Of a stretch of 64,000 bases of DNA, positions 1 to 64,000 are shown in pieces. The notes below the pieces were generated by a model, which saw only the letters and a list, made by a program, of their open reading frames with translations, made no database searches and was not told the origin of the DNA. Origin of the DNA: Paragemmobacter amnigenus (GTDB lineage Bacteria > Pseudomonadota > Alphaproteobacteria > Rhodobacterales > Rhodobacteraceae); the NCBI RefSeq assembly GCF_009908265.2, contig NZ_JAAATX020000002.1, positions 310,001 through 374,000 of the forward strand, written 5' to 3'. The stretch's first letter is position 1, and each line of letters starts with the position of its first letter. Both the position numbers and the translations under genes were made by a program.

Positions 1-920
1 TGAAGGCCGCCTATGGCGATGCGGTCAAGATCACGCTGCTGGAAAACATCGCCGAAGGCCCCGATGCCGACCGCATCATGAACAAGGCGGTGGCCGACGG
101 GAACAAGGTCCTGATCGCGGGCTCCTTCGGCTATCAGAACGGCGCGATGCAGATTGCCAAGCGCGACCCGTCGGTGACGGTGCTGCACGCCTCGGGCTTC
201 ATGGTGGCCCCCAACTTCTCGCCCTTCGCGGCCAAGTATTTCCAGGGCACCTACCTGCTGGGCATGGCGGCGGCGGCGCTGTCCAAGACGGGCAAGCTCG
301 GCTCCGTCTCGGCCTTCGCGATTCCGGAACTCATCACTTCGGTCAATGCCTTCACGCTGGGCGCGCAGGCGGTCAATCCGGATGTGGAAGTGTCGGTCGT
401 CTGGGTGAACACCTGGTTCGACCCCGCCAAGGAGCAAGAGGCTGCCAAGGCCCTGATCGCGCAGGGCTGCGACGTGATCTTCTCGAACGCGCAGGACACG
501 CCCTCGGTCATCGCGGCCTGCGAAGAGGCGGGGGTCTACGCCTTCAACCTCAACTCCTCGATGAAGTCCTACGCACCGACCAGATACCTCGGCTGCGTCG
601 CCACCGACTGGTCGCCCTTCTTCAAGGCGTCCGTCGATGCGCATCTGGCGGGCAATTTCGTGGGCGCCAACGCCTTCCTCGGCGTGGCCGATCAGGTGGT
701 CGAGGTGGTGGACTGGTCGCCCGACATTCCGGCCGACATCATGGCCAGGATCACCGAGACCGAGGCGAAGATCGCCGACGGCAGCTTTACCCCCTTCACC
801 GGCCCGATCACCAAGGCCGATGACAGCGAGGGTGTGGCCGCAGGCGCATCCATGGGGGATGCCGAGATCGTGGCGATGGACTGGCACGTGAAGGGCGTCG
901 TGACGCCGCTGCCGCAGTAA
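1..920 (+). CDS. BMP-family ABC transporter substrate-binding protein (5' partial)
   Basis: Periplasmic binding protein of the basic membrane protein (BMP/PnrA) family, which captures nucleosides or related small molecules for an ABC importer. The frame is open from base 3, so the true start and signal peptide lie before the window; about 305 C-terminal residues are present. Family-like segments are visible, such as the FQGTYLLGMAAA stretch and DVIFSNAQDTPS in the second lobe. It is followed 9 nt later by its ATPase and then two permeases, the usual BMP transporter order. The substrate cannot be read from sequence; a purine-like or heterocyclic ligand would suit the hydroxylase genes nearby, but that is inference. 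Confidence 0.9.
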   Translation, partial: KAAYGDAVKITLLENIAEGPDADRIMNKAVADGNKVLIAGSFGYQNGAMQIAKRDPSVTVLHASGFMVAPNFSPFAAKYFQGTYLLGMAAAALSKTGKLGSVSAFAIPELITSVNAFTLGAQAVNPDVEVSVVWVNTWFDPAKEQEAAKALIAQGCDVIFSNAQDTPSVIAACEEAGVYAFNLNSSMKSYAPTRYLGCVATDWSPFFKASVDAHLAGNFVGANAFLGVADQVVEVVDWSPDIPADIMARITETEAKIADGSFTPFTGPITKADDSEGVAAGASMGDAEIVAMDWHVKGVVTPLPQ

Positions 921-929
921 GGGCGGCCC

Positions 930-2441
930 ATGTCCGCGCCGCTTCTGTCCCTGCGGGGGATGACCAAGGGCTATGGTCCGGTCAAGGCCAATCAGGCCAT
1001 CGATCTGGACGTGGCCCCCAATTCCATCCACGCCATCCTGGGCGAGAACGGCGCGGGCAAATCCACGCTGATGAAACTGATCTACGGGGTCGAGGCGCCG
1101 GACGCGGGCGAGGTGTTCTGGAACGGCGCCCCCGTCCACCTGCATTCCCCGGGCGAGGCGCGGCGTCTGGGCATCGGGATGGTGTTCCAGCACTTCTCGC
1201 TGTTCGAGACGCTGACGGTGGTGGAAAACATCTCGCTCATCGTGGCGGGCACGAAGGCCACGCTGGCCGCGCGCATCCGCGAACTGGGCCGCGACTTCGG
1301 GCTGGAGGTGGACCCCTTCGCCGAGGTCCACGCCCTGTCGGTCGGTGAACGGCAAAGGGTGGAGATCATCCGCTGCCTGATGACGGAACCGAAGCTTCTC
1401 ATTCTGGACGAACCGACATCGGTTCTGCCGCCGCAGGCGGTGGGGTTGCTGTTCGAAACACTGCGGCGGCTGCGCGATCGCGGGGTGTCGATCCTCTTCA
1501 TCTCGCACAAGCTGGACGAGATTCAGGCCATTTGCGACCGCGCGACGATCCTGCGGGCGGGACGCGTGACGGGCAATGTCGACCCGCGCGAGCATGACGC
1601 GCATGATCTGGCGCGCATGATGATCGGGCGCGACATGCCCCCGCCGCTGCACCCCGATCCGGTCGAGCCGGGCGAGGTCAGGCTGGAGCTTTCGGGGCTG
1701 GACCACGCGCCGGATGATCCTTTCGGCGTGGCGTTGCAGGGGGTGAGCCTGTCTCTGCGCGCGGGTGAAGTTCTGGGAATCGCCGGAATTTCCGGCAATG
1801 GACAGTCCGAGCTGTCGCGACTGATTTCCGGCGAGGTGCGCCTGTCCGAGGCGCGGCGGGATGACGTCCGGATGCTTGGTCAGGGGGTCGGCCATCTGGG
1901 CCCCGGCGCGCGGCGGGCGCTGGGCTTCGCCTTTGTCCCCGAGGAACGGCTGGGACGCGGGGCGGTGCCCGAGATGACGCTGTCGGACAACAGCCTGCTG
2001 ACGGCGCATGGTCAGGGGATGCTCCGTCGCGGTTTCATCGACCGCGTGCGCGAGGCGGAATTCACCGCTGCCTGCATCCGCGATTTCGACGTCCGCACCC
2101 CGGGCCCCGAGGCAGAGGCGGGCGCATTGTCGGGCGGCAACCTTCAGAAATTCATCATGGGACGCGAGATTTCGCTGCGCCCGAAGGTGCTCTTCGTGGC
2201 GCAGCCCACCTGGGGCGTCGACGTCGGGGCAGCGGCGGCGATCCGGCAAAGGCTGGTGGCAATGCGAAACGAAGGGGTGGCCGTGCTGGTGATTTCCGAG
2301 GAACTGGAAGAGTTGTTCGAGGTCTGCGACCGCATTCAGGTCATGCACAAGGGCCATCTGTCCGCGTCGCTCGATGCGCGCACGACCCGCGCGGAAGAGA
2401 TCGGGCGGTTGATGATCGGTGCCGACGGGGTGGCGGCATGA
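930..2441 (+). CDS. ABC transporter ATP-binding protein, tandem NBDs (BMP/nucleoside type)
   Basis: Cytoplasmic ATPase that drives the BMP-type importer. It is 503 residues with two nucleotide-binding domains, the arrangement of sugar/nucleoside importers. The first domain is canonical: Walker A GENGAGKS at residues 38-45, signature LSVGERQR and Walker B LLILDEPTS. The second is degenerate: its P-loop reads GISGNGQSE without GKS/T and its Walker B lacks the usual DE pair (FVAQPTWG), while the signature LSGGNLQK is intact. One-site degeneration of this kind is common in the family. Its end overlaps the next permease by 4 nt (ATGA), which indicates translational coupling. Confidence 0.93.
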   Translation: MSAPLLSLRGMTKGYGPVKANQAIDLDVAPNSIHAILGENGAGKSTLMKLIYGVEAPDAGEVFWNGAPVHLHSPGEARRLGIGMVFQHFSLFETLTVVENISLIVAGTKATLAARIRELGRDFGLEVDPFAEVHALSVGERQRVEIIRCLMTEPKLLILDEPTSVLPPQAVGLLFETLRRLRDRGVSILFISHKLDEIQAICDRATILRAGRVTGNVDPREHDAHDLARMMIGRDMPPPLHPDPVEPGEVRLELSGLDHAPDDPFGVALQGVSLSLRAGEVLGIAGISGNGQSELSRLISGEVRLSEARRDDVRMLGQGVGHLGPGARRALGFAFVPEERLGRGAVPEMTLSDNSLLTAHGQGMLRRGFIDRVREAEFTAACIRDFDVRTPGPEAEAGALSGGNLQKFIMGREISLRPKVLFVAQPTWGVDVGAAAAIRQRLVAMRNEGVAVLVISEELEELFEVCDRIQVMHKGHLSASLDARTTRAEEIGRLMIGADGVAA

Positions 2442-3517
2442 CCCTGCGGCTGGTCCGGCGGGAGAAAGCGTCGACCCGCATGGCGGTTCTGGCACCGCTG
2501 CTGGCCCTGCTGGCGGCGATGGTTCTGAATCTGTTGCTGTTTCTTGCCATGGGCAAGGATCCTGCGGCGGTCTTTCATGCAATGCTGCTGGAGCCGTTTT
2601 CCAGCTGGGCGGGATTTTCGGAAGTGCTGTTGAAGATGGGACCGCTTCTGCTGATCGCCCAAGGTTTGGCGATCGGCTTCCGCGCCAAGGTGTTCAACAT
2701 CGGGGCCGAGGGGCAGTTCATCCTCGGGGCCATTTTCGCCTCTGCCATTCCTGTCTATTTCCCGCAGGCGACGGGGGCGTGGATCTGGCCCGCCATGCTG
2801 GTCCTCGGCGCGCTGGGTGGCGCGCTCTGGGCGGTGGTGCCCGCCTTCTGGCGCGTGCGGCTGAACGCCAACGAGATCCTCGTGACGCTGATGATGAGCC
2901 TGATCGCCATTCAGGTGCTGAACTACCTGCTGCTGGGTCCGTGGAAGGATCCGATGGGGTTCAATTTCCCGCAATCGGTGATGTTCCAGTATGACGCGAT
3001 GATCCCCATCCTTCTGCCCGGCACGCGGGTGAACGTATCGCTGCTGATCGCGCTGTTTTCTGCGCTGCTGGCCTGGGCCTATATGCAGCGCAGTTTCGGC
3101 GGCTATCAGTTCCTCGTGGGCGGGCTTGCGCCCAAGGCGGCGACCTATGCGGGCTTTTCCGAGGCGCGGGCGATCTGGCTTTCGCTGCTGATCGGCGGCT
3201 TCGCGGCGGGGCTTGCAGGCGCGGCCGAGGTGGCGGGGCCGATCGGCCAGTTGCAGCGGTCGATTTCCACCGGTTATGGCTATGCCGCGATCATCGTGGC
3301 CTATCTGGGCGGGCTGCATCCGGTCGGGATTGTGGCCTCGTCGCTTTTCATGGCGGCGCTCTACATCGGCGGGGACAACGCGATGGTGTCGGCTGACCTG
3401 CCGGTCGCGGCGGTGCGGGTGTTCCAGGGAACGCTGCTGGTCTGTTATCTGGCGGCAGTCACCTTTGTGCGGTTCCGACTGGACTTTGGCGCAAGCGTCG
3501 AGGGGGGCAGGGTATGA
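2438..3517 (+). CDS. ABC transporter permease (BMP/nucleoside type), first subunit
   Basis: Inner-membrane permease of 359 residues with roughly eight to ten hydrophobic segments. The conserved stretch GLAIGFRAKVFNIGAEGQF is the hallmark of the YufP-like permeases paired with BMP binding proteins. It should form a heterodimeric channel with the product of the next gene. The ATG overlaps the ATPase stop codon and its own stop overlaps the following ATG (positions 3514-3517), so the four genes look like one translationally coupled operon. Confidence 0.92.
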   Translation: MTLRLVRREKASTRMAVLAPLLALLAAMVLNLLLFLAMGKDPAAVFHAMLLEPFSSWAGFSEVLLKMGPLLLIAQGLAIGFRAKVFNIGAEGQFILGAIFASAIPVYFPQATGAWIWPAMLVLGALGGALWAVVPAFWRVRLNANEILVTLMMSLIAIQVLNYLLLGPWKDPMGFNFPQSVMFQYDAMIPILLPGTRVNVSLLIALFSALLAWAYMQRSFGGYQFLVGGLAPKAATYAGFSEARAIWLSLLIGGFAAGLAGAAEVAGPIGQLQRSISTGYGYAAIIVAYLGGLHPVGIVASSLFMAALYIGGDNAMVSADLPVAAVRVFQGTLLVCYLAAVTFVRFRLDFGASVEGGRV

Positions 3518-4425
3518 GCGGCATGTCCTTCATCCTTGCCGGAATGCTGGCGGCGGCGACGCCTTTCCTTCTGGCGGCACTGGGCGAGTTGGTCGTGGAA
3601 CGGGCGGGGGTGCTGAACCTTGGCCTCGAAGGCATCATGGCGCTGGGTGCGGTGGTGGCCTTCATCGTGGTCTATCACGGCGGCGGGCATCCGGCGGCCT
3701 TTGCGGTTGCGGCGCTGGCGGGCTGTGCGCTGTCGCTGGTCTTCGGGTTCCTTGCGCTGGGGGTCAGGGCCAATCAGGTGGCCGCAGGTCTGGCGGTGGG
3801 CATCCTCGGGCAGGGGCTGTCGTCGCTGATCGGGAATTCCTATGAAAGCCTGACGGTGACGGGTCTTGCGAAATGGGCCGTGCCGGGGCTGGCCGACCTG
3901 CCGGTGGTGGGCGGTCTTTTCGTGCAGGACATCGTGGTGTGGCTGTCGCTGCTGGCGACAGCGGCGATCTGGGGGATGTTCCGCTTTTCCAAGCTGGGCC
4001 TGATCCTGCGCGCGGTGGGGGAAAACCCGCAGGCCGCCCGCGCCATCGGTTACCGCGTCATCGCCATCCGCTATGGCGCGGTGGCCTTCGGCGGGGCGAT
4101 GGCGGGGCTGGCGGGGGCCTATGCCTCGACCGTCTATACCCCGCTCTGGGCCGACGGGATGATCGCGGGGCGGGGGTGGATCGCGCTGGCGCTGGTCGTC
4201 TTCGGCACATGGCTGACGGGGCGCATCTTCTTCGGCGCGCTGCTCTTCGGGGCGGTGTCTCTGGCCAGTCTGGTGGCCCAGACCGAAGGCTGGGCGGTAC
4301 CGTCGCAACTGCTGTCCAGCCTGCCCTATATCGTGACCATCATTGTCCTCGGGATCATCACCTCGAACAAACGGCTGCTCAAGGTCAACGGCGTCGCCTC
4401 GCTGGGGGAACCCTTCGGTCCCTGA
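3514..4425 (+). CDS. ABC transporter permease (BMP/nucleoside type), second subunit
   Basis: Second inner-membrane permease subunit of 303 residues, the YufQ-like partner. The N-terminal segment LVVERAGVLNLGLEGIMALG carries the family NLGLEG motif that contacts the ATPase, followed by repeated hydrophobic helices. It ends the rightward operon 18 nt before the 3' end of the convergent Liv-type gene string. No clear terminator hairpin fits in that short gap. Confidence 0.92.
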   Translation: MSGMSFILAGMLAAATPFLLAALGELVVERAGVLNLGLEGIMALGAVVAFIVVYHGGGHPAAFAVAALAGCALSLVFGFLALGVRANQVAAGLAVGILGQGLSSLIGNSYESLTVTGLAKWAVPGLADLPVVGGLFVQDIVVWLSLLATAAIWGMFRFSKLGLILRAVGENPQAARAIGYRVIAIRYGAVAFGGAMAGLAGAYASTVYTPLWADGMIAGRGWIALALVVFGTWLTGRIFFGALLFGAVSLASLVAQTEGWAVPSQLLSSLPYIVTIIVLGIITSNKRLLKVNGVASLGEPFGP

Positions 4426-4443
4426 TGCGCGCGACGGCCTGTC

Positions 4444-5142
4444 CTAGACCCCGACATAGGCCATGAATTGCGGCGCATCGGCGGTGAGTCCGCGTGCCTC
4501 GACCATCTCGGCCACGCGGCCGCCCGCCATGAAGGCGATGCGATCTGCCATCCGCAGCACGGCATCGGGGCGCTGCTCCACAAGCACCGTCGCGACACCT
4601 GTCTCTTTCAGTTGCACGACCACGTCGCGGATCAGCGCGATCATCGAGGGTTGCAATCCCTCGGTCGGCTCGTCCAGCAACAGCACCTTCGGCTCCAGAC
4701 AGAGTGCGCGGCCGATGGCGAGCATCTGCTGCTCTCCCCCTGAGAGGGTCGAGGAAACCTGATCCAGCCTTTCGCGCAGCCGCGGGAAGAGTGTCAGGAC
4801 ACGTTCCCGCGTCTCCTCGCCCATGCCGCGTGTCATCAGCCCGATCCCCAGGTTTTCGGCCACAGTCAGCGGACCGAACAGGCGACGGCCCTGCGGAACA
4901 TAGGCGATGCCGTGCAGGGGCACGCGGTGGGCAGGCAGGGCGTGCAGCGCCGTGCCGTCCAGCGTGACAGTGCCACGCGTGGCAGGCACAAGGCCCATGA
5001 TGCATTTCATCAGCGTGGACTTGCCTGCACCGTTCCTGCCCATGACGCAGGTGATCTCGCCCGCCCGCGCCTCGAACGTCAGGTCGCGCAGGACCGTGAC
5101 GGCGCCATAGCCTGCGCTCACCCCTTCAAGCCGAAGCATCAT
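4444..5142 (-). CDS. livF: Branched-chain amino acid-type ABC transporter ATPase (LivF-like)
   Basis: Cytoplasmic ATPase of a HAAT/Liv-type importer, about 232 residues. Walker A is MGRNGAGKST, the signature LSGGEQQ and Walker B VLLLDEPTEGLQP, the last typical of LivF/UrtE. The longer reading frame upstream lies inside the livG-like gene and does not resemble the family. The start is one of two consecutive ATGs (5142 or 5139) preceded by GGGGGA. It overlaps the LivG-like gene by about 17 nt and is the last gene of the leftward operon. The ligand is unknown; Liv-type systems also carry amides, urea and aromatic compounds. Confidence 0.9.
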   Translation of the reverse strand: MMLRLEGVSAGYGAVTVLRDLTFEARAGEITCVMGRNGAGKSTLMKCIMGLVPATRGTVTLDGTALHALPAHRVPLHGIAYVPQGRRLFGPLTVAENLGIGLMTRGMGEETRERVLTLFPRLRERLDQVSSTLSGGEQQMLAIGRALCLEPKVLLLDEPTEGLQPSMIALIRDVVVQLKETGVATVLVEQRPDAVLRMADRIAFMAGGRVAEMVEARGLTADAPQFMAYVGV

Positions 5143-5848
5143 GTCCCCCGAGATAGGCGTCCTGCACCGCAGGATTGGCGCGGATTTCCGACGGTGTGCC
5201 CGTGGCAAGGTGGCGGCCCGCGGCAAGGACGGTGATGCGGGTTGCAAGGTCCATGACCACATCCATGTTGTGTTCGATCAAAAGAACGGTTGTTTCTGGC
5301 GCTAAGGACCGGACCAATTGTTTGAAATTTGCAATCTCGCCCGAAGCAAGACCCTGTGTCGGTTCGTCGAGGATCAGCACGCGCGGGCGCAGGGCAAGGC
5401 CCATCCCCAGTTCGAGCAGGCGCTGGTGGCCATAGGACAGGGTGCCCGCCGTCTGGGTCGCGCGGTCGGCAAGGTTCACGCGCGACAGGGCGGCGGCAAC
5501 GTCTGAGGCAAGATCGCGGGTGGCGGTCTGCTGGACGGCCAGCGCGACGTTGTCAAAGACCGACAGCCGCGGGTAGACCGAGGTGATCTGGAACGTATAG
5601 GCGATGCCCTTCTTCACGCGGGCATGGGCGGGCAGGCGGGTGATATCCTCGCCCGCCAGCGCGATGGTGCCGGACTGGGCTGGAATACGACCGGACAAGA
5701 GGCCGACGAAGGTGGTCTTGCCCGCACCGTTGGGGCCGATCAGGGCATGGATGTCGCCCGTCTGCAGGTCGAAATCCACCCCGTCGACCGCCCGCAGCCC
5801 CCCGAAATGGCGCGTCAGCCCTCGCGCGGACAGGATCACGGAAGCCAT
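5126..5848 (-). CDS. livG: Branched-chain amino acid-type ABC transporter ATPase (LivG-like)
   Basis: Second cytoplasmic ATPase of the Liv-type importer, 240 residues from the ATG at 5848. Walker A is IGPNGAGKTT, the Q-loop region reads YTFQITSVYP, the signature is LSYGHQR and Walker B VLILDEPTQGL. The LSYG signature and FQ-IT segment are LivG/UrtD-like. The open frame runs further upstream but overlaps the livM-like gene, so the ATG 13 nt inside its end is preferred. It is coupled to its neighbours on both sides. Confidence 0.9.
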   Translation of the reverse strand: MASVILSARGLTRHFGGLRAVDGVDFDLQTGDIHALIGPNGAGKTTFVGLLSGRIPAQSGTIALAGEDITRLPAHARVKKGIAYTFQITSVYPRLSVFDNVALAVQQTATRDLASDVAAALSRVNLADRATQTAGTLSYGHQRLLELGMGLALRPRVLILDEPTQGLASGEIANFKQLVRSLAPETTVLLIEHNMDVVMDLATRITVLAAGRHLATGTPSEIRANPAVQDAYLGGHDASA

Positions 5849-6762
5849 GTCAGCCACCTTTCGCGGATGGTGCCGAGTATGCCCTTCGGCGCGAAGAGGA
5901 TCAGCAGCACAAGCGCCACCCCGACGAAAAGGAGCGTCGCCGTGGTGTAGCTGCCCGCGATGTCGACAAGATAGAACATGGCGGCCGTACCGACCAAGGG
6001 GCCGAGGACGGTTCCCGCCCCGCCCATCAGCACCCAGAGCATGGGCAGGATGGAATACTGGATGGTGGCAAAGCTGGCCCCCGCATAGCCGAAAAGCAGC
6101 GCATAGGCCGCCCCTGCCGCGCCCGAGAACAATCCCGACAGGACCAGCGCGGTCAGCTTCACCGCAAAGGTGTTGTAGCCCAGCATCCGCGATCGGTCCT
6201 CGTTTTCCCGTATCGCGACCAGCGTCCGGCCGAGCCGGCTTTGCACCAGCGCGAGCGAGGAGAGCAGCGCCGCCGAGAAGAGCGCATAGGCGATGGTTGC
6301 GCGGGCAACGTCCGCTGACAGGCCGGGCAGCAGTGCCGCCGCATCGGGCAGGACCAGCCCCTCGTCCCCGCCGGTGACGGGGCCGAAATACAAAAGTGTC
6401 AGGTATCCGGCCTGCGCGAACATCAACGTCACGATCATGAAGCTTACACCTGCCGTCCGCAGCGCCAGAAGGCCCGTCACCCCCGCCACGAGCCCCCCGG
6501 CGAGCAGTCCCGCGACAAGGGCGGGCAGTTGCGGCAGTCCCAGATAGGTGATCGGCAGTGCCGCACCATAGACCCCCGCCGCAAAGAACAGCGCATGGCC
6601 CAGTGACAAAAGCCCCGTATAGCCGAAGGCAAGGTTGTAGCCGATGGCAAAGACCGCAAGCACGAGGATGCGCGCAAGGTTGGTGGCATGGTAGGGCGGC
6701 AGGGTCGCCAGCAGCACGGCCAGCACAGCCAGCGTGAAAAGGTGGAGTGTCCAGATCCTCAT
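5836..6762 (-). CDS. livM: Branched-chain amino acid-type ABC transporter permease (LivM-like)
   Basis: Inner-membrane permease of 308 residues with about eight to ten hydrophobic helices. It carries the family segment FGYTGLLSLGHALFFAAGVY, close to the LivM consensus, and the cytoplasmic coupling region NEDRSRMLGYN. Its ATG overlaps the stop of the LivH-like gene by 4 nt. It pairs with LivH to form the translocation path. Confidence 0.92.
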   Translation of the reverse strand: MRIWTLHLFTLAVLAVLLATLPPYHATNLARILVLAVFAIGYNLAFGYTGLLSLGHALFFAAGVYGAALPITYLGLPQLPALVAGLLAGGLVAGVTGLLALRTAGVSFMIVTLMFAQAGYLTLLYFGPVTGGDEGLVLPDAAALLPGLSADVARATIAYALFSAALLSSLALVQSRLGRTLVAIRENEDRSRMLGYNTFAVKLTALVLSGLFSGAAGAAYALLFGYAGASFATIQYSILPMLWVLMGGAGTVLGPLVGTAAMFYLVDIAGSYTTATLLFVGVALVLLILFAPKGILGTIRERWLTWLP

Positions 6763-7640
6763 GCCTGTTTCGCCCCGAACAGCCCCTGCGGGCGGAACAC
6801 CAGCACCATAGCCACAAGCAGCGTGGCAAGGATCTTGGCCAGCGTGGGCGACCAGAAGAAGGCGATCAGCCCGTCGGACAGGCCGATGAAGACGGCCGCG
6901 ATGATGGTGCCGCGCAGCGATCCCAGCCCGCCCACGATGACAGTGATGAAGGCCAGCAGCAGCGGGTCATGTCCCATCAGGTAATGCGCCTGCTGGATGG
7001 GCACGATCAGCACGGCGGCGATGGCCGCCAGTCCCGCGCCAAGGGCGAAGACGCCCGCATAGACGCGGTCCACGTCGATGCCGAAGGCCTGCGCGGTTTC
7101 GCGGTCTACCTGCGTGGCGCGCATCACGAGACCCGCCTTCGTGCGGGTCAGAAACAGCCAGACCCCGATCAGGACGAGGGTGGCAAAGAGGATCACCGAC
7201 AGCTTGTAGGCGGAATAGCCGAACCATGGCAGCTGGATGCGGAAGTTGAAGGGCGGTTCCACCGGCATGGCCTGCGGACCGTAGAAGGACAGCGCGGCTT
7301 GCTGGAAGATATACATCAGCCCGATGGTGGCGACGATGGTCGCTTCGGGTTCGTAGTCCAGCCGTTTCAGGACGATCCGGTCCGCCAGCGCAGCCAGCGC
7401 CGCGACGAACAGCGGCGCCACGGCCAGCGCCACGAGGAAGGAGGCCCATGCAGGCCCGCCCACCCATGTGGTGATGAACCATGCCGAGACCGCGCCCAGC
7501 ATGAAGAATTCGCCATGGGCCACGTTCACGACGCGCATCACGCCGAAGACGAGCGAAAGCCCCACGGCGGTAAGCGCCAGCGTGGCAGCCGTGACCGCGC
7601 TTTCCATCAGCGCGAGAAGGAGGAAGGGACCGAAACCCAA
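6759..7640 (-). CDS. livH: Branched-chain amino acid-type ABC transporter permease (LivH-like)
   Basis: Inner-membrane permease of 293 residues if translation begins at the TTG at 7640. The motif VNVAHGEFFMLGA is the LivH signature. An ATG at 7607 would give a protein 11 residues shorter, but it lacks a purine-rich leader and would trim the first helix, so the TTG is preferred with moderate certainty. The gene lies 66 nt downstream of the binding-protein gene, and a strong hairpin sits in that gap. Confidence 0.9.
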   Translation of the reverse strand: MGFGPFLLLALMESAVTAATLALTAVGLSLVFGVMRVVNVAHGEFFMLGAVSAWFITTWVGGPAWASFLVALAVAPLFVAALAALADRIVLKRLDYEPEATIVATIGLMYIFQQAALSFYGPQAMPVEPPFNFRIQLPWFGYSAYKLSVILFATLVLIGVWLFLTRTKAGLVMRATQVDRETAQAFGIDVDRVYAGVFALGAGLAAIAAVLIVPIQQAHYLMGHDPLLLAFITVIVGGLGSLRGTIIAAVFIGLSDGLIAFFWSPTLAKILATLLVAMVLVFRPQGLFGAKQA

Positions 7641-7659
7641 GGGGACACCCGTTCTGGTC

Positions 7660-7681
7660 GGGGGCGGGCGGACCCGCCCCC
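7660..7681 (-). terminator. Intercistronic hairpin between binding-protein and permease genes
   Basis: A perfect 9-bp GC stem (GGGGGCGGG pairing with CCCGCCCCC) around a 4-nt loop lies between the substrate-binding gene and livH. No U-tract follows in the direction of transcription, so it is more likely a partial terminator or 3'-end mRNA stabiliser. Such hairpins often let the binding protein be made in excess over the membrane subunits; that role here is inference. Confidence 0.5.
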
Positions 7682-7706
7682 TCTGGTTGCGTTGAAGGGG
7701 AACCGG

Positions 7707-8981
7707 TCAGAACGACTGGGTCGAATAGTCCACAGCGTCGGCGTACTGCCCGTCCTCGATCGCGGTCTGGTGGACGCGCATCAGCTTGCCCCCTTCGACC
7801 TTCGATATGAACTGGTGGCCGAAGACCTGATGGGTCTTGCCGTTGAACACCTTGGCCCCCTGCGGGTGGTCCTGCCCTGCGTCGAAGGTGGTCATGGCTT
7901 CCACCGCCTCGACGAATTTCTGGCGGTCGGCGGGGCCTTGGTAGCCTGCGGCCTCCATCCCTTTCTTGATGACCGACAGGGTTTCCCAGACGCTGAACAT
8001 GTGGCTGTAGGTGGCCACATCCGCCGCATCGCTGACCGAGGCGCCGTTGTCGTCCACGCCCACGGCGGCGCGGTAGAAGGTTTCCGCCTCGGACGCATCG
8101 GCCTGTTTCACGCGGTTATGCGCTTCCCAGAAATGCGTGCCTTCGAGGAATTCGAGACCGGGCGAGGCGGTGTCGACGGCCTCGAGGCTGTCGATGAAGC
8201 CGAAGATCTGGGGCCGCGCGCCCGATCCGTAGAAATCGCCCAGTTCCTTGACGAAGGTCAGGACGGCAGGGCCGACCATTACGTGGTAGAGCACCTCGGT
8301 CTCTGTCGGGATCTGCGGCAGATAGCGGGTGAAGGTGGTCTCGGTCGGCGGGATGGCGATCTGGGCGATCACCTCGCCGCCCTGCGCCTTGACCGCTTCG
8401 GTGAAGAAATCGCGGTGGTCATAGCCGAAGGCGTAGTCGGGATAGACCATCGTGACCTTCTTGCCGAGGTTCTGCGTCACCCAAGGCGCCATCGACGACA
8501 CCTGCGCGCGCACGTCGGTGATACCGGGCTGCATCGTCCAGCGGTTCAGCATGCCGGAGGCCACGTGATAGCCTTCGGAGCAGACGAGGTAGGGGATCTT
8601 CAACTCGCCCGCGCGGGGGGCGGACCCGATGACGACGTGGGAAAAGAGCGGGCCGAAGATCAGGTCGCAACCGGCCTGCGAGGCCAGCTTTTCCACCACT
8701 TCCGCGCCGCGCTTGGGGTCGGTGGCGTCATCCTCGAAGACGATTTCCACGGGGCGTCCGTTGATGCCGCCCGCGTCGTTTACCACCTTCAGCGCGGCCT
8801 GCGCGGTGCGTTCGTACCAGCGGCCATAGGCGGCGCCGATGCCGGTGCGGTGCAGCTGGAAGCCCAGCTTGATGGGGGCGGCCTGCCCCCAGACATGGCC
8901 GGGCAGGGCCGCCGAGGCGAGAAGGCCCGCGCCCATGCCTTTCAGCAGGGTGCGGCGGGTCGGGGTGATCAGGTTGGTCAT
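7707..8981 (-). CDS. Liv-type ABC transporter substrate-binding protein, Tat-type signal
   Basis: Periplasmic ligand-binding protein of 424 residues, peripla_BP_6 (LivK/amide-binding) family. The N-terminus has a twin-arginine-type signal: TRRTLLKG at residues 8-15, a short hydrophobic core and a cleavage-like site near HVWGQA. The mature protein starts APIKLGFQLHRTGIGAAYG, a typical Liv fold entry. A GGAGAG ribosome site precedes the ATG. It is the first gene of the transporter block and lies directly downstream of the membrane-protein and catabolic genes, so its ligand may be the substrate of those enzymes. That link rests on gene order only. Confidence 0.88.
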   Translation of the reverse strand: MTNLITPTRRTLLKGMGAGLLASAALPGHVWGQAAPIKLGFQLHRTGIGAAYGRWYERTAQAALKVVNDAGGINGRPVEIVFEDDATDPKRGAEVVEKLASQAGCDLIFGPLFSHVVIGSAPRAGELKIPYLVCSEGYHVASGMLNRWTMQPGITDVRAQVSSMAPWVTQNLGKKVTMVYPDYAFGYDHRDFFTEAVKAQGGEVIAQIAIPPTETTFTRYLPQIPTETEVLYHVMVGPAVLTFVKELGDFYGSGARPQIFGFIDSLEAVDTASPGLEFLEGTHFWEAHNRVKQADASEAETFYRAAVGVDDNGASVSDAADVATYSHMFSVWETLSVIKKGMEAAGYQGPADRQKFVEAVEAMTTFDAGQDHPQGAKVFNGKTHQVFGHQFISKVEGGKLMRVHQTAIEDGQYADAVDYSTQSF

Positions 8982-9059
8982 GGTTCACTCTCCGCTGTTG
9001 GTGGGACGCGTCTGTCGCGCGCCTTCGGGTTGGAACTGGTCACTTTTGAACATGGCGGG

Positions 9060-10469
9060 TCATCCGCTGCGCGCCGTGGACAAGAGCCACAGGCCAAGGC
9101 TGGTATAGCCCACCATCAGCACGGTCATCGGCAGATGTGACAGCGCGCGGGCGGCAGGGCCGGCAAGTTTCAGGGTCAGGTAGACGGCCAGCAGATGCGC
9201 CAGCAGGATGGCCGTGAATTGTGCGCCATAGATGGCGGGCATGACTGTCGGATCGGTCAGGAAGCCGAAAGAGACGAAGAATTCCGACAGGCCAAGCAGG
9301 CTGTCGCCGCGGAACAGCGGGTCGTTCAGGGCGGCCAGCGTATATTGCCCCGCCGTCAGCAGCGTCACCAGATAATGCGCTGCGTGATAGCCTGCGGCGA
9401 TGGCAAGGAAGGACAGCATCACCGGACCGGTGCGGAGGCTGCCGCCGCTCCACTGGCCCAGCCGCAGCGCGCCGAGGATCGTTGTGGCGGTAAGCGCCCA
9501 TGTTGCCAGAAGCCCCGCCGTATTCACCCCCATCACCGCCGACCGGCCCGTCGGTTCCAGCGGGTTCTCCCCGATCAGGCCCATCCACCAGAAGGTCTCC
9601 ATAAGCCCGTCGAAGGTCAGCGCGGCAAGGGCCAGCGTCACAAAGGCCGTGGCGCTGGGCGTCAGCGCCTCCATCCGCAGGACCTGCGCGCCGGGCCAGC
9701 CCAGCATCAGCCACACGCGATCCCCCGACCGGTCGAGCCAGAGCGGCGCAACGCGGGCGAGATAGCCCATGAGGACGGTCAGGAACTCTCCCTTTTCCAG
9801 CCAGTCCTCGCCCTCCAGCACCGCAAGCACAAAGATCACGCCCCAATAGATCAGGGCCGTCGTCGCCAGAACGAAGGGATCGTCGGGCGAAAGCGAGATC
9901 ATCTGGAACCATACAAAGCCCGCATAGCCCGCGACGGCGGGCAGGTGGCCGAGCCGCGCGAGGCCGATCCCGCCTGTCCGGCCAAGCAGGGTGCGCATGA
10001 TCCGGACGGGGCCGGTCCACGGATTGATCGGGCGCCACAGGTGCCCGAAAAGCATAGAGCCGAGCGGGACCGCGATCCAGATGCCGGTCCAGAAGACCAG
10101 CGTCATGAGGTTGTGCATCGGGTCGCGGGCGCCAAGCCAGCCCACAAGGACAAGTCCCAGAAAACAAAGGAATGACAGGTAGGAACTCAGGGTTTCCGGC
10201 AGCAGGACGCGCCGTTCCATGATCCGGCGGGGCTGGGGATCGGGCAGGGCGCGGGTGGCCGCGCCGATCAGGGCCGTCATGGCAACGGTGACGGCCGCCC
10301 CTGCGATGTACCAGCCCGTGGGAAGCGTCAGGACCACCGAAGGCGGCAGCGCGCAGGCGAAGGCGGCTGTCGGCAACAGCACGGCAACCTGTGCCGTGAA
10401 GGCTGCAACACTTTGTTTTGTTAGGCAAATCCGGCCATTCCGTGGTGCTGCCCACCCGCTCCGGCCCAT
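9060..10469 (-). CDS. Polytopic membrane protein of unknown function
   Basis: About 469 residues, with a signal-like hydrophobic N-terminus ending near AAFACALPP and roughly ten to twelve further hydrophobic segments rich in Trp and Leu. I recognise no enzymatic motif. Some members of what looks like the same family are annotated fenitrothion hydrolase in databases, but I see no hydrolase signature and would not transfer that name. The start is uncertain: the ATG at 10469 has only a weak AGGA leader, and the frame is open further upstream into the next gene. It sits inside the catabolic/transport string between UPF0280 and the Liv-type binding protein, so a transport or membrane-anchor role is possible. 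Confidence 0.75.
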   Translation of the reverse strand: MGRSGWAAPRNGRICLTKQSVAAFTAQVAVLLPTAAFACALPPSVVLTLPTGWYIAGAAVTVAMTALIGAATRALPDPQPRRIMERRVLLPETLSSYLSFLCFLGLVLVGWLGARDPMHNLMTLVFWTGIWIAVPLGSMLFGHLWRPINPWTGPVRIMRTLLGRTGGIGLARLGHLPAVAGYAGFVWFQMISLSPDDPFVLATTALIYWGVIFVLAVLEGEDWLEKGEFLTVLMGYLARVAPLWLDRSGDRVWLMLGWPGAQVLRMEALTPSATAFVTLALAALTFDGLMETFWWMGLIGENPLEPTGRSAVMGVNTAGLLATWALTATTILGALRLGQWSGGSLRTGPVMLSFLAIAAGYHAAHYLVTLLTAGQYTLAALNDPLFRGDSLLGLSEFFVSFGFLTDPTVMPAIYGAQFTAILLAHLLAVYLTLKLAGPAARALSHLPMTVLMVGYTSLGLWLLSTARSG

Positions 10470-10515
10470 CGTGCCGCGGGTCCTGCCCGTAAGCGTCGCG
10501 CGGCGGTGGGTGGGG

Positions 10516-11373
10516 TCAGGCAAGGGTGGACTCCGGTTCGGGAACGGACAGGGCGAGGGGGCCGACCGTCCTGTGTTCAGGGTGCAGGAAAAGTGCGGCG
10601 GCCTCAATGAGTCCCTGCGTGCGGAAGGCGCGGGCGGCGGCCTCTCCGGCGCAAAGCGCCATGACCGCTTCCTGTCTGCCTATTGTGCCGACAGCCGTCG
10701 TCACAAGGCGGTGGCCGAGGTCGCTGTCGGGGGCAAGGTCGAGGGCAGGCCGGCGGGTGATGCCGGGATGGCCGGGCAGATCCACGGCATTGGCGATCAT
10801 GGTCGCCGCCGCGTCGGCCATGGGGGCGGAGCGGGCAAGCACGGTGACGGCATCGGCGATGCCCAGCGAATGGGACCGCCCGCGCCAGCCGGAGGTGGCG
10901 ATGCCGCGGACGGGATCTGCGTGGCGGATGGTGACACGGTCGGGCAGATGATGGGGCTGATGGGGGCGGGCGGCGATGGCGCAGGTCAGGCTTTCGCCGC
11001 GGTCGAGATGCAGCGCGATGTCGCCGCCGTTGTTGGCATAGGCGCGAGTGATGCCGGGGCGGACGAAGAGGCGCAGGATTTCTTCGGCCACAGCCCCCGC
11101 CACGGCGGCCATTGGGGTGATGAAGGCGGGGCGGAAGGGGGCGGTAGCGGCGGCCATGCGGCGGGCGACGGGGCCGTGAAGGGGGGCATCGGGCGCGCGA
11201 AGGGCGGGGAGTTCGGCGCAGAGTTCCGGCAGGATCGCGGGGAAGCGGTCTGCCACGGCGGCGTAGCCTTCGGTCAGGGCGCGCGGGTCGCCCCAGCCCT
11301 GCAGGATCACGTCGATGGGGCCGTGGTTCAGGTGCAGCCGGTTGCCGGGAAGCCATGCGATGCGGGCGGTCAT
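10516..11373 (-). CDS. UPF0280 family protein (ApbE-like fold)
   Basis: A 285-residue protein of the UPF0280 family, distantly related to ApbE flavin transferases. The segment GIATSGWRGRSHSLG near residues 160-175 is the family hallmark, and the Ala-rich stretch ITPMAAVAGAVAEE is also typical. Its ATG overlaps the stop of the 6-hydroxynicotinate reductase-like gene by 4 nt, a linkage known in other genomes. The biochemical role is not established; help with flavin or Fe-S maturation of the neighbouring reductase is plausible but unproven. Confidence 0.85.
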   Translation of the reverse strand: MTARIAWLPGNRLHLNHGPIDVILQGWGDPRALTEGYAAVADRFPAILPELCAELPALRAPDAPLHGPVARRMAAATAPFRPAFITPMAAVAGAVAEEILRLFVRPGITRAYANNGGDIALHLDRGESLTCAIAARPHQPHHLPDRVTIRHADPVRGIATSGWRGRSHSLGIADAVTVLARSAPMADAAATMIANAVDLPGHPGITRRPALDLAPDSDLGHRLVTTAVGTIGRQEAVMALCAGEAAARAFRTQGLIEAAALFLHPEHRTVGPLALSVPEPESTLA

Positions 11374-12809
11374 GTCGGGCCGCCTCTCGGGTGGAGTTTC
11401 GCGGCGGTGGGATATTCGCCGCCGCGGTCGATGATGTCGGGCAGCGACCGGATCGCGTCGTCATGGCCGCCGAGGCGCAGGTAGGCGTCGCGGGGCAGGG
11501 TGAATTCGAGCGGGGCCACCAGCGCGGGGGTGGGGACATAGCCGAAGGCCCCGCGCGGCAGGCGGGTGACATCGACCATGAAGGTGATCCCGCCGCCCGG
11601 CCAGATGTAGCAGTCCGCCCCGCCGGAGGTCAGCCGCGTCTCGCCAGACTGGACGGACCGCGTAAGGCGCACGGGGTTCTTCGTCACGCCCGCCCGCAGC
11701 GACCCGCCGGCGCCGCCCATGAAGAGGACGGTGCAGAGGGAGGGTTCGCAATTCTCGTCAATCAGGGCGACGGTGGGAAGGAGATCGGGGGGGAGGGGGT
11801 GGCGTTGCGGCTTGAGGTTGTCATCCAATACGTAAAATACGTAATCTTCGCCGGTGGTGGAGACCATGAGGAGCCGCAGGCCGGGACGCGCGCCTTTCTT
11901 CGGGTTCCAGTCGCCGAGGATTTCGAGCGGGTCGGTCAGTTTCGTCCCGCCCCAGCCGAGGCCGGGTTCGGAGACGCGGAAATAGCGGCCCGGGGTGGAG
12001 CGGTGACCCTTTATCCGGATGCCCGTGGGTTCCCAGCCGATGACCTTGCCTGCCTGATGTTCGGACACGACGCCGGTGATGTGGTCGTCCACGACCACCA
12101 CCTCGTCCACCAGACCCTGCCACTGGCTGGCGAACATGCCGATGGTGGCGGAGCCGCAGCCGACGCGCATGCGGCGTTCGGGCGTGCCGTCCACGATGGG
12201 GGGGTGACCTGCCTGCACGGTGACGGTGGAGCCGTGGTCGATGGACAATTCCACCGCCTCGCCGTTGCAGAGCGCGAGGAGGGCCGAGCAGGTGAGGCGG
12301 CCTTCGGCCTTGCCCCCGCCGGTCAGGTGGTGGACGCCGCCGAGCGAGAGCATCTGCGAGCCGTATTCGGCGGTGGTCACATGTCCCACGGGTTCGCCCA
12401 TGTGCCGCACGGTTGCGCCTTCGGGGCCGAGGTGGCGGTCGGTGTCGATCTTCACCTTGACCCCGCAGTAGGAGAAGATCGCCTCGGTCACCACGGTGAC
12501 CATGTCGGCGCCGTCGATCTGCTGGCTGACGATGAAGGGGGCGGGTTTGTAGTCGGGATAGGTGGTGCCCGAGCCGATGCCGGTGACGGTGGTGTCGTCG
12601 GGGACGAGGCCGTCGGTCCATGTGGCGGCGGCGAAGGGGATGATGCGGTGCCCTTGGTCAAGGGCATGGGTCAGCAGCGCGACGGGATCGGTACGGACGA
12701 TGCGGCCCGCGTCATTGGCATAGCGGTCGCAGGCCCCCGTCTGGCCCGGCGCGATGTAGCACATCACGGGGCAGGCATCGCAGCGGATCTTTTCGGGGGC
12801 GGCTGTCAT
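11370..12809 (-). CDS. 6-hydroxynicotinate reductase-like iron-sulfur protein
   Basis: A 479-residue protein resembling 6-hydroxynicotinate reductase, which uses low-potential electrons to reduce the pyridine ring in nicotinate breakdown. A 4Fe-4S-type motif is at the N-terminus: Cys10, Cys13, Cys17 and Cys27 (C-x2-C-x3-C-x9-C). The start is the ATG at 12809; the longer open frame adds a Pro-rich run unlike the family. Its stop overlaps the UPF0280 start. No other nicotinate-fermentation genes (enamidase, mutases) are visible, so the true substrate may be a different hydroxylated N-heterocycle. Confidence 0.75.
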   Translation of the reverse strand: MTAAPEKIRCDACPVMCYIAPGQTGACDRYANDAGRIVRTDPVALLTHALDQGHRIIPFAAATWTDGLVPDDTTVTGIGSGTTYPDYKPAPFIVSQQIDGADMVTVVTEAIFSYCGVKVKIDTDRHLGPEGATVRHMGEPVGHVTTAEYGSQMLSLGGVHHLTGGGKAEGRLTCSALLALCNGEAVELSIDHGSTVTVQAGHPPIVDGTPERRMRVGCGSATIGMFASQWQGLVDEVVVVDDHITGVVSEHQAGKVIGWEPTGIRIKGHRSTPGRYFRVSEPGLGWGGTKLTDPLEILGDWNPKKGARPGLRLLMVSTTGEDYVFYVLDDNLKPQRHPLPPDLLPTVALIDENCEPSLCTVLFMGGAGGSLRAGVTKNPVRLTRSVQSGETRLTSGGADCYIWPGGGITFMVDVTRLPRGAFGYVPTPALVAPLEFTLPRDAYLRLGGHDDAIRSLPDIIDRGGEYPTAAKLHPRGGPT

Positions 12810-12844
12810 GGACGGCCCCGCGCCGCTTTGCCGGGCTGGCCTCG

Positions 12845-12902
12845 GCGGGGGGCTGTCTGCCCCCCGCACCCCCCGAGGATATTTGGGAACAGATGAAGGG
12901 GG
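12845..12902 (+). repeat. Intergenic repeat copy A: G/C hairpin plus TATTTGGG/AGATGAAG box
   Basis: A 9-bp perfect hairpin (GCGGGGGGC / GCCCCCCGC, loop TGTCT, 12845-12867) is followed by CCCCCCGAGG, ATATTTGGG and AGATGAAGG. The same composite recurs near 31.6, 33.2, 54.4 and 62.7 kb in this window. Here it fills most of the 97-nt gap between the hydroxylase gene and the reductase gene. Confidence 0.8.
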
Positions 12903-12906
12903 CGGA

Positions 12907-15582
12907 TCATGTCTCTGCCCCCTTGATCGCGGCGAGGATGCGGTGGGGCAGGGCGGGCAGGCGGGTGATCTCGGCCCCTGTGGCGTGGCGGATGGCGTTC
13001 AGGATGGCGGGGGCGGTGGGGATGAGGACGTGTTCGCCAAGGCCCTTGGCACCGAAGGGGCCTTCGGGATCGGGGACCTCGATCAGGATGGATGTGATGG
13101 GCGGGACGTCGGAGGTGGTGGGGATGAGGTAGTCGTGCAGGTTCTCGGTCCGGCCGGGGGTGTATTCCTCCATCAGGGCAAGGCCGATGCCCTGCGCGAT
13201 GCCGCCTTCGATCTGGCCGGTGGCGAGGAGGGGGTTGATCGCGCGGCCAAGGTCGTGGGCGGCGGTGATGCGGTGCAGGGTGACGGTGCCGAGCGCGGGG
13301 TCGACGGACAGTTCCACCATCTGCGCGCCGTAGCCGTAGACGGCATAGGGGCGGCCTTGGCCGTTTTCGTCAAGCGGGGCGGTGGGGGGATCGTAGGTCG
13401 CCTCGGACGAGAGGGCGTAGCCGAGCGGGTCGGTGGGCAGGGAGGCGAGGTCGATGCGGCGGGTGGTGCCCGCGTCGGTGATGGTGAGCACGGGACCGTC
13501 GAGCGAGAGGGTGGCGGCGTCGGAGGCGTTTGCGTGGCGCAGGATGGCGGCGCGCAGCGCGCGGGCGCTGTCATGGGCGGCGCGGCCGGAGACATAGGTC
13601 TGGCGCGAGGCGGAGGTCTTGCCGGCGTCGGGGGTGAGGGCGGTGTCGGGGCCGATGAGGTGGAACTGCGCGACGGGCAGGCCCAGTGCCTCGGCGGCGA
13701 TCTGGGCGATGACGGTGTTGGAGCCCTGGCCGATGTCGGTGGCGCCCTGATGCAGGGTCAGGGTGCCGTCGCGGGTGAGGCCGATCCGGATGGTGGAGGG
13801 GTTGGGCAGCGAGGTGTTGCCGCAGCCATACCAGCAGGAGGCGATGCCGACGCCGCGGTGGGGGCTGGCGGCGGCCTCGTCCAGCGCGCGCTTCCAGTGG
13901 GGGCGGAGCGCCTCCAGACAGTGCGCGATGCCCGTGGCGTGCAGGATCTGGCCGGTGGCGGAGGCGTCGCCGTCGCGCAGTGCGTTCCGCAGGCGGAAGT
14001 CGAGGCGGTCGAGGCCCGCCTTTTCGGCGAGGCGGTCATAGAGCGTTTCCTGCCAGATGGCGGCCTGAGGGACGCCGAAGCCGCGGAAGGCACCCGAGAC
14101 GGGGTTGTTGGTGTGGATCGCGCGGGCGGTGGCGCGGACATTGGGGGTCAGGTAGGGGCCGGTGGCGTGGACAGGCACGCGGTTGGCGACGGTGGGGCCC
14201 CAGCTGGCATAGGCGCCGGTGTCGAAGCGCCCGTCGAAGTCCAGCGCGGTGATGCGACCCGTGGCGTCGCAGGCGATGCGGCCCGACATCTGCGCGGGGT
14301 GGCGTTTGGTGGTGGAGGCCATGCTTTCCGCGCGGGTATAGGTCATCCGCACGGGGCGTCGCAGTTTCAGCGCGGCCAGGCCGAGGAGCGGTTGCAGCGA
14401 GAGGTCAAGCTTGGAGCCGAAGCCCCCGCCCACGGCAGAGGGGAGGATGCGGACGCGGTCGGGCGGCAGGGCGAGGATGGTGGCGGTGTCGTCGCGGTCC
14501 ATCACGGGGGCCTGCGTGCAGGCGCGGATGCAGAGCGTGTCGCCCTCCATCCATGCGGCGCCTGCCTCGGGTTCGATATAGGCGTGTTCGACGAAGGCGG
14601 TGGTGATGGAGCCTTCGACGACATGGGCCGAGGTGGCGAGCGCGCTGTCCACCTCTCCCTTGACCACGCGCCCCTGCGTGAGCAGGTTGCCGGGGCGGTT
14701 CGGGTGGACGAGGTCGGGCGCGGTTTCCGCCGTGGCGGGATCGGTCAGGGCGGGGAGCGGGGTCCAGTTGATCGGGAAGGCGGAGAGGTCGGGGTCGTGG
14801 CCTGGTTCGGTGGCAATCAGGGCCACGGCTTCGCCACGGAAGCGCGCGGGGCTGGGGGCGAGGGCGGGCTGGTCGGCGAAGGGCGGGATGACGCCAAAGG
14901 CATTCCGGCCGGGGATGTCGGCGGCGGTGAAGACGGCGGCGATGCCGGGTCGGTTGGCATAGGCGGCGAGGTCGCCGAAGGTGAAGGCGGCATGGGCATG
15001 GGGCGAGCGGATGGCGTGCAGGGTCAGCGCGCCTTCGGGGATCACATCCGCGCCGAAGAGATCGCCCGCCACCTTTGCCGCACCGTCCAGCCGCTGGAGC
15101 GGCTGGCCCACGGCGGGGCCATCCGGAGGCGGGTCCACGGGCAAGCCCGTGTCGCAGACCGCCGCAATGATCTTGGCGTATCCGGTGCAGCGGCAGAGGA
15201 CGCCGCCAAGGGCCTGTTCCGCCTCGGCCGTGGTCGGGGCGGAGGTGCGGGACAGGAGGTCCGCCGCCGCCATCAGCATTCCCGGCGTGCAGATGCCGCA
15301 TTGCGCGGCGCCGTGGCGCAGGAAGGCCGCGCGCAGGCGGGTGAGGGTCGGGGTGTCCGCCTCGACCGTTTCCACGCGACGGCCTGCGACACGGGCGGCG
15401 GGGATGAGGCAGGCACAGGTGGCACGCCCGTCCACGAGCACCGTGCAGGCCCCGCAATCCCCCGCGTCGCAGCCGACCTTGGTGCCCCTGAGGCCCAAGG
15501 TTTCGCGCAGCACATCGGTCAGGCGGCGGGTGGGCGGGCAATCCGCCGAGACGGATCGGCCGTTCAGGGTGAAGTCGATCAT
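12907..15582 (-). CDS. Fused 2Fe-2S/molybdopterin hydroxylase, xanthine dehydrogenase family
   Basis: An 891-residue enzyme that joins the small iron-sulfur subunit and the large molybdenum subunit of the xanthine oxidase family. Residues 1-140 carry the plant-type 2Fe-2S set (Cys38, 43, 46, 58) and the second 2Fe-2S set (Cys95, 98, 130, 132). The molybdopterin part follows, with [19 protein letters not shown] and the catalytic Glu near residue 850 in AKGLGE. The reaction expected is hydroxylation of a carbon next to a ring nitrogen, or oxidation of an aldehyde. The ATG at 15582 overlaps the FAD-subunit stop by 4 nt and is preferred over an in-frame GTG 9 nt upstream. Confidence 0.92.
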
Positions 15583-16409
15583 GCCGCGCACCCCGCAACG
15601 GCACGGCGGAGCAGTTCGGTCGCTGCCGTCAGCCGGTAGGCGGCAGTGGCGCGGATGTCGTCGATGGGGGCAAGCGCCCGCGCAAGGGCCGCTTCGGTGA
15701 TCAGGGCGGGCGCGTCTTGCAGGCTGTGACCGGTCAGGGCGTGTTCCAGTTCGGGCAGGCGGGTGGCGACGGGGCCGCAGGCGCCCACGGCAAGCCGGGC
15801 CTTGGCGATGCGGGGCCCATCCAGCGTGAGGTTGGCGGCAACCATGGCGATGGAGATCACCAGATGGGCCCGCGCGCCGAGCTTGAGAAAGCAGGAGCGA
15901 CCCGCGAGTGCGGCGGCGGGGATATGGATTGCGGCCAGCACCTCGCCCTGCCCAAGCGCGGTGCGGCGGGGGCCGAGCAGAAAGGCCGCGAGGGGCAGAT
16001 GGCGGCTGCCGTCAGGTCCGGCGAGTTCCACGCCAGCGTCCAGCGCCAGCAGCGGCGGGATGCCATCGGCGGCGGGCGAGGCATTGCACAGGTTGCCGCC
16101 GATCGTGCCCGCGTTCTGGATCTGTCGCCCGCCCACCTGCAGCGCGGCCTGTTGCAGGGCGTGCAGGGCTGGGGGAAGCGCGGCCTCGGCCAAGGTGGAC
16201 CATGTGGTCGCGGCCCCGATCCGCAGACCATCCGCAGTCCGGTCGATGCCGCAAAGGGCAGGAATGGCGGTCACATCCAGCACGTCACCGGCAAGGTCCT
16301 GCGCCTGCGTGGCGGGATAGAGGTCGGTTCCCCCCGCAAGAACCTGCGCCGTGCCTGACGAAAGCAGGGCGACCGCCTCGGGCAGGGTCTGGGGGCGGGA
16401 GTAGCGCAT
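15579..16409 (-). CDS. FAD-binding subunit of the molybdenum hydroxylase (CoxM-like)
   Basis: A 276-residue FAD-binding protein of the CoxM/CutM/XdhB type that passes electrons from the iron-sulfur clusters to the acceptor. Family motifs are visible: [10 protein letters not shown] near residues 22-31 for the FAD phosphates and [19 protein letters not shown] in the middle. It is the first gene of the leftward string and overlaps the fused hydroxylase. It diverges from the MarR gene across a 113-nt region that must hold both promoters. Confidence 0.93.
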
Positions 16410-16429
16410 CCTTGGACCGTCGATTGTTG

Positions 16430-16439
16430 GTATGCATAC
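16430..16439. promoter_or_regulatory. GTATGCATAC palindrome in the hydroxylase/MarR divergent promoter
   Basis: A perfect 10-bp palindrome sits 21 nt upstream of the FAD-subunit ATG and 84 nt upstream of the MarR ATG. Its position fits an operator for the adjacent MarR protein, but there is no second copy and the flanks do not extend the symmetry. Confidence 0.4.
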
Positions 16440-16522
16440 GAGATTGGGGTGGTGCCGGGGATTCTGTCAACAGCCTTGCAGGCGAGACTTGCACGGCGGC
16501 GGAGCGGGGCGGATAAGGGGAT

Positions 16523-16942
16523 ATGGGCAAGGCGACCGCTTATCTTCTGGACGAGCAGATCGGCTATCTGCTGCGACGCGCGACGCAGCGGCATCTGGCG
16601 ATTTTCTCGGCCCGCATCCCGCGCGTGACGACGACGCAATGGGCGGTGCTGGCGCGCCTGATGGAACTTGGACCGCTGTCGCAGAACCTGCTGGGGCGCG
16701 AGACGGCGATGGATGCCGCCACCGTGAAGGGCGTGGTGGACCGTCTGGCACGCGAGGGGCTGGTGGCGACTGCGCCCGATCCCTCGGACCGGCGGCGGTT
16801 GATCGTGGGGCTGACCGGCGAAGGGCGTGCCTTCTGCGAGGAGGCTCTGGCCAGCGCGGCCCGCGTATCGGACGAGACGCTTGCCCCGCTGGGGCCGGAG
16901 GAGCGGCGCGTCCTGCTGGACCTTCTGGCGCGGCTGGTCTGA
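16523..16942 (+). CDS. MarR-family transcriptional regulator
   Basis: A 139-residue winged-helix regulator. The MarR core is clear: QWAVLARLMELGPLSQNLLG, a recognition helix in MDAATVKGVVDRLAREGLV, and the wing with DPSDRRRLIVGLT. MarR proteins usually repress adjacent catabolic genes and release DNA on binding an aromatic ligand. It is divergent from the molybdenum-hydroxylase operon and 100 nt upstream of the flavoprotein gene, so it is the obvious local regulator of both. Confidence 0.92.
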   Translation: MGKATAYLLDEQIGYLLRRATQRHLAIFSARIPRVTTTQWAVLARLMELGPLSQNLLGRETAMDAATVKGVVDRLAREGLVATAPDPSDRRRLIVGLTGEGRAFCEEALASAARVSDETLAPLGPEERRVLLDLLARLV

Positions 16943-17042
16943 CGGGCGCGGAGGTCGCGGCGGGACAAGCCGTCGTCGCGGGCGGGCATGTGCGGCGGCG
17001 GGGGAACGGGCAGCCTGCAGGCAGCCAGAAGGAGCGACAGGC

Positions 17043-19013
17043 ATGGCAGACCCCGCCCGATCCGCAGCGTTTCCGCATCTTTTCAGCCCCTTGCAGATCA
17101 GGGGCGCGCGACTTCGCAACCGGATCATGTCGACCGGGCATGATACGGTCCTGCCGACGGATGGCACGGTGAACGAGGCGCTGGTCGAATATCACCGCGC
17201 GCGGGCCAAGGGCGGGGCGGGGCTGATCGTCACGCAGGTGGCGGGGGTGCACGAGACGGCGCGCTATACCTCGCACCTGCTGATGGCGACGGATGACGGC
17301 TGCATCGCGGGATACCGCCGTCTGGCCGAGGCGGTGAAGGCCGAAGGCTGTGCGATCTTCTCGCAGCTGTTCCATCCGGGGCGCGAGATCATGGAAAGCG
17401 CGGACGGACTGCTTGCCGTGGCCTATGCGCCGTCCAGCGTGCCGAACGAGCGGTTCCATGTGATGCCGCGCGCGCTGACCCAGCCGATGATCGACGAGAT
17501 CGTCGCGGGCTACGGGGCGGCGGCGCGGCGGATGTGGCAGGCGGGGCTGGACGGGGTGGAAGTGGTGGCCAGTCACGGCTATCTGCCCGCGCAATTCCTG
17601 AACCCGCGCGTGAACCTGCGGAGCGACGGATATGGCGGCGATGCGGCGGGGCGGTTGCGTTTCCTGCGCGAGGTGCTGGGGGCCATCCGTGCGGCGACGG
17701 ACGAGACCTTCGTGGTCGGCCTGCGGATCAGCGCGGGCGAGCGCGATGACGAGGGGCTGACGGCAGACGAGGCGCTGGCGGCCTGTGTCGCGCTGGGCGA
17801 GGGGCTGGATTACGTGAACGTCACGACGGGCACGTCGGCCACGGTCGGCGGGGCCGTGCATATCGCGCCGCCCATGGCCTTTGCCCCCGGCTATGTCGCA
17901 CCCGATGCGGCGGCGTTCCGCAAGGCGCTGAAGGTTCCGGTCTTTGTTGCGGGTCGCATCAACCAGCCGCAGGAGGCCGAGGCGATACTGGCCGCGGGGC
18001 GGGCGGATGTCTGCGGCATGACGCGGGCGCTGATCGCGGATCCCGAGATGCCTGCCAAGGCCGCGCGCGGGGCGGTGGACAACATCCGCGCCTGCATCGG
18101 CTGCAATCAGGCCTGCATCGGGCATTTCCACAAGGGGCTGCCGGTGTCCTGCATCCAGCATCCCGAAACGGGGCGCGAACTGGCCTATGGCACGTTGCGG
18201 CCCGTGGCGCGGCGCAAGCGGGTCATGGTGGTGGGGGGCGGGCCTGCGGGGATGAAGGCGGCGGTCACGGCGGCGAGGCGGGGGCACGATGTCACGCTTT
18301 ACGAGGCGTCCGCGCAACCGGGCGGGCAGGCGCTTCTGGCGCAGCTTTTGCCGCGGCGGGCGGAGTTCGGGGGGATCGTCACCAACCTGATGCGCGAGAT
18401 GGAACTGGCGCAGGTAGGTCTGCGGCGGGGCGTGCGGGTGGATGCCGCGCTGGTTGCGGCAGAGCGGCCCGATGCGGTGATCCTTGCCACGGGGGCAGTG
18501 CCGCATGTGCCGGAGCTGCCCACCGACGGGGGGGTGCAGGTGGTGACGGCCTGGGACGTCCTGCGCGGCGAGGTGGCGGCAGGGGCGCGCGTGGTGGTGG
18601 CCGACTGGCGCTGTGACTGGATCGGTCCGGGCGTGGCCGAGCGGCTGGCGCGGGCGGGGTCGTCGGTCACGCTGGCCGTCAACGGTCTGCACGCGGGCGA
18701 GGTGCTGCCCCTTTACGTGCGGGATGACATCGCCGCCAACCTGCATCGCCTGCGGGTCGAGGTGCGGCCCTATGCGCGGCTGTTCGGAACGGCGGGGGAT
18801 ACCGTCTTTCTCCAGCACACACCCAGCGGCGAGGCGATGGAGGTGGAGGGCGTGGACACGCTGGTGCTCTGTCTTGGCCACTGCCCCGTGGACGATCTGT
18901 CGGCGGCCATCGAGGCGATGGGGATCGAGGTGTGGATGGCCGGTGACTGCCTTGCGCCGAGGACGGCGGAAGAGGCGGTCTTCGAGGGGCTGAAGGCGGG
19001 GAACGCGGTCTGA
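17043..19013 (+). CDS. Old Yellow Enzyme-type FMN/4Fe-4S/FAD oxidoreductase (2,4-dienoyl-CoA reductase-like)
   Basis: A 656-residue three-part flavoenzyme. Residues 1-340 form the FMN-binding TIM barrel (SHGYLPAQFLNP near 177-188). Cys351, 354, 358 and 370 make the 4Fe-4S site, and the C-terminal part has a Rossmann entry VMVVGGGPAGMKAA for FAD/NAD(P)H. This is the layout of 2,4-dienoyl-CoA reductase, 2-enoate reductase, trimethylamine dehydrogenase and N-methylproline demethylase. The context suggests a later reduction or demethylation in the heterocycle pathway. The ATG at 17043 has AAGGAG at the right distance; the longer open frame overlaps marR and is rejected. Confidence 0.88.
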   Translation: MADPARSAAFPHLFSPLQIRGARLRNRIMSTGHDTVLPTDGTVNEALVEYHRARAKGGAGLIVTQVAGVHETARYTSHLLMATDDGCIAGYRRLAEAVKAEGCAIFSQLFHPGREIMESADGLLAVAYAPSSVPNERFHVMPRALTQPMIDEIVAGYGAAARRMWQAGLDGVEVVASHGYLPAQFLNPRVNLRSDGYGGDAAGRLRFLREVLGAIRAATDETFVVGLRISAGERDDEGLTADEALAACVALGEGLDYVNVTTGTSATVGGAVHIAPPMAFAPGYVAPDAAAFRKALKVPVFVAGRINQPQEAEAILAAGRADVCGMTRALIADPEMPAKAARGAVDNIRACIGCNQACIGHFHKGLPVSCIQHPETGRELAYGTLRPVARRKRVMVVGGGPAGMKAAVTAARRGHDVTLYEASAQPGGQALLAQLLPRRAEFGGIVTNLMREMELAQVGLRRGVRVDAALVAAERPDAVILATGAVPHVPELPTDGGVQVVTAWDVLRGEVAAGARVVVADWRCDWIGPGVAERLARAGSSVTLAVNGLHAGEVLPLYVRDDIAANLHRLRVEVRPYARLFGTAGDTVFLQHTPSGEAMEVEGVDTLVLCLGHCPVDDLSAAIEAMGIEVWMAGDCLAPRTAEEAVFEGLKAGNAV

Positions 19014-19026
19014 CCCGCGCGCCCGC

Positions 19027-20724
19027 TCACGTGCCGTTGCAGCCGCGCGTCAGGTCAAGATCGGCGCTTCGTACCGCGGTCGTGACGTCCATCAGGCCCA
19101 GCACGGTGTGGAACAGGTTGTCCTGTGTGACGGGAGCGTCTGCCTTTGCCGCCAGGCAGCTCCCGTCGACCCCGAGCGCGTTCCGGTAGGCATCGGAAAG
19201 CCACATGACCATCGGTACGCTGGTCTGCGTTTCGGGCGCCATGAAGTAGGGCGCGGCGTGCAGGTAAAGCCCGTTCTCGCCCAGCGACTCGCCATGGTCG
19301 GACAGGAAGACGACGGCGGGGAGCACCGTTTCCTGCGCATTCAGCATGTCGATGGTCCGCGAGATGACGTGGTCTGTGAACAGGATCGTGTTGTCATAAG
19401 CGTTGGTGATCTCTTCCGCCGTGCAATCGGCAAATTCGGCGGTGTGGCAGGCGGGTTTGAAGGTTTCGAATTCGCGCGGATAGCGCAGGTAGTAGGAGGG
19501 GCCGTGGCTGCCGATCATGTGGATGAACAGCACCGTGTCGCGGGTGATGTCGGGAAGGGCGGCAGCGAGGGGGGCAAGGAAGACCGCATCGGTGCATTCG
19601 CCTTGGGCACAGGCGGCGGGGTCGTCCGAAGGGCCCATCCGCCGCACCCTGCCCAGCCGCGATGCCGTGCCCTGATCGCCTGTGTTGTTGTCCCACCAGA
19701 GCACATCGACACCGGCATGGCCCAGCACGTCGATCAGGTTCTCTTGCCTGATGGCCGCATCGTAGGAATAGCCGTCCTGCGTCAGGTTCGACATCATGCA
19801 GGGGACCGACACGGCGGTCGACGTCCCGCAAGCGGTGACGTCCGAGAAGTTCACGACGCCGCGCTTCGCCAGTTGCGGCGTGGTCGGGCGGTCGTAACCG
19901 TTGAGCGCGAAGTTCTGCGCGCGGGCGGTTTCGCCCACGAAGACCACGGTCAGCACCGGCTTTGCTGCCGCAGTGACAAGCGGCCCCTTCCTTGCGTCAC
20001 GGCCCAGCGGAGCGACCGTCACGTCGCGGGATTTCAGCATCATCTTTGCATAGCGTGCCGCGCCGCCGATGGCTGCGCCGGGCTGGTAGCTAGCCAGCAC
20101 GTCCTTGCGCTCGCGGGCGACGGCGGAGAAGGCCTTGTAATCCGAAAACAGCGCAGCGGCGAACACCGCAACGGTCAGCGCTACGGTCATCACCCAGCGC
20201 CAAAGGCCACCCAGCATGCCCGCCGGGCGCACTTTGAACCACATGGCCGCGACCGAGGGCAGGATGCCCCAGACCAGCACATGGATCACGAAGTTCGCGG
20301 TGACGAGGTGTTTCGACTCGGTCACTGTCGTCAGCATCGCGTTCTGGATCATCTCGCGGTCGATCACGATACCGAGCTTGTCCATGTAGTAGGATGTGAC
20401 GGCGGACAGGGTGAGCAGGACAACGGCGGCGGGGCGCAACAGGACGCGCAGACCGAAGACGACCAGCGTCAGGAGCGTCAGCATCCAGACTGCCATCCCC
20501 CAGCCCAGCAGTTGCAGCGGGTGGTCCCCGAAGACCGCATAGGCGCGGCCCCAGAAGGTGGCGTTGTCCGCCGCCATGATGAAGGCCGACACGCCCAGCG
20601 CATAGGTCAGTGCGGACACTTCGGGGCGACGGGACAGCCGCCTGTCCGCAAGACCGCGTGTCCAGGTCCGGGGGGGCGCGTCCGGTGTGCCGGTCCGGTC
20701 GGCGGGCAAGGTCGGTGCGGTCAC
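19027..20724 (-). CDS. eptA: Lipid A phosphoethanolamine transferase (EptA-like)
   Basis: Inner-membrane enzyme that adds phosphoethanolamine to lipid A or related glycolipids. It is about 565 residues with a GTG start; an N-terminal domain of about five membrane helices (residues 40-195) precedes a periplasmic sulfatase-fold domain. Catalytic features are VGETAR (263-268, metal-binding Glu), CGTSTAVSVPC (299-309) with the nucleophilic Thr, GSHGPSYY and SDHGESLGE. It ends 13 nt from the convergent flavoprotein gene and seems to be an independent unit. The family alters outer-membrane charge and can affect polymyxin sensitivity. Confidence 0.9.
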   Translation of the reverse strand: MTAPTLPADRTGTPDAPPRTWTRGLADRRLSRRPEVSALTYALGVSAFIMAADNATFWGRAYAVFGDHPLQLLGWGMAVWMLTLLTLVVFGLRVLLRPAAVVLLTLSAVTSYYMDKLGIVIDREMIQNAMLTTVTESKHLVTANFVIHVLVWGILPSVAAMWFKVRPAGMLGGLWRWVMTVALTVAVFAAALFSDYKAFSAVARERKDVLASYQPGAAIGGAARYAKMMLKSRDVTVAPLGRDARKGPLVTAAAKPVLTVVFVGETARAQNFALNGYDRPTTPQLAKRGVVNFSDVTACGTSTAVSVPCMMSNLTQDGYSYDAAIRQENLIDVLGHAGVDVLWWDNNTGDQGTASRLGRVRRMGPSDDPAACAQGECTDAVFLAPLAAALPDITRDTVLFIHMIGSHGPSYYLRYPREFETFKPACHTAEFADCTAEEITNAYDNTILFTDHVISRTIDMLNAQETVLPAVVFLSDHGESLGENGLYLHAAPYFMAPETQTSVPMVMWLSDAYRNALGVDGSCLAAKADAPVTQDNLFHTVLGLMDVTTAVRSADLDLTRGCNGT

Positions 20725-20871
20725 GTCATGTCATCCTGAAGGCGCACCGCGACGGGTGCCGTTCCGCCGGCCGCTAGCGGGTCGTGCGGGCGCGCACCAT
20801 GGGCCGAAGGTGCGGCCTGCACGGGATAGAACCTGAGTTGCAGGCGGCTACGGGCGCGCGGCTGCCGATGT

Positions 20872-20945
20872 ATCCGTTTTGCCGGAATCGTTTTCCGTGA
20901 TATTGACGAAGCGGGTGCAATGGACGTATATCCGCTAAAACGGAT
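20872..20945. promoter_or_regulatory. kbl-tdh promoter with two copies of a 16-bp inverted operator-like repeat
   Basis: A sigma70-like promoter reads TTGACG (20903-20908), 17-nt spacer, GTATAT (20926-20931). The perfect inverted repeat ATCCG-CTAAAA-CGGAT (20930-20945) overlaps the -10 end and start site. Its reverse complement matches 13 of 16 bases at 20872-20887, upstream of the -35. A looser copy, ATCGTTTTCCGTGAT, covers 20887-20901. The layout suggests repression by an unidentified regulator that binds both sides of the promoter. Confidence 0.55.
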
Positions 20946-20956
20946 GAGGTTCCGAC

Positions 20957-22147
<1,191 letters not shown>

Positions 22148-22148
22148 C

Positions 22149-23186
22149 ATGTCGAACATGATGAAGGCGCTGGCCAAGACCAAGCCGGAACCGGGGCTGT
22201 GGATGGAGCGCCGCGCGGTGCCCGAGATCGGGCCGGATGACGTGCTGATCCGCATCCGCAAGACGGGCATCTGCGGGACGGATATCCACATCTGGAACTG
22301 GGACGACTGGGCTGCGCGCACGGTGCCTGTGGGTCTGGTGACGGGCCATGAATTCGCGGGCGAGATCGTGGAGATCGGGCGCAACGTCGAAGGGCTGGCC
22401 ATCGGGCAGCGCTGTTCGGGCGAGGGGCATCTGATCGGGCGGCAGTCGCGGCAGAGCCGCGCGGGCAAGTTCCATCTGGACCCGGCCACGCGCGGGATCG
22501 GGGTGAACGAACAGGGCGCATTTGCCGAGTATCTGCGCCTGCCTGCCTTCAACGTGGTGCCTCTTCCCGATGCGATCGATGACGAGATCGGTGCTATCCT
22601 CGATCCGTTGGGAAATGCTGTGCATACCGCGCTCTCCTTCGATCTGGTGGGCGAGGATGTGCTGATCACCGGCGCCGGTCCCATCGGGATCATGGCGGCG
22701 GCGGTGGCGCGGCATGTGGGGGCGCGGCATGTGGTCATCACGGACGTGAACCCGGCGCGGCTGGAGCTGGCGGCGCAGGTGGCGGATGTGGTGCCGGTCG
22801 ATGTCACGAAAGAGAATCTGGCCGACGTCAAGGCGCGGCTGAAGATGACCGAGGGGTTCGATGTCGGGATGGAGATGAGCGGCAATCAGGCTGCACTCGA
22901 CCAGATGGTCGAGGCGATGGTCATGGGCGGGCGCATCGCGATGCTGGGCATCCCCCCGGGCAAGAGCCCCGTGGACTGGAGCCGGATCGTCTTCAAGGCC
23001 ATTACGATCAAGGGCGTCTACGGGCGCGAGATCTTCGAGACATGGTACAAGATGATCGCCATGCTTGAAAACGGGCTGGACGTCCGCAAGGTCATCACCC
23101 ACCGCTTCGGGGTGGACGCGTTCCGCGACGGCTTCATGGCGATGAAATCCGGCCAGTCGGGCAAGGTCGTGCTCGACTGGACCTGA
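22149..23186 (+). CDS. tdh: L-threonine 3-dehydrogenase, structural-zinc cysteines replaced
   Basis: Zinc medium-chain dehydrogenase of 345 residues that oxidises L-threonine to 2-amino-3-ketobutyrate with NAD. The catalytic zinc region is intact (Cys42, His67, Glu68). The four cysteines that bind structural zinc in the E. coli enzyme are absent: the corresponding segment reads [20 protein letters not shown], with Gly, Ser, Ser and Asp at those sites. Flanking sequence still matches threonine dehydrogenase ([15 protein letters not shown]), so the family call stands. It is translated one base after kbl. Confidence 0.93.
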
Positions 23187-23243
23187 CGGGGAACAGGCGG
23201 CGTCCTTGTCCGTTCCCCTCCTTTGGCGGGGCCGGAGGGCGGG

Positions 23244-24221
23244 ATGCGGACGGATGTGGCGATTGTCGGGGCGGGGCCTGCGGGGCTGACGGCGGCCATA
23301 TTCCTTGCCCGCTTCGGGCGCAGCGTCTGCGTGCTGGAGGATGGCGAAAGCCGCGCGCGGCTGATCCCGCGGTCGCATAACCATCCGGCCTTTCCTGACG
23401 GCATACGTGGCGAGGCACTGCTGGCGCGGATGCGCGAACAGCTCGCGCGCTATGCCCCCGGCACGGTGTCCGCCCGGGTGCGTGGCATGGCGCGAGGGGA
23501 AGACGGTTTCGTTCTCGACGCGGGCGAAGAGCGGCTGGAGGCGCGGTTCGTCCTGCTGGCCACCGGTGTGACAGACAGGCTGCCGCCGCTGGCGGATGCG
23601 GCGGGCCATGTGCGGGCGGGACTGATCCGGCAATGCCCGATCTGCGACGGGTACGAGGTGCGCGGCCAGCGGGTGGCTGTGATCGGCGATCTGCCGTGCA
23701 CAGCGGGCGAGGCACTGTTCCTGCGCCCCTTTGCCGGTTCGGTGACGGTGGTCACGCTGGGCGGGCCGTTGCAGGTCGCGCCCGAGGACATCGTGCGGTT
23801 GCGGCGGGCGGATATCGGGATCGAGGAGCGGGCGGTGGCGCGGATGGTTGCACAGGATGGTCTTGTGTTGCGGATGGCGGATGGCACCACGACCGGTTTC
23901 GACTGCGCCTATGCCGCGCTTGGCGTGGTGCCGCGGCTGGATTGTCTGGGCAAGCTTGCCCCGCAGCGCGACGGCGAGGGCCGCATCCTGACCGACAGGC
24001 GGCAGGAGACGGACGTGGACGGACTTTTTGCGGCAGGGGACGTCGTCACGGGGTTGAACCAGATCGCCGTAGCGATGGCGCAGGCCGAGGTGGCAGCCGT
24101 GGCGATCCACAACCGGCTGCGGACGGCCGAAGGAATGACCCTGACCAACTCCGATATGCCTGCCCGCCGGGCGGCGGGTTTTGCACGCGCGGGGCTTGCG
24201 CGCGGGAAGCGGGTCGTATAG
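23244..24221 (+). CDS. NAD(P)/FAD-dependent oxidoreductase, thioredoxin-reductase-like
   Basis: A 325-residue two-dinucleotide-domain flavoprotein. [14 protein letters not shown] at the N-terminus binds FAD, the redox pair is Cys131-Pro-Ile-Cys134, and LFAAGDVV near the C-terminus is the second FAD contact. Low-molecular-weight thioredoxin reductases have this order, but the central NAD(P)H motif reads [12 protein letters not shown] rather than the usual GGGxSA, so the reductant may differ. No thioredoxin gene is adjacent. The ATG at 23244 follows GGAGGGCGGG. It ends 15 nt before tRNA-Cys. Confidence 0.85.
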
Positions 24222-24236
24222 GTCAAGCGTGCTCTC

Positions 24237-24310
24237 GGCGGGTTGGCGGAGAGGTTACGCAGCGGATTGCAAATCCGTGAAGACCGGTTCGATTCCGGTA
24301 CCCGCCTCCA
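24237..24310 (+). tRNA. tRNA-Cys (GCA)
   Basis: A 74-nt cloverleaf including encoded CCA. The acceptor stem pairs GGCGGGT with ACCCGCC, the anticodon stem GCGGA pairs with TCCGT around loop TTGCAAA (anticodon GCA), and the T-arm contains GGTTCGATTCC. The discriminator is U, as expected for tRNA-Cys. Confidence 0.97.
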
Positions 24311-24753
24311 GAGCTGTCCCCGAAAATCTGGCATCTTCCGGTTGGTCGCAAATCACAGCGACGTGCTGCCACACTCTTTCGTCTGGGTGGAACCAACGTA
24401 GGGTTCAAAGAGCTACATATTTAGATCGAAAAATTGCAGACGAATGATGCCTTGATGATCGAAAGATCAAATAAGGCATACGGACGCCGCTTCGCCAGCG
24501 GCGCAGCCTGATCGTTAACTGTTCTTACGGCACCGTCTGGCGCCGTTTTAGGGCAGTGGCGGAAAAAAATGACCAGAAGGTTCGACCCCGTTTCCCGACC
24601 CGCGGTGGCGCGCGGGGACGCGTTTGTCTTGGTTGGCTCGACTTCCGGATGGGTCGTGGCGGGACATTGGGCGGGCGCGGTCTGCGCGGGCACGGAATTC
24701 GCAACCTCCGGTCGCAAGAGGGGCCAGAATGGCTCCCTGTGCGAGGGTCGGTC
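24311..24753. other. 443-nt gap between tRNA-Cys and the glycosidase-like gene
   Basis: No convincing gene is visible. The first 100 nt are featureless. The stretch 24400-24440 is unusually AT-rich for this genome and could hold a promoter (CATATTTAGATC). It is followed by the three hairpins listed as a possible small RNA. Open frames across 24556-24753 run into the next gene but have no ribosome site and read like out-of-frame GC-rich sequence. Confidence 0.5.
24447..24550 (+). ncRNA. Candidate small structured RNA
   Basis: Three stem-loops lie in a row. The first (24447-24479) pairs ATGCCTT with AAGGCAT, then TGATC with GATCA capped by a GAAA (GNRA) tetraloop. The second (24485-24503) is a perfect 7-bp stem CGCCGCT/AGCGGCG. 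The third (24527-24546) pairs ACGGCACC with GGCGCCGT with one mismatch and runs into TTTT, like a terminator. The GNRA loop and T-run both read correctly only on the plus strand. It could instead be the 3' end of the tRNA transcript. Confidence 0.3.
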
Positions 24754-26523
24754 ATGACGGTGCTTACGGTACAGACGGGCGGGATGGCGGCGGTAGAAAC
24801 GGGCCATCTCTGGAGCGAGGCGATGTTCGGGTCGCGGTATACGGGGTTTCGAAGCCTCGACCGCTTCGAAGAGCAGCTTGGTGGGAACGGGACGGGGCTG
24901 ATCACCTGGCCGGGCGGCTATCTTTCGGAAACGGCCGAGAGCCGCTACGGGCTGGGCTTTGACGGGCTGTTCAACCCGGGCGAGAACCGCCCCGGGCTGG
25001 CCGAGATGTTCGACCTTGCCGACCGGCAGGGGGCTGCCCTTGCGATCATCCTTCCGACGGCGCGCTATGTGGGCAATGATGCCCTGCTTCGGGCCGACAT
25101 CCGCAATTTCATGGGCGATCTTCTGTCGGGCCAGTATGGCGCGGCTCCGTCGGACCTAATCTTCGAGATCGGCAGCGAGTATTACGTGAACTTCCCCGTC
25201 GGAGCGACCGAGGCGCGGGATTACGGCCACATCGCCAATGTCTACATGGAAGAATTGTCCGCAGCGCTGAACAATCCGGCGGTCAACCTGATCGGGCTTG
25301 ACCCTGTGATCGCGGTACAGGCGGGGCGGACGCTGGCCGATGACGAGATCATCCGCGACCAGCTGTCCGATGATGCGCTGGTCGAGGTGGACCAGATCGT
25401 TCATCACCGCTTTGCCTTCAACGCCACGGGTGTGGACAAGGGCGCGGACCAGTTCCACACCGTGATCGAGGCCTGGCGCATGGATGCGGCAGAGCTTGGC
25501 GGCGACGGGCCGGACCTGTTCCTGAGCGCCTACGGTGTGGGGTCCTACACGCGGGACGAGGCGCTGCGTGACTTTCTGGCTGCAGACAAAGCCGCGGGGG
25601 GCACTCTGTCCGCACGGGATGTGGACCTGCAGGCGCGCACCCATACGGGGTTCGAGACTTTCTGGCAGCAACAGCTTGGCCTGCGCGACTACGGGGCCGA
25701 GCATCCGCGCCTGCTGCTGGAGATGATGTCGGAATACGGGGCCGAGGGGATGGTCGCGGCCTCGTCCCACGGGACCGACATGATCCACCCGGGGCGGCTG
25801 TCGCTGGAGGATGGATCGGGCGTCGCGCAGAAGTTCATCGGGCAGGAAATGCTTGATATGATGGCCGAAAGCATCGGCGGGACAAGGTCGCTGTCGATCA
25901 ACCTGCAGAACGACCGCGCGGACGAGATCTGGACCTACGGGTTCGAGAATGATGACAAGCTGGTGATCTTCCTGTCGGCGGATTCCACTCCGCCTGACGG
26001 GGTGACGCTGAAGCTTTCCGGTCTGGGGTCGGTCTATCGGCAGGTGACGGCCGAAAGCCTGACGGCGCGGACACCCGATGACTGGATGGCCCGTTTCGGC
26101 ATTGCCGACAATTCGGAGGTGGACGAAACGCCCGAGGCGGGGACCTTTGCGCTGGGTGTGCGTCAGGCCGTGACGCCGGTGGTGATGGACGGGGCGGTGG
26201 AGGTCGGCTTCTCCGCGCCCAACGAGGTGATCCGGCTGTCCTTTGCCAAGACGGCTGCCGGTGCGGCCGAGATTGCCACGTTCACCGAAGCGCCGACACT
26301 GCAGATCGGGCCGGAATGGACGCCCGACGAACTGGCCGGTGGCGGGCCGCAGGTGATGCTGCATTCGCAGATGGCCGACCTGCCCGTGGTGCCGATGGAA
26401 GAGCCCGAGCCGGACAGCGTGACCCATGCGGATTCCGAAGTCGTGCATCACGACTCCGGCGGGGCTGGCGAAGGCGGCTTTGCGCTGGCGCTGATGCCGC
26501 TTCTGTTCCTTTTCGGCCTTTGA
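24754..26523 (+). CDS. Glycoside-hydrolase-like protein with hydrophobic C-terminal tail
   Basis: A 589-residue protein I cannot assign firmly. The N-terminal two thirds look like a TIM-barrel glycosidase: TGLITWPGGYLSE early, then DLIFEIGSEYYV, where the Glu before GSE resembles the acid/base Glu of GH-A enzymes. There is no N-terminal signal peptide from the ATG at 24754, which has a GAGGG leader. The last 21 residues are a Gly-rich spacer and a hydrophobic segment (GEGGFALALMPLLFLFGL) with no basic end. RTX repeats are absent. Export or anchoring through the C-terminus is possible. It converges with the next gene with no bases between. Confidence 0.6.
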   Translation: MTVLTVQTGGMAAVETGHLWSEAMFGSRYTGFRSLDRFEEQLGGNGTGLITWPGGYLSETAESRYGLGFDGLFNPGENRPGLAEMFDLADRQGAALAIILPTARYVGNDALLRADIRNFMGDLLSGQYGAAPSDLIFEIGSEYYVNFPVGATEARDYGHIANVYMEELSAALNNPAVNLIGLDPVIAVQAGRTLADDEIIRDQLSDDALVEVDQIVHHRFAFNATGVDKGADQFHTVIEAWRMDAAELGGDGPDLFLSAYGVGSYTRDEALRDFLAADKAAGGTLSARDVDLQARTHTGFETFWQQQLGLRDYGAEHPRLLLEMMSEYGAEGMVAASSHGTDMIHPGRLSLEDGSGVAQKFIGQEMLDMMAESIGGTRSLSINLQNDRADEIWTYGFENDDKLVIFLSADSTPPDGVTLKLSGLGSVYRQVTAESLTARTPDDWMARFGIADNSEVDETPEAGTFALGVRQAVTPVVMDGAVEVGFSAPNEVIRLSFAKTAAGAAEIATFTEAPTLQIGPEWTPDELAGGGPQVMLHSQMADLPVVPMEEPEPDSVTHADSEVVHHDSGGAGEGGFALALMPLLFLFGL

Positions 26524-27588
26524 TCAGACGGGCAGGGCGCGCGCGCCGTCGGCGGCGGAGTGTTCCGCGCGGTCGAGCAGGCGTTGCAGCGCCGCGCCAC
26601 GGGCAAAGTCGGGGGTCGCGGGCCCTTCGCCCCGTATTGCCGCAATGAAGCGGTCATAGACGGTGGGGACGGGCGGGCAGGGGATTTCGGTCCAGCGGGC
26701 GGTTTCCAGATCGGGCGCAAGGCAGGCGGAGAGGCGCGAGATGCGGTTCTCGAAGCTGACCTCCAGCCCGCCTTGGTCGCCATAGAGCCGCAGGCGCAGG
26801 TCGTTCAGGTGGCCGCTGGCAAAGCGGGTGGCGGCAACCGTTCCCAGTGCGCCGTTCGACAGGCGCAACTGCATCGTGGCGCTGTCATTGGCATCCAGCA
26901 CGTAATCCCCGATCCGGCCCCCCGGTGCCTTGTCGAAAGTGGCAAGGCGGCAGGACATCTCGGCCACGTCCAGACCGGCGATATAGGTCGCAAAATCAAG
27001 GATATGGATGCCGACGTCGCCCAGCACGCCCTTGGACCCGTGGGCCGTGGACAGCCGCCAGAGCCATTGCGCCTGTTCGTTCCACGCCCCCCATGCGGGC
27101 TGGGTGAGCCAGCTTTGCAGGTACGAGGCCTCGAAATGGCGGACGGTGCCGATGGCGCCTTCTGCCACCATTTCGGCGGCCTTCTGCAGGGCGGGAACGT
27201 TGCGGTAGGTCAGGTTGACCATGCCCACGACCCCCGCCCGCTGGGCGAGCTCTGCCATCTCGGCCGCGTGGCCTTCGTTCGTGGCAAGGGGTTTTTCGCA
27301 GAGCACATGCTTGGCCGCGTGCAGGAGCGGCAGGGTGGTGGGGTAGTGGGCGGCGTCAGGTGTGACGTTGGTGACGGCGTCGAACTCGCCCCATGCGAGG
27401 GCGGCGTCGAGGTTGTCGAAGCGGTGGGGGATGTGGTGCTGGTCGCAGAAGGCGGCGAGCTGTTGGGGGCGGGTGTCCACCCCCGCGACGAGGGTGACGC
27501 CGGGGATGGCGGCGAAGCTTTCGGCATGGTTGCCGGCCATGCCGCCGGTGCCGAGGATCAGCAGGCGGACGGGTTTCGGGTCAGACAT
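26524..27588 (-). CDS. Gfo/Idh/MocA family oxidoreductase (ThuB-like)
   Basis: A 354-residue NAD(P)-dependent sugar oxidoreductase. The Rossmann entry LLILGTGGMAGNHAESF is at residues 8-24, and CEKPLATNEGHAAEM carries the EKP motif with the catalytic Lys. The C-terminal GFO_IDH_MocA sheet domain follows. Its ATG overlaps the ThuA-like stop by 4 nt. The ThuA plus MocA pairing is known from disaccharide (trehalose/maltitol) use in rhizobia, which suggests a 3-keto-sugar route here, but no sugar transporter is adjacent. Confidence 0.88.
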   Translation of the reverse strand: MSDPKPVRLLILGTGGMAGNHAESFAAIPGVTLVAGVDTRPQQLAAFCDQHHIPHRFDNLDAALAWGEFDAVTNVTPDAAHYPTTLPLLHAAKHVLCEKPLATNEGHAAEMAELAQRAGVVGMVNLTYRNVPALQKAAEMVAEGAIGTVRHFEASYLQSWLTQPAWGAWNEQAQWLWRLSTAHGSKGVLGDVGIHILDFATYIAGLDVAEMSCRLATFDKAPGGRIGDYVLDANDSATMQLRLSNGALGTVAATRFASGHLNDLRLRLYGDQGGLEVSFENRISRLSACLAPDLETARWTEIPCPPVPTVYDRFIAAIRGEGPATPDFARGAALQRLLDRAEHSAADGARALPV

Positions 27589-28373
27589 CAGCGGAACCCT
27601 TCCTCGCCGGCCTGATGCAGGCGGGGGCCGCGTTCCTGTATCTTTTCAGGGGCTTGATCGACCGGCACGTTGGGCGCGGCGTTCGGATCTGCGATCCGCG
27701 CGGCGGGGTTATGCGCCCATTTCACCGCGTTCAGGATCACGCGCTGGATATTGGCGTCGTGATAGGTCGGATAGGTTTCGTGGCCCGGGCGGAAGTAGAA
27801 CACGTTGCCCGCGCCGCGCCTGTAGGTCAGGCCGGAGCGGAACACCTCGCCCCCCTGGAACCACGACACGAAGACGGTTTCCATGGGTTCCGGCACGCCG
27901 AAGGGTTCGCCATACATCTCTTCGTGTTCAAGCTCGAAGCTGTCGGGAAGTCCTGCCGCGATGGGGTGGTTGCGGGAGGTGAGCCAGAGCCGTTCGCGTT
28001 CGCCCGCCTCGCGCCATGTGAGGTTGCAGGGGCTGCCCATCAAACGCTTGAAAGGTTTGGAGAAATGGGCGGAGTGCAGGAAGATGATCCCCATGCCGGA
28101 CCAGACGGCATCGCAGACGCGGTCGACGATTTCGTCCTGCACCTCGCCATGGGCGGCGTGGCCCCACCAGATCAGGACATCGGTTTGGGCCAGTTTGGCA
28201 GGGGTCAGGCCGTGGTCGGGGTCTTGCAGGGTGACGGTGGTGGCGGTGACGCCTGCGTCGCGGTCCAGCGCCTCGGCAATGGTGGCGTGCATCCCGTTCG
28301 GATAGATTTCCGCGACGATGCGGTTCTTGCGTTCGTGGACGTTCTCGCCCCAGACGGTGACGCGGATTGCCAT
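27588..28373 (-). CDS. ThuA-like domain protein (trehalose-utilisation type)
   Basis: A 261-residue protein with a ThuA-like glutamine-amidotransferase fold: [12 protein letters not shown] at residues 65-76 and [16 protein letters not shown] in the middle are family features. It lacks the catalytic Cys of true amidotransferases, as ThuA does. ThuA is thought to act on glycosides in keto-sugar pathways. AGGGAGGGG lies just upstream of the ATG. It is the first gene of a two-gene operon with the MocA-type oxidoreductase. Confidence 0.87.
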
Positions 28374-28387
28374 TGGCCCCTCCCTTG

Positions 28388-28473
28388 AAAGCGCTTTGGA
28401 AGGGCTAGGGCCGCCGCCCCGCGACTGTCAAGGATTCGTGGGGCGGCAGAGGTCTTGTTGCGGTCAAATCGCT
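28388..28473 (-). promoter_or_regulatory. thuA-like promoter with LacI-type operator palindromes
   Basis: On the minus strand a promoter reads TTGACA (28426-28431), 17-nt spacer, CTAGCC (28403-28408). The perfect palindrome AAAGCGCTTT (28388-28397) lies just downstream of the -10, 15 nt before the start codon. A 9-of-10 copy, AAATCGCTTT (28464-28473), lies upstream of the -35. LacI-family sugar regulators bind sites of this kind, with a central CG flanked by A/T-rich arms. No LacI gene is in the window. Confidence 0.55.
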
Positions 28474-28477
28474 TTGG

Positions 28478-29548
28478 TCAGCGCGGATCGAGCGCCATGT
28501 CCGAATTGGTCCTGTTCCAGCGGATCGAGGACCAGAGCGACAGGCCGATCAGGGCCGCGCCGCCAAGGCCGGTGATGACTTCGGGGATGTGGACCAGCGT
28601 CTGGCAGAACATGATCACCGACAGGATCAGGATGGCGTAGAAGGCCCCGTGTTCGAGGTAGCGGTATTGGGCCAGCGTGCCCTTTTCCACCAGCATGATG
28701 GTCATGGAGCGCACATACATCGCCCCGATGCCAAGGCCGATGGCGATGACGAAGAGGTTGTTCGACAAGGCAAAGGCGCCGATCACCCCGTCGAAGGAGA
28801 AGGAGGCATCCAGCACTTCCAGATAGAGGAAGGCACCCAAGCCCCCCTTGGCCGCCGCCGACATGGTTTCCTGCGACTTGTCCAGAAGGCCCCCCACGGT
28901 TTCCACCACGAGGAAGGTGACGAGGCCGTAGATGGCCGACGAAACAAAGGCCGTGGATTCAGCACCTTGCAGGAACTTCGAGAAGACGAGGATGGTGATG
29001 AGGACCACCCCCACCTCGACCCCGCGGATGGTGGCGGTGGAGGCGACCGTCCGTTCCAGCCAGTGCACCCAGTGGACGTCCTTTTCGGCGTCGAAGAAGT
29101 AGGTCAGCCCCACCATCATGAGGAACGCCCCGCCGAAGGCCGCGATGGGAAGATGGGCTTCGTGCATGATGCGCGAGTATTCCTCGGGCTGGGTGGAGGC
29201 GAGGACGACGGCCTGCCACGGGCCGATATTGGCGGCGATCACGACGATCAGCAGCGGGAAGACGATCCGCATCCCGAAGACCGCGATCAGGATGCCCCAG
29301 GTCAGGAAGGCACGCTGCCATTCGGGGCGCATGTCCTTGAGTTTGTTGGCATTCACGATGGCGTTGTCGAAGGAGAGCGAGATTTCGAGGACGGCGAGGA
29401 CGCAGCAGATGAAGAAGATCGACAGCATCCCCGAGAGGGTGCCGGTCGATTGCCAGCCAAGCCATGCGCCAAGGGCGAGGCCGGCGGCGGTGACGATGAA
29501 GGCCCAGGTGAAATACTGAAGCGTGGATTTCTGGGTGGTCGGGGTCAT
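28478..29548 (-). CDS. DUF475 domain-containing integral membrane protein (TerC-related)
   Basis: A 356-residue polytopic protein of the DUF475 family, related to TerC. The conserved acidic membrane segments are visible: EISLSFDNAIVNANKL near residue 55 and LDASFSFDGVIGAFALSNN further on. TerC-type proteins are linked to metal (manganese) export or tellurite resistance, but the role of DUF475 is not settled. The ATG at 29548 has AAGGGA 8-9 nt upstream; the longer open frame has no family similarity. It appears monocistronic. Confidence 0.9.
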   Translation of the reverse strand: MTPTTQKSTLQYFTWAFIVTAAGLALGAWLGWQSTGTLSGMLSIFFICCVLAVLEISLSFDNAIVNANKLKDMRPEWQRAFLTWGILIAVFGMRIVFPLLIVVIAANIGPWQAVVLASTQPEEYSRIMHEAHLPIAAFGGAFLMMVGLTYFFDAEKDVHWVHWLERTVASTATIRGVEVGVVLITILVFSKFLQGAESTAFVSSAIYGLVTFLVVETVGGLLDKSQETMSAAAKGGLGAFLYLEVLDASFSFDGVIGAFALSNNLFVIAIGLGIGAMYVRSMTIMLVEKGTLAQYRYLEHGAFYAILILSVIMFCQTLVHIPEVITGLGGAALIGLSLWSSIRWNRTNSDMALDPR

Positions 29549-30079
29549 GGGAAGTCCCTTGCCTGAGGCGGAGATGGCAGACGGGCGGAGGCGCGGCGCA
29601 AGGGGTGCGTCGTGGATGTCCGGCGGGTCGGTCAGGTCCTTGCGACTGTTTCCACAAGGTGCCGACATCGCGGACGCGTCGCAGGACGTCCGCCAGAGGG
29701 GCCCGGTCACCAGGGTTTCGCCCGTCCCCGGATCGGGGCGCGGCTGGGGTCGTACATACGGGTTCGGATATGAAAATCAAACGATTTCTGCCCGCCTTCC
29801 CGTAACCCCTTGCGAACGCTGTGTGAACCCGCCGGTTCCGGCCCGCCGCAGTTGTCCGTTTCCTGTGCAGGCGGCTGTACCGCACCCTGTCAGCACGCAG
29901 CGAACGGTGACGGGGCGTTAACCATGCGGCGGAGGGGGCGAGTCACGTGGGCCCGCGGGGCATCTGGCCTTATGGCGATATGGCCTCTGGCCCTATCGGC
30001 GCGGGCCGCGCTGGGGGATTATGCGCCCAACGCCCCGCTGGTCTGCGGGGCCGGATGCATTTCAGGAAAGGACGCGCCC
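29549..30079. other. 531-nt divergent region between the DUF475 gene and tpa
   Basis: No gene is supported. It should hold the leftward DUF475 promoter and the rightward tpa promoter. A lone AT-rich patch at about 29765-29785 may belong to the DUF475 promoter, but no good hexamer pair is seen. The tpa-proximal 120 nt contain the TauR-box-like repeat pair and a GATTAT -10 candidate (30017-30022). An open frame that reads through into tpa from 29810 has no family similarity before the true start. Confidence 0.6.
29964..29996 (+). promoter_or_regulatory. TauR-box pair upstream of tpa
   Basis: Direct repeats CTGGCCTTAT (29964-29973) and CTGGCCCTAT (29987-29996) have a 23-nt period. TauR of Rhodobacter capsulatus is known to bind a pair of CTGGACTTAA repeats before tpa. 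The second box ends 20 nt before a GATTAT -10 candidate, so it would overlap the -35, as expected for activation. Confidence 0.75.
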
Positions 30080-31462
30080 ATGGAAGGGTTGGACCGGTTC
30101 AATGACATTTCCGAGGTGGTCGAGGCCGACCGCGCCCATGTCTGGCACCACCTGAGCCAGCACAAGCAATACGAGACCGGCGTCGATCCGCGCGTGATCG
30201 TCGAAGGCAAGGGGATGAAGGTCTGGGATGCCAAGGGCAAGGAGCATATCGATGCCGTGTCCGGTGGCGTCTGGACGGTGAATGTGGGCTATGGCCGCGA
30301 GAGCATCGCCAATGCCGTGCGCGACCAGCTGATCAAGATGAACTACTTTGCGGGTGCTGCCGGATCGGTGCCCGGGTCGATCTTTGCCCAGCGGCTGATC
30401 GAGAAGATGCCTGGGATGAGCCGGGTCTACTATTCCAACTCGGGGTCGGAAGCGAACGAGAAGGTCTACAAGATGGTGCGCCAGATCGCGCACCGTCACC
30501 ACGGCGGCAAGAAGTGGAAGATCCTCTATCGCGACCGCGACTATCACGGCACGACCATCGCCGCACTGGCGAGCGCCGGTCAGGACCAGCGCGCGATGCA
30601 GTACGGGCCCTTCCCCGACGGGTTCGTCCGCGTGCCCCATTGCCTTGAATACCGCAAGCAATGGGATGTGGAGAACTATGGCGAGCGCGCGGCGGATGCC
30701 ATCGAGGAGGTGATCCTGCGCGAGGGGCCCGATACCGTGGGCTGTCTGATCCTTGAACCCGTGACGGCAGGGGGCGGCGTGATCGTCCCGCCGAAGGGAT
30801 ATTGGGAGCGGGTTCAGGAGATCTGCAAGAAGTACGACATCCTGCTGGCCATCGACGAGGTCGTCTGCGGCGTGGGCCGGACGGGGACGTGGTTCGGCTA
30901 TCAGCATTACGGCATCCAGCCCGATTTCGTGACCATGGCGAAGGGCGTGGCCTCGGGCTATGCCGCCATCTCCTGCACGGTCACGACCGAGCGGGTCTTT
31001 GACATGTTCAAGGACGACCCGACCGATCCGATGAGCTATTTCCGCGACATCTCGACCTTCGGGGGCTGCACCAGCGGGCCTGCGGCGGCGCTGGAGAACA
31101 TGAACATCATCGAGCGCGAGGGTCTGCTGGAGAATACGGTGAAGATGGGCGACTATTGCCTGTCGAACCTGCAGGCGCTGATGGAGAAGCACAAGGTCAT
31201 CGGCGACGTGCGCGGCAAGGGGCTGTTCCTTGGCGCCGAACTGGTGGCGGATCGGGCCACCAAGGAAGCGGCGGACGAGAAGAAGGTGCAGGCCGTGGTG
31301 GCCGATTGCATGGCGCAGGGCGTCATCATCGGGGCGACGAACCGCAGCCTGCCCGGGCTGAACAACACGCTGTGCCTGTCGCCCGCGCTGATCGCCACGA
31401 AGGACGATATCGACCACATCACGGGCGCCATCGATGCCGCGCTGACCCGCGTCTTCGGCTGA
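30080..31462 (+). CDS. tpa: Taurine:pyruvate aminotransferase
   Basis: Class III PLP aminotransferase of 460 residues that converts taurine and pyruvate to sulfoacetaldehyde and alanine, the entry step of taurine use. YYSNSGSEANEKVYK (117-131) binds the cofactor phosphate, Asp259 lies in AIDEVVCGVGRTG, and the PLP lysine is Lys288 in TMAKGVASGY. The ATG at 30080 follows AGGAAAGGA; the upstream open frame is rejected. It is adjacent to tauR and xsc, which fixes the substrate assignment better than sequence alone. No taurine importer or alanine dehydrogenase gene is in the window. Confidence 0.94.
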   Translation: MEGLDRFNDISEVVEADRAHVWHHLSQHKQYETGVDPRVIVEGKGMKVWDAKGKEHIDAVSGGVWTVNVGYGRESIANAVRDQLIKMNYFAGAAGSVPGSIFAQRLIEKMPGMSRVYYSNSGSEANEKVYKMVRQIAHRHHGGKKWKILYRDRDYHGTTIAALASAGQDQRAMQYGPFPDGFVRVPHCLEYRKQWDVENYGERAADAIEEVILREGPDTVGCLILEPVTAGGGVIVPPKGYWERVQEICKKYDILLAIDEVVCGVGRTGTWFGYQHYGIQPDFVTMAKGVASGYAAISCTVTTERVFDMFKDDPTDPMSYFRDISTFGGCTSGPAAALENMNIIEREGLLENTVKMGDYCLSNLQALMEKHKVIGDVRGKGLFLGAELVADRATKEAADEKKVQAVVADCMAQGVIIGATNRSLPGLNNTLCLSPALIATKDDIDHITGAIDAALTRVFG

Positions 31463-31486
31463 TCCTGACCTGTCGGCAAGTTTGAT

Positions 31487-31530
31487 ATGCGCGGCCCCCT
31501 GAAGAGGGGGCCGCGCATTGCTTTTGTCTC
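31487..31530 (+). terminator. Strong intrinsic terminator after tpa
   Basis: A perfect 14-bp stem (31487-31500 with 31505-31518) around a GAAG loop is followed by CTTTTGT. It should end most tpa transcription before tauR, so tauR needs its own promoter. Confidence 0.85.
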
Positions 31531-31554
31531 GCCCGCGCGCGGGACGCGCGCCGG

Positions 31555-31678
31555 CCCCGGGAGGTTTCGGGTATTTGGGCCGAAATGAAGGGGCCACATG
31601 AAAAGGCCATGGGCTTCATCTCGGGAAAAATACTCTCGGGGGGAGGCCCGCAGGGCCGTGGGGGGCAGACAGCCCCCC
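31555..31678. repeat. Intergenic repeat copies B1 and B2, inverted pair
   Basis: B1 (plus strand, 31555-31595) reads CCCCGGGAGG, GTATTTGGGCCG, AAATGAAGGGG with a short insertion. B2 (minus strand, 31614-31644) reads CCCCCCGAGAGTATTTTT then CGAGATGAAG, and is accompanied by the same kind of hairpin (GGGGGGC/GCCCCCC, 31660-31678). The hairpin core is the exact reverse complement of the one at 12845. The two copies face each other across about 18 nt between tpa and tauR. Confidence 0.75.
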
Positions 31679-31697
31679 TGCGCCGGTGCGGCCGGCC

Positions 31698-31753
31698 TTG
31701 ACGCCCGCAGCAGGCGCGCGCCTTATGGCCAGATCGGGGGGAGATAAGGCCAG
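31698..31753 (+). promoter_or_regulatory. tauR promoter overlapped by a TauR-box pair in opposite orientation
   Basis: A -35 candidate TTGACG lies at 31698-31703, with weak -10 sequence CTTATG at 31722-31727. On the minus strand two TauR-like boxes, CTGGCCTTAT (31744-31753) and CTGGCCATAA (31723-31732), cover the -10, start site and ribosome site right up to the ATG. Their period is 21 nt rather than the 23 nt before tpa and xsc. The position predicts autorepression. Confidence 0.65.
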
Positions 31754-33214
31754 ATGGCGATTCCGGTCGAAAGTTTCTTTCTGCCGCAAGGCGGTAGCGG
31801 GACGTTGCAGCAGCGCATCCGGCAGATGGTGGCCGAGGGCATCCTGTCAGGGCGGTTCCGCGCGGGGGAGAAGATGCCCTCGTCCCGCGGGTTGGCCGAG
31901 CATCTGGGCGTCAGCCGGATCACGGTGACGCTGGCCTATACCGAGCTTGTGTCGTCGGATTACCTGACCTCGCGCGGGAGGTCGGGCTATTTCGTCAGCG
32001 AAGGCGTGCCGGTGCAGCCCGCCTTCCGCCCCGCGCCGCGGGCGGCGGGGACGGTCGACTGGGAGGCGGTGACGGGGCGGCGCTTTTCGGGGATGGAGCG
32101 GGTGGAGCGGCCCGAGGACTGGCGCGGCTTTCCCTATCCCTTCATCTACGGGCAGGCGGACCCTGCGCTGTTCGATCACCAGAACTGGCGGCTGTGTGCG
32201 TTGCAGGCGCTGGGGCGGCGGGAGTTCGAGACGCTGACGGCGGACCGCTATGAAAGCGACGATCCGATGCTGATCGAATATATCCTGCGCAACATCCTGC
32301 CGCGGCGCGGGATCGATGCGCGGCCCGACGAGGTGCTGGTGACGATGGGGGCGCAGAACGCGCTGTGGCTGGCGGCGCAGGTGCTGCTGCGTCCGGGCGG
32401 GCATGCGGTGGTGGAGAACCCGGGCTATCCCGGCTTCCGCGCGATGGTGGCGCAGGCGGGGGCACGGGTGACGCCCGTGCCGGTGGACGAGGGCGGTCTG
32501 GTGGTGGAGGCGCTGCCCGGGGGGGTGGATGTGGTCTTCACCACGGCCAGCCACCAGAGCCCCACGAATGCCACCATGCCCGTGGCGCGGCGCGAGGCGC
32601 TGCTCAGGGCTGCCGAGGAGCGGGGGTTCATCGTGGTGGAGGATGATTACGAGTTCGAGATGAGTTTCCTGAAACCCGTGTCACCGTCGGTCAAGAGCCT
32701 GGATACCGGCGGGCGTGTGGTGCATGCGGGGTCTTTCTCGAAATCGCTGTTTCCGGGGTTGCGGCTGGGCTGGCTGGTGGGGCCTGCGCCCTTTATCCGC
32801 GAGGCGCGCGCGCTGCGGGCGCAGGTGCTGCGCCATCCGCCGGGGCATGTGCAGCGCACGGCGGCGTATTTCCTGAGCCTTGGACATTACGACGCGCTGG
32901 TGAACCGGATGAAGGCGGCCTTCCGCAAGCGGCGGCAGGCGATGGAGGAGGCGATTGCGGAACACGGGCTGAAGGTGGCGGGGCAGGGGGGCTTTGGCGG
33001 GTCGTCCTTCTGGATGGAGGCCCCCGGAGCGGTGGATACCGAGGCGCTGGCGCTGCGGCTGCGGGGGCAGGGGGTGCTGATCGAACCGGGGCGGGTGTTC
33101 TTTCACCCCGGGACGGAGCGGCGGAATTTCTACCGGCTGGCCTATAGTTCGATCCCGTTGGGCAAGATCCCCGAGGGGATCGCGCTGGTGGCCCGGGCGA
33201 TGCGCGAGGTCTGA
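31754..33214 (+). CDS. tauR: MocR/GntR-family regulator of taurine genes
   Basis: A 486-residue MocR-type regulator: an N-terminal GntR winged helix (residues 15-75, with MPSSRGLAEHLGVSRITVTLAY) joined to a PLP-binding aminotransferase-like domain. The PLP lysine is probably in VVHAGSFSKSLFPGLRLGW. TauR activates tpa and xsc in relatives when taurine is present. The gene lies between its two expected targets, each preceded by a CTGG-type repeat pair, and a third pair overlies its own promoter. Confidence 0.93.
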   Translation: MAIPVESFFLPQGGSGTLQQRIRQMVAEGILSGRFRAGEKMPSSRGLAEHLGVSRITVTLAYTELVSSDYLTSRGRSGYFVSEGVPVQPAFRPAPRAAGTVDWEAVTGRRFSGMERVERPEDWRGFPYPFIYGQADPALFDHQNWRLCALQALGRREFETLTADRYESDDPMLIEYILRNILPRRGIDARPDEVLVTMGAQNALWLAAQVLLRPGGHAVVENPGYPGFRAMVAQAGARVTPVPVDEGGLVVEALPGGVDVVFTTASHQSPTNATMPVARREALLRAAEERGFIVVEDDYEFEMSFLKPVSPSVKSLDTGGRVVHAGSFSKSLFPGLRLGWLVGPAPFIREARALRAQVLRHPPGHVQRTAAYFLSLGHYDALVNRMKAAFRKRRQAMEEAIAEHGLKVAGQGGFGGSSFWMEAPGAVDTEALALRLRGQGVLIEPGRVFFHPGTERRNFYRLAYSSIPLGKIPEGIALVARAMREV

Positions 33215-33220
33215 GCGGGC

Positions 33221-33296
33221 GAGGGGGGCTGCCTGCCCCCCTCTTGGCCTGCGGCCAATTCACCCCCCGGGGATATTTGCGGACGGAAAATGCGGG
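33221..33296 (+). repeat. Intergenic repeat copy C
   Basis: A 9-bp hairpin (GAGGGGGGC/GCCCCCCTC, loop TGCCT, 33221-33243) is followed by a second small hairpin (TTGGCC/GGCCAA, 33244-33258) and then CCCCCCGGGGATATTTGC with GGACGGAAAATG. It starts six bases after the tauR stop and probably serves as its terminator region. The 3' part belongs to the GGAAAATG subtype, as in copy E. Confidence 0.75.
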
Positions 33297-33304
33297 CGGG
33301 CGAT

Positions 33305-33337
33305 CTGGACTTAAGCGGCCTGTCGGTCTGGCCCTAA
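33305..33337 (+). promoter_or_regulatory. TauR-box pair upstream of xsc
   Basis: CTGGACTTAA (33305-33314), identical to the published TauR repeat, and CTGGCCCTAA (33328-33337) have a 23-nt period. The second box ends exactly 20 nt before a TAGAAC -10 candidate (33358-33363), the same spacing as at tpa. Confidence 0.8.
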
Positions 33338-33415
33338 GGGGGGCGCGGAGGGGCGGGTAGAACGGGGGCAAGGCGCGCCGTGCGGCGTGCGGTGCAGACA
33401 GACGGAGAGCGACCC

Positions 33416-35191
33416 ATGCGGATGACCACGGAAGAGGCTTTTGTGAAGGTTTTGCAGATGCATGGCATCGACAATGCCTTCGGCATCATCGGGTCGGCCT
33501 TCATGCCGATTTCGGACCTGTTCCCGCGGGCGGGGATCATGTTCTGGGACTGCGCGCATGAAGGGTCGGGGGGCATGATGGCGGACGGGTTCACCCGCGC
33601 CAGTGGCCGGATGTGCATGATGATCGCGCAGAACGGGCCCGGCATCACGAATTTCGTGACGGCGGTGAAGACGGCCTATTGGAACCACACGCCGCTCTTG
33701 CTGGTCACGCCGCAGGCGGCGAACAAGACCATCGGGCAGGGCGGGTTCCAGGAAGTGGAGCAGATGGCCCTGTTCAAGGACATGGTCTGCTATCAGGAGG
33801 AGGTGCGCGATCCGTCGCGCGTGGCCGAGGTGCTGAACCGTGTGATCCTGAACGCCAAGCGCCATTCGGCACCGGCGCAGATCAACATGCCGCGCGATTA
33901 CTTCACGCAGGTGATCGACATCGACCTGCCCGCGGTGGTGGAGTTCGAGCGGCCTTCGGGGGGCGAGGCGGCGATTGCCGAGGCTGCGGCGTTGCTGTCT
34001 TCTGCCAAGTTTCCGGTGATCCTGAACGGGGCGGGGGTGGTGATCGGCGGGGCGATTCCGGCGTCGATGGCGCTGGCAGAGCGGCTGGGGGCGCCCGTTT
34101 GCGTGGGGTATCAGCACAATGACGCCTTTCCGGGCAGCCATCCGCTGTTTGCGGGGCCTTTGGGGTATAACGGGTCCAAGGCGGGGATGGAGCTGATCCA
34201 AAAGGCCGATGTGGTGCTGGCGCTGGGGACGCGGCTGAATCCGTTCTCCACCCTTCCCGGCTATGGGCTGGATTACTGGCCCAAGGAGGCCAAGATCATC
34301 CAGGTGGATATCAACCCCGCGCGGATCGGGCTGACCAAGCGCGTCACGGTCGGCATCGTGGGGGATGCCAGGAAGGTGGCCGAGGGGATTCTGGGCAAGC
34401 TGTCCGCCTCTGCCGGAGAGGCGGGGCGGAAGGAGCGGCTGGACCTGATTTCCACCACCAAGAGCCGCTGGGCGCAGCAACTGGCGTCGATGGATCACGA
34501 GGATGACGATCCGGGCACCAGCTGGAACGAGCGCGCGCGGGCGGCGAAGCCGGACTGGATGAGCCCGCGCATGGCGTGGCGGGCGATCCAGAGCGCGCTG
34601 CCGAAGGAAGCCATCATCTCGTCCGATATCGGGAACAACTGCGCGATCGGCAATGCCTATCCGACCTTCGAGGCGGGGCGGAAATATCTGGCGCCGGGGC
34701 TGTTCGGGCCCTGCGGCTATGGCCTGCCCGCCATCGTGGGGGCGAAGATCGGCTGCCCGGATGTGCCGGTCGTGGGCTTTGCCGGGGATGGGGCGTTCGG
34801 CATCGCGGTGACGGAGCTGACGGCCATCGGGCGGCCGGAATGGCCTGCGGTGACCATGGTCGTCTTCCGCAACTACCAGTGGGGGGCGGAGAAGCGGAAT
34901 TCCACGCTGTGGTTCGATGACAATTTCATCGGGACCGAGCTGAACGACAATGTGAGCTATGCCGGGATCGCGCAGGCCTGCGGGTTGCAGGGTGTGCAGG
35001 CGCGGACGATGGAGGGGCTGCGCGATGCGCTGGCCCGCGCCATCGAGGACCAGATGGTCCATGGCAAGACCACCCTGATCGAGGCGATGATCAATCAGGA
35101 ACTGGGCGAGCCCTTCCGCCGCGATGCGATGAAGAAGCCCGTCGCCGTGGCGGGGATTTCCAAGGCGGATATGCGTCCGCAGGTGGTGTGA
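33416..35191 (+). CDS. xsc: Sulfoacetaldehyde acetyltransferase
   Basis: ThDP-dependent enzyme of 591 residues that turns sulfoacetaldehyde and phosphate into acetyl phosphate and sulfite, releasing the sulfonate group. Glu49 in CAHEGSGGMMADGFTR is the cofactor-activating Glu, and GFAGDGAFGIAVTELTAIG begins the ThDP/Mg motif. The ATG at 33416 has GGAG 8 nt upstream; a second ATG lies 6 nt further on. Its TGA shares a base with the next ATG. Sulfite and acetyl phosphate are handled by genes downstream in the same string. Confidence 0.95.
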   Translation: MRMTTEEAFVKVLQMHGIDNAFGIIGSAFMPISDLFPRAGIMFWDCAHEGSGGMMADGFTRASGRMCMMIAQNGPGITNFVTAVKTAYWNHTPLLLVTPQAANKTIGQGGFQEVEQMALFKDMVCYQEEVRDPSRVAEVLNRVILNAKRHSAPAQINMPRDYFTQVIDIDLPAVVEFERPSGGEAAIAEAAALLSSAKFPVILNGAGVVIGGAIPASMALAERLGAPVCVGYQHNDAFPGSHPLFAGPLGYNGSKAGMELIQKADVVLALGTRLNPFSTLPGYGLDYWPKEAKIIQVDINPARIGLTKRVTVGIVGDARKVAEGILGKLSASAGEAGRKERLDLISTTKSRWAQQLASMDHEDDDPGTSWNERARAAKPDWMSPRMAWRAIQSALPKEAIISSDIGNNCAIGNAYPTFEAGRKYLAPGLFGPCGYGLPAIVGAKIGCPDVPVVGFAGDGAFGIAVTELTAIGRPEWPAVTMVVFRNYQWGAEKRNSTLWFDDNFIGTELNDNVSYAGIAQACGLQGVQARTMEGLRDALARAIEDQMVHGKTTLIEAMINQELGEPFRRDAMKKPVAVAGISKADMRPQVV

Positions 35192-35930
35192 TGCCCTTTG
35201 ACCTGTCCCTGATCGGGACGGTCTGGATGGGGGTGGCGGTTCTGGTCGCCGCCTTCATCCGCGGCTATTCGGGGTTCGGCTATTCCGCGATGGTGATCGC
35301 GGCATCCTCTCTGGTGATGAACCCGCTGCATATGGTGGCGGTGGTGGTCATCCTTGAAACCGCGATGTCCGTGCAGGCGGCGCGCGGCGTGTCGGCGGAT
35401 GTGGACTGGCGGCGGGTGGGGCTGTTGCTGGCAGGGGCTGCGGTGGGTCTTCCCTTGGGTCTCTGGGCGCTGACGGGGATATCCGAGGATGCGGCGCGGG
35501 CGGTGATTTCGGCCTATGTCCTGACCATGTGTTTCGTGCTGCTGGCCGGATGGCGGCTGGCGGGCGAGGCGCGGGGCGGGTCCAATCTGGTGATGGGGGT
35601 GGTGTCGGGCCTTGCCAATGCGCCGGGGATGGGGGGGCTGCCGATCGCGGCCTATTTCGCGGCGCAGCCGATGCGGGCGGCGGTGTTCCGGGCGACGCTG
35701 ATCGCCTATTTCCCCTTGCTGGACCTGTATTCGGCGCCGCTTTACTGGTGGCACGGGCTGGTGACGTGGGACACGCTGTGGGCGTCGCTGATCGCGCTGC
35801 CGCTGACCTTCCTTGGCAACTGGCTGGGCAGCCGGCATTTCCTGAACACCGATCCGCAGGATTTCCGGCGCTTTGCCATCCTCCTCTTGGCGGGGCTGGC
35901 GGGGATGGGGCTGGTGAAGGCGGTGATCTG

Positions 35931-35931
<1 letters not shown>
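35191..35931 (+). CDS. TauE/SafE-family exporter
   Basis: A 246-residue membrane protein of the TSUP (TauE/SafE) family with about seven or eight hydrophobic helices. The family start FIRGYSGFGYSAMVIAAS near residues 25-42 is clear. Members next to xsc are thought to export sulfite or sulfonates. Start and stop overlap both neighbours by one base (TGATG), so it is translationally coupled between xsc and ackA. Its presence together with a sulfite dehydrogenase gives two ways to relieve sulfite stress. Confidence 0.88.
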
Positions 35932-37072
<1,141 letters not shown>

Positions 37073-37073
<1 letters not shown>

Positions 37074-39844
37074 TGGGGCAGCCGAAGGTCGAGACATCGC
37101 CCAAGGTGTCGGACGAGGTGAAAAAGACCACCTGCTATATGTGCGCCTGCCGCTGCGGGATCAATGTGCATCTGACCAGCGGGAAGGTGACCTATATCGA
37201 GGGGAACCGCGACCATCCGGTGAACAAGGGGGTGCTGTGTGCCAAGGGGGCGAGCGGCATCATGCAGGTGACGGCGCCGTCGCGCCTGCGCGCGCCCTTG
37301 CGGCGGGTAGGGCCGCGCGGGTCGGGGGCGTTTGAAGAGATCACTTGGGACGAGGCGCTGGAGACGGCGGTTTCGTGGTTGAAGCCGCTGCGCGAGGAGG
37401 CGCCGGAGAAGCTGGCGTTTTTCACGGGGCGGGATCAGAGTCAGAGTTTCACGGGGTGGTGGGCGCAGCAGTTCGGCACGCCGAATTATGCCGCGCATGG
37501 GGGCTTCTGTTCCGTCAACATGGCGGCGGCGGGGATTTACACGATCGGGGGCGCGTTCTGGGAATTCGGGCAGCCGGATTGGGCGCATACGAAGTTGTTC
37601 GTGCTGTTCGGGGTGGCCGAGGATCATGACAGCAACCCGATCAAGATCGGCATAGGTCGGCTCAAGGCGCGGGGGGCGAAGGTCATCGGCGTGAACCCCG
37701 TGCGGACGGGGTACAATGCGGTGGCCGATGAATGGGTGGGGATCACGCCCGGGACGGACGGGCTGCTGATCCTGTCGCTGATCCATTGCCTGTTGCAGGC
37801 GGGGAAGATCGACCTCGACTATCTGGCGCGGTGGACGAATGCGCCTTTGCTGGTGAATGGCACGGAGGGGCCCGACAAGGGGCTGATCCTGAAGAATGCG
37901 GAAAGCCAGCCCTTCGTGATCGACAAGCGGACGGGGATGCCTGCGCCTTGGGACGGGGCGGGGGTGCAGCCGGACCTTGGCGCGGTGTGGCAGGGGCACC
38001 GGACGGTGTTCCAGCATATGGCGGAGCGGTATCTGTCGGAGGAATACGCGCCAGAGGCGGTGGCGGGGCGCTGTGGCGTGCCTGCGGGGCGGATCAGGGC
38101 GCTGGCGGCGGAGCTGGCGCGGGTGGCGTTCGATGAGGCGTTCGAGCTGCCTGTCGAATGGACGGATTTCCGGGGGGATCGGCATGAGGGGATGACGGGG
38201 CGGCCTGTCAGTTTCCACGCGATGCGGGGGATTTCGGCGCATTCCAACGGGTTCCAGACGGCGCGCGCGCTGCATCTGTTGCAGATCCTGCTGGGAACGG
38301 TGGAGGTTCCGGGGGGCTATCGGCTGAAGCCGCCTTATCCGAAACCCGTGGAGGCGCATCCCACGCCGCATTTCGTGGCGGCGCCGGGGAAACCCCTGAG
38401 CGGGCCGCATCTGGGCTATGTGCGGGGGCCGGAGAATCTGGCCTTGAAGGAGGACGGGACGCCTTGGCGGATCGACAAGGGCTTCACTTGGGAGAACCCG
38501 TTTTCCGCGCATGGGTTGATGCATATGGTCATCCCCAATGCCCATGCGGGCGATCCCTACAAGGTGGATACGCTGTTTCTGTATATGGCGAACATGTCGT
38601 GGAATTCGTCGATGAATTCGGCCCGCGTCATGGAGATGCTGACGGACAGGGGCGAGGACGGGGAATATGTCATCCCGCGCATCATCTATTCCGATGCCTA
38701 TGCGTCCGAGATGGTGGCCTATGCCGACCTGATCCTGCCCGACACGACCTATCTGGAGCGGCATGACTGCATTTCCCTGCTGGACCGCCCGATTTCCGAA
38801 CCGGACGCGGCGGGGGATGCGATCCGCTGGCCGGTGGTGGAGCCGGACCGTGACGTGCGGGGGTTCCAGTCGGTGCTGCTGGACCTTGGGGTGCGGCTGG
38901 GCCTGCCGGGGATGGTGACGGAGGACGGGTCCGCGAAGTTCAGGGATTACGCGGATTACATCGTGAACCATATCCGCAGGCCCGGTGTGGGGCCGCTGAT
39001 CGGGTTCCGTGGTGCGGACGGGACGGCAGAGGGGCGGGGAGAGGCGAACCCCGACCAGTTGGCGCGGTATATCGAGAATGGCGGCTTCTATCAGGCGCAT
39101 GTGCCCGAGGGGGCAGCCTATATGAAGCCGTGGAACATGGCCTATCAGGATTGGGCGGTGGCGACGTCCTTTTATGAAAGCCCGCAGCCCTATCTGTTTT
39201 CCATCTGGTCCGAGCCGATGCGGAAGTTCCAGCTGGCGGCCGAGGGGCACGGGTTCCTGCAACCGCCCGACCATCTGCGCGCGCGGTTGAAGGTGGCGAT
39301 GGACCCGCTGCCGGTCTGGTACCCCCCGTTCGGGGAGGAGGCGGCGGAGGGCTATCCGGTCCATGCGATCACGCAGCGGCCGATGGCGATGTACCATAGC
39401 TGGGGCAGCCAGAATGCGTGGCTGCGGCAGATTCACGGGAAGAATTACCTGTATGTCCCGACCGCGATCTGGGAGGGGCAGGGCTTTGCCGAAGGGGATT
39501 ATGCGCGGGTGACGTCGCCCAATGGGCAGATCGTGGTGCCGGTGGCGCATATGGCGGCGCTGAACCCTGATACGGTCTGGACCTGGAACGCGATCGGCAA
39601 GCGGCGGGGGGCATGGGCGCTGGACGAGGGGGCGGCGGAGGCCAATCAGGGGTTCCTGCTGAACCATCTGATTTCCGAGGTGCTGCCGGGCGGGGGGCGG
39701 GTTTCCAATTCCGATCCGGTGACGGGGCAGGCGGCGTGGTTCGACCTGCGCGTGCGGGTGGAGCGGGTGGGGCCGCGGGAGGTGGCGGAGCCCGTGTTTC
39801 CTGTGCTGCCGCGCGTGGTGCCGAAGGGGAGGGGGCGGGCGTGA
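37073..39844 (+). CDS. soeA: Sulfite dehydrogenase (SoeA-like) molybdopterin subunit
   Basis: DMSO-reductase-family molybdoenzyme of 923 residues. Cys21, 24, 28 and 56 form the N-terminal 4Fe-4S site (C-x2-C-x3-C-x27-C), and Cys146 in AHGGFCSVNM is placed as a molybdenum ligand. There is no Tat signal, so the enzyme should stay in the cytoplasm, as SoeABC does; polysulfide or thiosulfate reductases would be exported. It is coupled to ackA by a TGATG overlap and followed by SoeB- and SoeC-like genes. The expected reaction is sulfite to sulfate with electrons to quinone. The substrate is inferred from context and lack of export signal. Confidence 0.85.
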
Positions 39845-39861
39845 GGACTGGCTTCGGGAAG

Positions 39862-39974
39862 GCGATTTCTGACGCAGAAATCGCGCCGAATTCTGACGCA
39901 GAATTCGGGGGCGCAGGTGGTGGGTCGGCGGAATTTGCGTCAAATTCCGCGCCGTTTTCTGTGTCAGAAAACGG
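39862..39974 (+). repeat. Array of four perfect 23-nt hairpins between soeA and soeB
   Basis: Four inverted repeats each have a 10-bp perfect stem and 3-nt loop: 39862-39884 (arm GCGATTTCTG, loop ACG), 39886-39908 (CCGAATTCTG, ACG), 39928-39950 (GCGGAATTTG, CGT) and 39952-39974 (CCGTTTTCTG, TGT). They form two back-to-back pairs, 1 nt apart within a pair and 19 nt between pairs. Stem centres vary yet stay fully paired. They fill most of the 139-nt soeA-soeB gap. Confidence 0.9.
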
Positions 39975-39983
39975 GGGTGCGGC

Positions 39984-40721
39984 ATGACCTGCCTGCCGCC
40001 CAAGACCGACAGGAAGCTGGGTCTGGTGATCGACCTTGATACCTGCGTGGGCTGTCATGCCTGCGTGACGGCCTGCAAGGGCTGGAACGATCAGGGCTAT
40101 GGCGCGCCGCTGTCGGATCAGGACCCCTATGGCGCCGATCCTTCGGGCACCTTCCTGAACCGCGTTCACAGCTATGCGGTGCAACCTGATGATAATGCGG
40201 CGCAAATCGTCAATTTCCCGCGGTCCTGCCTGCATTGCGAGGATGCGCCCTGCGTCACCGTCTGCCCGACGGGGGCCAGCTACAAGCGGGCCGAGGACGG
40301 GATCGTTCTGGTCAACGAGGATGCCTGCATCGGCTGCGGGTTGTGTGCCTGGGCCTGCCCCTATGGCGCGCGCGAGATGGATCAGGCGGCGGGGGTGATG
40401 AAGAAATGCACGCTTTGCGTCGATCGCATCTATAACGAGGAACTGCCCGAAGAGGACCGTCAGCCCGCCTGCGTGCGGACCTGTCCGACGGGGGCGCGGC
40501 ATTTCGGGGATCTGGGCGATCCGGACAGCGCGGTGAGCCGTCTGGTGGCCGAGCGCGAGGGGTTCGCGCTGATGCCCGAGCTGGGGACGAAGCCGGTGAA
40601 CCGCTATCTGCCGCCGCGGAAGAAGGACAGGCCCGAGGAGGCGTCGCTGCTGGCGCCGCTTCTGGATATCAGGGCGACGGGGCTGGCCGGATGGCTGGAC
40701 CGCGTTTTGGGGAGGTTCTAA
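39984..40721 (+). CDS. soeB: Sulfite dehydrogenase (SoeB-like) 4Fe-4S subunit
   Basis: A 245-residue polyferredoxin of the DmsB/PsrB/SoeB type that carries electrons from SoeA to the membrane subunit. Four cysteine clusters are visible: CVGCHACVTAC (residues 21-31), SCLHCEDAPCVTVCP, CIGCGLCAWACP and KCTLC with a later ACVRTCP. No signal peptide is present. It is the only gene of the xsc-soeC string that does not overlap its upstream neighbour; the four-hairpin array ends 9 nt before its ATG and may cover its ribosome site. Confidence 0.9.
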   Translation: MTCLPPKTDRKLGLVIDLDTCVGCHACVTACKGWNDQGYGAPLSDQDPYGADPSGTFLNRVHSYAVQPDDNAAQIVNFPRSCLHCEDAPCVTVCPTGASYKRAEDGIVLVNEDACIGCGLCAWACPYGAREMDQAAGVMKKCTLCVDRIYNEELPEEDRQPACVRTCPTGARHFGDLGDPDSAVSRLVAEREGFALMPELGTKPVNRYLPPRKKDRPEEASLLAPLLDIRATGLAGWLDRVLGRF

Positions 40722-41593
40722 TGCATCCGGCACCGTCGGTGATTGTCTTTACCGTGCTGTCGGGCATGGGCTTCGGGTTTCTGGCGCTGATGGGGCTGTT
40801 CGGCGCGTCAGGCTGGACGGGCTTTGCGCTCTGGGCGCTGGGATACGGGCTGGCGGTGGCGGGGCTGGTGGCGTCGACCTTCCATCTGGGCAATCCGCAG
40901 CGGGCGCTGCTGGCCTTTACCCAGTGGCGGACGAGCTGGCTGAGCCGCGAGGGATGGGCGTCTGTCGTGACGCTGGGGCTGCTGGCGCCGCAGGCGCTGT
41001 CGGATTGGCTGGGCTTTGGCTGGGGGCGCGGGTTCGGGATCGCGGGGGCCGTGGGTTGCGTCGCGACCGTATTCTGCACGTCGATGATCTATGCCCAGTT
41101 GCGGAGCGTGCCGCGCTGGCACCACTGGACGACGCCGGCGGTGTTTCTGGCCTTTGCGGTTGCGGGGGGGCTGGTGCTGGCGGGGAATGCGGTCTTCGGG
41201 CTGCCCGCGCTCTGCGTGCTGGGTGTGCTGATGGCGGTGCAGTGGCAGGGCGGCGCGGGGCGGTTCGCGGCGGCGGGGTCGAGCATGGAGACGGCGACGG
41301 GGCTGGGCCGGATCGGGCGGGTGTCGGTCTTCGAGCAGCCGCATACGGGGGGCAACTACCTGATGCGCGAGATGATCTTCTCCGTGGGGCGCAAGCATGC
41401 GGCGCGGGTGCGGATGATCGCCATGGTGGCGGCGGTGATGCTGCCCGCGCTGGCGCTGGCCTTCGTGCCCGGGCCTGCGGCGGGGGTGCTGGCGGCGGGG
41501 GCGCATCTTCTGGGGGCGCTGGCGCATCGCTGGCTGTTCTTTGCCGAGGCCGAGCATGTGGTGGGGCTGTATTACGGGCGGCGCGCGGGCTGA
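40721..41593 (+). CDS. soeC: Sulfite dehydrogenase (SoeC-like) membrane anchor
   Basis: A 290-residue DmsC-family membrane anchor with about eight hydrophobic helices, expected to bind quinone and hold SoeAB at the inner face of the membrane. FHLGNPQRALLAF near residues 54-66 is typical of DmsC/SoeC. The start overlaps the soeB stop by one base (TAATG). With SoeA and SoeB it completes a sulfite:quinone oxidoreductase downstream of the sulfite-producing Xsc. Confidence 0.88.
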   Translation: MHPAPSVIVFTVLSGMGFGFLALMGLFGASGWTGFALWALGYGLAVAGLVASTFHLGNPQRALLAFTQWRTSWLSREGWASVVTLGLLAPQALSDWLGFGWGRGFGIAGAVGCVATVFCTSMIYAQLRSVPRWHHWTTPAVFLAFAVAGGLVLAGNAVFGLPALCVLGVLMAVQWQGGAGRFAAAGSSMETATGLGRIGRVSVFEQPHTGGNYLMREMIFSVGRKHAARVRMIAMVAAVMLPALALAFVPGPAAGVLAAGAHLLGALAHRWLFFAEAEHVVGLYYGRRAG

Positions 41594-41694
41594 TCATCCT
41601 TTGGAATAGGGGCGGGGCCAAAGGTTGCCACGGCCCGCGCTTTTCGGACTTTCGCGGCATCGACGCAGGGGGCGCGACAGACGCGAGGATAGGT

Positions 41695-41700
41695 TATAAT
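41695..41700 (+). promoter_or_regulatory. TATAAT -10 element in an AT-rich island before the LuxR regulator
   Basis: A consensus TATAAT lies in the patch 41690-41722, much more AT-rich than its surroundings. No good -35 hexamer is seen at 16-18 nt (GCGACA at 15 nt is the nearest). It is 70 nt upstream of the response-regulator ATG. Confidence 0.4.
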
Positions 41701-41770
41701 TATCAAAATGAATTTGTAACAAGTGTCGATGCCATGCGCCGCAGTCGGGTGGCGATGGAAGGGGCGCTTG

Positions 41771-42400
41771 ATGAAAAGACCGCAAGACCACCGCATTTCC
41801 GTGCTGATCGCGGATGACCACCGGTTGCTGGGCGAGGCGCTGGGGACCTGTCTGGAGGCGTCGGGCGGGTTTGCCGTCGCCTATGCCGCGACGCTGGACG
41901 AGGCGCTGGCCGAGATCGGCGCGGGCGATCCGTTCGATGTGGTGCTGCTGGATCTGGACATGCCGGGCATGGCCGGGATCGCGGGGCTGGAGCGGGCGGT
42001 CGCGGCGAATGGCGGGCGGGTCGTGCTGTTTTCGGGCGTGGTGCGGTCACAGGGGGCGCTGGCCGCGCTGGAGGCGGGGGCGGCGGGCTATTTCCCCAAG
42101 ACGATGAGCCCTTCGGCCGTTGCCGCCGCGATCCGGCTGGTGGTGGCGGGCGAGACCTATTTCCCTGCCTCGGAGACGATGCGGCAGACGCGGTCGGGAG
42201 AGGCGGACCCCGTTCTGTCCAAGCGCGAATCCGACGTGTTGCGCGGGCTTTGTGCCGGGGCCACGAACCGTGACATTGCCGATGATCTGGGGCTGAGCGA
42301 GATTTCGGTGAAGATGCATGTGCGGACGCTGTGCACCAAGCTGGGCGCGGCGAACCGGACCCATGCGGCGGTGATCGTGCTGACCTCGGGTCTGGTCTGA
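41771..42400 (+). CDS. LuxR/NarL-family response regulator
   Basis: A 209-residue two-domain regulator. The receiver domain has the acidic pair DD15-16, phospho-acceptor Asp61 in VVLLDLDMPG and Lys near YFPKTMSP; the C-terminal LuxR helix-turn-helix includes LSKRESDVLRGLCAG and LSEISVKMHVRTL. The ATG at 41771 has GGAAGGGG upstream. No cognate kinase is adjacent. It lies between soeC and a second TauE-type exporter, so it may respond to sulfur or redox state, but that is only positional. Confidence 0.9.
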   Translation: MKRPQDHRISVLIADDHRLLGEALGTCLEASGGFAVAYAATLDEALAEIGAGDPFDVVLLDLDMPGMAGIAGLERAVAANGGRVVLFSGVVRSQGALAALEAGAAGYFPKTMSPSAVAAAIRLVVAGETYFPASETMRQTRSGEADPVLSKRESDVLRGLCAGATNRDIADDLGLSEISVKMHVRTLCTKLGAANRTHAAVIVLTSGLV

Positions 42401-42511
42401 CGGCGGGCGGGCGGGGTCGCCTGCCGGTTGCGGGCGTGGTTGTCCTTGGGCGGGCTTGGTCCTAAGACGGGGCGGGGTCGCGCGCAGACCCCGTTTGCGG
42501 GGGCGGGATGC

Positions 42512-43339
42512 ATGGGTGCCTTTGATCTGGTGACGCTGGGGCCGGTGATCGTGGCGCTGGTCGTGGCGGGGGGAGCCATCGGCCTGTTGGCGGGGATGTT
42601 CGGCGTGGGGGGCGGCGCGATTTCGGTGCCTGTCTTTTTCGAGCTGTTCCGTGTGCTGGATTATCCCGAAGAGGTGCGGATGCCGATGGCAGTCGGCACC
42701 TCGCTGGCCGTTATCATTCCGACATCGCTGAATTCGGCGCGGGGGCATTGGAAGCGCGGCACGGTGGACATGGACCTGCTGCGGCTCTGGGCGGTGCCTG
42801 TGGTGTTGGGCGTGCTGGCGGGGTCGGCCATCGCGCGCCATGCCGATCCGGTGGTGTTCCAGCTGGTGTTCATCTTTGTCGCGCTGGTGAATGCGGCCAA
42901 GCTGTTGCTGGGGGGCGCGGGGTGGCGGCTGCGCGAGGGCTTGCCCGCGCGGGGCGTGCTGCGCGCCTATGGCGGGGGGATCGGGCTCCTGTCGGCGCTG
43001 ATGGGGATTGGCGGCGGGGCGATCACGAACCTGATCCTGACGCTGCACGGCTATGACATCCGGCGGGCGATTTCCACGGCGTCGGGGGTGGGGGTGCTGA
43101 TCGCGCTGCCCGGAACGATCGGCTATGTCGCGGCGGGCTGGGGCAAGGACGGGCTGCCGGGGGATGCGCTGGGCTACGTGAGCCTGATGACCTTCGCGCT
43201 GACGATTCCCACGACGCTGTTGACGACGCGGCTGGGGGTGCGGTTGGCGCATAGCCTGCCGAAGCGGGCGCTGGAGACGGCTTTCGGGCTGTTCCTGTTG
43301 ACGGTCTGCGCGCGGTTCGTTTGGGATATCCTTGGCTGA
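42512..43339 (+). CDS. Sulfite exporter TauE/SafE family protein (second copy)
   Basis: A 275-residue TSUP membrane protein with about eight helices. Both internal repeats show the family Gly motif: GMFGVGGGAISVPVF near residues 26-40 and LMGIGGGAITNLILTLHGY in the second half. It is more typical of the family than the short exporter in the taurine operon and is not close to it in sequence. It is 111 nt downstream of the LuxR gene on the same strand. The substrate is unknown; sulfite or sulfonate export would suit the location. Confidence 0.88.
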   Translation: MGAFDLVTLGPVIVALVVAGGAIGLLAGMFGVGGGAISVPVFFELFRVLDYPEEVRMPMAVGTSLAVIIPTSLNSARGHWKRGTVDMDLLRLWAVPVVLGVLAGSAIARHADPVVFQLVFIFVALVNAAKLLLGGAGWRLREGLPARGVLRAYGGGIGLLSALMGIGGGAITNLILTLHGYDIRRAISTASGVGVLIALPGTIGYVAAGWGKDGLPGDALGYVSLMTFALTIPTTLLTTRLGVRLAHSLPKRALETAFGLFLLTVCARFVWDILG

Positions 43340-43350
43340 GGGAGGGTCGC

Positions 43351-44106
43351 ATGGGTTTGGCGGTGGTGACGGCGGGGACGTCCGAGATCGGGCGGCATCT
43401 GGTGGTGGCGCTGGCGGGGGCGGGGCATGACGTGGCGATCTCGCATCTCGGGTCGGGCGAGGTGGCGGCGCGGCTGGAGGCCGAGGTGGCGGCGCTGGGG
43501 CGGCGGCTGATGGCGGTGGAGTGCGACGCGGGGGACGAGGCGGCGGTGGTCGCCTTTCACGCGGCGGCGGCGGATTGGGCGGGATGCGCGCCCGCGGTTC
43601 TGGTGAACAATGCGGGCATCCAGACATGGGCCGGCCTGATGGAGCTGCGGGCCGAGCAGTGGGATGCGGTGATGCGGACCAATCTGCGCGGCACCTTCCT
43701 GAACACGCAGGCGGCGGCGCGGTTGATGATCGAGGGCGGCGTGAAGGGGTCGGTCGTCAATCTGGGGTCGGGGTGCAACAAGGTCGCCTTCCCGAGGCTG
43801 GTGGATTACACCGCGTCCAAGGGCGGGATCGAGCAGTTCACCAAGGCGGCGGCATCGGAGTTGGGGCCGCACGGGATACGGGTCAATTGCGTGGCGCCGG
43901 GGGCGATTGCCACCGAACGCACGGCGCAGGAGGCGGGGGATTACGCGGGGCTGTGGTCGCCCCTCACGCCCTTGCGGCGGGTGGGGACACCGGCCGATAT
44001 CGCGGGGCCGGTGCTGTTCTTCTGTTCGTCCGCCGCGGATTTCGTGACGGGGCAGACGCTGTGGGTGGATGGCGGCGTCTTTTCGCAGGCGCCCTGGCCC
44101 TATTGA
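43351..44106 (+). CDS. SDR-family oxidoreductase
   Basis: A 251-residue classical short-chain dehydrogenase. The cofactor motif is a variant, TAGTSEIG (residues 7-14) instead of TGxxxGIG; NNAG is at 86-89. The catalytic set is Ser140, Tyr153 and Lys157 (YTASK), and GHP-like FVTGQTLWVDGG ends the fold. The substrate cannot be told. It starts 11 nt after the exporter stop, so it is likely co-transcribed. Its 3' end overlaps the convergent PQQ dehydrogenase gene by 7 nt. Confidence 0.9.
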   Translation: MGLAVVTAGTSEIGRHLVVALAGAGHDVAISHLGSGEVAARLEAEVAALGRRLMAVECDAGDEAAVVAFHAAAADWAGCAPAVLVNNAGIQTWAGLMELRAEQWDAVMRTNLRGTFLNTQAAARLMIEGGVKGSVVNLGSGCNKVAFPRLVDYTASKGGIEQFTKAAASELGPHGIRVNCVAPGAIATERTAQEAGDYAGLWSPLTPLRRVGTPADIAGPVLFFCSSAADFVTGQTLWVDGGVFSQAPWPY

Positions 44107-46070
44107 TCCTGCTTTTCGGGCGGGATGACATACTGGTTGGCCAGCGCGTCGGGATCGGTCAGCAGCGGCTGTTCCCCCGGTTCGGTGCCGTTCACCCGCA
44201 GGATATAGGCGGTGATGGCGGCATAGGTTGCGTCCGGCAGCGAGGCGGGGCGCGAGGGCGGCATCCGGTCGTGGCTGTCGGCGTAGAGGTCGGCCACGGT
44301 GCGGGTTTTCCATTTTGCCTCGAAGTTTTCCCCTGCAAGGGGCGGGCCCATGGTTCCGTTTCGCAGCGTGTTGCCATGGCAGGCGGCGCAGGCGGTGTTG
44401 TAGCTGGCCTTGCCCGCGTTCACCTGATCTTCGGTGAAGGTGGCGGGCAGGAACTGGCCGGTTGCGATTTCCTCGGATTGCTCCAGCGGGGCGGGGCTGT
44501 CGGGGGCTGTCGTGCTGCCCGTGACCATCTGGCCGTCGTCGGGCCGCGCCCCGCCCGCGCGCCATGTGAAGGCGAGGATGGCGCCGGGGTTCTGCATGTC
44601 GGTCGTGGTGCCGCCGTTCAGGGCCTCGGCCAGACCGCCGGGGTCGGTGGCGACATAGATTGTGCGGCCATCGGGCGCGAGGGCGGTGTCGCGGAAGCGG
44701 TTTTCGGATTGGAAATAGCGTTCGAAGGGGGGGATGGTCGCCTGACCGTCGGCCTCTAGCCCGATGCGGTAGAGCGAGCCGCGTTTGAGCGTGGTGACGA
44801 GGAGCGAGTTGCCCCAGCCCGGGATGCCGCCCGTGGCGGGGTAGTGTTCGATGGAGGAGGCCGCGACGGTGGGCCAGCAGATGAAGTCGATGCCCTTGCA
44901 GGCGGGGTCGGCGAAGGTCCAGTCCGAGGGGACGGTGAACATGGTGGCAAGGGGGGGTGTCATGGCGTCGGCGCCCTTCCAGTCGGTTTCGCGGTCGAAG
45001 GGCACGCCCGAGGGGATTTCGAGGTCGGAAAATTCCAGATCGGCGCAGGGGGTTTCTTCGGATTCGGCCCAGCGGGCATAGACATAGGCATTGTTGTCGG
45101 CAAAGCCCGAGACATGGGGCCAGCCGTAATTGCCGCCCGCGCGCAGGATGTTGATCTCGTCATCCGTCTTTGGCCCCTGTTCGGAGGCGTAGAGCGTGCC
45201 GTCGGGGCCGAAGGCCAGCCCCTGCATGTTGCGGTGGCCATAGGTGAAGACGTGGCTTTTCACGCCCGCCAGTTCGGGGTTGTCGACGGGGATCGTGCCG
45301 TCGGGCGCGATGCGGAGCGATTTGCCGACATAGGCGAGATAGGTAGCGTCGTCGATTTCGGCCTGTGTGGGCAGGCGCTGCGCCTCGATCGGGATGCACC
45401 AGTTGCCGAGCTGGTTGTTCCCCTGATCGCCCACGGTCAGGTAGAGCATCCCGTCGGGGCCGAATTTCAGCCGACCCGAATTGTGGTCGTTCGAGGCGGG
45501 AAGGCCGGTCAGGATGTCCTGCGGGTCGGTCAGGGTGGCGCCGTCGGGGGCGAGGGTGAGGCGGGTGATTTTGGTATAGAGGTGCAGGTAGGGGCTGGCG
45601 CGGTCCTGCACGGTGGGGTCGGCGGGGAGGGTTTCGTCGATATAGGTATAGGCGACATAGACATGGTCGCGCCCCGCGCCCTGACCTAGAGCGGGGTCGA
45701 GCGCGAGGCCGAGAAGTCCGTCCTGTCCGCCCGGCGCCTCGACCTGCGGGAGGGTGGCGAGGGTGGTGGCGGCGCCGGTGGCGGGATCGATGCGGGTGAT
45801 GCGCTTGCCGGTGCGTTCGGTGACCCATAGCTGGCCGTCGGGGCCGAGGGCCAGTTCCCACGGGCCTTCGAGCCCTTCGGCCACGACGCGCAGGTCGAAA
45901 CCTTCGGTGCCGGGCTGGACGCTGTCGGGGGTGTCCTGCGCCCATGCGGCGGCGGACAGGGCGAGCGCGAGGCCACAGCCGAGGAAGATTGCGGTGGCGG
46001 CGGGGGCGAGTGGCGTGCGGGCGGTGGCGGTGGTGATGACGGCTGCGGGGGCGGGTCTGCGGTGCGGCAT
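44100..46070 (-). CDS. PQQ-dependent soluble sugar dehydrogenase fused to cytochrome c
   Basis: A 656-residue secreted enzyme. A signal peptide ends near AAAWAQ (about residue 45). Residues 55-510 are a soluble glucose dehydrogenase (GSDH) beta-propeller with NDHNSGRL, the catalytic His region, and GHRNMQGLAFGPDG and SEQGPKTDDEIN. A monohaem cytochrome c domain follows: CAACH at 561-565, with Met candidates in NGTMGPP or DRMPPS as the distal ligand. Electrons from aldose oxidation can therefore leave directly through the haem. GGAGG precedes the ATG. It lies 91 nt downstream of the sensor-kinase gene on the same strand. Confidence 0.9.
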   Translation of the reverse strand: MPHRRPAPAAVITTATARTPLAPAATAIFLGCGLALALSAAAWAQDTPDSVQPGTEGFDLRVVAEGLEGPWELALGPDGQLWVTERTGKRITRIDPATGAATTLATLPQVEAPGGQDGLLGLALDPALGQGAGRDHVYVAYTYIDETLPADPTVQDRASPYLHLYTKITRLTLAPDGATLTDPQDILTGLPASNDHNSGRLKFGPDGMLYLTVGDQGNNQLGNWCIPIEAQRLPTQAEIDDATYLAYVGKSLRIAPDGTIPVDNPELAGVKSHVFTYGHRNMQGLAFGPDGTLYASEQGPKTDDEINILRAGGNYGWPHVSGFADNNAYVYARWAESEETPCADLEFSDLEIPSGVPFDRETDWKGADAMTPPLATMFTVPSDWTFADPACKGIDFICWPTVAASSIEHYPATGGIPGWGNSLLVTTLKRGSLYRIGLEADGQATIPPFERYFQSENRFRDTALAPDGRTIYVATDPGGLAEALNGGTTTDMQNPGAILAFTWRAGGARPDDGQMVTGSTTAPDSPAPLEQSEEIATGQFLPATFTEDQVNAGKASYNTACAACHGNTLRNGTMGPPLAGENFEAKWKTRTVADLYADSHDRMPPSRPASLPDATYAAITAYILRVNGTEPGEQPLLTDPDALANQYVIPPEKQDQ

Positions 46071-46161
46071 GGGATCCTCCGTGGCATGGGTCACGGGGGA
46101 ACGGTGTGCGGCGCGAAGGGTTGCGCGGGGGGGGCGTTACCTGCGCGGAACTTGCGCGAGG

Positions 46162-49100
46162 TCAGCGCGCGGGTTCGTCGGGGACCAGCATCCGCGCCAG
46201 CAGGGCGCGCAGGGTTGCGGCGGGCACGGGTTTGACGATGTAGTCGTCCATCCCTGCCGCCAGACCCGCGTCGCGTTCGTCGCTTTCGGCATTGCCCGAC
46301 AGGCCGATGATCGGTGTCCGCGCGGCAGGGCCCGAAAGCGCGCGGATGCGGCGCGTCGCCTCGATCCCGCCCATGACGGGCATCTGGCAATCCATGAGGA
46401 TGAGGTCGAAGCTGTGCTCGGCAACGGCCTGAAGCGCCTCGGCCCCGTTGCTGGCGGTGCGGACCGTCAGGCCCTGACGCGACAGGAGGGCGGCGGTGAT
46501 TTCGACATTCATCGGGTTGTCGTCGACGACCAGCGCTTGACGGCCAGAATAGGGCAGGTCGGGGGCGGGCGTGGCAGGGGTCGGCGTGGCGACTGGCGCG
46601 GGCGGTGGCGGTGGTGCGGGCACGGGCGCGGGTACGGGCGCGGGGGCGTCGGGCAGGGACGCGCGGGCAGTGGGAGTGGGGGCGAGCGGCGCGTGTTTGG
46701 CCCCGCGGGCAAGGGCACCGACGCGGTCGACCAGCACGTCGCGTTCCAGCGGTTTGGGGATCAGGTCATCGAGCCCCTCGCGGAAGGCCAGATCGACCGC
46801 CTCTTGCCCGCCGCGGCGGGACATGAGGACCAGTGGCGGGGTCGCAAGACCCAGCGCGTGGCGCAGGGCGCGGGCGGTGGCGACGCCGTCGAGTTCGGGC
46901 ATGGTGCGGTCGATCAGGATGACGTCGAAGGGCTGGCCTGCGCGCAGGGCGGCGGTGGCGGCGGTCACCGCCTCGGCCCCGCTGGCGGCGGTGTCCGCGA
47001 CGGCCCCGCTGGCGCGCAGGAGCGTGGCGGCGGCGGCGGCGGCGCGGGCGCTGTCATCGGCCACAAGGATGCGGCGGCCGCGCAGGGGCACGGTGCGGCG
47101 GCCTGCCGATTGGCGCGGGGCGGGGGCGAGGGGGAGGCTGGCCCAGAATGTGCTGCCCTGACCGGGGGTGCTTTCCACGCCGACCTCGCCGCCCATGAGA
47201 TGGGCAAGCTGGCGGCAGATGGACAGGCCAAGGCCCGTGCCGCCATAGAGGCGGGCGGTGGAATCCTCGGCCTGGCTGAAGCTCTGGAACATGCGGTCGA
47301 CCTGTTCGGGCGACATGCCGATGCCGGTGTCGGTCACGGCAAAGCGGATGCGGTCGGCCCCGTCCGCTGTCACCGAAAGGAGGATTTCGCCGCTCTGGGT
47401 GAATTTGAGCGCGTTGGTCAGGTAGTTCATCAGGATCTGGGTGATCCGCAGCGGATCGCCCATGAGGCGGGGCGGGACCGCAGGGTCGACATCGACGATG
47501 AGTTCGAGATCCTTGTCGGCAGCGGCGGCGGCCACCGTGTCGACGGCGGATTTGAGCGACTGGGACAGCAGGAATTCGGTGCGTTCGATGCGGAGCTTGC
47601 CCGCCTCCACCTTGGAGAGGTCGAGCACGTCGTTGATGATCATCAGGAGATGCCGCCCTGCGGCCTGAACCTTGCGGATATGGTCGATCTGGTGGGGGCT
47701 GAGCGGCGTGCCGAGCAGCAGTTCCGTGAAGCCGAGGATGGCATTGAGCGGCGAGCGCAGTTCATGGCTCATATGCGCGAGGAATTCGGATTTCAGCCGC
47801 GCGGCCTGTTCGGCAAGGTCGCGGGCGGCGGCGAGGTTCTGGGCCGCGGCGCGTTCGTTCGAGATGTCCTGCATCACCCAGACCGTGCCGCGCGCCGGAT
47901 CGGCGGGGTCGATGGCGGTGGCGCGCAGGCTGACCCAGACGGTGGTGCCGTCGCCGCGGGTGAGCTCGCGGGTCGCGGTGAAGGTCCGGCCCGAGGCGAT
48001 GAGGGCATAGGCTTCGGCCACGCCTTCGGTCCAGTCCTCGTCCGATTTGAACAGGATACGGGTGGAGGCCCCCACCAGCTGTTCCTGCGGGCGGAGCAGG
48101 AGCTGCGCCATGGAGGGGTTGCAGGTCTGGATGACGCGGTCGCGGACAAGGCAGATGCCGCTGTCGGCTGTGGCGAGGATGGCCTGCAGTTCCTCGTAGA
48201 GCTTGCTGAGATCCTCGGTCCGCTGGGCGACCTGTTCTTCCAGCGTGCGCTGGTAGGCCGACAGCGCGGCCTCGGCCTGGCGTTTGACGGTGACGTCGTT
48301 CCAGAGGGTGAAGACGTCGATGCGGTCGCCATCGGCGACGGCGGTCAGCATCACCTCGATCAGGGCGGTGCTGCCGTCGGTCCGCAGGTGTTCCCAGTCG
48401 AACTTGATATTGCCGCCTTCCAGCGCCTCGGCGATCAGGAGGGCGGCCTTGTCGCGCGAGCGCTGGCCGTCGGGCTGGAATTCGGGGGAAATCTGGTCGG
48501 GGCGGAGGCCCACGAAGGTTTCGCCTTCGCCATAGCCCAGCATCCGCAGGGCGGCGGCGTTGGCTTCGGTGAAATAGCCGTCCTGGATGATCGCGGTGGC
48601 CTGCGCGGAATGGCGGAAGGTGCGGCGGAACCTCTCTTCGCTGAGCGCGAGGCGGCGGGAGGCCATGGCACCCAGACTGCGCCCTGCAAGGCGCGAGGCG
48701 GCGAGTTCGATCAGCAGCCGCGCCTCGGCCGGAACGGCGTTCTCGCCGCCCGTGCAGGCAGCGGCGATCTCGCCCTGCTGGACGCCCTCGATCAGGATGG
48801 GGTGGACGAAGGCGGGGGTATGGCCTGCGGGGAAGTCGTCATGCAGCGTGTCGTACAGGCGGATGCGGAAGCGGGCGCGACCGCCGCTGTCGCAGCCACG
48901 CGACAGGGCCTGCGCCATTTCGGAAAGGATGACCGGAAGGGGGCGGCCCATGTCTTCGGTGGCGATGAAGATGTCGTGCAGGCAGGCCTGTTCGCGGATG
49001 CGCTGGCGCAGGGCATCGGCGGCGGCGGCGCGGGCAGCCATGGCGCGGCCAAGGCGCCAGCGCAGGATCGCCGCCGTGGCGATGGCCACCGCCACCATAA

Positions 49101-49938
49101 GCGCGAGGGTCTGGATCAGGCGCAGCACGTCGCGCGAGGAGTAGCCCAGCAGGGAGGAGAGGTTCTCGCCGCTCCAGCGTTCCACGAGGGCGGTGATTTC
49201 CTCGGGCGGGATGGCGGAAAGGCCCTGTTCCACGGCAGCGTAGAGATCGGTCTTGCCGCGCAGGACGGCCCAATGGCCGGTTGCCACGACGATCGGGGCG
49301 GTATGGGTATAGACCGTGCCGATGCCGAGGCTGGAGAAGAGCGTGTCGCCCACCACGACGGGCAGGCAGAAGATGGCGGGGGCGGGTTGTCCTGCCTTGG
49401 CCGCCGTGCCGAGCTCGTGGAGCGTGGGGTAGATTTCCAGCGGGATGCCGCGGGCGGCGAGCAGTTCCTCGCAGGCGCTGCGGGAGGTGACGCCGACGCG
49501 GCGGTTGCGGATGTCGTCGATGTCGACAAGGCGCGCCATGTCGGTGCGGTGGAAGAGGGCGAGGCTGACCTCGGCATATTGCGGCGAGAAGTCGAGCCAG
49601 TCCTCGCGGTCAAGGGCGGGGCTGGTCATGTCGACAAGGTCGATGCTGCCCGAGTCCATCGCGGCGCGCAGGTCTTCGGCTTCGACATGGACCAGGGAGA
49701 CGGGGATGCCCGTGCGGCGCGACCAGAGCTGCCAGAGTTCCGCGCGGATGCCGCTGATGCGGTCGGTCGGGTCCACGATGACATAGGGGGAGATCTGTTC
49801 GGTGAAGCCCACGGTCAGGCCGTCCGCCAGTTCGGCCACCGGCTGGCCCTGCTGCGCCGGTGCGGGACTGGCGAGAAGGGCCGCAAGGGCGACCGTGGCG
49901 GATCTGGCCAAGCTGGCAGGATGCCAGACCTTTGTCAT
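46162..49938 (-). CDS. Hybrid sensor histidine kinase: periplasmic SBP3 - TM - PAS - HisKA - HATPase - REC - REC
   Basis: A 1258-residue membrane sensor. Residues 1-30 are a signal peptide, 40-258 a periplasmic SBP_bac_3 ligand-binding domain, and about 271-292 a membrane helix. Then come a GAF-like stretch and two PAS domains, HisKA with His725 in MSHELRSP, a HATPase ([22 protein letters not shown]) and two receiver domains (Asp1010 and Asp1183). A Pro/Ala linker (1084-1126) separates the receivers. No HPt domain is present, so a separate phosphotransferase must act. The ATG at 49938 has GAGG upstream. The ligand is unknown; the downstream sugar dehydrogenase is a possible target. Confidence 0.92.
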
Positions 49939-50354
49939 GCAAACCTCGGTCGGTCGGTGTCGCGGCGGGGTTGGAGCGAAGCGAAGGGTCTCGATATGAT
50001 AAGCTAGGTTCTGTTTACAGAAATAAACATGAAGAATTCGTCTTGCCTTGCGGCAGATCAACTGCGGTTTGCGCGCCCCGCCCAGAAAATTTGCGAATGG
50101 CGCCAGAGGAATATGTCCTTTCGGGTATCGTCGCGCGGCTCGCTCTGCAAGCGGTATCGCAAGGCTTTTCACAATCAGGAGGGGAGTGACGCCGCGCCGT
50201 CACAGAACGACAGGCGGGAAGCGCGGTCGTGGGCAGGGTCGGCGCGCGCCCCGTGTCGCGTTGATTTCCCTATAGGTCGGGATGACCTATTCCTTTCCGG
50301 CGGGGCCGGTATAGCCTGCCGGTGCAGAGCAAGGGTCCGGAGCAGGCGCCAGAC
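49939..50354. other. 416-nt divergent region between the sensor kinase and the urea transporter
   Basis: No gene is supported. Around 49996-50030 it is AT-rich and holds overlapping inverted repeats: TTCTGT-TT-ACAGAA (50009-50022) and TGTTTA (50012-50017) with TAAACA (50024-50029). They lie 71-91 nt upstream of the kinase ATG and could be an operator. The rest (50040-50330) reads as ordinary GC-rich spacer; an open frame 50029-50445 has no coding character. Confidence 0.45.
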
Positions 50355-51356
50355 ATGCCGACGAGGGCGATTTCGGGGGGAAACGGGGCGCGGTTGGGCC
50401 GGACCGGATTGCAGGTCGACGATCCGGCCGGAAGGTATGGTCTGACGGGCTTTGCCGATGCGGTGTTGCGCGGCGTGGCGCAGGTGATCTTCCTGAACAA
50501 CAGCTATACGGGGCTGCTCTGTCTTATCGGCATCTTCCTGCATTCGCCCGTGCAATGTGCCGCCGCTCTGGTCGGGACGGTGGCCGGTACCGCTGTCGGG
50601 CTGCTGGTCCGGGCGGAGGCCGCGGATGTGCGGAGCGGGCTTTACGGCTATAACGGCTGTCTGGTGGGGATGGCGCTGCCGCTGTTTCTGGGCGGGGGGG
50701 CTGCGGTCTGGCTGCTGGCCGTGACGGGGGCGGGGCTGTCGTCGCTGCTGCTTCTGGCGCTGCGCCGCCACGGGCCGTCGGGGTTTGCGGTCCTGACCGC
50801 GCCTTTCGTCCTGTGCAGCTGGGTCGTCATCCTGCTGTTTCGCGCGCTGAATCCCGTCGGGCCGGCCGGAGCGGGAAGCCTGCGTGACGTGCCGGTTCCT
50901 GCCGCGGGTGTTCTGGCGGACTGGACGGTGGTCGAGGGGGCGCTTGCCGGATTGGCGCAGGTCTATCTCCAGCCGAGCGCGCTGTCGGGGCTGGTCATCG
51001 CGGTGGCGCTGCTGGTCGGGTCGCGGGCGGTCTTTCTGGTTGCCTGCCTGTCGGGTCTTGTCAGCGCGGCGGTCGCGTCGGTGGCGGATGTGCCGCAAGA
51101 GGCGATCCGCACCGGATTGTTCGGCTTCAACGCGGTGCTGGCGGGGCTGGCGCTGGGCGTGGTCTATCTGCGGACGGGACGGATCCCGCTTGTGCTGGCC
51201 ACGGGCATTGCGGCGGCGATGCCGCTTTACCAGATCCTTTGCGCCAAGGTGCTGATGTCGGCCGGTCTGCCGACGATGAGCGTGCCCTTCATCACCGCGA
51301 CATGGCTGGCCCTTCTTGCGCTGCGCCCCTTTGAGCGGTTGTGGCCGCCGCGATAG
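50355..51356 (+). CDS. Urea transporter (UT family)
   Basis: A 333-residue channel-type urea transporter with about ten membrane helices. The two-fold repeat is visible: FLNNSYTGLLCLIGIF with GLYGYNGCLVGMALPLF in the first half, and LFGFNAVLAGLALG in the second. These line up with the urea-pore signatures. The start is uncertain: the ATG at 50355 has a GGAG 12 nt away, and a GTG at 50322 would add 11 residues. No urease genes are nearby, so it stands alone here. Confidence 0.88.
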   Translation: MPTRAISGGNGARLGRTGLQVDDPAGRYGLTGFADAVLRGVAQVIFLNNSYTGLLCLIGIFLHSPVQCAAALVGTVAGTAVGLLVRAEAADVRSGLYGYNGCLVGMALPLFLGGGAAVWLLAVTGAGLSSLLLLALRRHGPSGFAVLTAPFVLCSWVVILLFRALNPVGPAGAGSLRDVPVPAAGVLADWTVVEGALAGLAQVYLQPSALSGLVIAVALLVGSRAVFLVACLSGLVSAAVASVADVPQEAIRTGLFGFNAVLAGLALGVVYLRTGRIPLVLATGIAAAMPLYQILCAKVLMSAGLPTMSVPFITATWLALLALRPFERLWPPR

Positions 51357-51449
51357 GGGCGGGATCCGTGCAGGCGCGCGGTTCGGGAGGCGTGTCGCGG
51401 GGGGGGGGCGCAAGGGACGCCGGGAATGCCGTTCTGGTTCAGGGGGTAA

Positions 51450-51539
<90 letters not shown>

Positions 51540-51752
51540 GTGATTGGGGGTCGTCAGTGCGGCGGGGTTTAGCGGCGTCCTTCGGGGCTTGCAAGGCCGA
51601 TTTCGCGCTTTTGGCGGGGAAATTTCCGAGGCGGGCGGCGGGGCGAGGGCAGGGCCGCGGGCGGGCGGATCGGCGCGCGATGCCGTTGCTGTGACTTGGC
51701 AAGGCGGGGTGCAGTCCTTAGCTGTTCGGAAAGGACAGAAGGAGCGGCGGCG

Positions 51753-52703
51753 ATGGGCTGGGCAAGAGCAGGTGTCTGGGCAAGAGCGGGACGCGGGACA
51801 GGGCCGGTGGCGGGCGGTGCGGGGATGCTTGCGCTGGTCCTCGGGCTTGCCGTGGCGGGCCCGTCCCTGACCCCTGCGGTCGCGGTGGCGCAGGAGGCCC
51901 CCGCCACCGGTGGCGCGCAGGCCCCCTCCGAGGCGGTGGAGCGCGAGGTCGATGCGCTGCTGGCCGCGATCCGGATCGACGACACCATCGCGATCCTGCG
52001 CGAGGAGGGGCTGGAATATGGCCAGACGCTGGAGGACGACATGTTCCCCGGTGCGGGTGGCGCGTCCTGGGGGGCGACTGTCGCGCTGATCTATGACGGG
52101 GCGCGGATGCGCGCGGCGTTCCGCGCCGCGCTGGTCGAGGATTTCGCCGCCGATCCCGCCGCCGTCGCGCCGATCACGGAATTCTTCGCCTCCGATCTTG
52201 GGCGCAAGGTCGTCGATCTGGAGATCGAGGGGCGGCGGTCCTTGCTGGATGATGCGGTGGAAGAGGCGTCGAAGGCGGCGCTGGAGGACCTGCGCGCCGT
52301 GGACGGGCCGCGGCTGGATCTGCTGGAGCGGTTTGTCACCGTCAACGATCTGGTCGAATCGAATGTGTCGGGCGCGTTAAATGCCAATCTGGCCTTCTAT
52401 CGCGGGATGCAGCGGGGCGGGGCCTTCGGGGACAAGATGACCGAGGAGCAGATGCTGTCAGACGTCTGGGGGCAGGAGCCGGAGATCCGGCAATCGACCG
52501 AGGACTGGGTCTATTCCTATCTGAACCTTGCCTACGGGCCGTTGAGCGATGCCGAACTGGGCGCCTATGCCGATTTCTCGGAAACGGCCGCGGGGCAGCG
52601 GGTCAACCGCGCGCTGTTCGGGGCCTTTGACAGGGTCTTTACCCCGATTTCCGAGGCGCTGGGCGTGGCGGTGGCGCGGCAGATGCAGGGGCAGGATATC
52701 TAG
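51753..52703 (+). CDS. DUF2059 domain-containing secreted protein
   Basis: A 316-residue protein with a long N-terminal signal (hydrophobic core about residues 24-45, AVAVAQ cleavage-like site). The rest is mostly helical and acidic, with the DUF2059 region around residues 150-210 (ITEFFASDLGRKVVDLE) and a second related stretch near the C-terminus (ELGAYADFSETAAGQRVN). Function is unknown; the family is common in the periplasm of Proteobacteria. AAGGAG lies 8 nt before the ATG. It precedes rplU but the rplU promoter begins just after its stop. Confidence 0.8.
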   Translation: MGWARAGVWARAGRGTGPVAGGAGMLALVLGLAVAGPSLTPAVAVAQEAPATGGAQAPSEAVEREVDALLAAIRIDDTIAILREEGLEYGQTLEDDMFPGAGGASWGATVALIYDGARMRAAFRAALVEDFAADPAAVAPITEFFASDLGRKVVDLEIEGRRSLLDDAVEEASKAALEDLRAVDGPRLDLLERFVTVNDLVESNVSGALNANLAFYRGMQRGGAFGDKMTEEQMLSDVWGQEPEIRQSTEDWVYSYLNLAYGPLSDAELGAYADFSETAAGQRVNRALFGAFDRVFTPISEALGVAVARQMQGQDI

Positions 52704-52726
52704 GGCGCGGCCTGCGGGGATCGCGC

Positions 52727-52755
52727 TTGACATCGGGGGGGCTTTTCCCGATAAG
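52727..52755 (+). promoter_or_regulatory. Promoter of the rplU-rpmA operon
   Basis: Consensus TTGACA (52727-52732), 17-nt spacer, GATAAG (52750-52755). It is the best -35 in the window and lies about 143 nt before rplU, leaving a leader of some 135 nt with no clear L21-binding motif. Confidence 0.7.
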
Positions 52756-52897
52756 CGCGCATCCCGGCGAGGCGCGAGTCTCGTCCGGGGCCTATTTCAA
52801 TGACGCCCGCGAGGGCGCGCTGTCCGAGGCGGGGAAACCCCGACAACGCCCGAGAGATCGGGGGCCACAGGGCGCGGAGCGAAGAAGAGGAAGACCC

Positions 52898-53350
52898 ATG
52901 TTCGCGGTCCTGAAGACCGGTGGCAAGCAGTACAAGGTGCAGGCGGGTGACGTGCTGCGCGTTGAGAAGCTGGCCGCCAATGCTGGCGACAAGATCCAGT
53001 TCAACGAGATCCTGATGGTCGGCGGCGACACCGTCACCGTCGGCGTGCCCACCGTGAAGGGTGCGGGCGTGGTCGCGGAAGTGATCGACCAGATCAAGGG
53101 CGAGAAGACGATCCACTACGTCAAGCGCCGCCGCAAGCACAGCTCGCAGCGCACCAAGGGCCACCGCCAGCAGCTGACGCTGGTCCGCGTGACCGAGGTT
53201 CTGGCTTCGGGCGCCGAGAAGTCGGGCGTGGCTGCCGCCACCGGCACCGCCGATGCGCGCCGCGCCGCCCACAATGCTGCCGCCGCCCCGGCTGCGGAAG
53301 CTGCGAAACCGAAGCGCGCCAAGAAGGCCGCTGAAGCCGCTGCGGAATAA
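52898..53350 (+). CDS. rplU: 50S ribosomal protein L21
   Basis: Ribosomal protein of 150 residues. The L21 core is residues 1-102 (MFAVLKTGGKQYKVQAGDVL, then KRRRKHSSQRTKGHRQ). The remaining ~48 residues are an Ala/Lys-rich tail, common in alphaproteobacterial L21 but dispensable elsewhere. The longer open frame upstream is leader, not protein. rpmA follows after 12 nt. Confidence 0.97.
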   Translation: MFAVLKTGGKQYKVQAGDVLRVEKLAANAGDKIQFNEILMVGGDTVTVGVPTVKGAGVVAEVIDQIKGEKTIHYVKRRRKHSSQRTKGHRQQLTLVRVTEVLASGAEKSGVAAATGTADARRAAHNAAAAPAAEAAKPKRAKKAAEAAAE

Positions 53351-53362
53351 GGAGCAACACCC

Positions 53363-53632
53363 ATGGCACATAAAAAGGCAGGCGGTTCTTCCCGCAACGG
53401 TCGCGACAGCGCCGGTCGTCGTCTGGGCGTGAAGCTCTATGGTGGTCAGGCCGCCATCCCGGGCAACATCATCGTGCGCCAGCGCGGCACGACCTATTTC
53501 CCGGGCCAGGGCGTCGGCATGGGCGTGGATCACACGATCTTCGCCGTGACCGAAGGCAAGGTGACCTTCAAGAAGGGCCTCAAAGGCCGTACCTTCATTT
53601 CGGTTCTGCCCGTCGCGGAGGCAGCCGAGTAA
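53363..53632 (+). CDS. rpmA: 50S ribosomal protein L27
   Basis: Ribosomal protein of 89 residues with the canonical start [20 protein letters not shown], whose flexible N-terminus reaches the peptidyl transferase centre. A GGAGCAAC leader gives a strong ribosome site. It shares the rplU operon and is followed by an intrinsic terminator. Confidence 0.98.
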
Positions 53633-53661
53633 GCCGAACCTTTACATTCGGAATGTAGATG

Positions 53662-53698
53662 GGGGATCGGCTGAAAGGCCGGTCCCCTTCCTCATTTT
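53662..53698 (+). terminator. Terminator after rpmA
   Basis: GGGGATCGGC pairs with GCCGGTCCCC (one G-T pair) around a 6-nt loop, followed by TTCCTCATTTT. A separate 15-bp palindrome, TACATTC-G-GAATGTA, lies just upstream at 53643-53657. Confidence 0.75.
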
Positions 53699-53860
53699 CC
53701 GGCGCTGTGGCCGGGATGGGGCGGGAGGAGACAGGCGGGCGGGCCTTCGGGGCCGGTCGCGAAAAGGCCGGAGGGCGGCTCAAACCGCCGTCAGTATGGC
53801 CGTTTAGACCTTGAACGGGGGTTTTGCGCCCCCGACATGTGCTTCGTCAGGAGGGAAGCC

Positions 53861-54421
53861 ATGATGCTGGACAAGATCGCCGCGCTGCCCGAAGGGGCCA
53901 TTGCCGCCGGACGTTTCGTGCTGCGCCCCGTGCGCCGTTCCGACGAAGGGCTTTTCGCGCTTTATGCGGGCGACAAACGCGTGGCCGAGGCGACGCGGTC
54001 GATCCCGCACCCGCTGCCCCCCGGCGCGGCAGAGGCTTTCGTGACCCGCGCCATGCAGGCGGGCGGGGACGAGGATGTCTGGGTCATGGACGGCGCGGCA
54101 TCCGGTCTGGCCGAGGTGCTGGGCGTGATCAGCCTGAAGCGCATGGATGTGGCCAAGTGGAACCGCGACCAGTCCGAGATCGGCTATTGGGTCGCGCCCG
54201 CCTTCTGGAATACGGGCTTTGCCTCCGAGGCGGTGCGGGCGCTGATCGCGGCCAATCCGCAGAAGAGCCGGACGATCTTTGCCGAGGTGTTCCAGGACAA
54301 TCCCGGATCGGCGCGGGTGCTGACCAATGCGGGCTTCCAGTATCTGGGCGATGCCGAGACGTTTTCGGTCGCGCGCGGGGCGCGGGTGCCGACCTGGACC
54401 TATATCCGCAAGCTGGATTGA
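53861..54421 (+). CDS. GNAT-family N-acetyltransferase (RimJ/RimL-like)
   Basis: A 186-residue acetyltransferase. LRPVRRSDEGLFALYAG near the N-terminus and YWVAPAFWNTGFASEAVRAL in the middle, which holds the acetyl-CoA-binding region, match RimJ-like enzymes, with NPGSARVLTNAGF at the end of the fold. AGGAGG directly precedes the ATG pair at 53861. It commonly sits between rpmA and obgE in this order, but its protein or small-molecule target is unknown. Confidence 0.9.
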   Translation: MMLDKIAALPEGAIAAGRFVLRPVRRSDEGLFALYAGDKRVAEATRSIPHPLPPGAAEAFVTRAMQAGGDEDVWVMDGAASGLAEVLGVISLKRMDVAKWNRDQSEIGYWVAPAFWNTGFASEAVRALIAANPQKSRTIFAEVFQDNPGSARVLTNAGFQYLGDAETFSVARGARVPTWTYIRKLD

Positions 54422-54447
54422 GCGTTCCGCCTGTGTCTGGCGTCGGA

Positions 54448-54500
54448 GCGGGGGGCCAGCCCCCCGCACCCCCCGGAGTATTTGGGCCGAGATGAAGGGG
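54448..54500 (+). repeat. Intergenic repeat copy D
   Basis: A hairpin (GCGGGGGGC/GCCCCCCGC, 54448-54467) is followed by CCCCCCGGAG, TATTTGGGCCG and AGATGAAGGGG. It lies 27 nt after the acetyltransferase stop and about 100 nt before obgE, in a terminator-like position. It is closest to copy A. Confidence 0.8.
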
Positions 54501-54586
54501 CTTTGTGCAGAAGGGCGCGGGCCTTTGGCTGCGTAAGGCTTGAGCCTTTGCCGATTGTCCACTATCGCCTTGGGCGATCCTTATGA

Positions 54587-56742
<2,156 letters not shown>

Positions 56743-56743
56743 G

Positions 56744-57268
56744 ATGCATGCGCTCTTCTTCGACATGCAGCCGAAGGCAGGGCATATGCCGCATTACTTC
56801 GAACATGTGGACAGGCTGCGGCCGCTGTTGGCGGCGCATGAGGGGCTTTTGTATCTGGAGCGGTTCCGGCCCCTGGACCGGCCCGACGCCATCCTGTCGC
56901 ACCAGCATTGGGCGGGCGAGGTGGCGATCCGTGCATGGCGCTGTGACGGGACGCATCGGGCCAGTCAGGCGGCGGGGCGGAAAGTGCATTTCGAGAGCTA
57001 TCGCATCCGCGTGGGGCCGGAGGTCGTGCCGGAGGGCGCGGGGCGGTTCGTCGTGGCAGCCTATGGCGACGGCCCTGCGGGGCCGGGGCGCGTGCATGAG
57101 AGCGTGACGCGGGCGGGGCGGTTCCTGACGCTGGCCGAGGCGGGGCAGGGTGAGGTGGCGCGGGAGATCGCGGCGCGGGCGCGGGCAGAGGGGGCGGAGG
57201 ATGTGCGCATCTTTGCCGTCTCGCGCGATTACGGCATGACGGACAGGGCCGAGGCGCCGTCCCTGTGA
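56744..57268 (+). CDS. Antibiotic biosynthesis monooxygenase-like (dimeric alpha-beta barrel) protein
   Basis: A 174-residue protein. The first ~95 residues ([25 protein letters not shown], then [17 protein letters not shown] and HRASQAAGR) look like an ABM/Dabb dimeric alpha-beta barrel, a fold used by small monooxygenases and stress proteins. The C-terminal ~70 residues may be a second, degenerate barrel half. The start is one base after the proB stop, and it lies between proB and proA, so it is probably co-expressed with proline synthesis. No function is known. Confidence 0.75.
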
Positions 57269-57300
57269 GGGGCGGGCTGGCAGAGCGGAAGGTTGGGACG

Positions 57301-58572
57301 ATGGCGGACGGGGCACAGGAAGACGCAACCGGCATGATGGGCCGGATGGGCGCGGCGGCGAAGGCGGCGGCGGCAGAGCTGGCCTATGCGAGCGCCGAGC
57401 GCAAGCATGCGGCGCTGGTCGCTGCGGCGCAATATGTGTGGGAGAGCCGCGAGGGGATCATCGCGGCCAATGCGCAGGATATGGAATTCGGGCGCGCCAA
57501 GGGTCTGTCGCCGTCGATGCTGGACCGGCTGACGCTGGACGAGGGGCGCATCCGCGGGATCGTGGACGGTCTGCGCGCGGTGGCCGAGCAGAAGGATCCG
57601 GTGGGCGAGGTGATCGCCGACTGGGACCGGCCGTCGGGTCTGAACATCCGCCGCGTGCGGACGCCCTTGGGCGTGGTGGGGGTGATCTATGAAAGCCGCC
57701 CCAATGTGACGGCGGATGCGGGGGCGCTGTGCCTGAAGGCGGGGAATGCGGTGATCCTGCGGGGGGGATCGGAGAGCTTCCATTCCTCGACCGCGATCCA
57801 TGCCTGCATGGTGCGGGGGCTGCGGGCGGCGGGTCTGCCCGAGGCCGCGATCCAGTTGGTCCCGACGCGGGACAGGGACATGGTCGAGGCGATGCTGCGC
57901 GCGGTGGAGTGGATCGACGTGATCGTGCCGCGCGGGGGCAAGGGGCTGGTGGGGCTGGTGCAGCGCGAGGCGCGGGTGCCGGTCTTTGCCCATCTGGAGG
58001 GCATCTGCCATGTCTATGCCGATGGCGATGCCGATCTGGAAAAGGCGCGGCGGGTGGTGGTCAATGCCAAGACGCGCCGGACGGGCATTTGCGGGGCGGC
58101 GGAATGTCTGCTGATCGACCGGCGCTTCTGGGACCGCCACGGGGGCGTGTTGCTGACCGACCTTATGGCGCGGGGGGTCGAGGTGCGGGCGGAGGGGGAT
58201 CTTCTGTCGGTGCCGGGAACGGTTCCGGCCAAGGCCGATGATTTCGGGCGCGAGTTTCTGGACATGATCATCGCGGCGCGGATCGTGGATGGTGTGGACG
58301 GGGCGATTGCCCATATCCGCCAGTATGGCAGCCAGCACACCGAAAGCATCCTGACCGAGAATGACGCCACCGCCGCGCGGTTCTTCCAGCGGCTGGACAG
58401 CGCGATCCTGATGCGCAACGCCAGCACCCAGTTCGCGGACGGGGGGGAATTCGGCATGGGGGCCGAGATCGGCATCGCCACGGGCAAGCTGCATGCGCGC
58501 GGGCCGGTGGGGGCCGAGCAGTTGACGTCCTTCAAGTATCTGGTGACCGGCGACGGGACGATCAGAAGCTGA
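57301..58572 (+). CDS. proA: Gamma-glutamyl phosphate reductase
   Basis: Second enzyme of proline synthesis, reducing gamma-glutamyl phosphate to the semialdehyde with NADPH. It is 423 residues, the standard length. [20 protein letters not shown] and the catalytic Cys region [14 protein letters not shown] are clear. The ATG at 57301 has GGAAGG upstream and is preferred over a longer GTG start that overlaps the previous gene. It overlaps the convergent chpT by 11 nt. Confidence 0.97.
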
Positions 58573-59158
58573 GACGCAGGCTGTCAGGGCCGGTTTCCAT
58601 GTCGGCCCTGCGGCCGAGCGCGGCAAGGGCGGCGGCGGCAAGGGCGAAATGCACCTCGCCGGGTTCGAGGCTGTCGGGAAGGGGCGCACCCGTCAGGAGC
58701 GGCCAGAGCCGCGGGTCGGCCTTGAGGCGGGGCGAGGCGAGGGTGAGGTTCCAGCCGATCTCGTCCCTGAGGATGCGGATCGTCCCGCCACCGCGCATCG
58801 CGCCTTCGGCACAGAGCAGCAGGAGGAAGACCGCCTTCACCTCGGTCCGCGGGAGGGAGGCGGGGCTGGTCCAGTCGAGCGTCACGCGGCGGGACGGGAA
58901 GAGCGGGGGGAGGATATCCATCACCTCGGCCCGGGCGAAGCTCTGGTCCGGGCGGGCGATGCCGAAGGCCACGCGGAACAGGCGCAGGCGGGCAGAGAGG
59001 GTGGTGACGCTGTCGGCGATCAGCGCGACCTCGTCCCCTGTTCCGGCGGGCGTGAGGCGGAGCAGTTCCACCCCGTTGCCGATGGCGCCGATCGGGCCGA
59101 TAAGGTCGTGGCAGAGGCGCGAGCCGAGAAGGGCCGCAAGGTCGGGTGTGGCGGGCAT
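58562..59158 (-). CDS. chpT: Histidine phosphotransferase ChpT
   Basis: A 198-residue phosphotransferase that relays phosphate from CckA to CtrA in alphaproteobacteria. The conserved phospho-acceptor is His17 in [20 protein letters not shown]. The C-terminal half is a degenerate, non-ATP-binding HATPase-like domain. In Rhodobacterales this relay controls motility, gene transfer agents and quorum-linked traits. It diverges from the DUF3553 gene with only 32 nt between the start codons. Confidence 0.92.
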
Positions 59159-59190
59159 GGGTCGCCTTTACGGGAAAGGAACAGGGACAA

Positions 59191-59370
59191 ATGGACAGGC
59201 TTCTGGAACCCGGCATGTTCGTGCGCCATCCGGCCCAGCCGGATTGGGGGCTGGGGCAGGTCCAGTCCAATATCGGCGGCAAGGTGACGGTGAATTTCGA
59301 GCATCAGGGCAAGGTCGTCATTGATACGCGGCAGGTGGAGTTGCGTCTTGTCTTCGATATCTCTGGATGA
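59191..59370 (+). CDS. DUF3553 domain-containing small protein
   Basis: A 59-residue protein that is essentially one DUF3553 domain (GMFVRHPAQPDWGLGQVQS, then VTVNFEHQGK), an SH3-like or CarD/TRCF-like small barrel. Similar domains occur in nucleic-acid-associated proteins, but the role of the stand-alone form is unknown. The ATG at 59191 follows AAAGGAACAGGG. It is divergent from chpT. Confidence 0.88.
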   Translation: MDRLLEPGMFVRHPAQPDWGLGQVQSNIGGKVTVNFEHQGKVVIDTRQVELRLVFDISG

Positions 59371-59485
59371 TGGGGCGGCGCGCGGAATTTGCAACCCTTG
59401 GTTGTTCGTGGCGGGAAGGCGGGGGGCGGGTGTTGCATCGGAGGGGGGCGAGACGTAGATCAGCCGCAGGAATGCGGGGCTGGCC

Positions 59486-60268
59486 GTGACGACGATTGCC
59501 GAGGAATCCGTCTTTGCGCTGCGTCTGGCGCGGGATGCGCGCGACCTTCGGGCGGCGCAGAGGCTGCGCTATACGGTCTTTGTCGAGGAGCTGGGCGCGG
59601 ACGGGCCGCTGGTCGACCATGATGCGCGGCTGGAGCGGGACGAGTTCGACGACATCTTCGACCATCTTCTGCTGATCGACACACGCCGCGATCCGGCGAC
59701 GCTGGAGGATGTGGTGGGGGCCTACCGGCTGTTGCCGAGTGACCGGCTGGCGGCGGGGGGGCGGTTCTATTCCGAGGGGGAATATGACCTGACGCCGTTG
59801 CGGCAGAGCGGGCGGAAGCTGCTGGAACTGGGGCGGTCCTGCGTGCATCCCGACCATCGCGGCGGGACGGCGATGTTCCATCTGTGGAACGCGCTGGCCG
59901 ATTATGTGCTGGAGCGGGAGATCGAGATCCTGTTCGGTGTGGCGAGTTTCCATGGCACGGAGATCGCGCCGCTGACGCAGTCGCTGGCCTGGCTGCATCA
60001 CCATCATCTGGCGCCGCCGCCGCTGCGGGTCTGGGCGCGGCCCGAGGGGTTCCAGCGGATGGACCTGCTGCCCGAGGCGGCGCTGGACCGGCGCGCGGCG
60101 ATGGCGGCGACGCCCGCGCTGATGAAGGCCTATCTGCGGCTGGGCGGGTTCGTGGGCGAGGGGGCCTTCATCGACCATGCCTTCAACACCACGGATGTCT
60201 GTCTGGTGATGGACACGGCGCGGATGTCCGAACGGCATCGCGATTTCTACACGCGGGGGCGCGTGTGA
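59486..60268 (+). CDS. olsB: L-ornithine N-alpha-acyltransferase (OlsB)
   Basis: A 260-residue GNAT-type acyltransferase that joins a 3-hydroxy fatty acid to ornithine, the first step of ornithine-lipid synthesis. LRYTVFVEELGADGPLVDHD and GRSCVHPDHRGGTAMFHLW are family features. Translation begins at a GTG at 59486, as no in-frame ATG lies upstream; the ribosome site is weak. The second lipid enzyme follows 32 nt later, which supports the assignment. Confidence 0.9.
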   Translation: MTTIAEESVFALRLARDARDLRAAQRLRYTVFVEELGADGPLVDHDARLERDEFDDIFDHLLLIDTRRDPATLEDVVGAYRLLPSDRLAAGGRFYSEGEYDLTPLRQSGRKLLELGRSCVHPDHRGGTAMFHLWNALADYVLEREIEILFGVASFHGTEIAPLTQSLAWLHHHHLAPPPLRVWARPEGFQRMDLLPEAALDRRAAMAATPALMKAYLRLGGFVGEGAFIDHAFNTTDVCLVMDTARMSERHRDFYTRGRV

Positions 60269-60300
60269 CGGGGGACGGCGAGGACTGGAAGGAGGCGCGC

Positions 60301-61095
60301 ATGGACGTGCCCGCGATCACCCTTGCGGGGTGGGTGCGGGTGCTGTGGCGGGGGGCGCTGTTCGGCGGTGTCGTCTATGGCTGTCTGGCGATCCTTCTCA
60401 TGGTGCGGGTGGTGGAGCGGCCGCTGTTCGGGCTGCGCCGGCCGTGGACGCCGTGGATCACCCAATTCGTCTGCAAATCCGCCTTCGTCATCCTGCGCCT
60501 GCCGTTGGTGGTGCGGGGGCGGGTGATGCGGCAGCGGGGGGCGGTGGTGGCCAACCATGTGTCCTGGCTGGACATCTTCGCGCTGAACGCGGCGCAGCGG
60601 GGCTATTTCGTCGCCAAGTCCGAGGTGGAGCACTGGGCCGCGATCGGCTGGCTGGCGCGCGCGACGGGGACGGTCTTCATCGCGCGGAAGGGGGCCGAGG
60701 CGAAAAAGCAGCAGGCGGTGTTCGAAGAGCGGCTGCGGGCGGGGCATCACCTGATGTTCTTTCCCGAGGGGACCAGCACCGATGCGGTGCGGGTGCTGCC
60801 GTTCAAGTCCACGCTCTTTGCCGCCTTCTGGTCGCACGGATTGGAAGAGGTGATGTGGATCCAGCCCGTGACGCTGGCCTATCGCGCGCCTGCGGGGTGT
60901 GATCCGCGCTTTTACGGCTGGTGGGGGGATATGGAATTTGCGGGGCACCTGTTGATGGTGCTGGCGCAGGGGCGGCAGGGGCGGGTGGAGGTGGTGTTCC
61001 ACGACCCCGTGCCGGTGGATGCCTTCCCCGACCGCAAGGCGCTGGCCGCGCATTGCGAGGCGGAGGTGCGGCGGGGGTTGGAGGGGCGGTTGTAG
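60301..61095 (+). CDS. olsA: Lyso-ornithine lipid acyltransferase (OlsA/PlsC family)
   Basis: A 264-residue membrane-associated 1-acyl-glycerol-3-phosphate acyltransferase-type enzyme. One N-terminal membrane helix (residues 15-35) precedes the catalytic NHVSWLD motif (85-91), and FPEGTSTDAVRVLPFK carries the substrate-binding motif. Next to olsB it most likely acylates lyso-ornithine lipid; some homologues also make phosphatidic acid. AAGGAGG precedes the ATG. Confidence 0.9.
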   Translation: MDVPAITLAGWVRVLWRGALFGGVVYGCLAILLMVRVVERPLFGLRRPWTPWITQFVCKSAFVILRLPLVVRGRVMRQRGAVVANHVSWLDIFALNAAQRGYFVAKSEVEHWAAIGWLARATGTVFIARKGAEAKKQQAVFEERLRAGHHLMFFPEGTSTDAVRVLPFKSTLFAAFWSHGLEEVMWIQPVTLAYRAPAGCDPRFYGWWGDMEFAGHLLMVLAQGRQGRVEVVFHDPVPVDAFPDRKALAAHCEAEVRRGLEGRL

Positions 61096-61112
61096 GACCG
61101 GCTGTCAGGCGG

Positions 61113-61180
61113 TGGCGGGGTGAACCCCGCCCTACTCGGGTTGAAAGAGGGCCGTCCGTAGGGCGGGGTTCACCCCGCCA
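61113..61180. repeat. Nested 23-bp inverted repeat between convergent olsA and thiE-like genes
   Basis: The arms 61113-61135 and 61158-61180 are perfect reverse complements separated by 22 nt. Each arm is also a hairpin by itself (GGCGGGGT-GA-ACCCCGCC). It is placed where a bidirectional terminator is expected, though no U-tract follows on either strand. Further CCCCGCC-rich fragments flank the right arm. Confidence 0.85.
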
Positions 61181-61191
61181 TCGCCCCGCCA

Positions 61192-61809
61192 TCACCCTAA
61201 CGGCGCGAGCAGCGCCTTCAATGCCGCGGCGGGGTCGTCCTTGGTCCAGATTTCCTCGCCCACGGCGAAGAAGTCGGTGACGGGGCCGAATTTTTCCACA
61301 AGTTCCGCGGTCAGCGCGCCTTCGGCGACCACGGGAACCTCGATCACTTCTGACCACCACTGGAACAGGTCCCAGTCGGCGCGGGAGCCGTCACCAAGCG
61401 GCGTTTCGCCGATGGGGCCGAAGCAGACGTAATCCGCCCCCGCCTCGCCCGCCGACATCCCCTCATGCCGCGTGGTGCCGCAATGGGCGCCGATGATGGC
61501 GTCGGGCAGGTCCTTTCGCACCTTGCGGACCGAGCGCGCGCCATCGGTCAGGTGCACGCCGTCAAGGCCCAGACGTTCCACCAGCAGCACGTGGCGTTCG
61601 ATCACCACCGCCACGTCGCGGGCATGGGCCGTCAGGCGGATCGCGTCGGCGGCGCGCAGGATGCGGTCCTCGTCCTTGGTCGCCAGCGCGATGCGAAGGC
61701 AGGCGATCTCGGTCGTGTCCAGCACGGCGGCGAGCCGGTCGGGGAAGGTGTCGAGGTCCAGCTCGGGCGGGGTGACGAGATAGATCTGCGGGCGTTCTTG
61801 GTCGGACAT
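61192..61809 (-). CDS. Thiamine phosphate synthase family protein (ThiE/TenI-like)
   Basis: A 205-residue TIM-barrel protein. IYLVTPPELDLDTFPDRL begins the fold and GLDGVHLTDGARSVRKVRK holds the family LT-D region, but the usual phosphate-binding GxGG is replaced by VVAEGALT. ThiE joins the pyrimidine and thiazole parts of thiamine; TenI-like relatives are aromatases. The altered C-terminal loop makes either possible. The ATG at 61809 has GGAG 7 nt upstream. No other thi genes are nearby. Confidence 0.78.
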   Translation of the reverse strand: MSDQERPQIYLVTPPELDLDTFPDRLAAVLDTTEIACLRIALATKDEDRILRAADAIRLTAHARDVAVVIERHVLLVERLGLDGVHLTDGARSVRKVRKDLPDAIIGAHCGTTRHEGMSAGEAGADYVCFGPIGETPLGDGSRADWDLFQWWSEVIEVPVVAEGALTAELVEKFGPVTDFFAVGEEIWTKDDPAAALKALLAPLG

Positions 61810-61937
61810 GGGGCGCTCCGGCGAGGTTTCGGGGGTCATTAGCGCAGATTTCGCGCGATGGCGAGGGTGGCTTGGCCTTGCCGCGCAGGGGCGGCGCGCG
61901 TATCTGGCGCGCAGACCCCCGAGCCGGAGTGCGCGCC

Positions 61938-62684
61938 GTGACCGAGATCATCCCGCCCTGTTTCATCCTTGTGCGCCCGCAGATGGGCGAGAATATCGGG
62001 GCGGCAGCGCGCGCCATGCTGAATTTCGGGCTGGAGCGGATGCGGATCGTCGACCCGCGCGACGGCTGGCCGAACCCCAAGGCCGTGGCGATGGCGTCCG
62101 GCGCGGGGCGCGTGCTGGACCATGCGGGGATCTTTCCCGACATTCCGGCGGCGATTGCGGATTGCGATTTCGTCTTTGCCACCACGGCGCGGGGGCGGGA
62201 ACTGGTCAAGCCGGTTGTCACACCCGAGCGTGCGATGGAGATGACGCGGGCCATGGTGGCCGAAGGCAAGCGGGTGGGCGTGCTGTTCGGACCCGAGCGC
62301 GCGGGGCTGGAGAACGAGGATATCGCGCCCGCCAATGCCATCGTGACGGTGCCGGTGAATCCGGATTTCCCCTCGCTCAACCTTGCCCAATGCGCGTTGC
62401 TTCTGGGCTATGAGTGGCGGCGGCAGACCGAGGTGGTGGCGCCCGAGGTGATGGGGCTGGCCCGGACGGAGTTTGCCACGAGGCAGGAGGTGGAGCGGCT
62501 CTCGGACCATTTCGAGGAGCGGCTGGAGGCGGCGGGGTTCTTCTATCCGCCCGCGAAGGCACCGCATATGAAGCTGAATATGCGCAACATGTTCGCAAGG
62601 CTGGGCCTGACGCGGGCCGAGGTGCAGACCTTCCACGGGATGCTGCGGCAGATCGCCTACAAGCTGCGCCAGATGGGGGAGTGA
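61938..62684 (+). CDS. trmJ: tRNA (cytidine/uridine-2'-O-)-methyltransferase TrmJ
   Basis: A 248-residue SPOUT methyltransferase expected to 2'-O-methylate position 32 of tRNAs. PQMGENIGAAARAMLNFGL opens the fold, and VLFGPERAGLENEDI with VPVNPDFPSLNLAQC form the trefoil knot that binds S-adenosylmethionine. A C-terminal helical extension (residues ~170-248) is typical of TrmJ. Translation starts at a GTG at 61938 with GGAG 9 nt upstream; the longer frame is unrelated. Confidence 0.92.
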   Translation: MTEIIPPCFILVRPQMGENIGAAARAMLNFGLERMRIVDPRDGWPNPKAVAMASGAGRVLDHAGIFPDIPAAIADCDFVFATTARGRELVKPVVTPERAMEMTRAMVAEGKRVGVLFGPERAGLENEDIAPANAIVTVPVNPDFPSLNLAQCALLLGYEWRRQTEVVAPEVMGLARTEFATRQEVERLSDHFEERLEAAGFFYPPAKAPHMKLNMRNMFARLGLTRAEVQTFHGMLRQIAYKLRQMGE

Positions 62685-62690
62685 GTCTCT

Positions 62691-62715
62691 CCGGTTCTGC
62701 GGCGGAACCGGGGGT
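62691..62715 (+). terminator. Likely terminator after trmJ
   Basis: A 7-bp stem CCGGTTC/GAACCGG with a 7-nt loop (62691-62711), extended by GGG and followed by TTTT. It begins 6 nt after the trmJ stop. Confidence 0.6.
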
Positions 62716-62725
62716 TTTGCACCCC

Positions 62726-62767
62726 GTCAGCCATCGGTCTCGAACCGATGGCGACTCGATGGCTGAC
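62726..62767 (+). promoter_or_regulatory. Mutually exclusive hairpins upstream of ctaA
   Basis: The left arm GTCAGCCATCG (62726-62736) can pair with CGATGGCTGAC (62757-62767) in an 11-bp stem, or part of it (GCCATCGGT, 62730-62738) with ACCGATGGC (62744-62752) in a 9-bp stem. Both are perfect and cannot form together, like an attenuator, but they may simply be repeat-derived sequence. Confidence 0.4.
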
Positions 62768-62795
62768 CCCGCAGGATATTTGGGGACGGAAAATG
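62765..62795 (+). repeat. Intergenic repeat copy E (truncated)
   Basis: GACCCCGCAGGATATTTGGG followed by GACGGAAAATG, the same subtype as copy C. The usual G/C hairpin is replaced by the trmJ terminator and the alternating stems just upstream. Confidence 0.65.
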
Positions 62796-62899
62796 TGCAG
62801 GCGACGGAACGGGTTGGCATCCGTGCGCTCTTCGCCGCAGGGCCTTGAAGGGAGCGGGGGGGCGGCATACCCTCCGCGCCGAAACGGGGAGACGTCAGC

Positions 62900-64000
62900 A
62901 TGGCAGGCAAGCGCAGCATCTTCGAAGAGGTGGGGCAGGGGGTGGCATCCGCCCCGCCGCCGCAGGGGGGGATGATCGCGGCGAAGCGTCCGGGGGCGCG
63001 GCGCGGGATACGGCTGTGGCTGGTGGTGCTGTTCCTGATGGTGGCTGCGATGATCGTCGTGGGGGGGATGACGCGGCTGACGGATTCGGGGCTGTCGATC
63101 ACCGAATGGCGGCCCGTGACGGGGGCCATCCCGCCGCTGGATCAGGCGACGTGGGAGGCGGAGTTCGAGAAGTACCGCGCCATTCCCGAATACCAGTTGC
63201 AGAACAAGGGGATGAGCCTTGAGGAATTCAAGGTCATCTATTGGTGGGAATGGGGGCACCGGCAGCTGGGACGAGCGATCGGGCTGGTCTGGTTTGTGGG
63301 CTTTTTCGGGTTCCTTGTCGCGTGGCAGATACCCGCGGGATGGACGGGGCGACTGCTGGGGCTGGGGGCGCTGGGTGGTTTGCAGGGGGCCATCGGGTGG
63401 TGGATGGTGTCGTCGGGGCTGACGGGGACGATGCTGGATGTGGCGTCCTATCGGTTGGCGACGCATCTGGGGTTGGCCTTTGTCATCCTTGGGCTGATCG
63501 CGTGGTATGTCTTCCTGCTGGGGCGGAGCGAGGCAGAGTTGATGCAGGCGCGGCGCGGGCGCGAGGCGAAGCTGTTTTCCATGTCCACCGGCCTGATGCA
63601 TTTCGCCTTCCTGCAAATCTTGCTGGGCGCGCTGGTGGCGGGGATCGATGCGGGGCGGGCCTTTCCGACATGGCCGGACATGAACGGGTCGTTCTTTCCG
63701 GCGGATGCCTTCTATGTGCCGGATGGCAATGGCGGCAGCCTGCCGGTATGGCATGCCTTCTTTGAAAACCCCGGGCTGGTGCAGTTCATGCACCGGATGT
63801 CGGGCTATCTGCTGTTCGTCTTTGGCGTGGTGGTCTGGTTGCGCGGGCGGCGGTCGGCGCATGGGGCGACGCGGGCGGCGTTTCATGCCGTGCTGGCGAT
63901 GATGGTGGCGCAGATGGCGCTGGGGATCGCGGCGGTGCTGACGGCGGCGCATGTGCATGTGGCGATCACCCATCAGGTGGGCGCCGTGATCCTGTGGGTG
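62900..64000 (+). CDS. ctaA: Heme A synthase CtaA (3' partial)
   Basis: Inner-membrane enzyme that oxidises heme O to heme A for aa3-type cytochrome oxidases. The frame is open from the ATG at 62900 to the window end, giving 367 residues; the C-terminus is cut. GMTRLTDSGLSITEW and WEWGHRQLGRAIG (heme-ligand His) are family motifs, DVASYRLATHLGLAF and MHRMSGYLLF carry further His residues, and an eight-helix pattern is developing. GGGGAGACGTCAGC precedes the ATG. Confidence 0.95.
   Translation, partial: MAGKRSIFEEVGQGVASAPPPQGGMIAAKRPGARRGIRLWLVVLFLMVAAMIVVGGMTRLTDSGLSITEWRPVTGAIPPLDQATWEAEFEKYRAIPEYQLQNKGMSLEEFKVIYWWEWGHRQLGRAIGLVWFVGFFGFLVAWQIPAGWTGRLLGLGALGGLQGAIGWWMVSSGLTGTMLDVASYRLATHLGLAFVILGLIAWYVFLLGRSEAELMQARRGREAKLFSMSTGLMHFAFLQILLGALVAGIDAGRAFPTWPDMNGSFFPADAFYVPDGNGGSLPVWHAFFENPGLVQFMHRMSGYLLFVFGVVVWLRGRRSAHGATRAAFHAVLAMMVAQMALGIAAVLTAAHVHVAITHQVGAVILWV

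Follow-up and report, generated by a model that had tools for sequence, protein, structure and literature searches.

The stretch of Paragemmobacter amnigenus DNA analysed here (the window, 64 kb) carries the genes xsc, tauE, ackA, soeA, soeB and soeC in a string that is expected to be an operon. The xsc-tauE, tauE-ackA, ackA-soeA and soeB-soeC junctions are one-base overlaps of stop and start codons (TGATG or TAATG), as the original prediction had described. The gene names given there held for Xsc and TauE, which score above the cut-offs of their protein models, while the match of AckA falls slightly below its cut-off and is better described as a kinase near AckA. The soe names are used by analogy, because the models support the molybdopterin, Fe-S and DmsC-like subunit types for SoeA, SoeB and SoeC, respectively, and nothing more specific. 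Between the end of soeA (39844) and the start of soeB (39984) lies a gap of 139 nt (39845-39983), which is arranged with its flanking genes as follows:

37073-39844, forward strand: soeA-like gene, molybdopterin oxidoreductase; its stop codon lies 17 nt upstream of the hairpin element
39862-39884, forward strand: hairpin 1, outer, forward; 10-bp stem, loop-proximal TG..CA, loop ACG
39886-39908, forward strand: hairpin 2, inner, forward; 10-bp stem, loop ACG
39909-39927, no strand assigned: spacer of 19 nt, which differs between copies
39928-39950, reverse strand: hairpin 3, inner, in reverse orientation; 10-bp stem, loop CGT
39952-39974, reverse strand: hairpin 4, outer, in reverse orientation; 10-bp stem, loop TGT
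39984-40721, forward strand: soeB-like gene, 4Fe-4S subunit; its start lies 9 nt downstream of the element

All four perfect 10-bp stems with 3-nt loops that had been claimed for this gap were located by coordinates, and the loops (ACG, ACG, CGT and TGT) were the same as claimed. The 64-kb window contains no other perfect hairpin of this 10-bp/3-nt type, and the maximum in 20,000 mononucleotide shuffles of the gap was a single one, reached in 3 shuffles. The minimum-energy RNA fold of the gap (-70.3 kcal/mol, z -3.7) consists of the four hairpins together with two further stems, a weak one in the spacer and an outer one that closes the structure, and each hairpin has a folding energy of -11.8 to -12.3 kcal/mol. 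The centroid fold retains only the spacer stem and two of the hairpins (1 and 3). Elsewhere in the window, a GC-rich hairpin with a perfect 14-bp stem and a loop of 4 nt was observed at 31487-31518, 24 nt past a called gene end (31462); it is the sole other perfect stem of at least 10 bp (loops of 3-8 nt) within the window.

The window array is one copy of a dispersed, genus-wide palindromic element of the REP-like kind, built of 2+2 hairpins and hereafter called family I. The original prediction had named a dispersed REP-like family as the main alternative to a local regulatory device and had proposed a genome-wide count of the hairpin pattern as a check; this alternative proved to be the correct identity. 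The pattern CGNNNNYTGNNNCARNNNNCG matched 175 times in the 4.14-Mb genome, compared with 40 matches for the reversed control. A two-hairpin covariance model of family I (R1) gave 126 strand matches in the same genome (G000) when 150 of 2,699 first-look candidates were scored, and we grouped these into about 42 loci. A cluster of at least two hairpins was seen by script in 38 of the 42 loci, with all four hairpins in register in 26 of the 38, and the other four loci (L145, L147, L151 and L159) gave no scripted cluster. In 37 of the 38 clusters the forward hairpins precede the reverse ones or, in L161, only forward hairpins are present; the remaining cluster (L026) has one additional weak match 132 nt off.

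We found R1 matches in all 19 genomes of the genus that were searched, with 1 to 139 per genome when at most 150 candidates were scored in each. In 120 genomes drawn from the taxonomic family, with at most 51 candidates scored per genome, 14 had R1 matches; these were strong in two members of the genus (G000 and G002), and 12 of the other 118 genomes had 1-14 weak matches (best E 1.1e-6) and the remainder none. Named members of the genus include Rhodobacter ruber CCP-1 (G005), Tabrizicola sp. TH137 (G008), Rhodobacter kunshanensis HX-7-19 (G014) and Gemmobacter straminiformis CAM-8 (G003), and other Tabrizicola records (L091 and L093) were placed outside the genus by a SoeAB tree. A RAYT/Y1 transposase was rejected as the mobiliser, as none of the 19 genus genomes had a match to PF01797 (Y1_Tnp, RAYT) over the cut-off and one sub-threshold match was obtained in G008; in the positive control, 5 of 14 genomes had matches. 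The 139-nt gap gave no match in plasmid and phage collections, and a single pattern match in viral contigs contained no family hairpin according to the script. An Rfam search returned one match, sR28, at 14.7 bits against a gathering score of 39. When a filled site (L149) was compared with the empty site in G006, the element was found to lie 1 nt past the stop codon, and no target-site duplication was obvious.

Comparison of 13 elements showed a common plan, in which outer and inner forward hairpins at a 24-nt pitch are followed by a variable spacer and by inner and outer reverse hairpins. The spacer measured 17-28 nt, and 76 nt in one element; the whole element was 111-122 nt long in 12 of the 13 and 170 nt in one, and some single hairpins were imperfect or had a 4-nt loop. 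The loop motif TGACGCA was exact in 100 of the 143 hairpins of G000. Of the 110 perfect hairpins, 104 had feet paired as GCG..CGC or CCG..CGG. Pairing percentages are biased upward because the scripts accept only hairpins with at least 7 paired bases. The five middle pairs are AT-rich and variable with compensation: the 110 perfect hairpins of G000 include 23 middle types, three of which make up 61 hairpins, and 81 have exactly one G-C among these five pairs. The two commonest middle stem types in G000, ATTT and AAAT, are mutually reverse-complementary, and this relation looks like a swap of a hairpin's two arms.

Compensated stem changes, on which the original prediction had based its proposal of selection on structure, hold both among copies and at the orthologous soe site. 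Among 18 copies, both-sided changes were found at 14 of 20 pairs and in 69 cells (shuffled mean 20.3), and four of five covariation measures were above every shuffle, while the fifth, further pair types, was not (139/500). The proposed comparison of soeA-soeB gaps, made across 10 species (9 distinct rows), gave both-sided changes at 6 of 40 pairs and in 12 of 360 cells, a number attained in 0 of 500 shuffles; these shuffles, like those among copies, leave the relatedness of the sequences in place. For example, hairpin 1 at orthologous soe sites has the stem ATTTC/GAAAT or AAAAC/GTTTT. Moreover, 19 of the 42 G000 loci match an element locus of G002 (31 G002 loci compared), and several of these have the whole stem swapped for a different perfect stem. 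The spacer itself forms a hairpin in 4 of the 10 aligned orthologous soe elements (L061, L034, L063 and L037). The spacer hairpin of L037 also shows a compensated change, GGACC/GGTCC versus GGAGC/GCTCC. Mismatches on the transcript strand were G-U or A-C at 5:7 in G000 and G002, 15:5 in four relatives and 2:1 at the soe site, and 22 to 13 when pooled. This ratio does not prove selection on RNA structure.

We then considered the position of the copies relative to genes, using gene calls from a home-made codon-usage script, with which the context counts shift slightly depending on the gene-length filter. The 68 elements of G000 and G002 comprise 30 between convergent genes, 32 between tandem genes and 6 between divergent genes. 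For tandem copies, the median distance is 5 nt to the stop codon of the upstream gene and 115 nt to the start codon of the downstream gene. Gene ends were found within -11 to 20 nt of the element for 23 of the 32 tandem and 40 of the 60 convergent gene ends, and the stop codon is the TGA at the outer hairpin tip in 14 of 92 gene ends. Family I copies are mostly located directly 3' of the stop codons of dozens of genes, which agrees with known REPs as described in PMC3733652.

Some sister species carry a second family of hairpins in the soeA-soeB gap. This family (family II) is unrelated to family I and consists of two adjacent perfect hairpins with CTTCGAAG cores, whose loop and feet are constant and whose stems show compensated changes, located mostly 3' of stop codons; the two hairpins that were folded had an energy of -5.9 kcal/mol each. 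A model built from the soe site (R2) matched in 19 of 19 genus genomes, 5-91 times each when at most 150 candidates were scored per genome. We took 30 family II loci, and the 28 with context were 16 tandem, 9 convergent, 0 divergent and 3 with a neighbour missing. The nine genomes with family I at soe have 91 or more family I matches each, and the four with family II alone at soe have 17 to 88.

The usual soeA-soeB junction among close relatives is a 4-nt ATGA overlap. The comparison covered 84 species: the window, three more, and the 80 best among 452 related loci. The two genes overlap in 57 of these and are separated by a gap in 27, which contains family I in nine species, family II in nine, both in one and another content in eight. 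Of the 24 gaps under 250 nt, 23 (a raw count) contained a perfect stem of 9 bp or more. Nine more distant loci (L045-L053) are mixed, with 4 overlaps and 5 gaps of 74-868 nt, so the view of the overlap as ancestral rests on the nearer relatives, among which it looks to be the ancestral state. A quick SoeAB tree of 82 rows (two of the 84 were too short) was midpoint-rooted for drawing and has 20 weak branches among its 79 inner ones; on this tree the overlap/gap state requires 9 changes. All 17 genus rows are gaps, with families I and II interleaved, and the sister of the window is a species carrying both (L058). From these state changes and this interleaving we conclude that hairpins entered the soeA-soeB junction several times. 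By parsimony, the family switched at least twice within the genus, or an ancestor with both lost one or the other.

Some further junctions were observed in this comparison. A GC-rich third hairpin type was found in the soeA-soeB gaps (157-217 nt) of three species, the earliest to diverge within the genus according to the SoeAB tree (L042-L044, and the named loci L092, L103 and L104). At L089, L090 and L126, soeA and soeB are separated by 585-643 nt. Locus L137 (CP059262.1) carries soeAB, with a SoeB 82% identical to that of the window's genome, and its title, Exiguobacterium profundum, is probably wrong.

We further compared 33 family I sites of G000 with the orthologous 3' ends in four genomes (G005, G006, G010 and G012), omitting the soe site because R2 was derived from it. 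From 132 possible site-genome cases, 7 had no match row and 3 were not placed, leaving 122, which include two with an implausible extension beyond the peptide end (L164 in G005 and L146 in G010). Family I was present at 36 of these ends, both families at 1, family II at 20 and another hairpin at 18, while 47 fell in the class without a hairpin, which includes decayed copies. Family II was found at 21 of the 122 ends compared with 1 of 380 control gene ends (Fisher p 5e-13, a value that takes the cases as independent though the four genomes share ancestry). The control ends were not matched for intergenic room, and 308 of the 380 belong to G000 and G002, two genomes that contain less of family II. 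At least one of the four genomes carries family II at 8 of the 33 sites. Within the loci of the same four genomes, family II was present at 9 of the 38 gene ends close to the centre of the locus and at 0 of 33 others (p 0.003). Some family I sites are empty and some copies are visibly decayed, with uncompensated changes. At one site (L018), G005 and G010 carry a third palindrome, GTAGGATGGGCA..TGCCCATCCTAC, which resembles a GTAG-tagged REP, and G000 and G006 carry family I.

These results suggest that the presence of a hairpin at these gene ends, rather than its sequence, may count. The pair of hairpins seems to be exchangeable, in that an unrelated second family can occupy the same gene end. 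However, families I and II may simply share a preference for roomy 3' ends.

The explanation that we tentatively favour, and to which we give somewhat less than an even chance, is that the element acts as a barrier at the mRNA 3' end of upstream genes, including soeA, that is, as an exonuclease cap built from symmetric elements of replaceable families. In the transcript, the stacked hairpins would shield the mRNA of the upstream gene from 3'-to-5' exonucleases by capping its 3' end, and since the element is symmetric it would serve both strands at converging genes. At soeA-soeB the element would uncouple translation, and soeA mRNA would outlast soeBC mRNA after processing, like malEFG in E. 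coli and puf in Rhodobacter. Of the post-transcriptional role originally proposed, a general 3'-end function is the likeliest part, and a device particular to soe is not supported, because dozens of other genes have the same element behind their stop codons. Gating of soeB translation, which had also been suggested, is unlikely because the G-rich stretch ahead of the soeB ATG lies outside hairpin 4. Several observations speak against the 3'-end barrier. The script found no hairpin at 47 of the 122 orthologous ends and some copies are decayed, indicating that the element is often dispensable; the G-U and A-C counts are uneven between the sets and modest when pooled, one of the five covariation measures lies within the shuffles, and the element could function as DNA.

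A doubtful but specific form of this idea is a 3'-end module defined by structure only, in which a perfect hairpin pair would be kept while families I, II and perhaps others alternate behind the same stops via intermediates carrying both, with stems replaced whole and their stability kept. If true, the cell would hold a stock of interchangeable RAYT-less hairpin cassettes serving as portable mRNA 3' ends.

The copies could instead be selfish or neutral mobile palindromes, spread by some enzyme, and we regard this as unlikely though still a serious rival. Copies would then persist at gene 3' ends only, since insertion elsewhere harms, and perfect stems would arise by conversion between copies or by template switching at the hairpin, in which one arm serves as the template for the other. 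Such an origin fits the wide range of matches per genus genome (1 to 139 when at most 150 candidates were scored in each), the varying site occupancy, the limited menu of stems (23 middle types, three covering 61 of 110 hairpins in G000), the decayed copies and a G-U ratio that is not clearly favourable. It fits less well with the 19 genomes free of Y1_Tnp matches over the cut-off (one sub-threshold in G008), with a gap that has no match in the plasmid or phage collections, and with an unrelated family found at the same gene ends above the control rate.

We consider it improbable that the element is a bidirectional transcription terminator or attenuator for upstream and converging genes, with partial read-through at soeA-soeB. 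The 30 of 68 elements between convergent genes and one terminator-like match, at hairpin 3, would be in line with this, but that single internal match is close to the shuffle mean of 0.4, and the window copy lies inside the expected operon. The array does not show the GC-rich stem followed by a T run of an intrinsic terminator, and its last hairpin is not followed by a T run.

A stop-proximal brake has very little probability in our view. For E. coli REPs, a hairpin no more than about 15 nt from the stop is reported to stall terminating ribosomes and to lower the expression of the upstream gene (PMC12306157), and the element here would act likewise; most copies do start close to a stop, and the stop is the hairpin-tip TGA in the 14 gene ends mentioned above, but the brake fits the window copy poorly because the soeA stop, 17 nt away, is just beyond the 15-nt limit. 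Equally remote is a DNA-level site, a cruciform or single-strand hairpin that would be bound via TGACGCA by a nucleoid or replication protein, as the near-constant motif, the symmetry of the element and the pooled mismatch ratio would allow, but which leaves unexplained both the stop-ward asymmetry in tandem genes and the fact that a family whose loop differs occurs at these same gene ends.

We also compared family I with known systems. REPs and BIMEs, with their GTAG and CGTC super-families (Di Nocera 2013, PMC3733652), are short intergenic many-copy palindromes, often in dimers of opposite orientation and some with stem-loops in the spacer. Most are located less than 20 bp from gene 3' ends, where the neighbouring genes are convergent or in tandem, and the TAG of GTAG REPs can serve as a stop codon (PMC3733652); proximity of REPs to stop codons is also described in PMC12306157. 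Family I is likewise a short, many-copy, intergenic palindrome, and its palindromes are clustered in alternating orientation as in BIMEs. In contrast to REPs, it has no unpaired terminal GTAG or CGTC tag, and its feet are paired (104/110); its near-constant loop, variable compensated stem middle and 2+2 quartet further distinguish it from REPs and BIMEs. Membership of the CGTC super-family, whose REPs have no dedicated transposase (PMC3733652), was rejected because CGTC sits at the hairpin tip and not at the terminus. The text of PMC3733652 contains no mention of Rhodobacter, Roseobacter, Paracoccus or Rhodobacterales.

REPINs share with family I an inverted-repeat unit and a spacer (PMC3116915), but each arm of family I has two hairpins and the genus has no RAYT over the cut-off. 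One REP group of TnpA-REP systems has perfect palindromes (PMC8266576), as does family I, and the abundance of REP classes varies between clades (PMC3686654). Family II resembles family I in its perfect adjacent hairpins, its compensated stems and its presence in the same 19 genomes, and differs in its loop and feet, in having one pair instead of two and in being weaker. Literature searches, among mostly openly accessible papers, returned a description of neither family, and we file families I and II as a new, untagged variant of REP/BIME-like repeats for which no RAYT was detected.

What we expect to interest specialists most is that families are exchanged at orthologous stops. It has long been asked whether REP-like repeats are useful or selfish, and the same gene end with family I, II, both or none across related species provides natural replicates; with no RAYT found, function and spread become separately testable. 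The soeA-soeB comparison also shows how a tightly coupled operon junction can be rewired repeatedly via dispersed hairpins. Hairpins between cistrons are a feature that family I, here known from DNA sequence only, shares with malE-malF of E. coli and with puf, where the intercistronic hairpins possibly stabilise the upstream gene (PMC5927463); unlike these, family I is a dispersed repeat common to unrelated genes.
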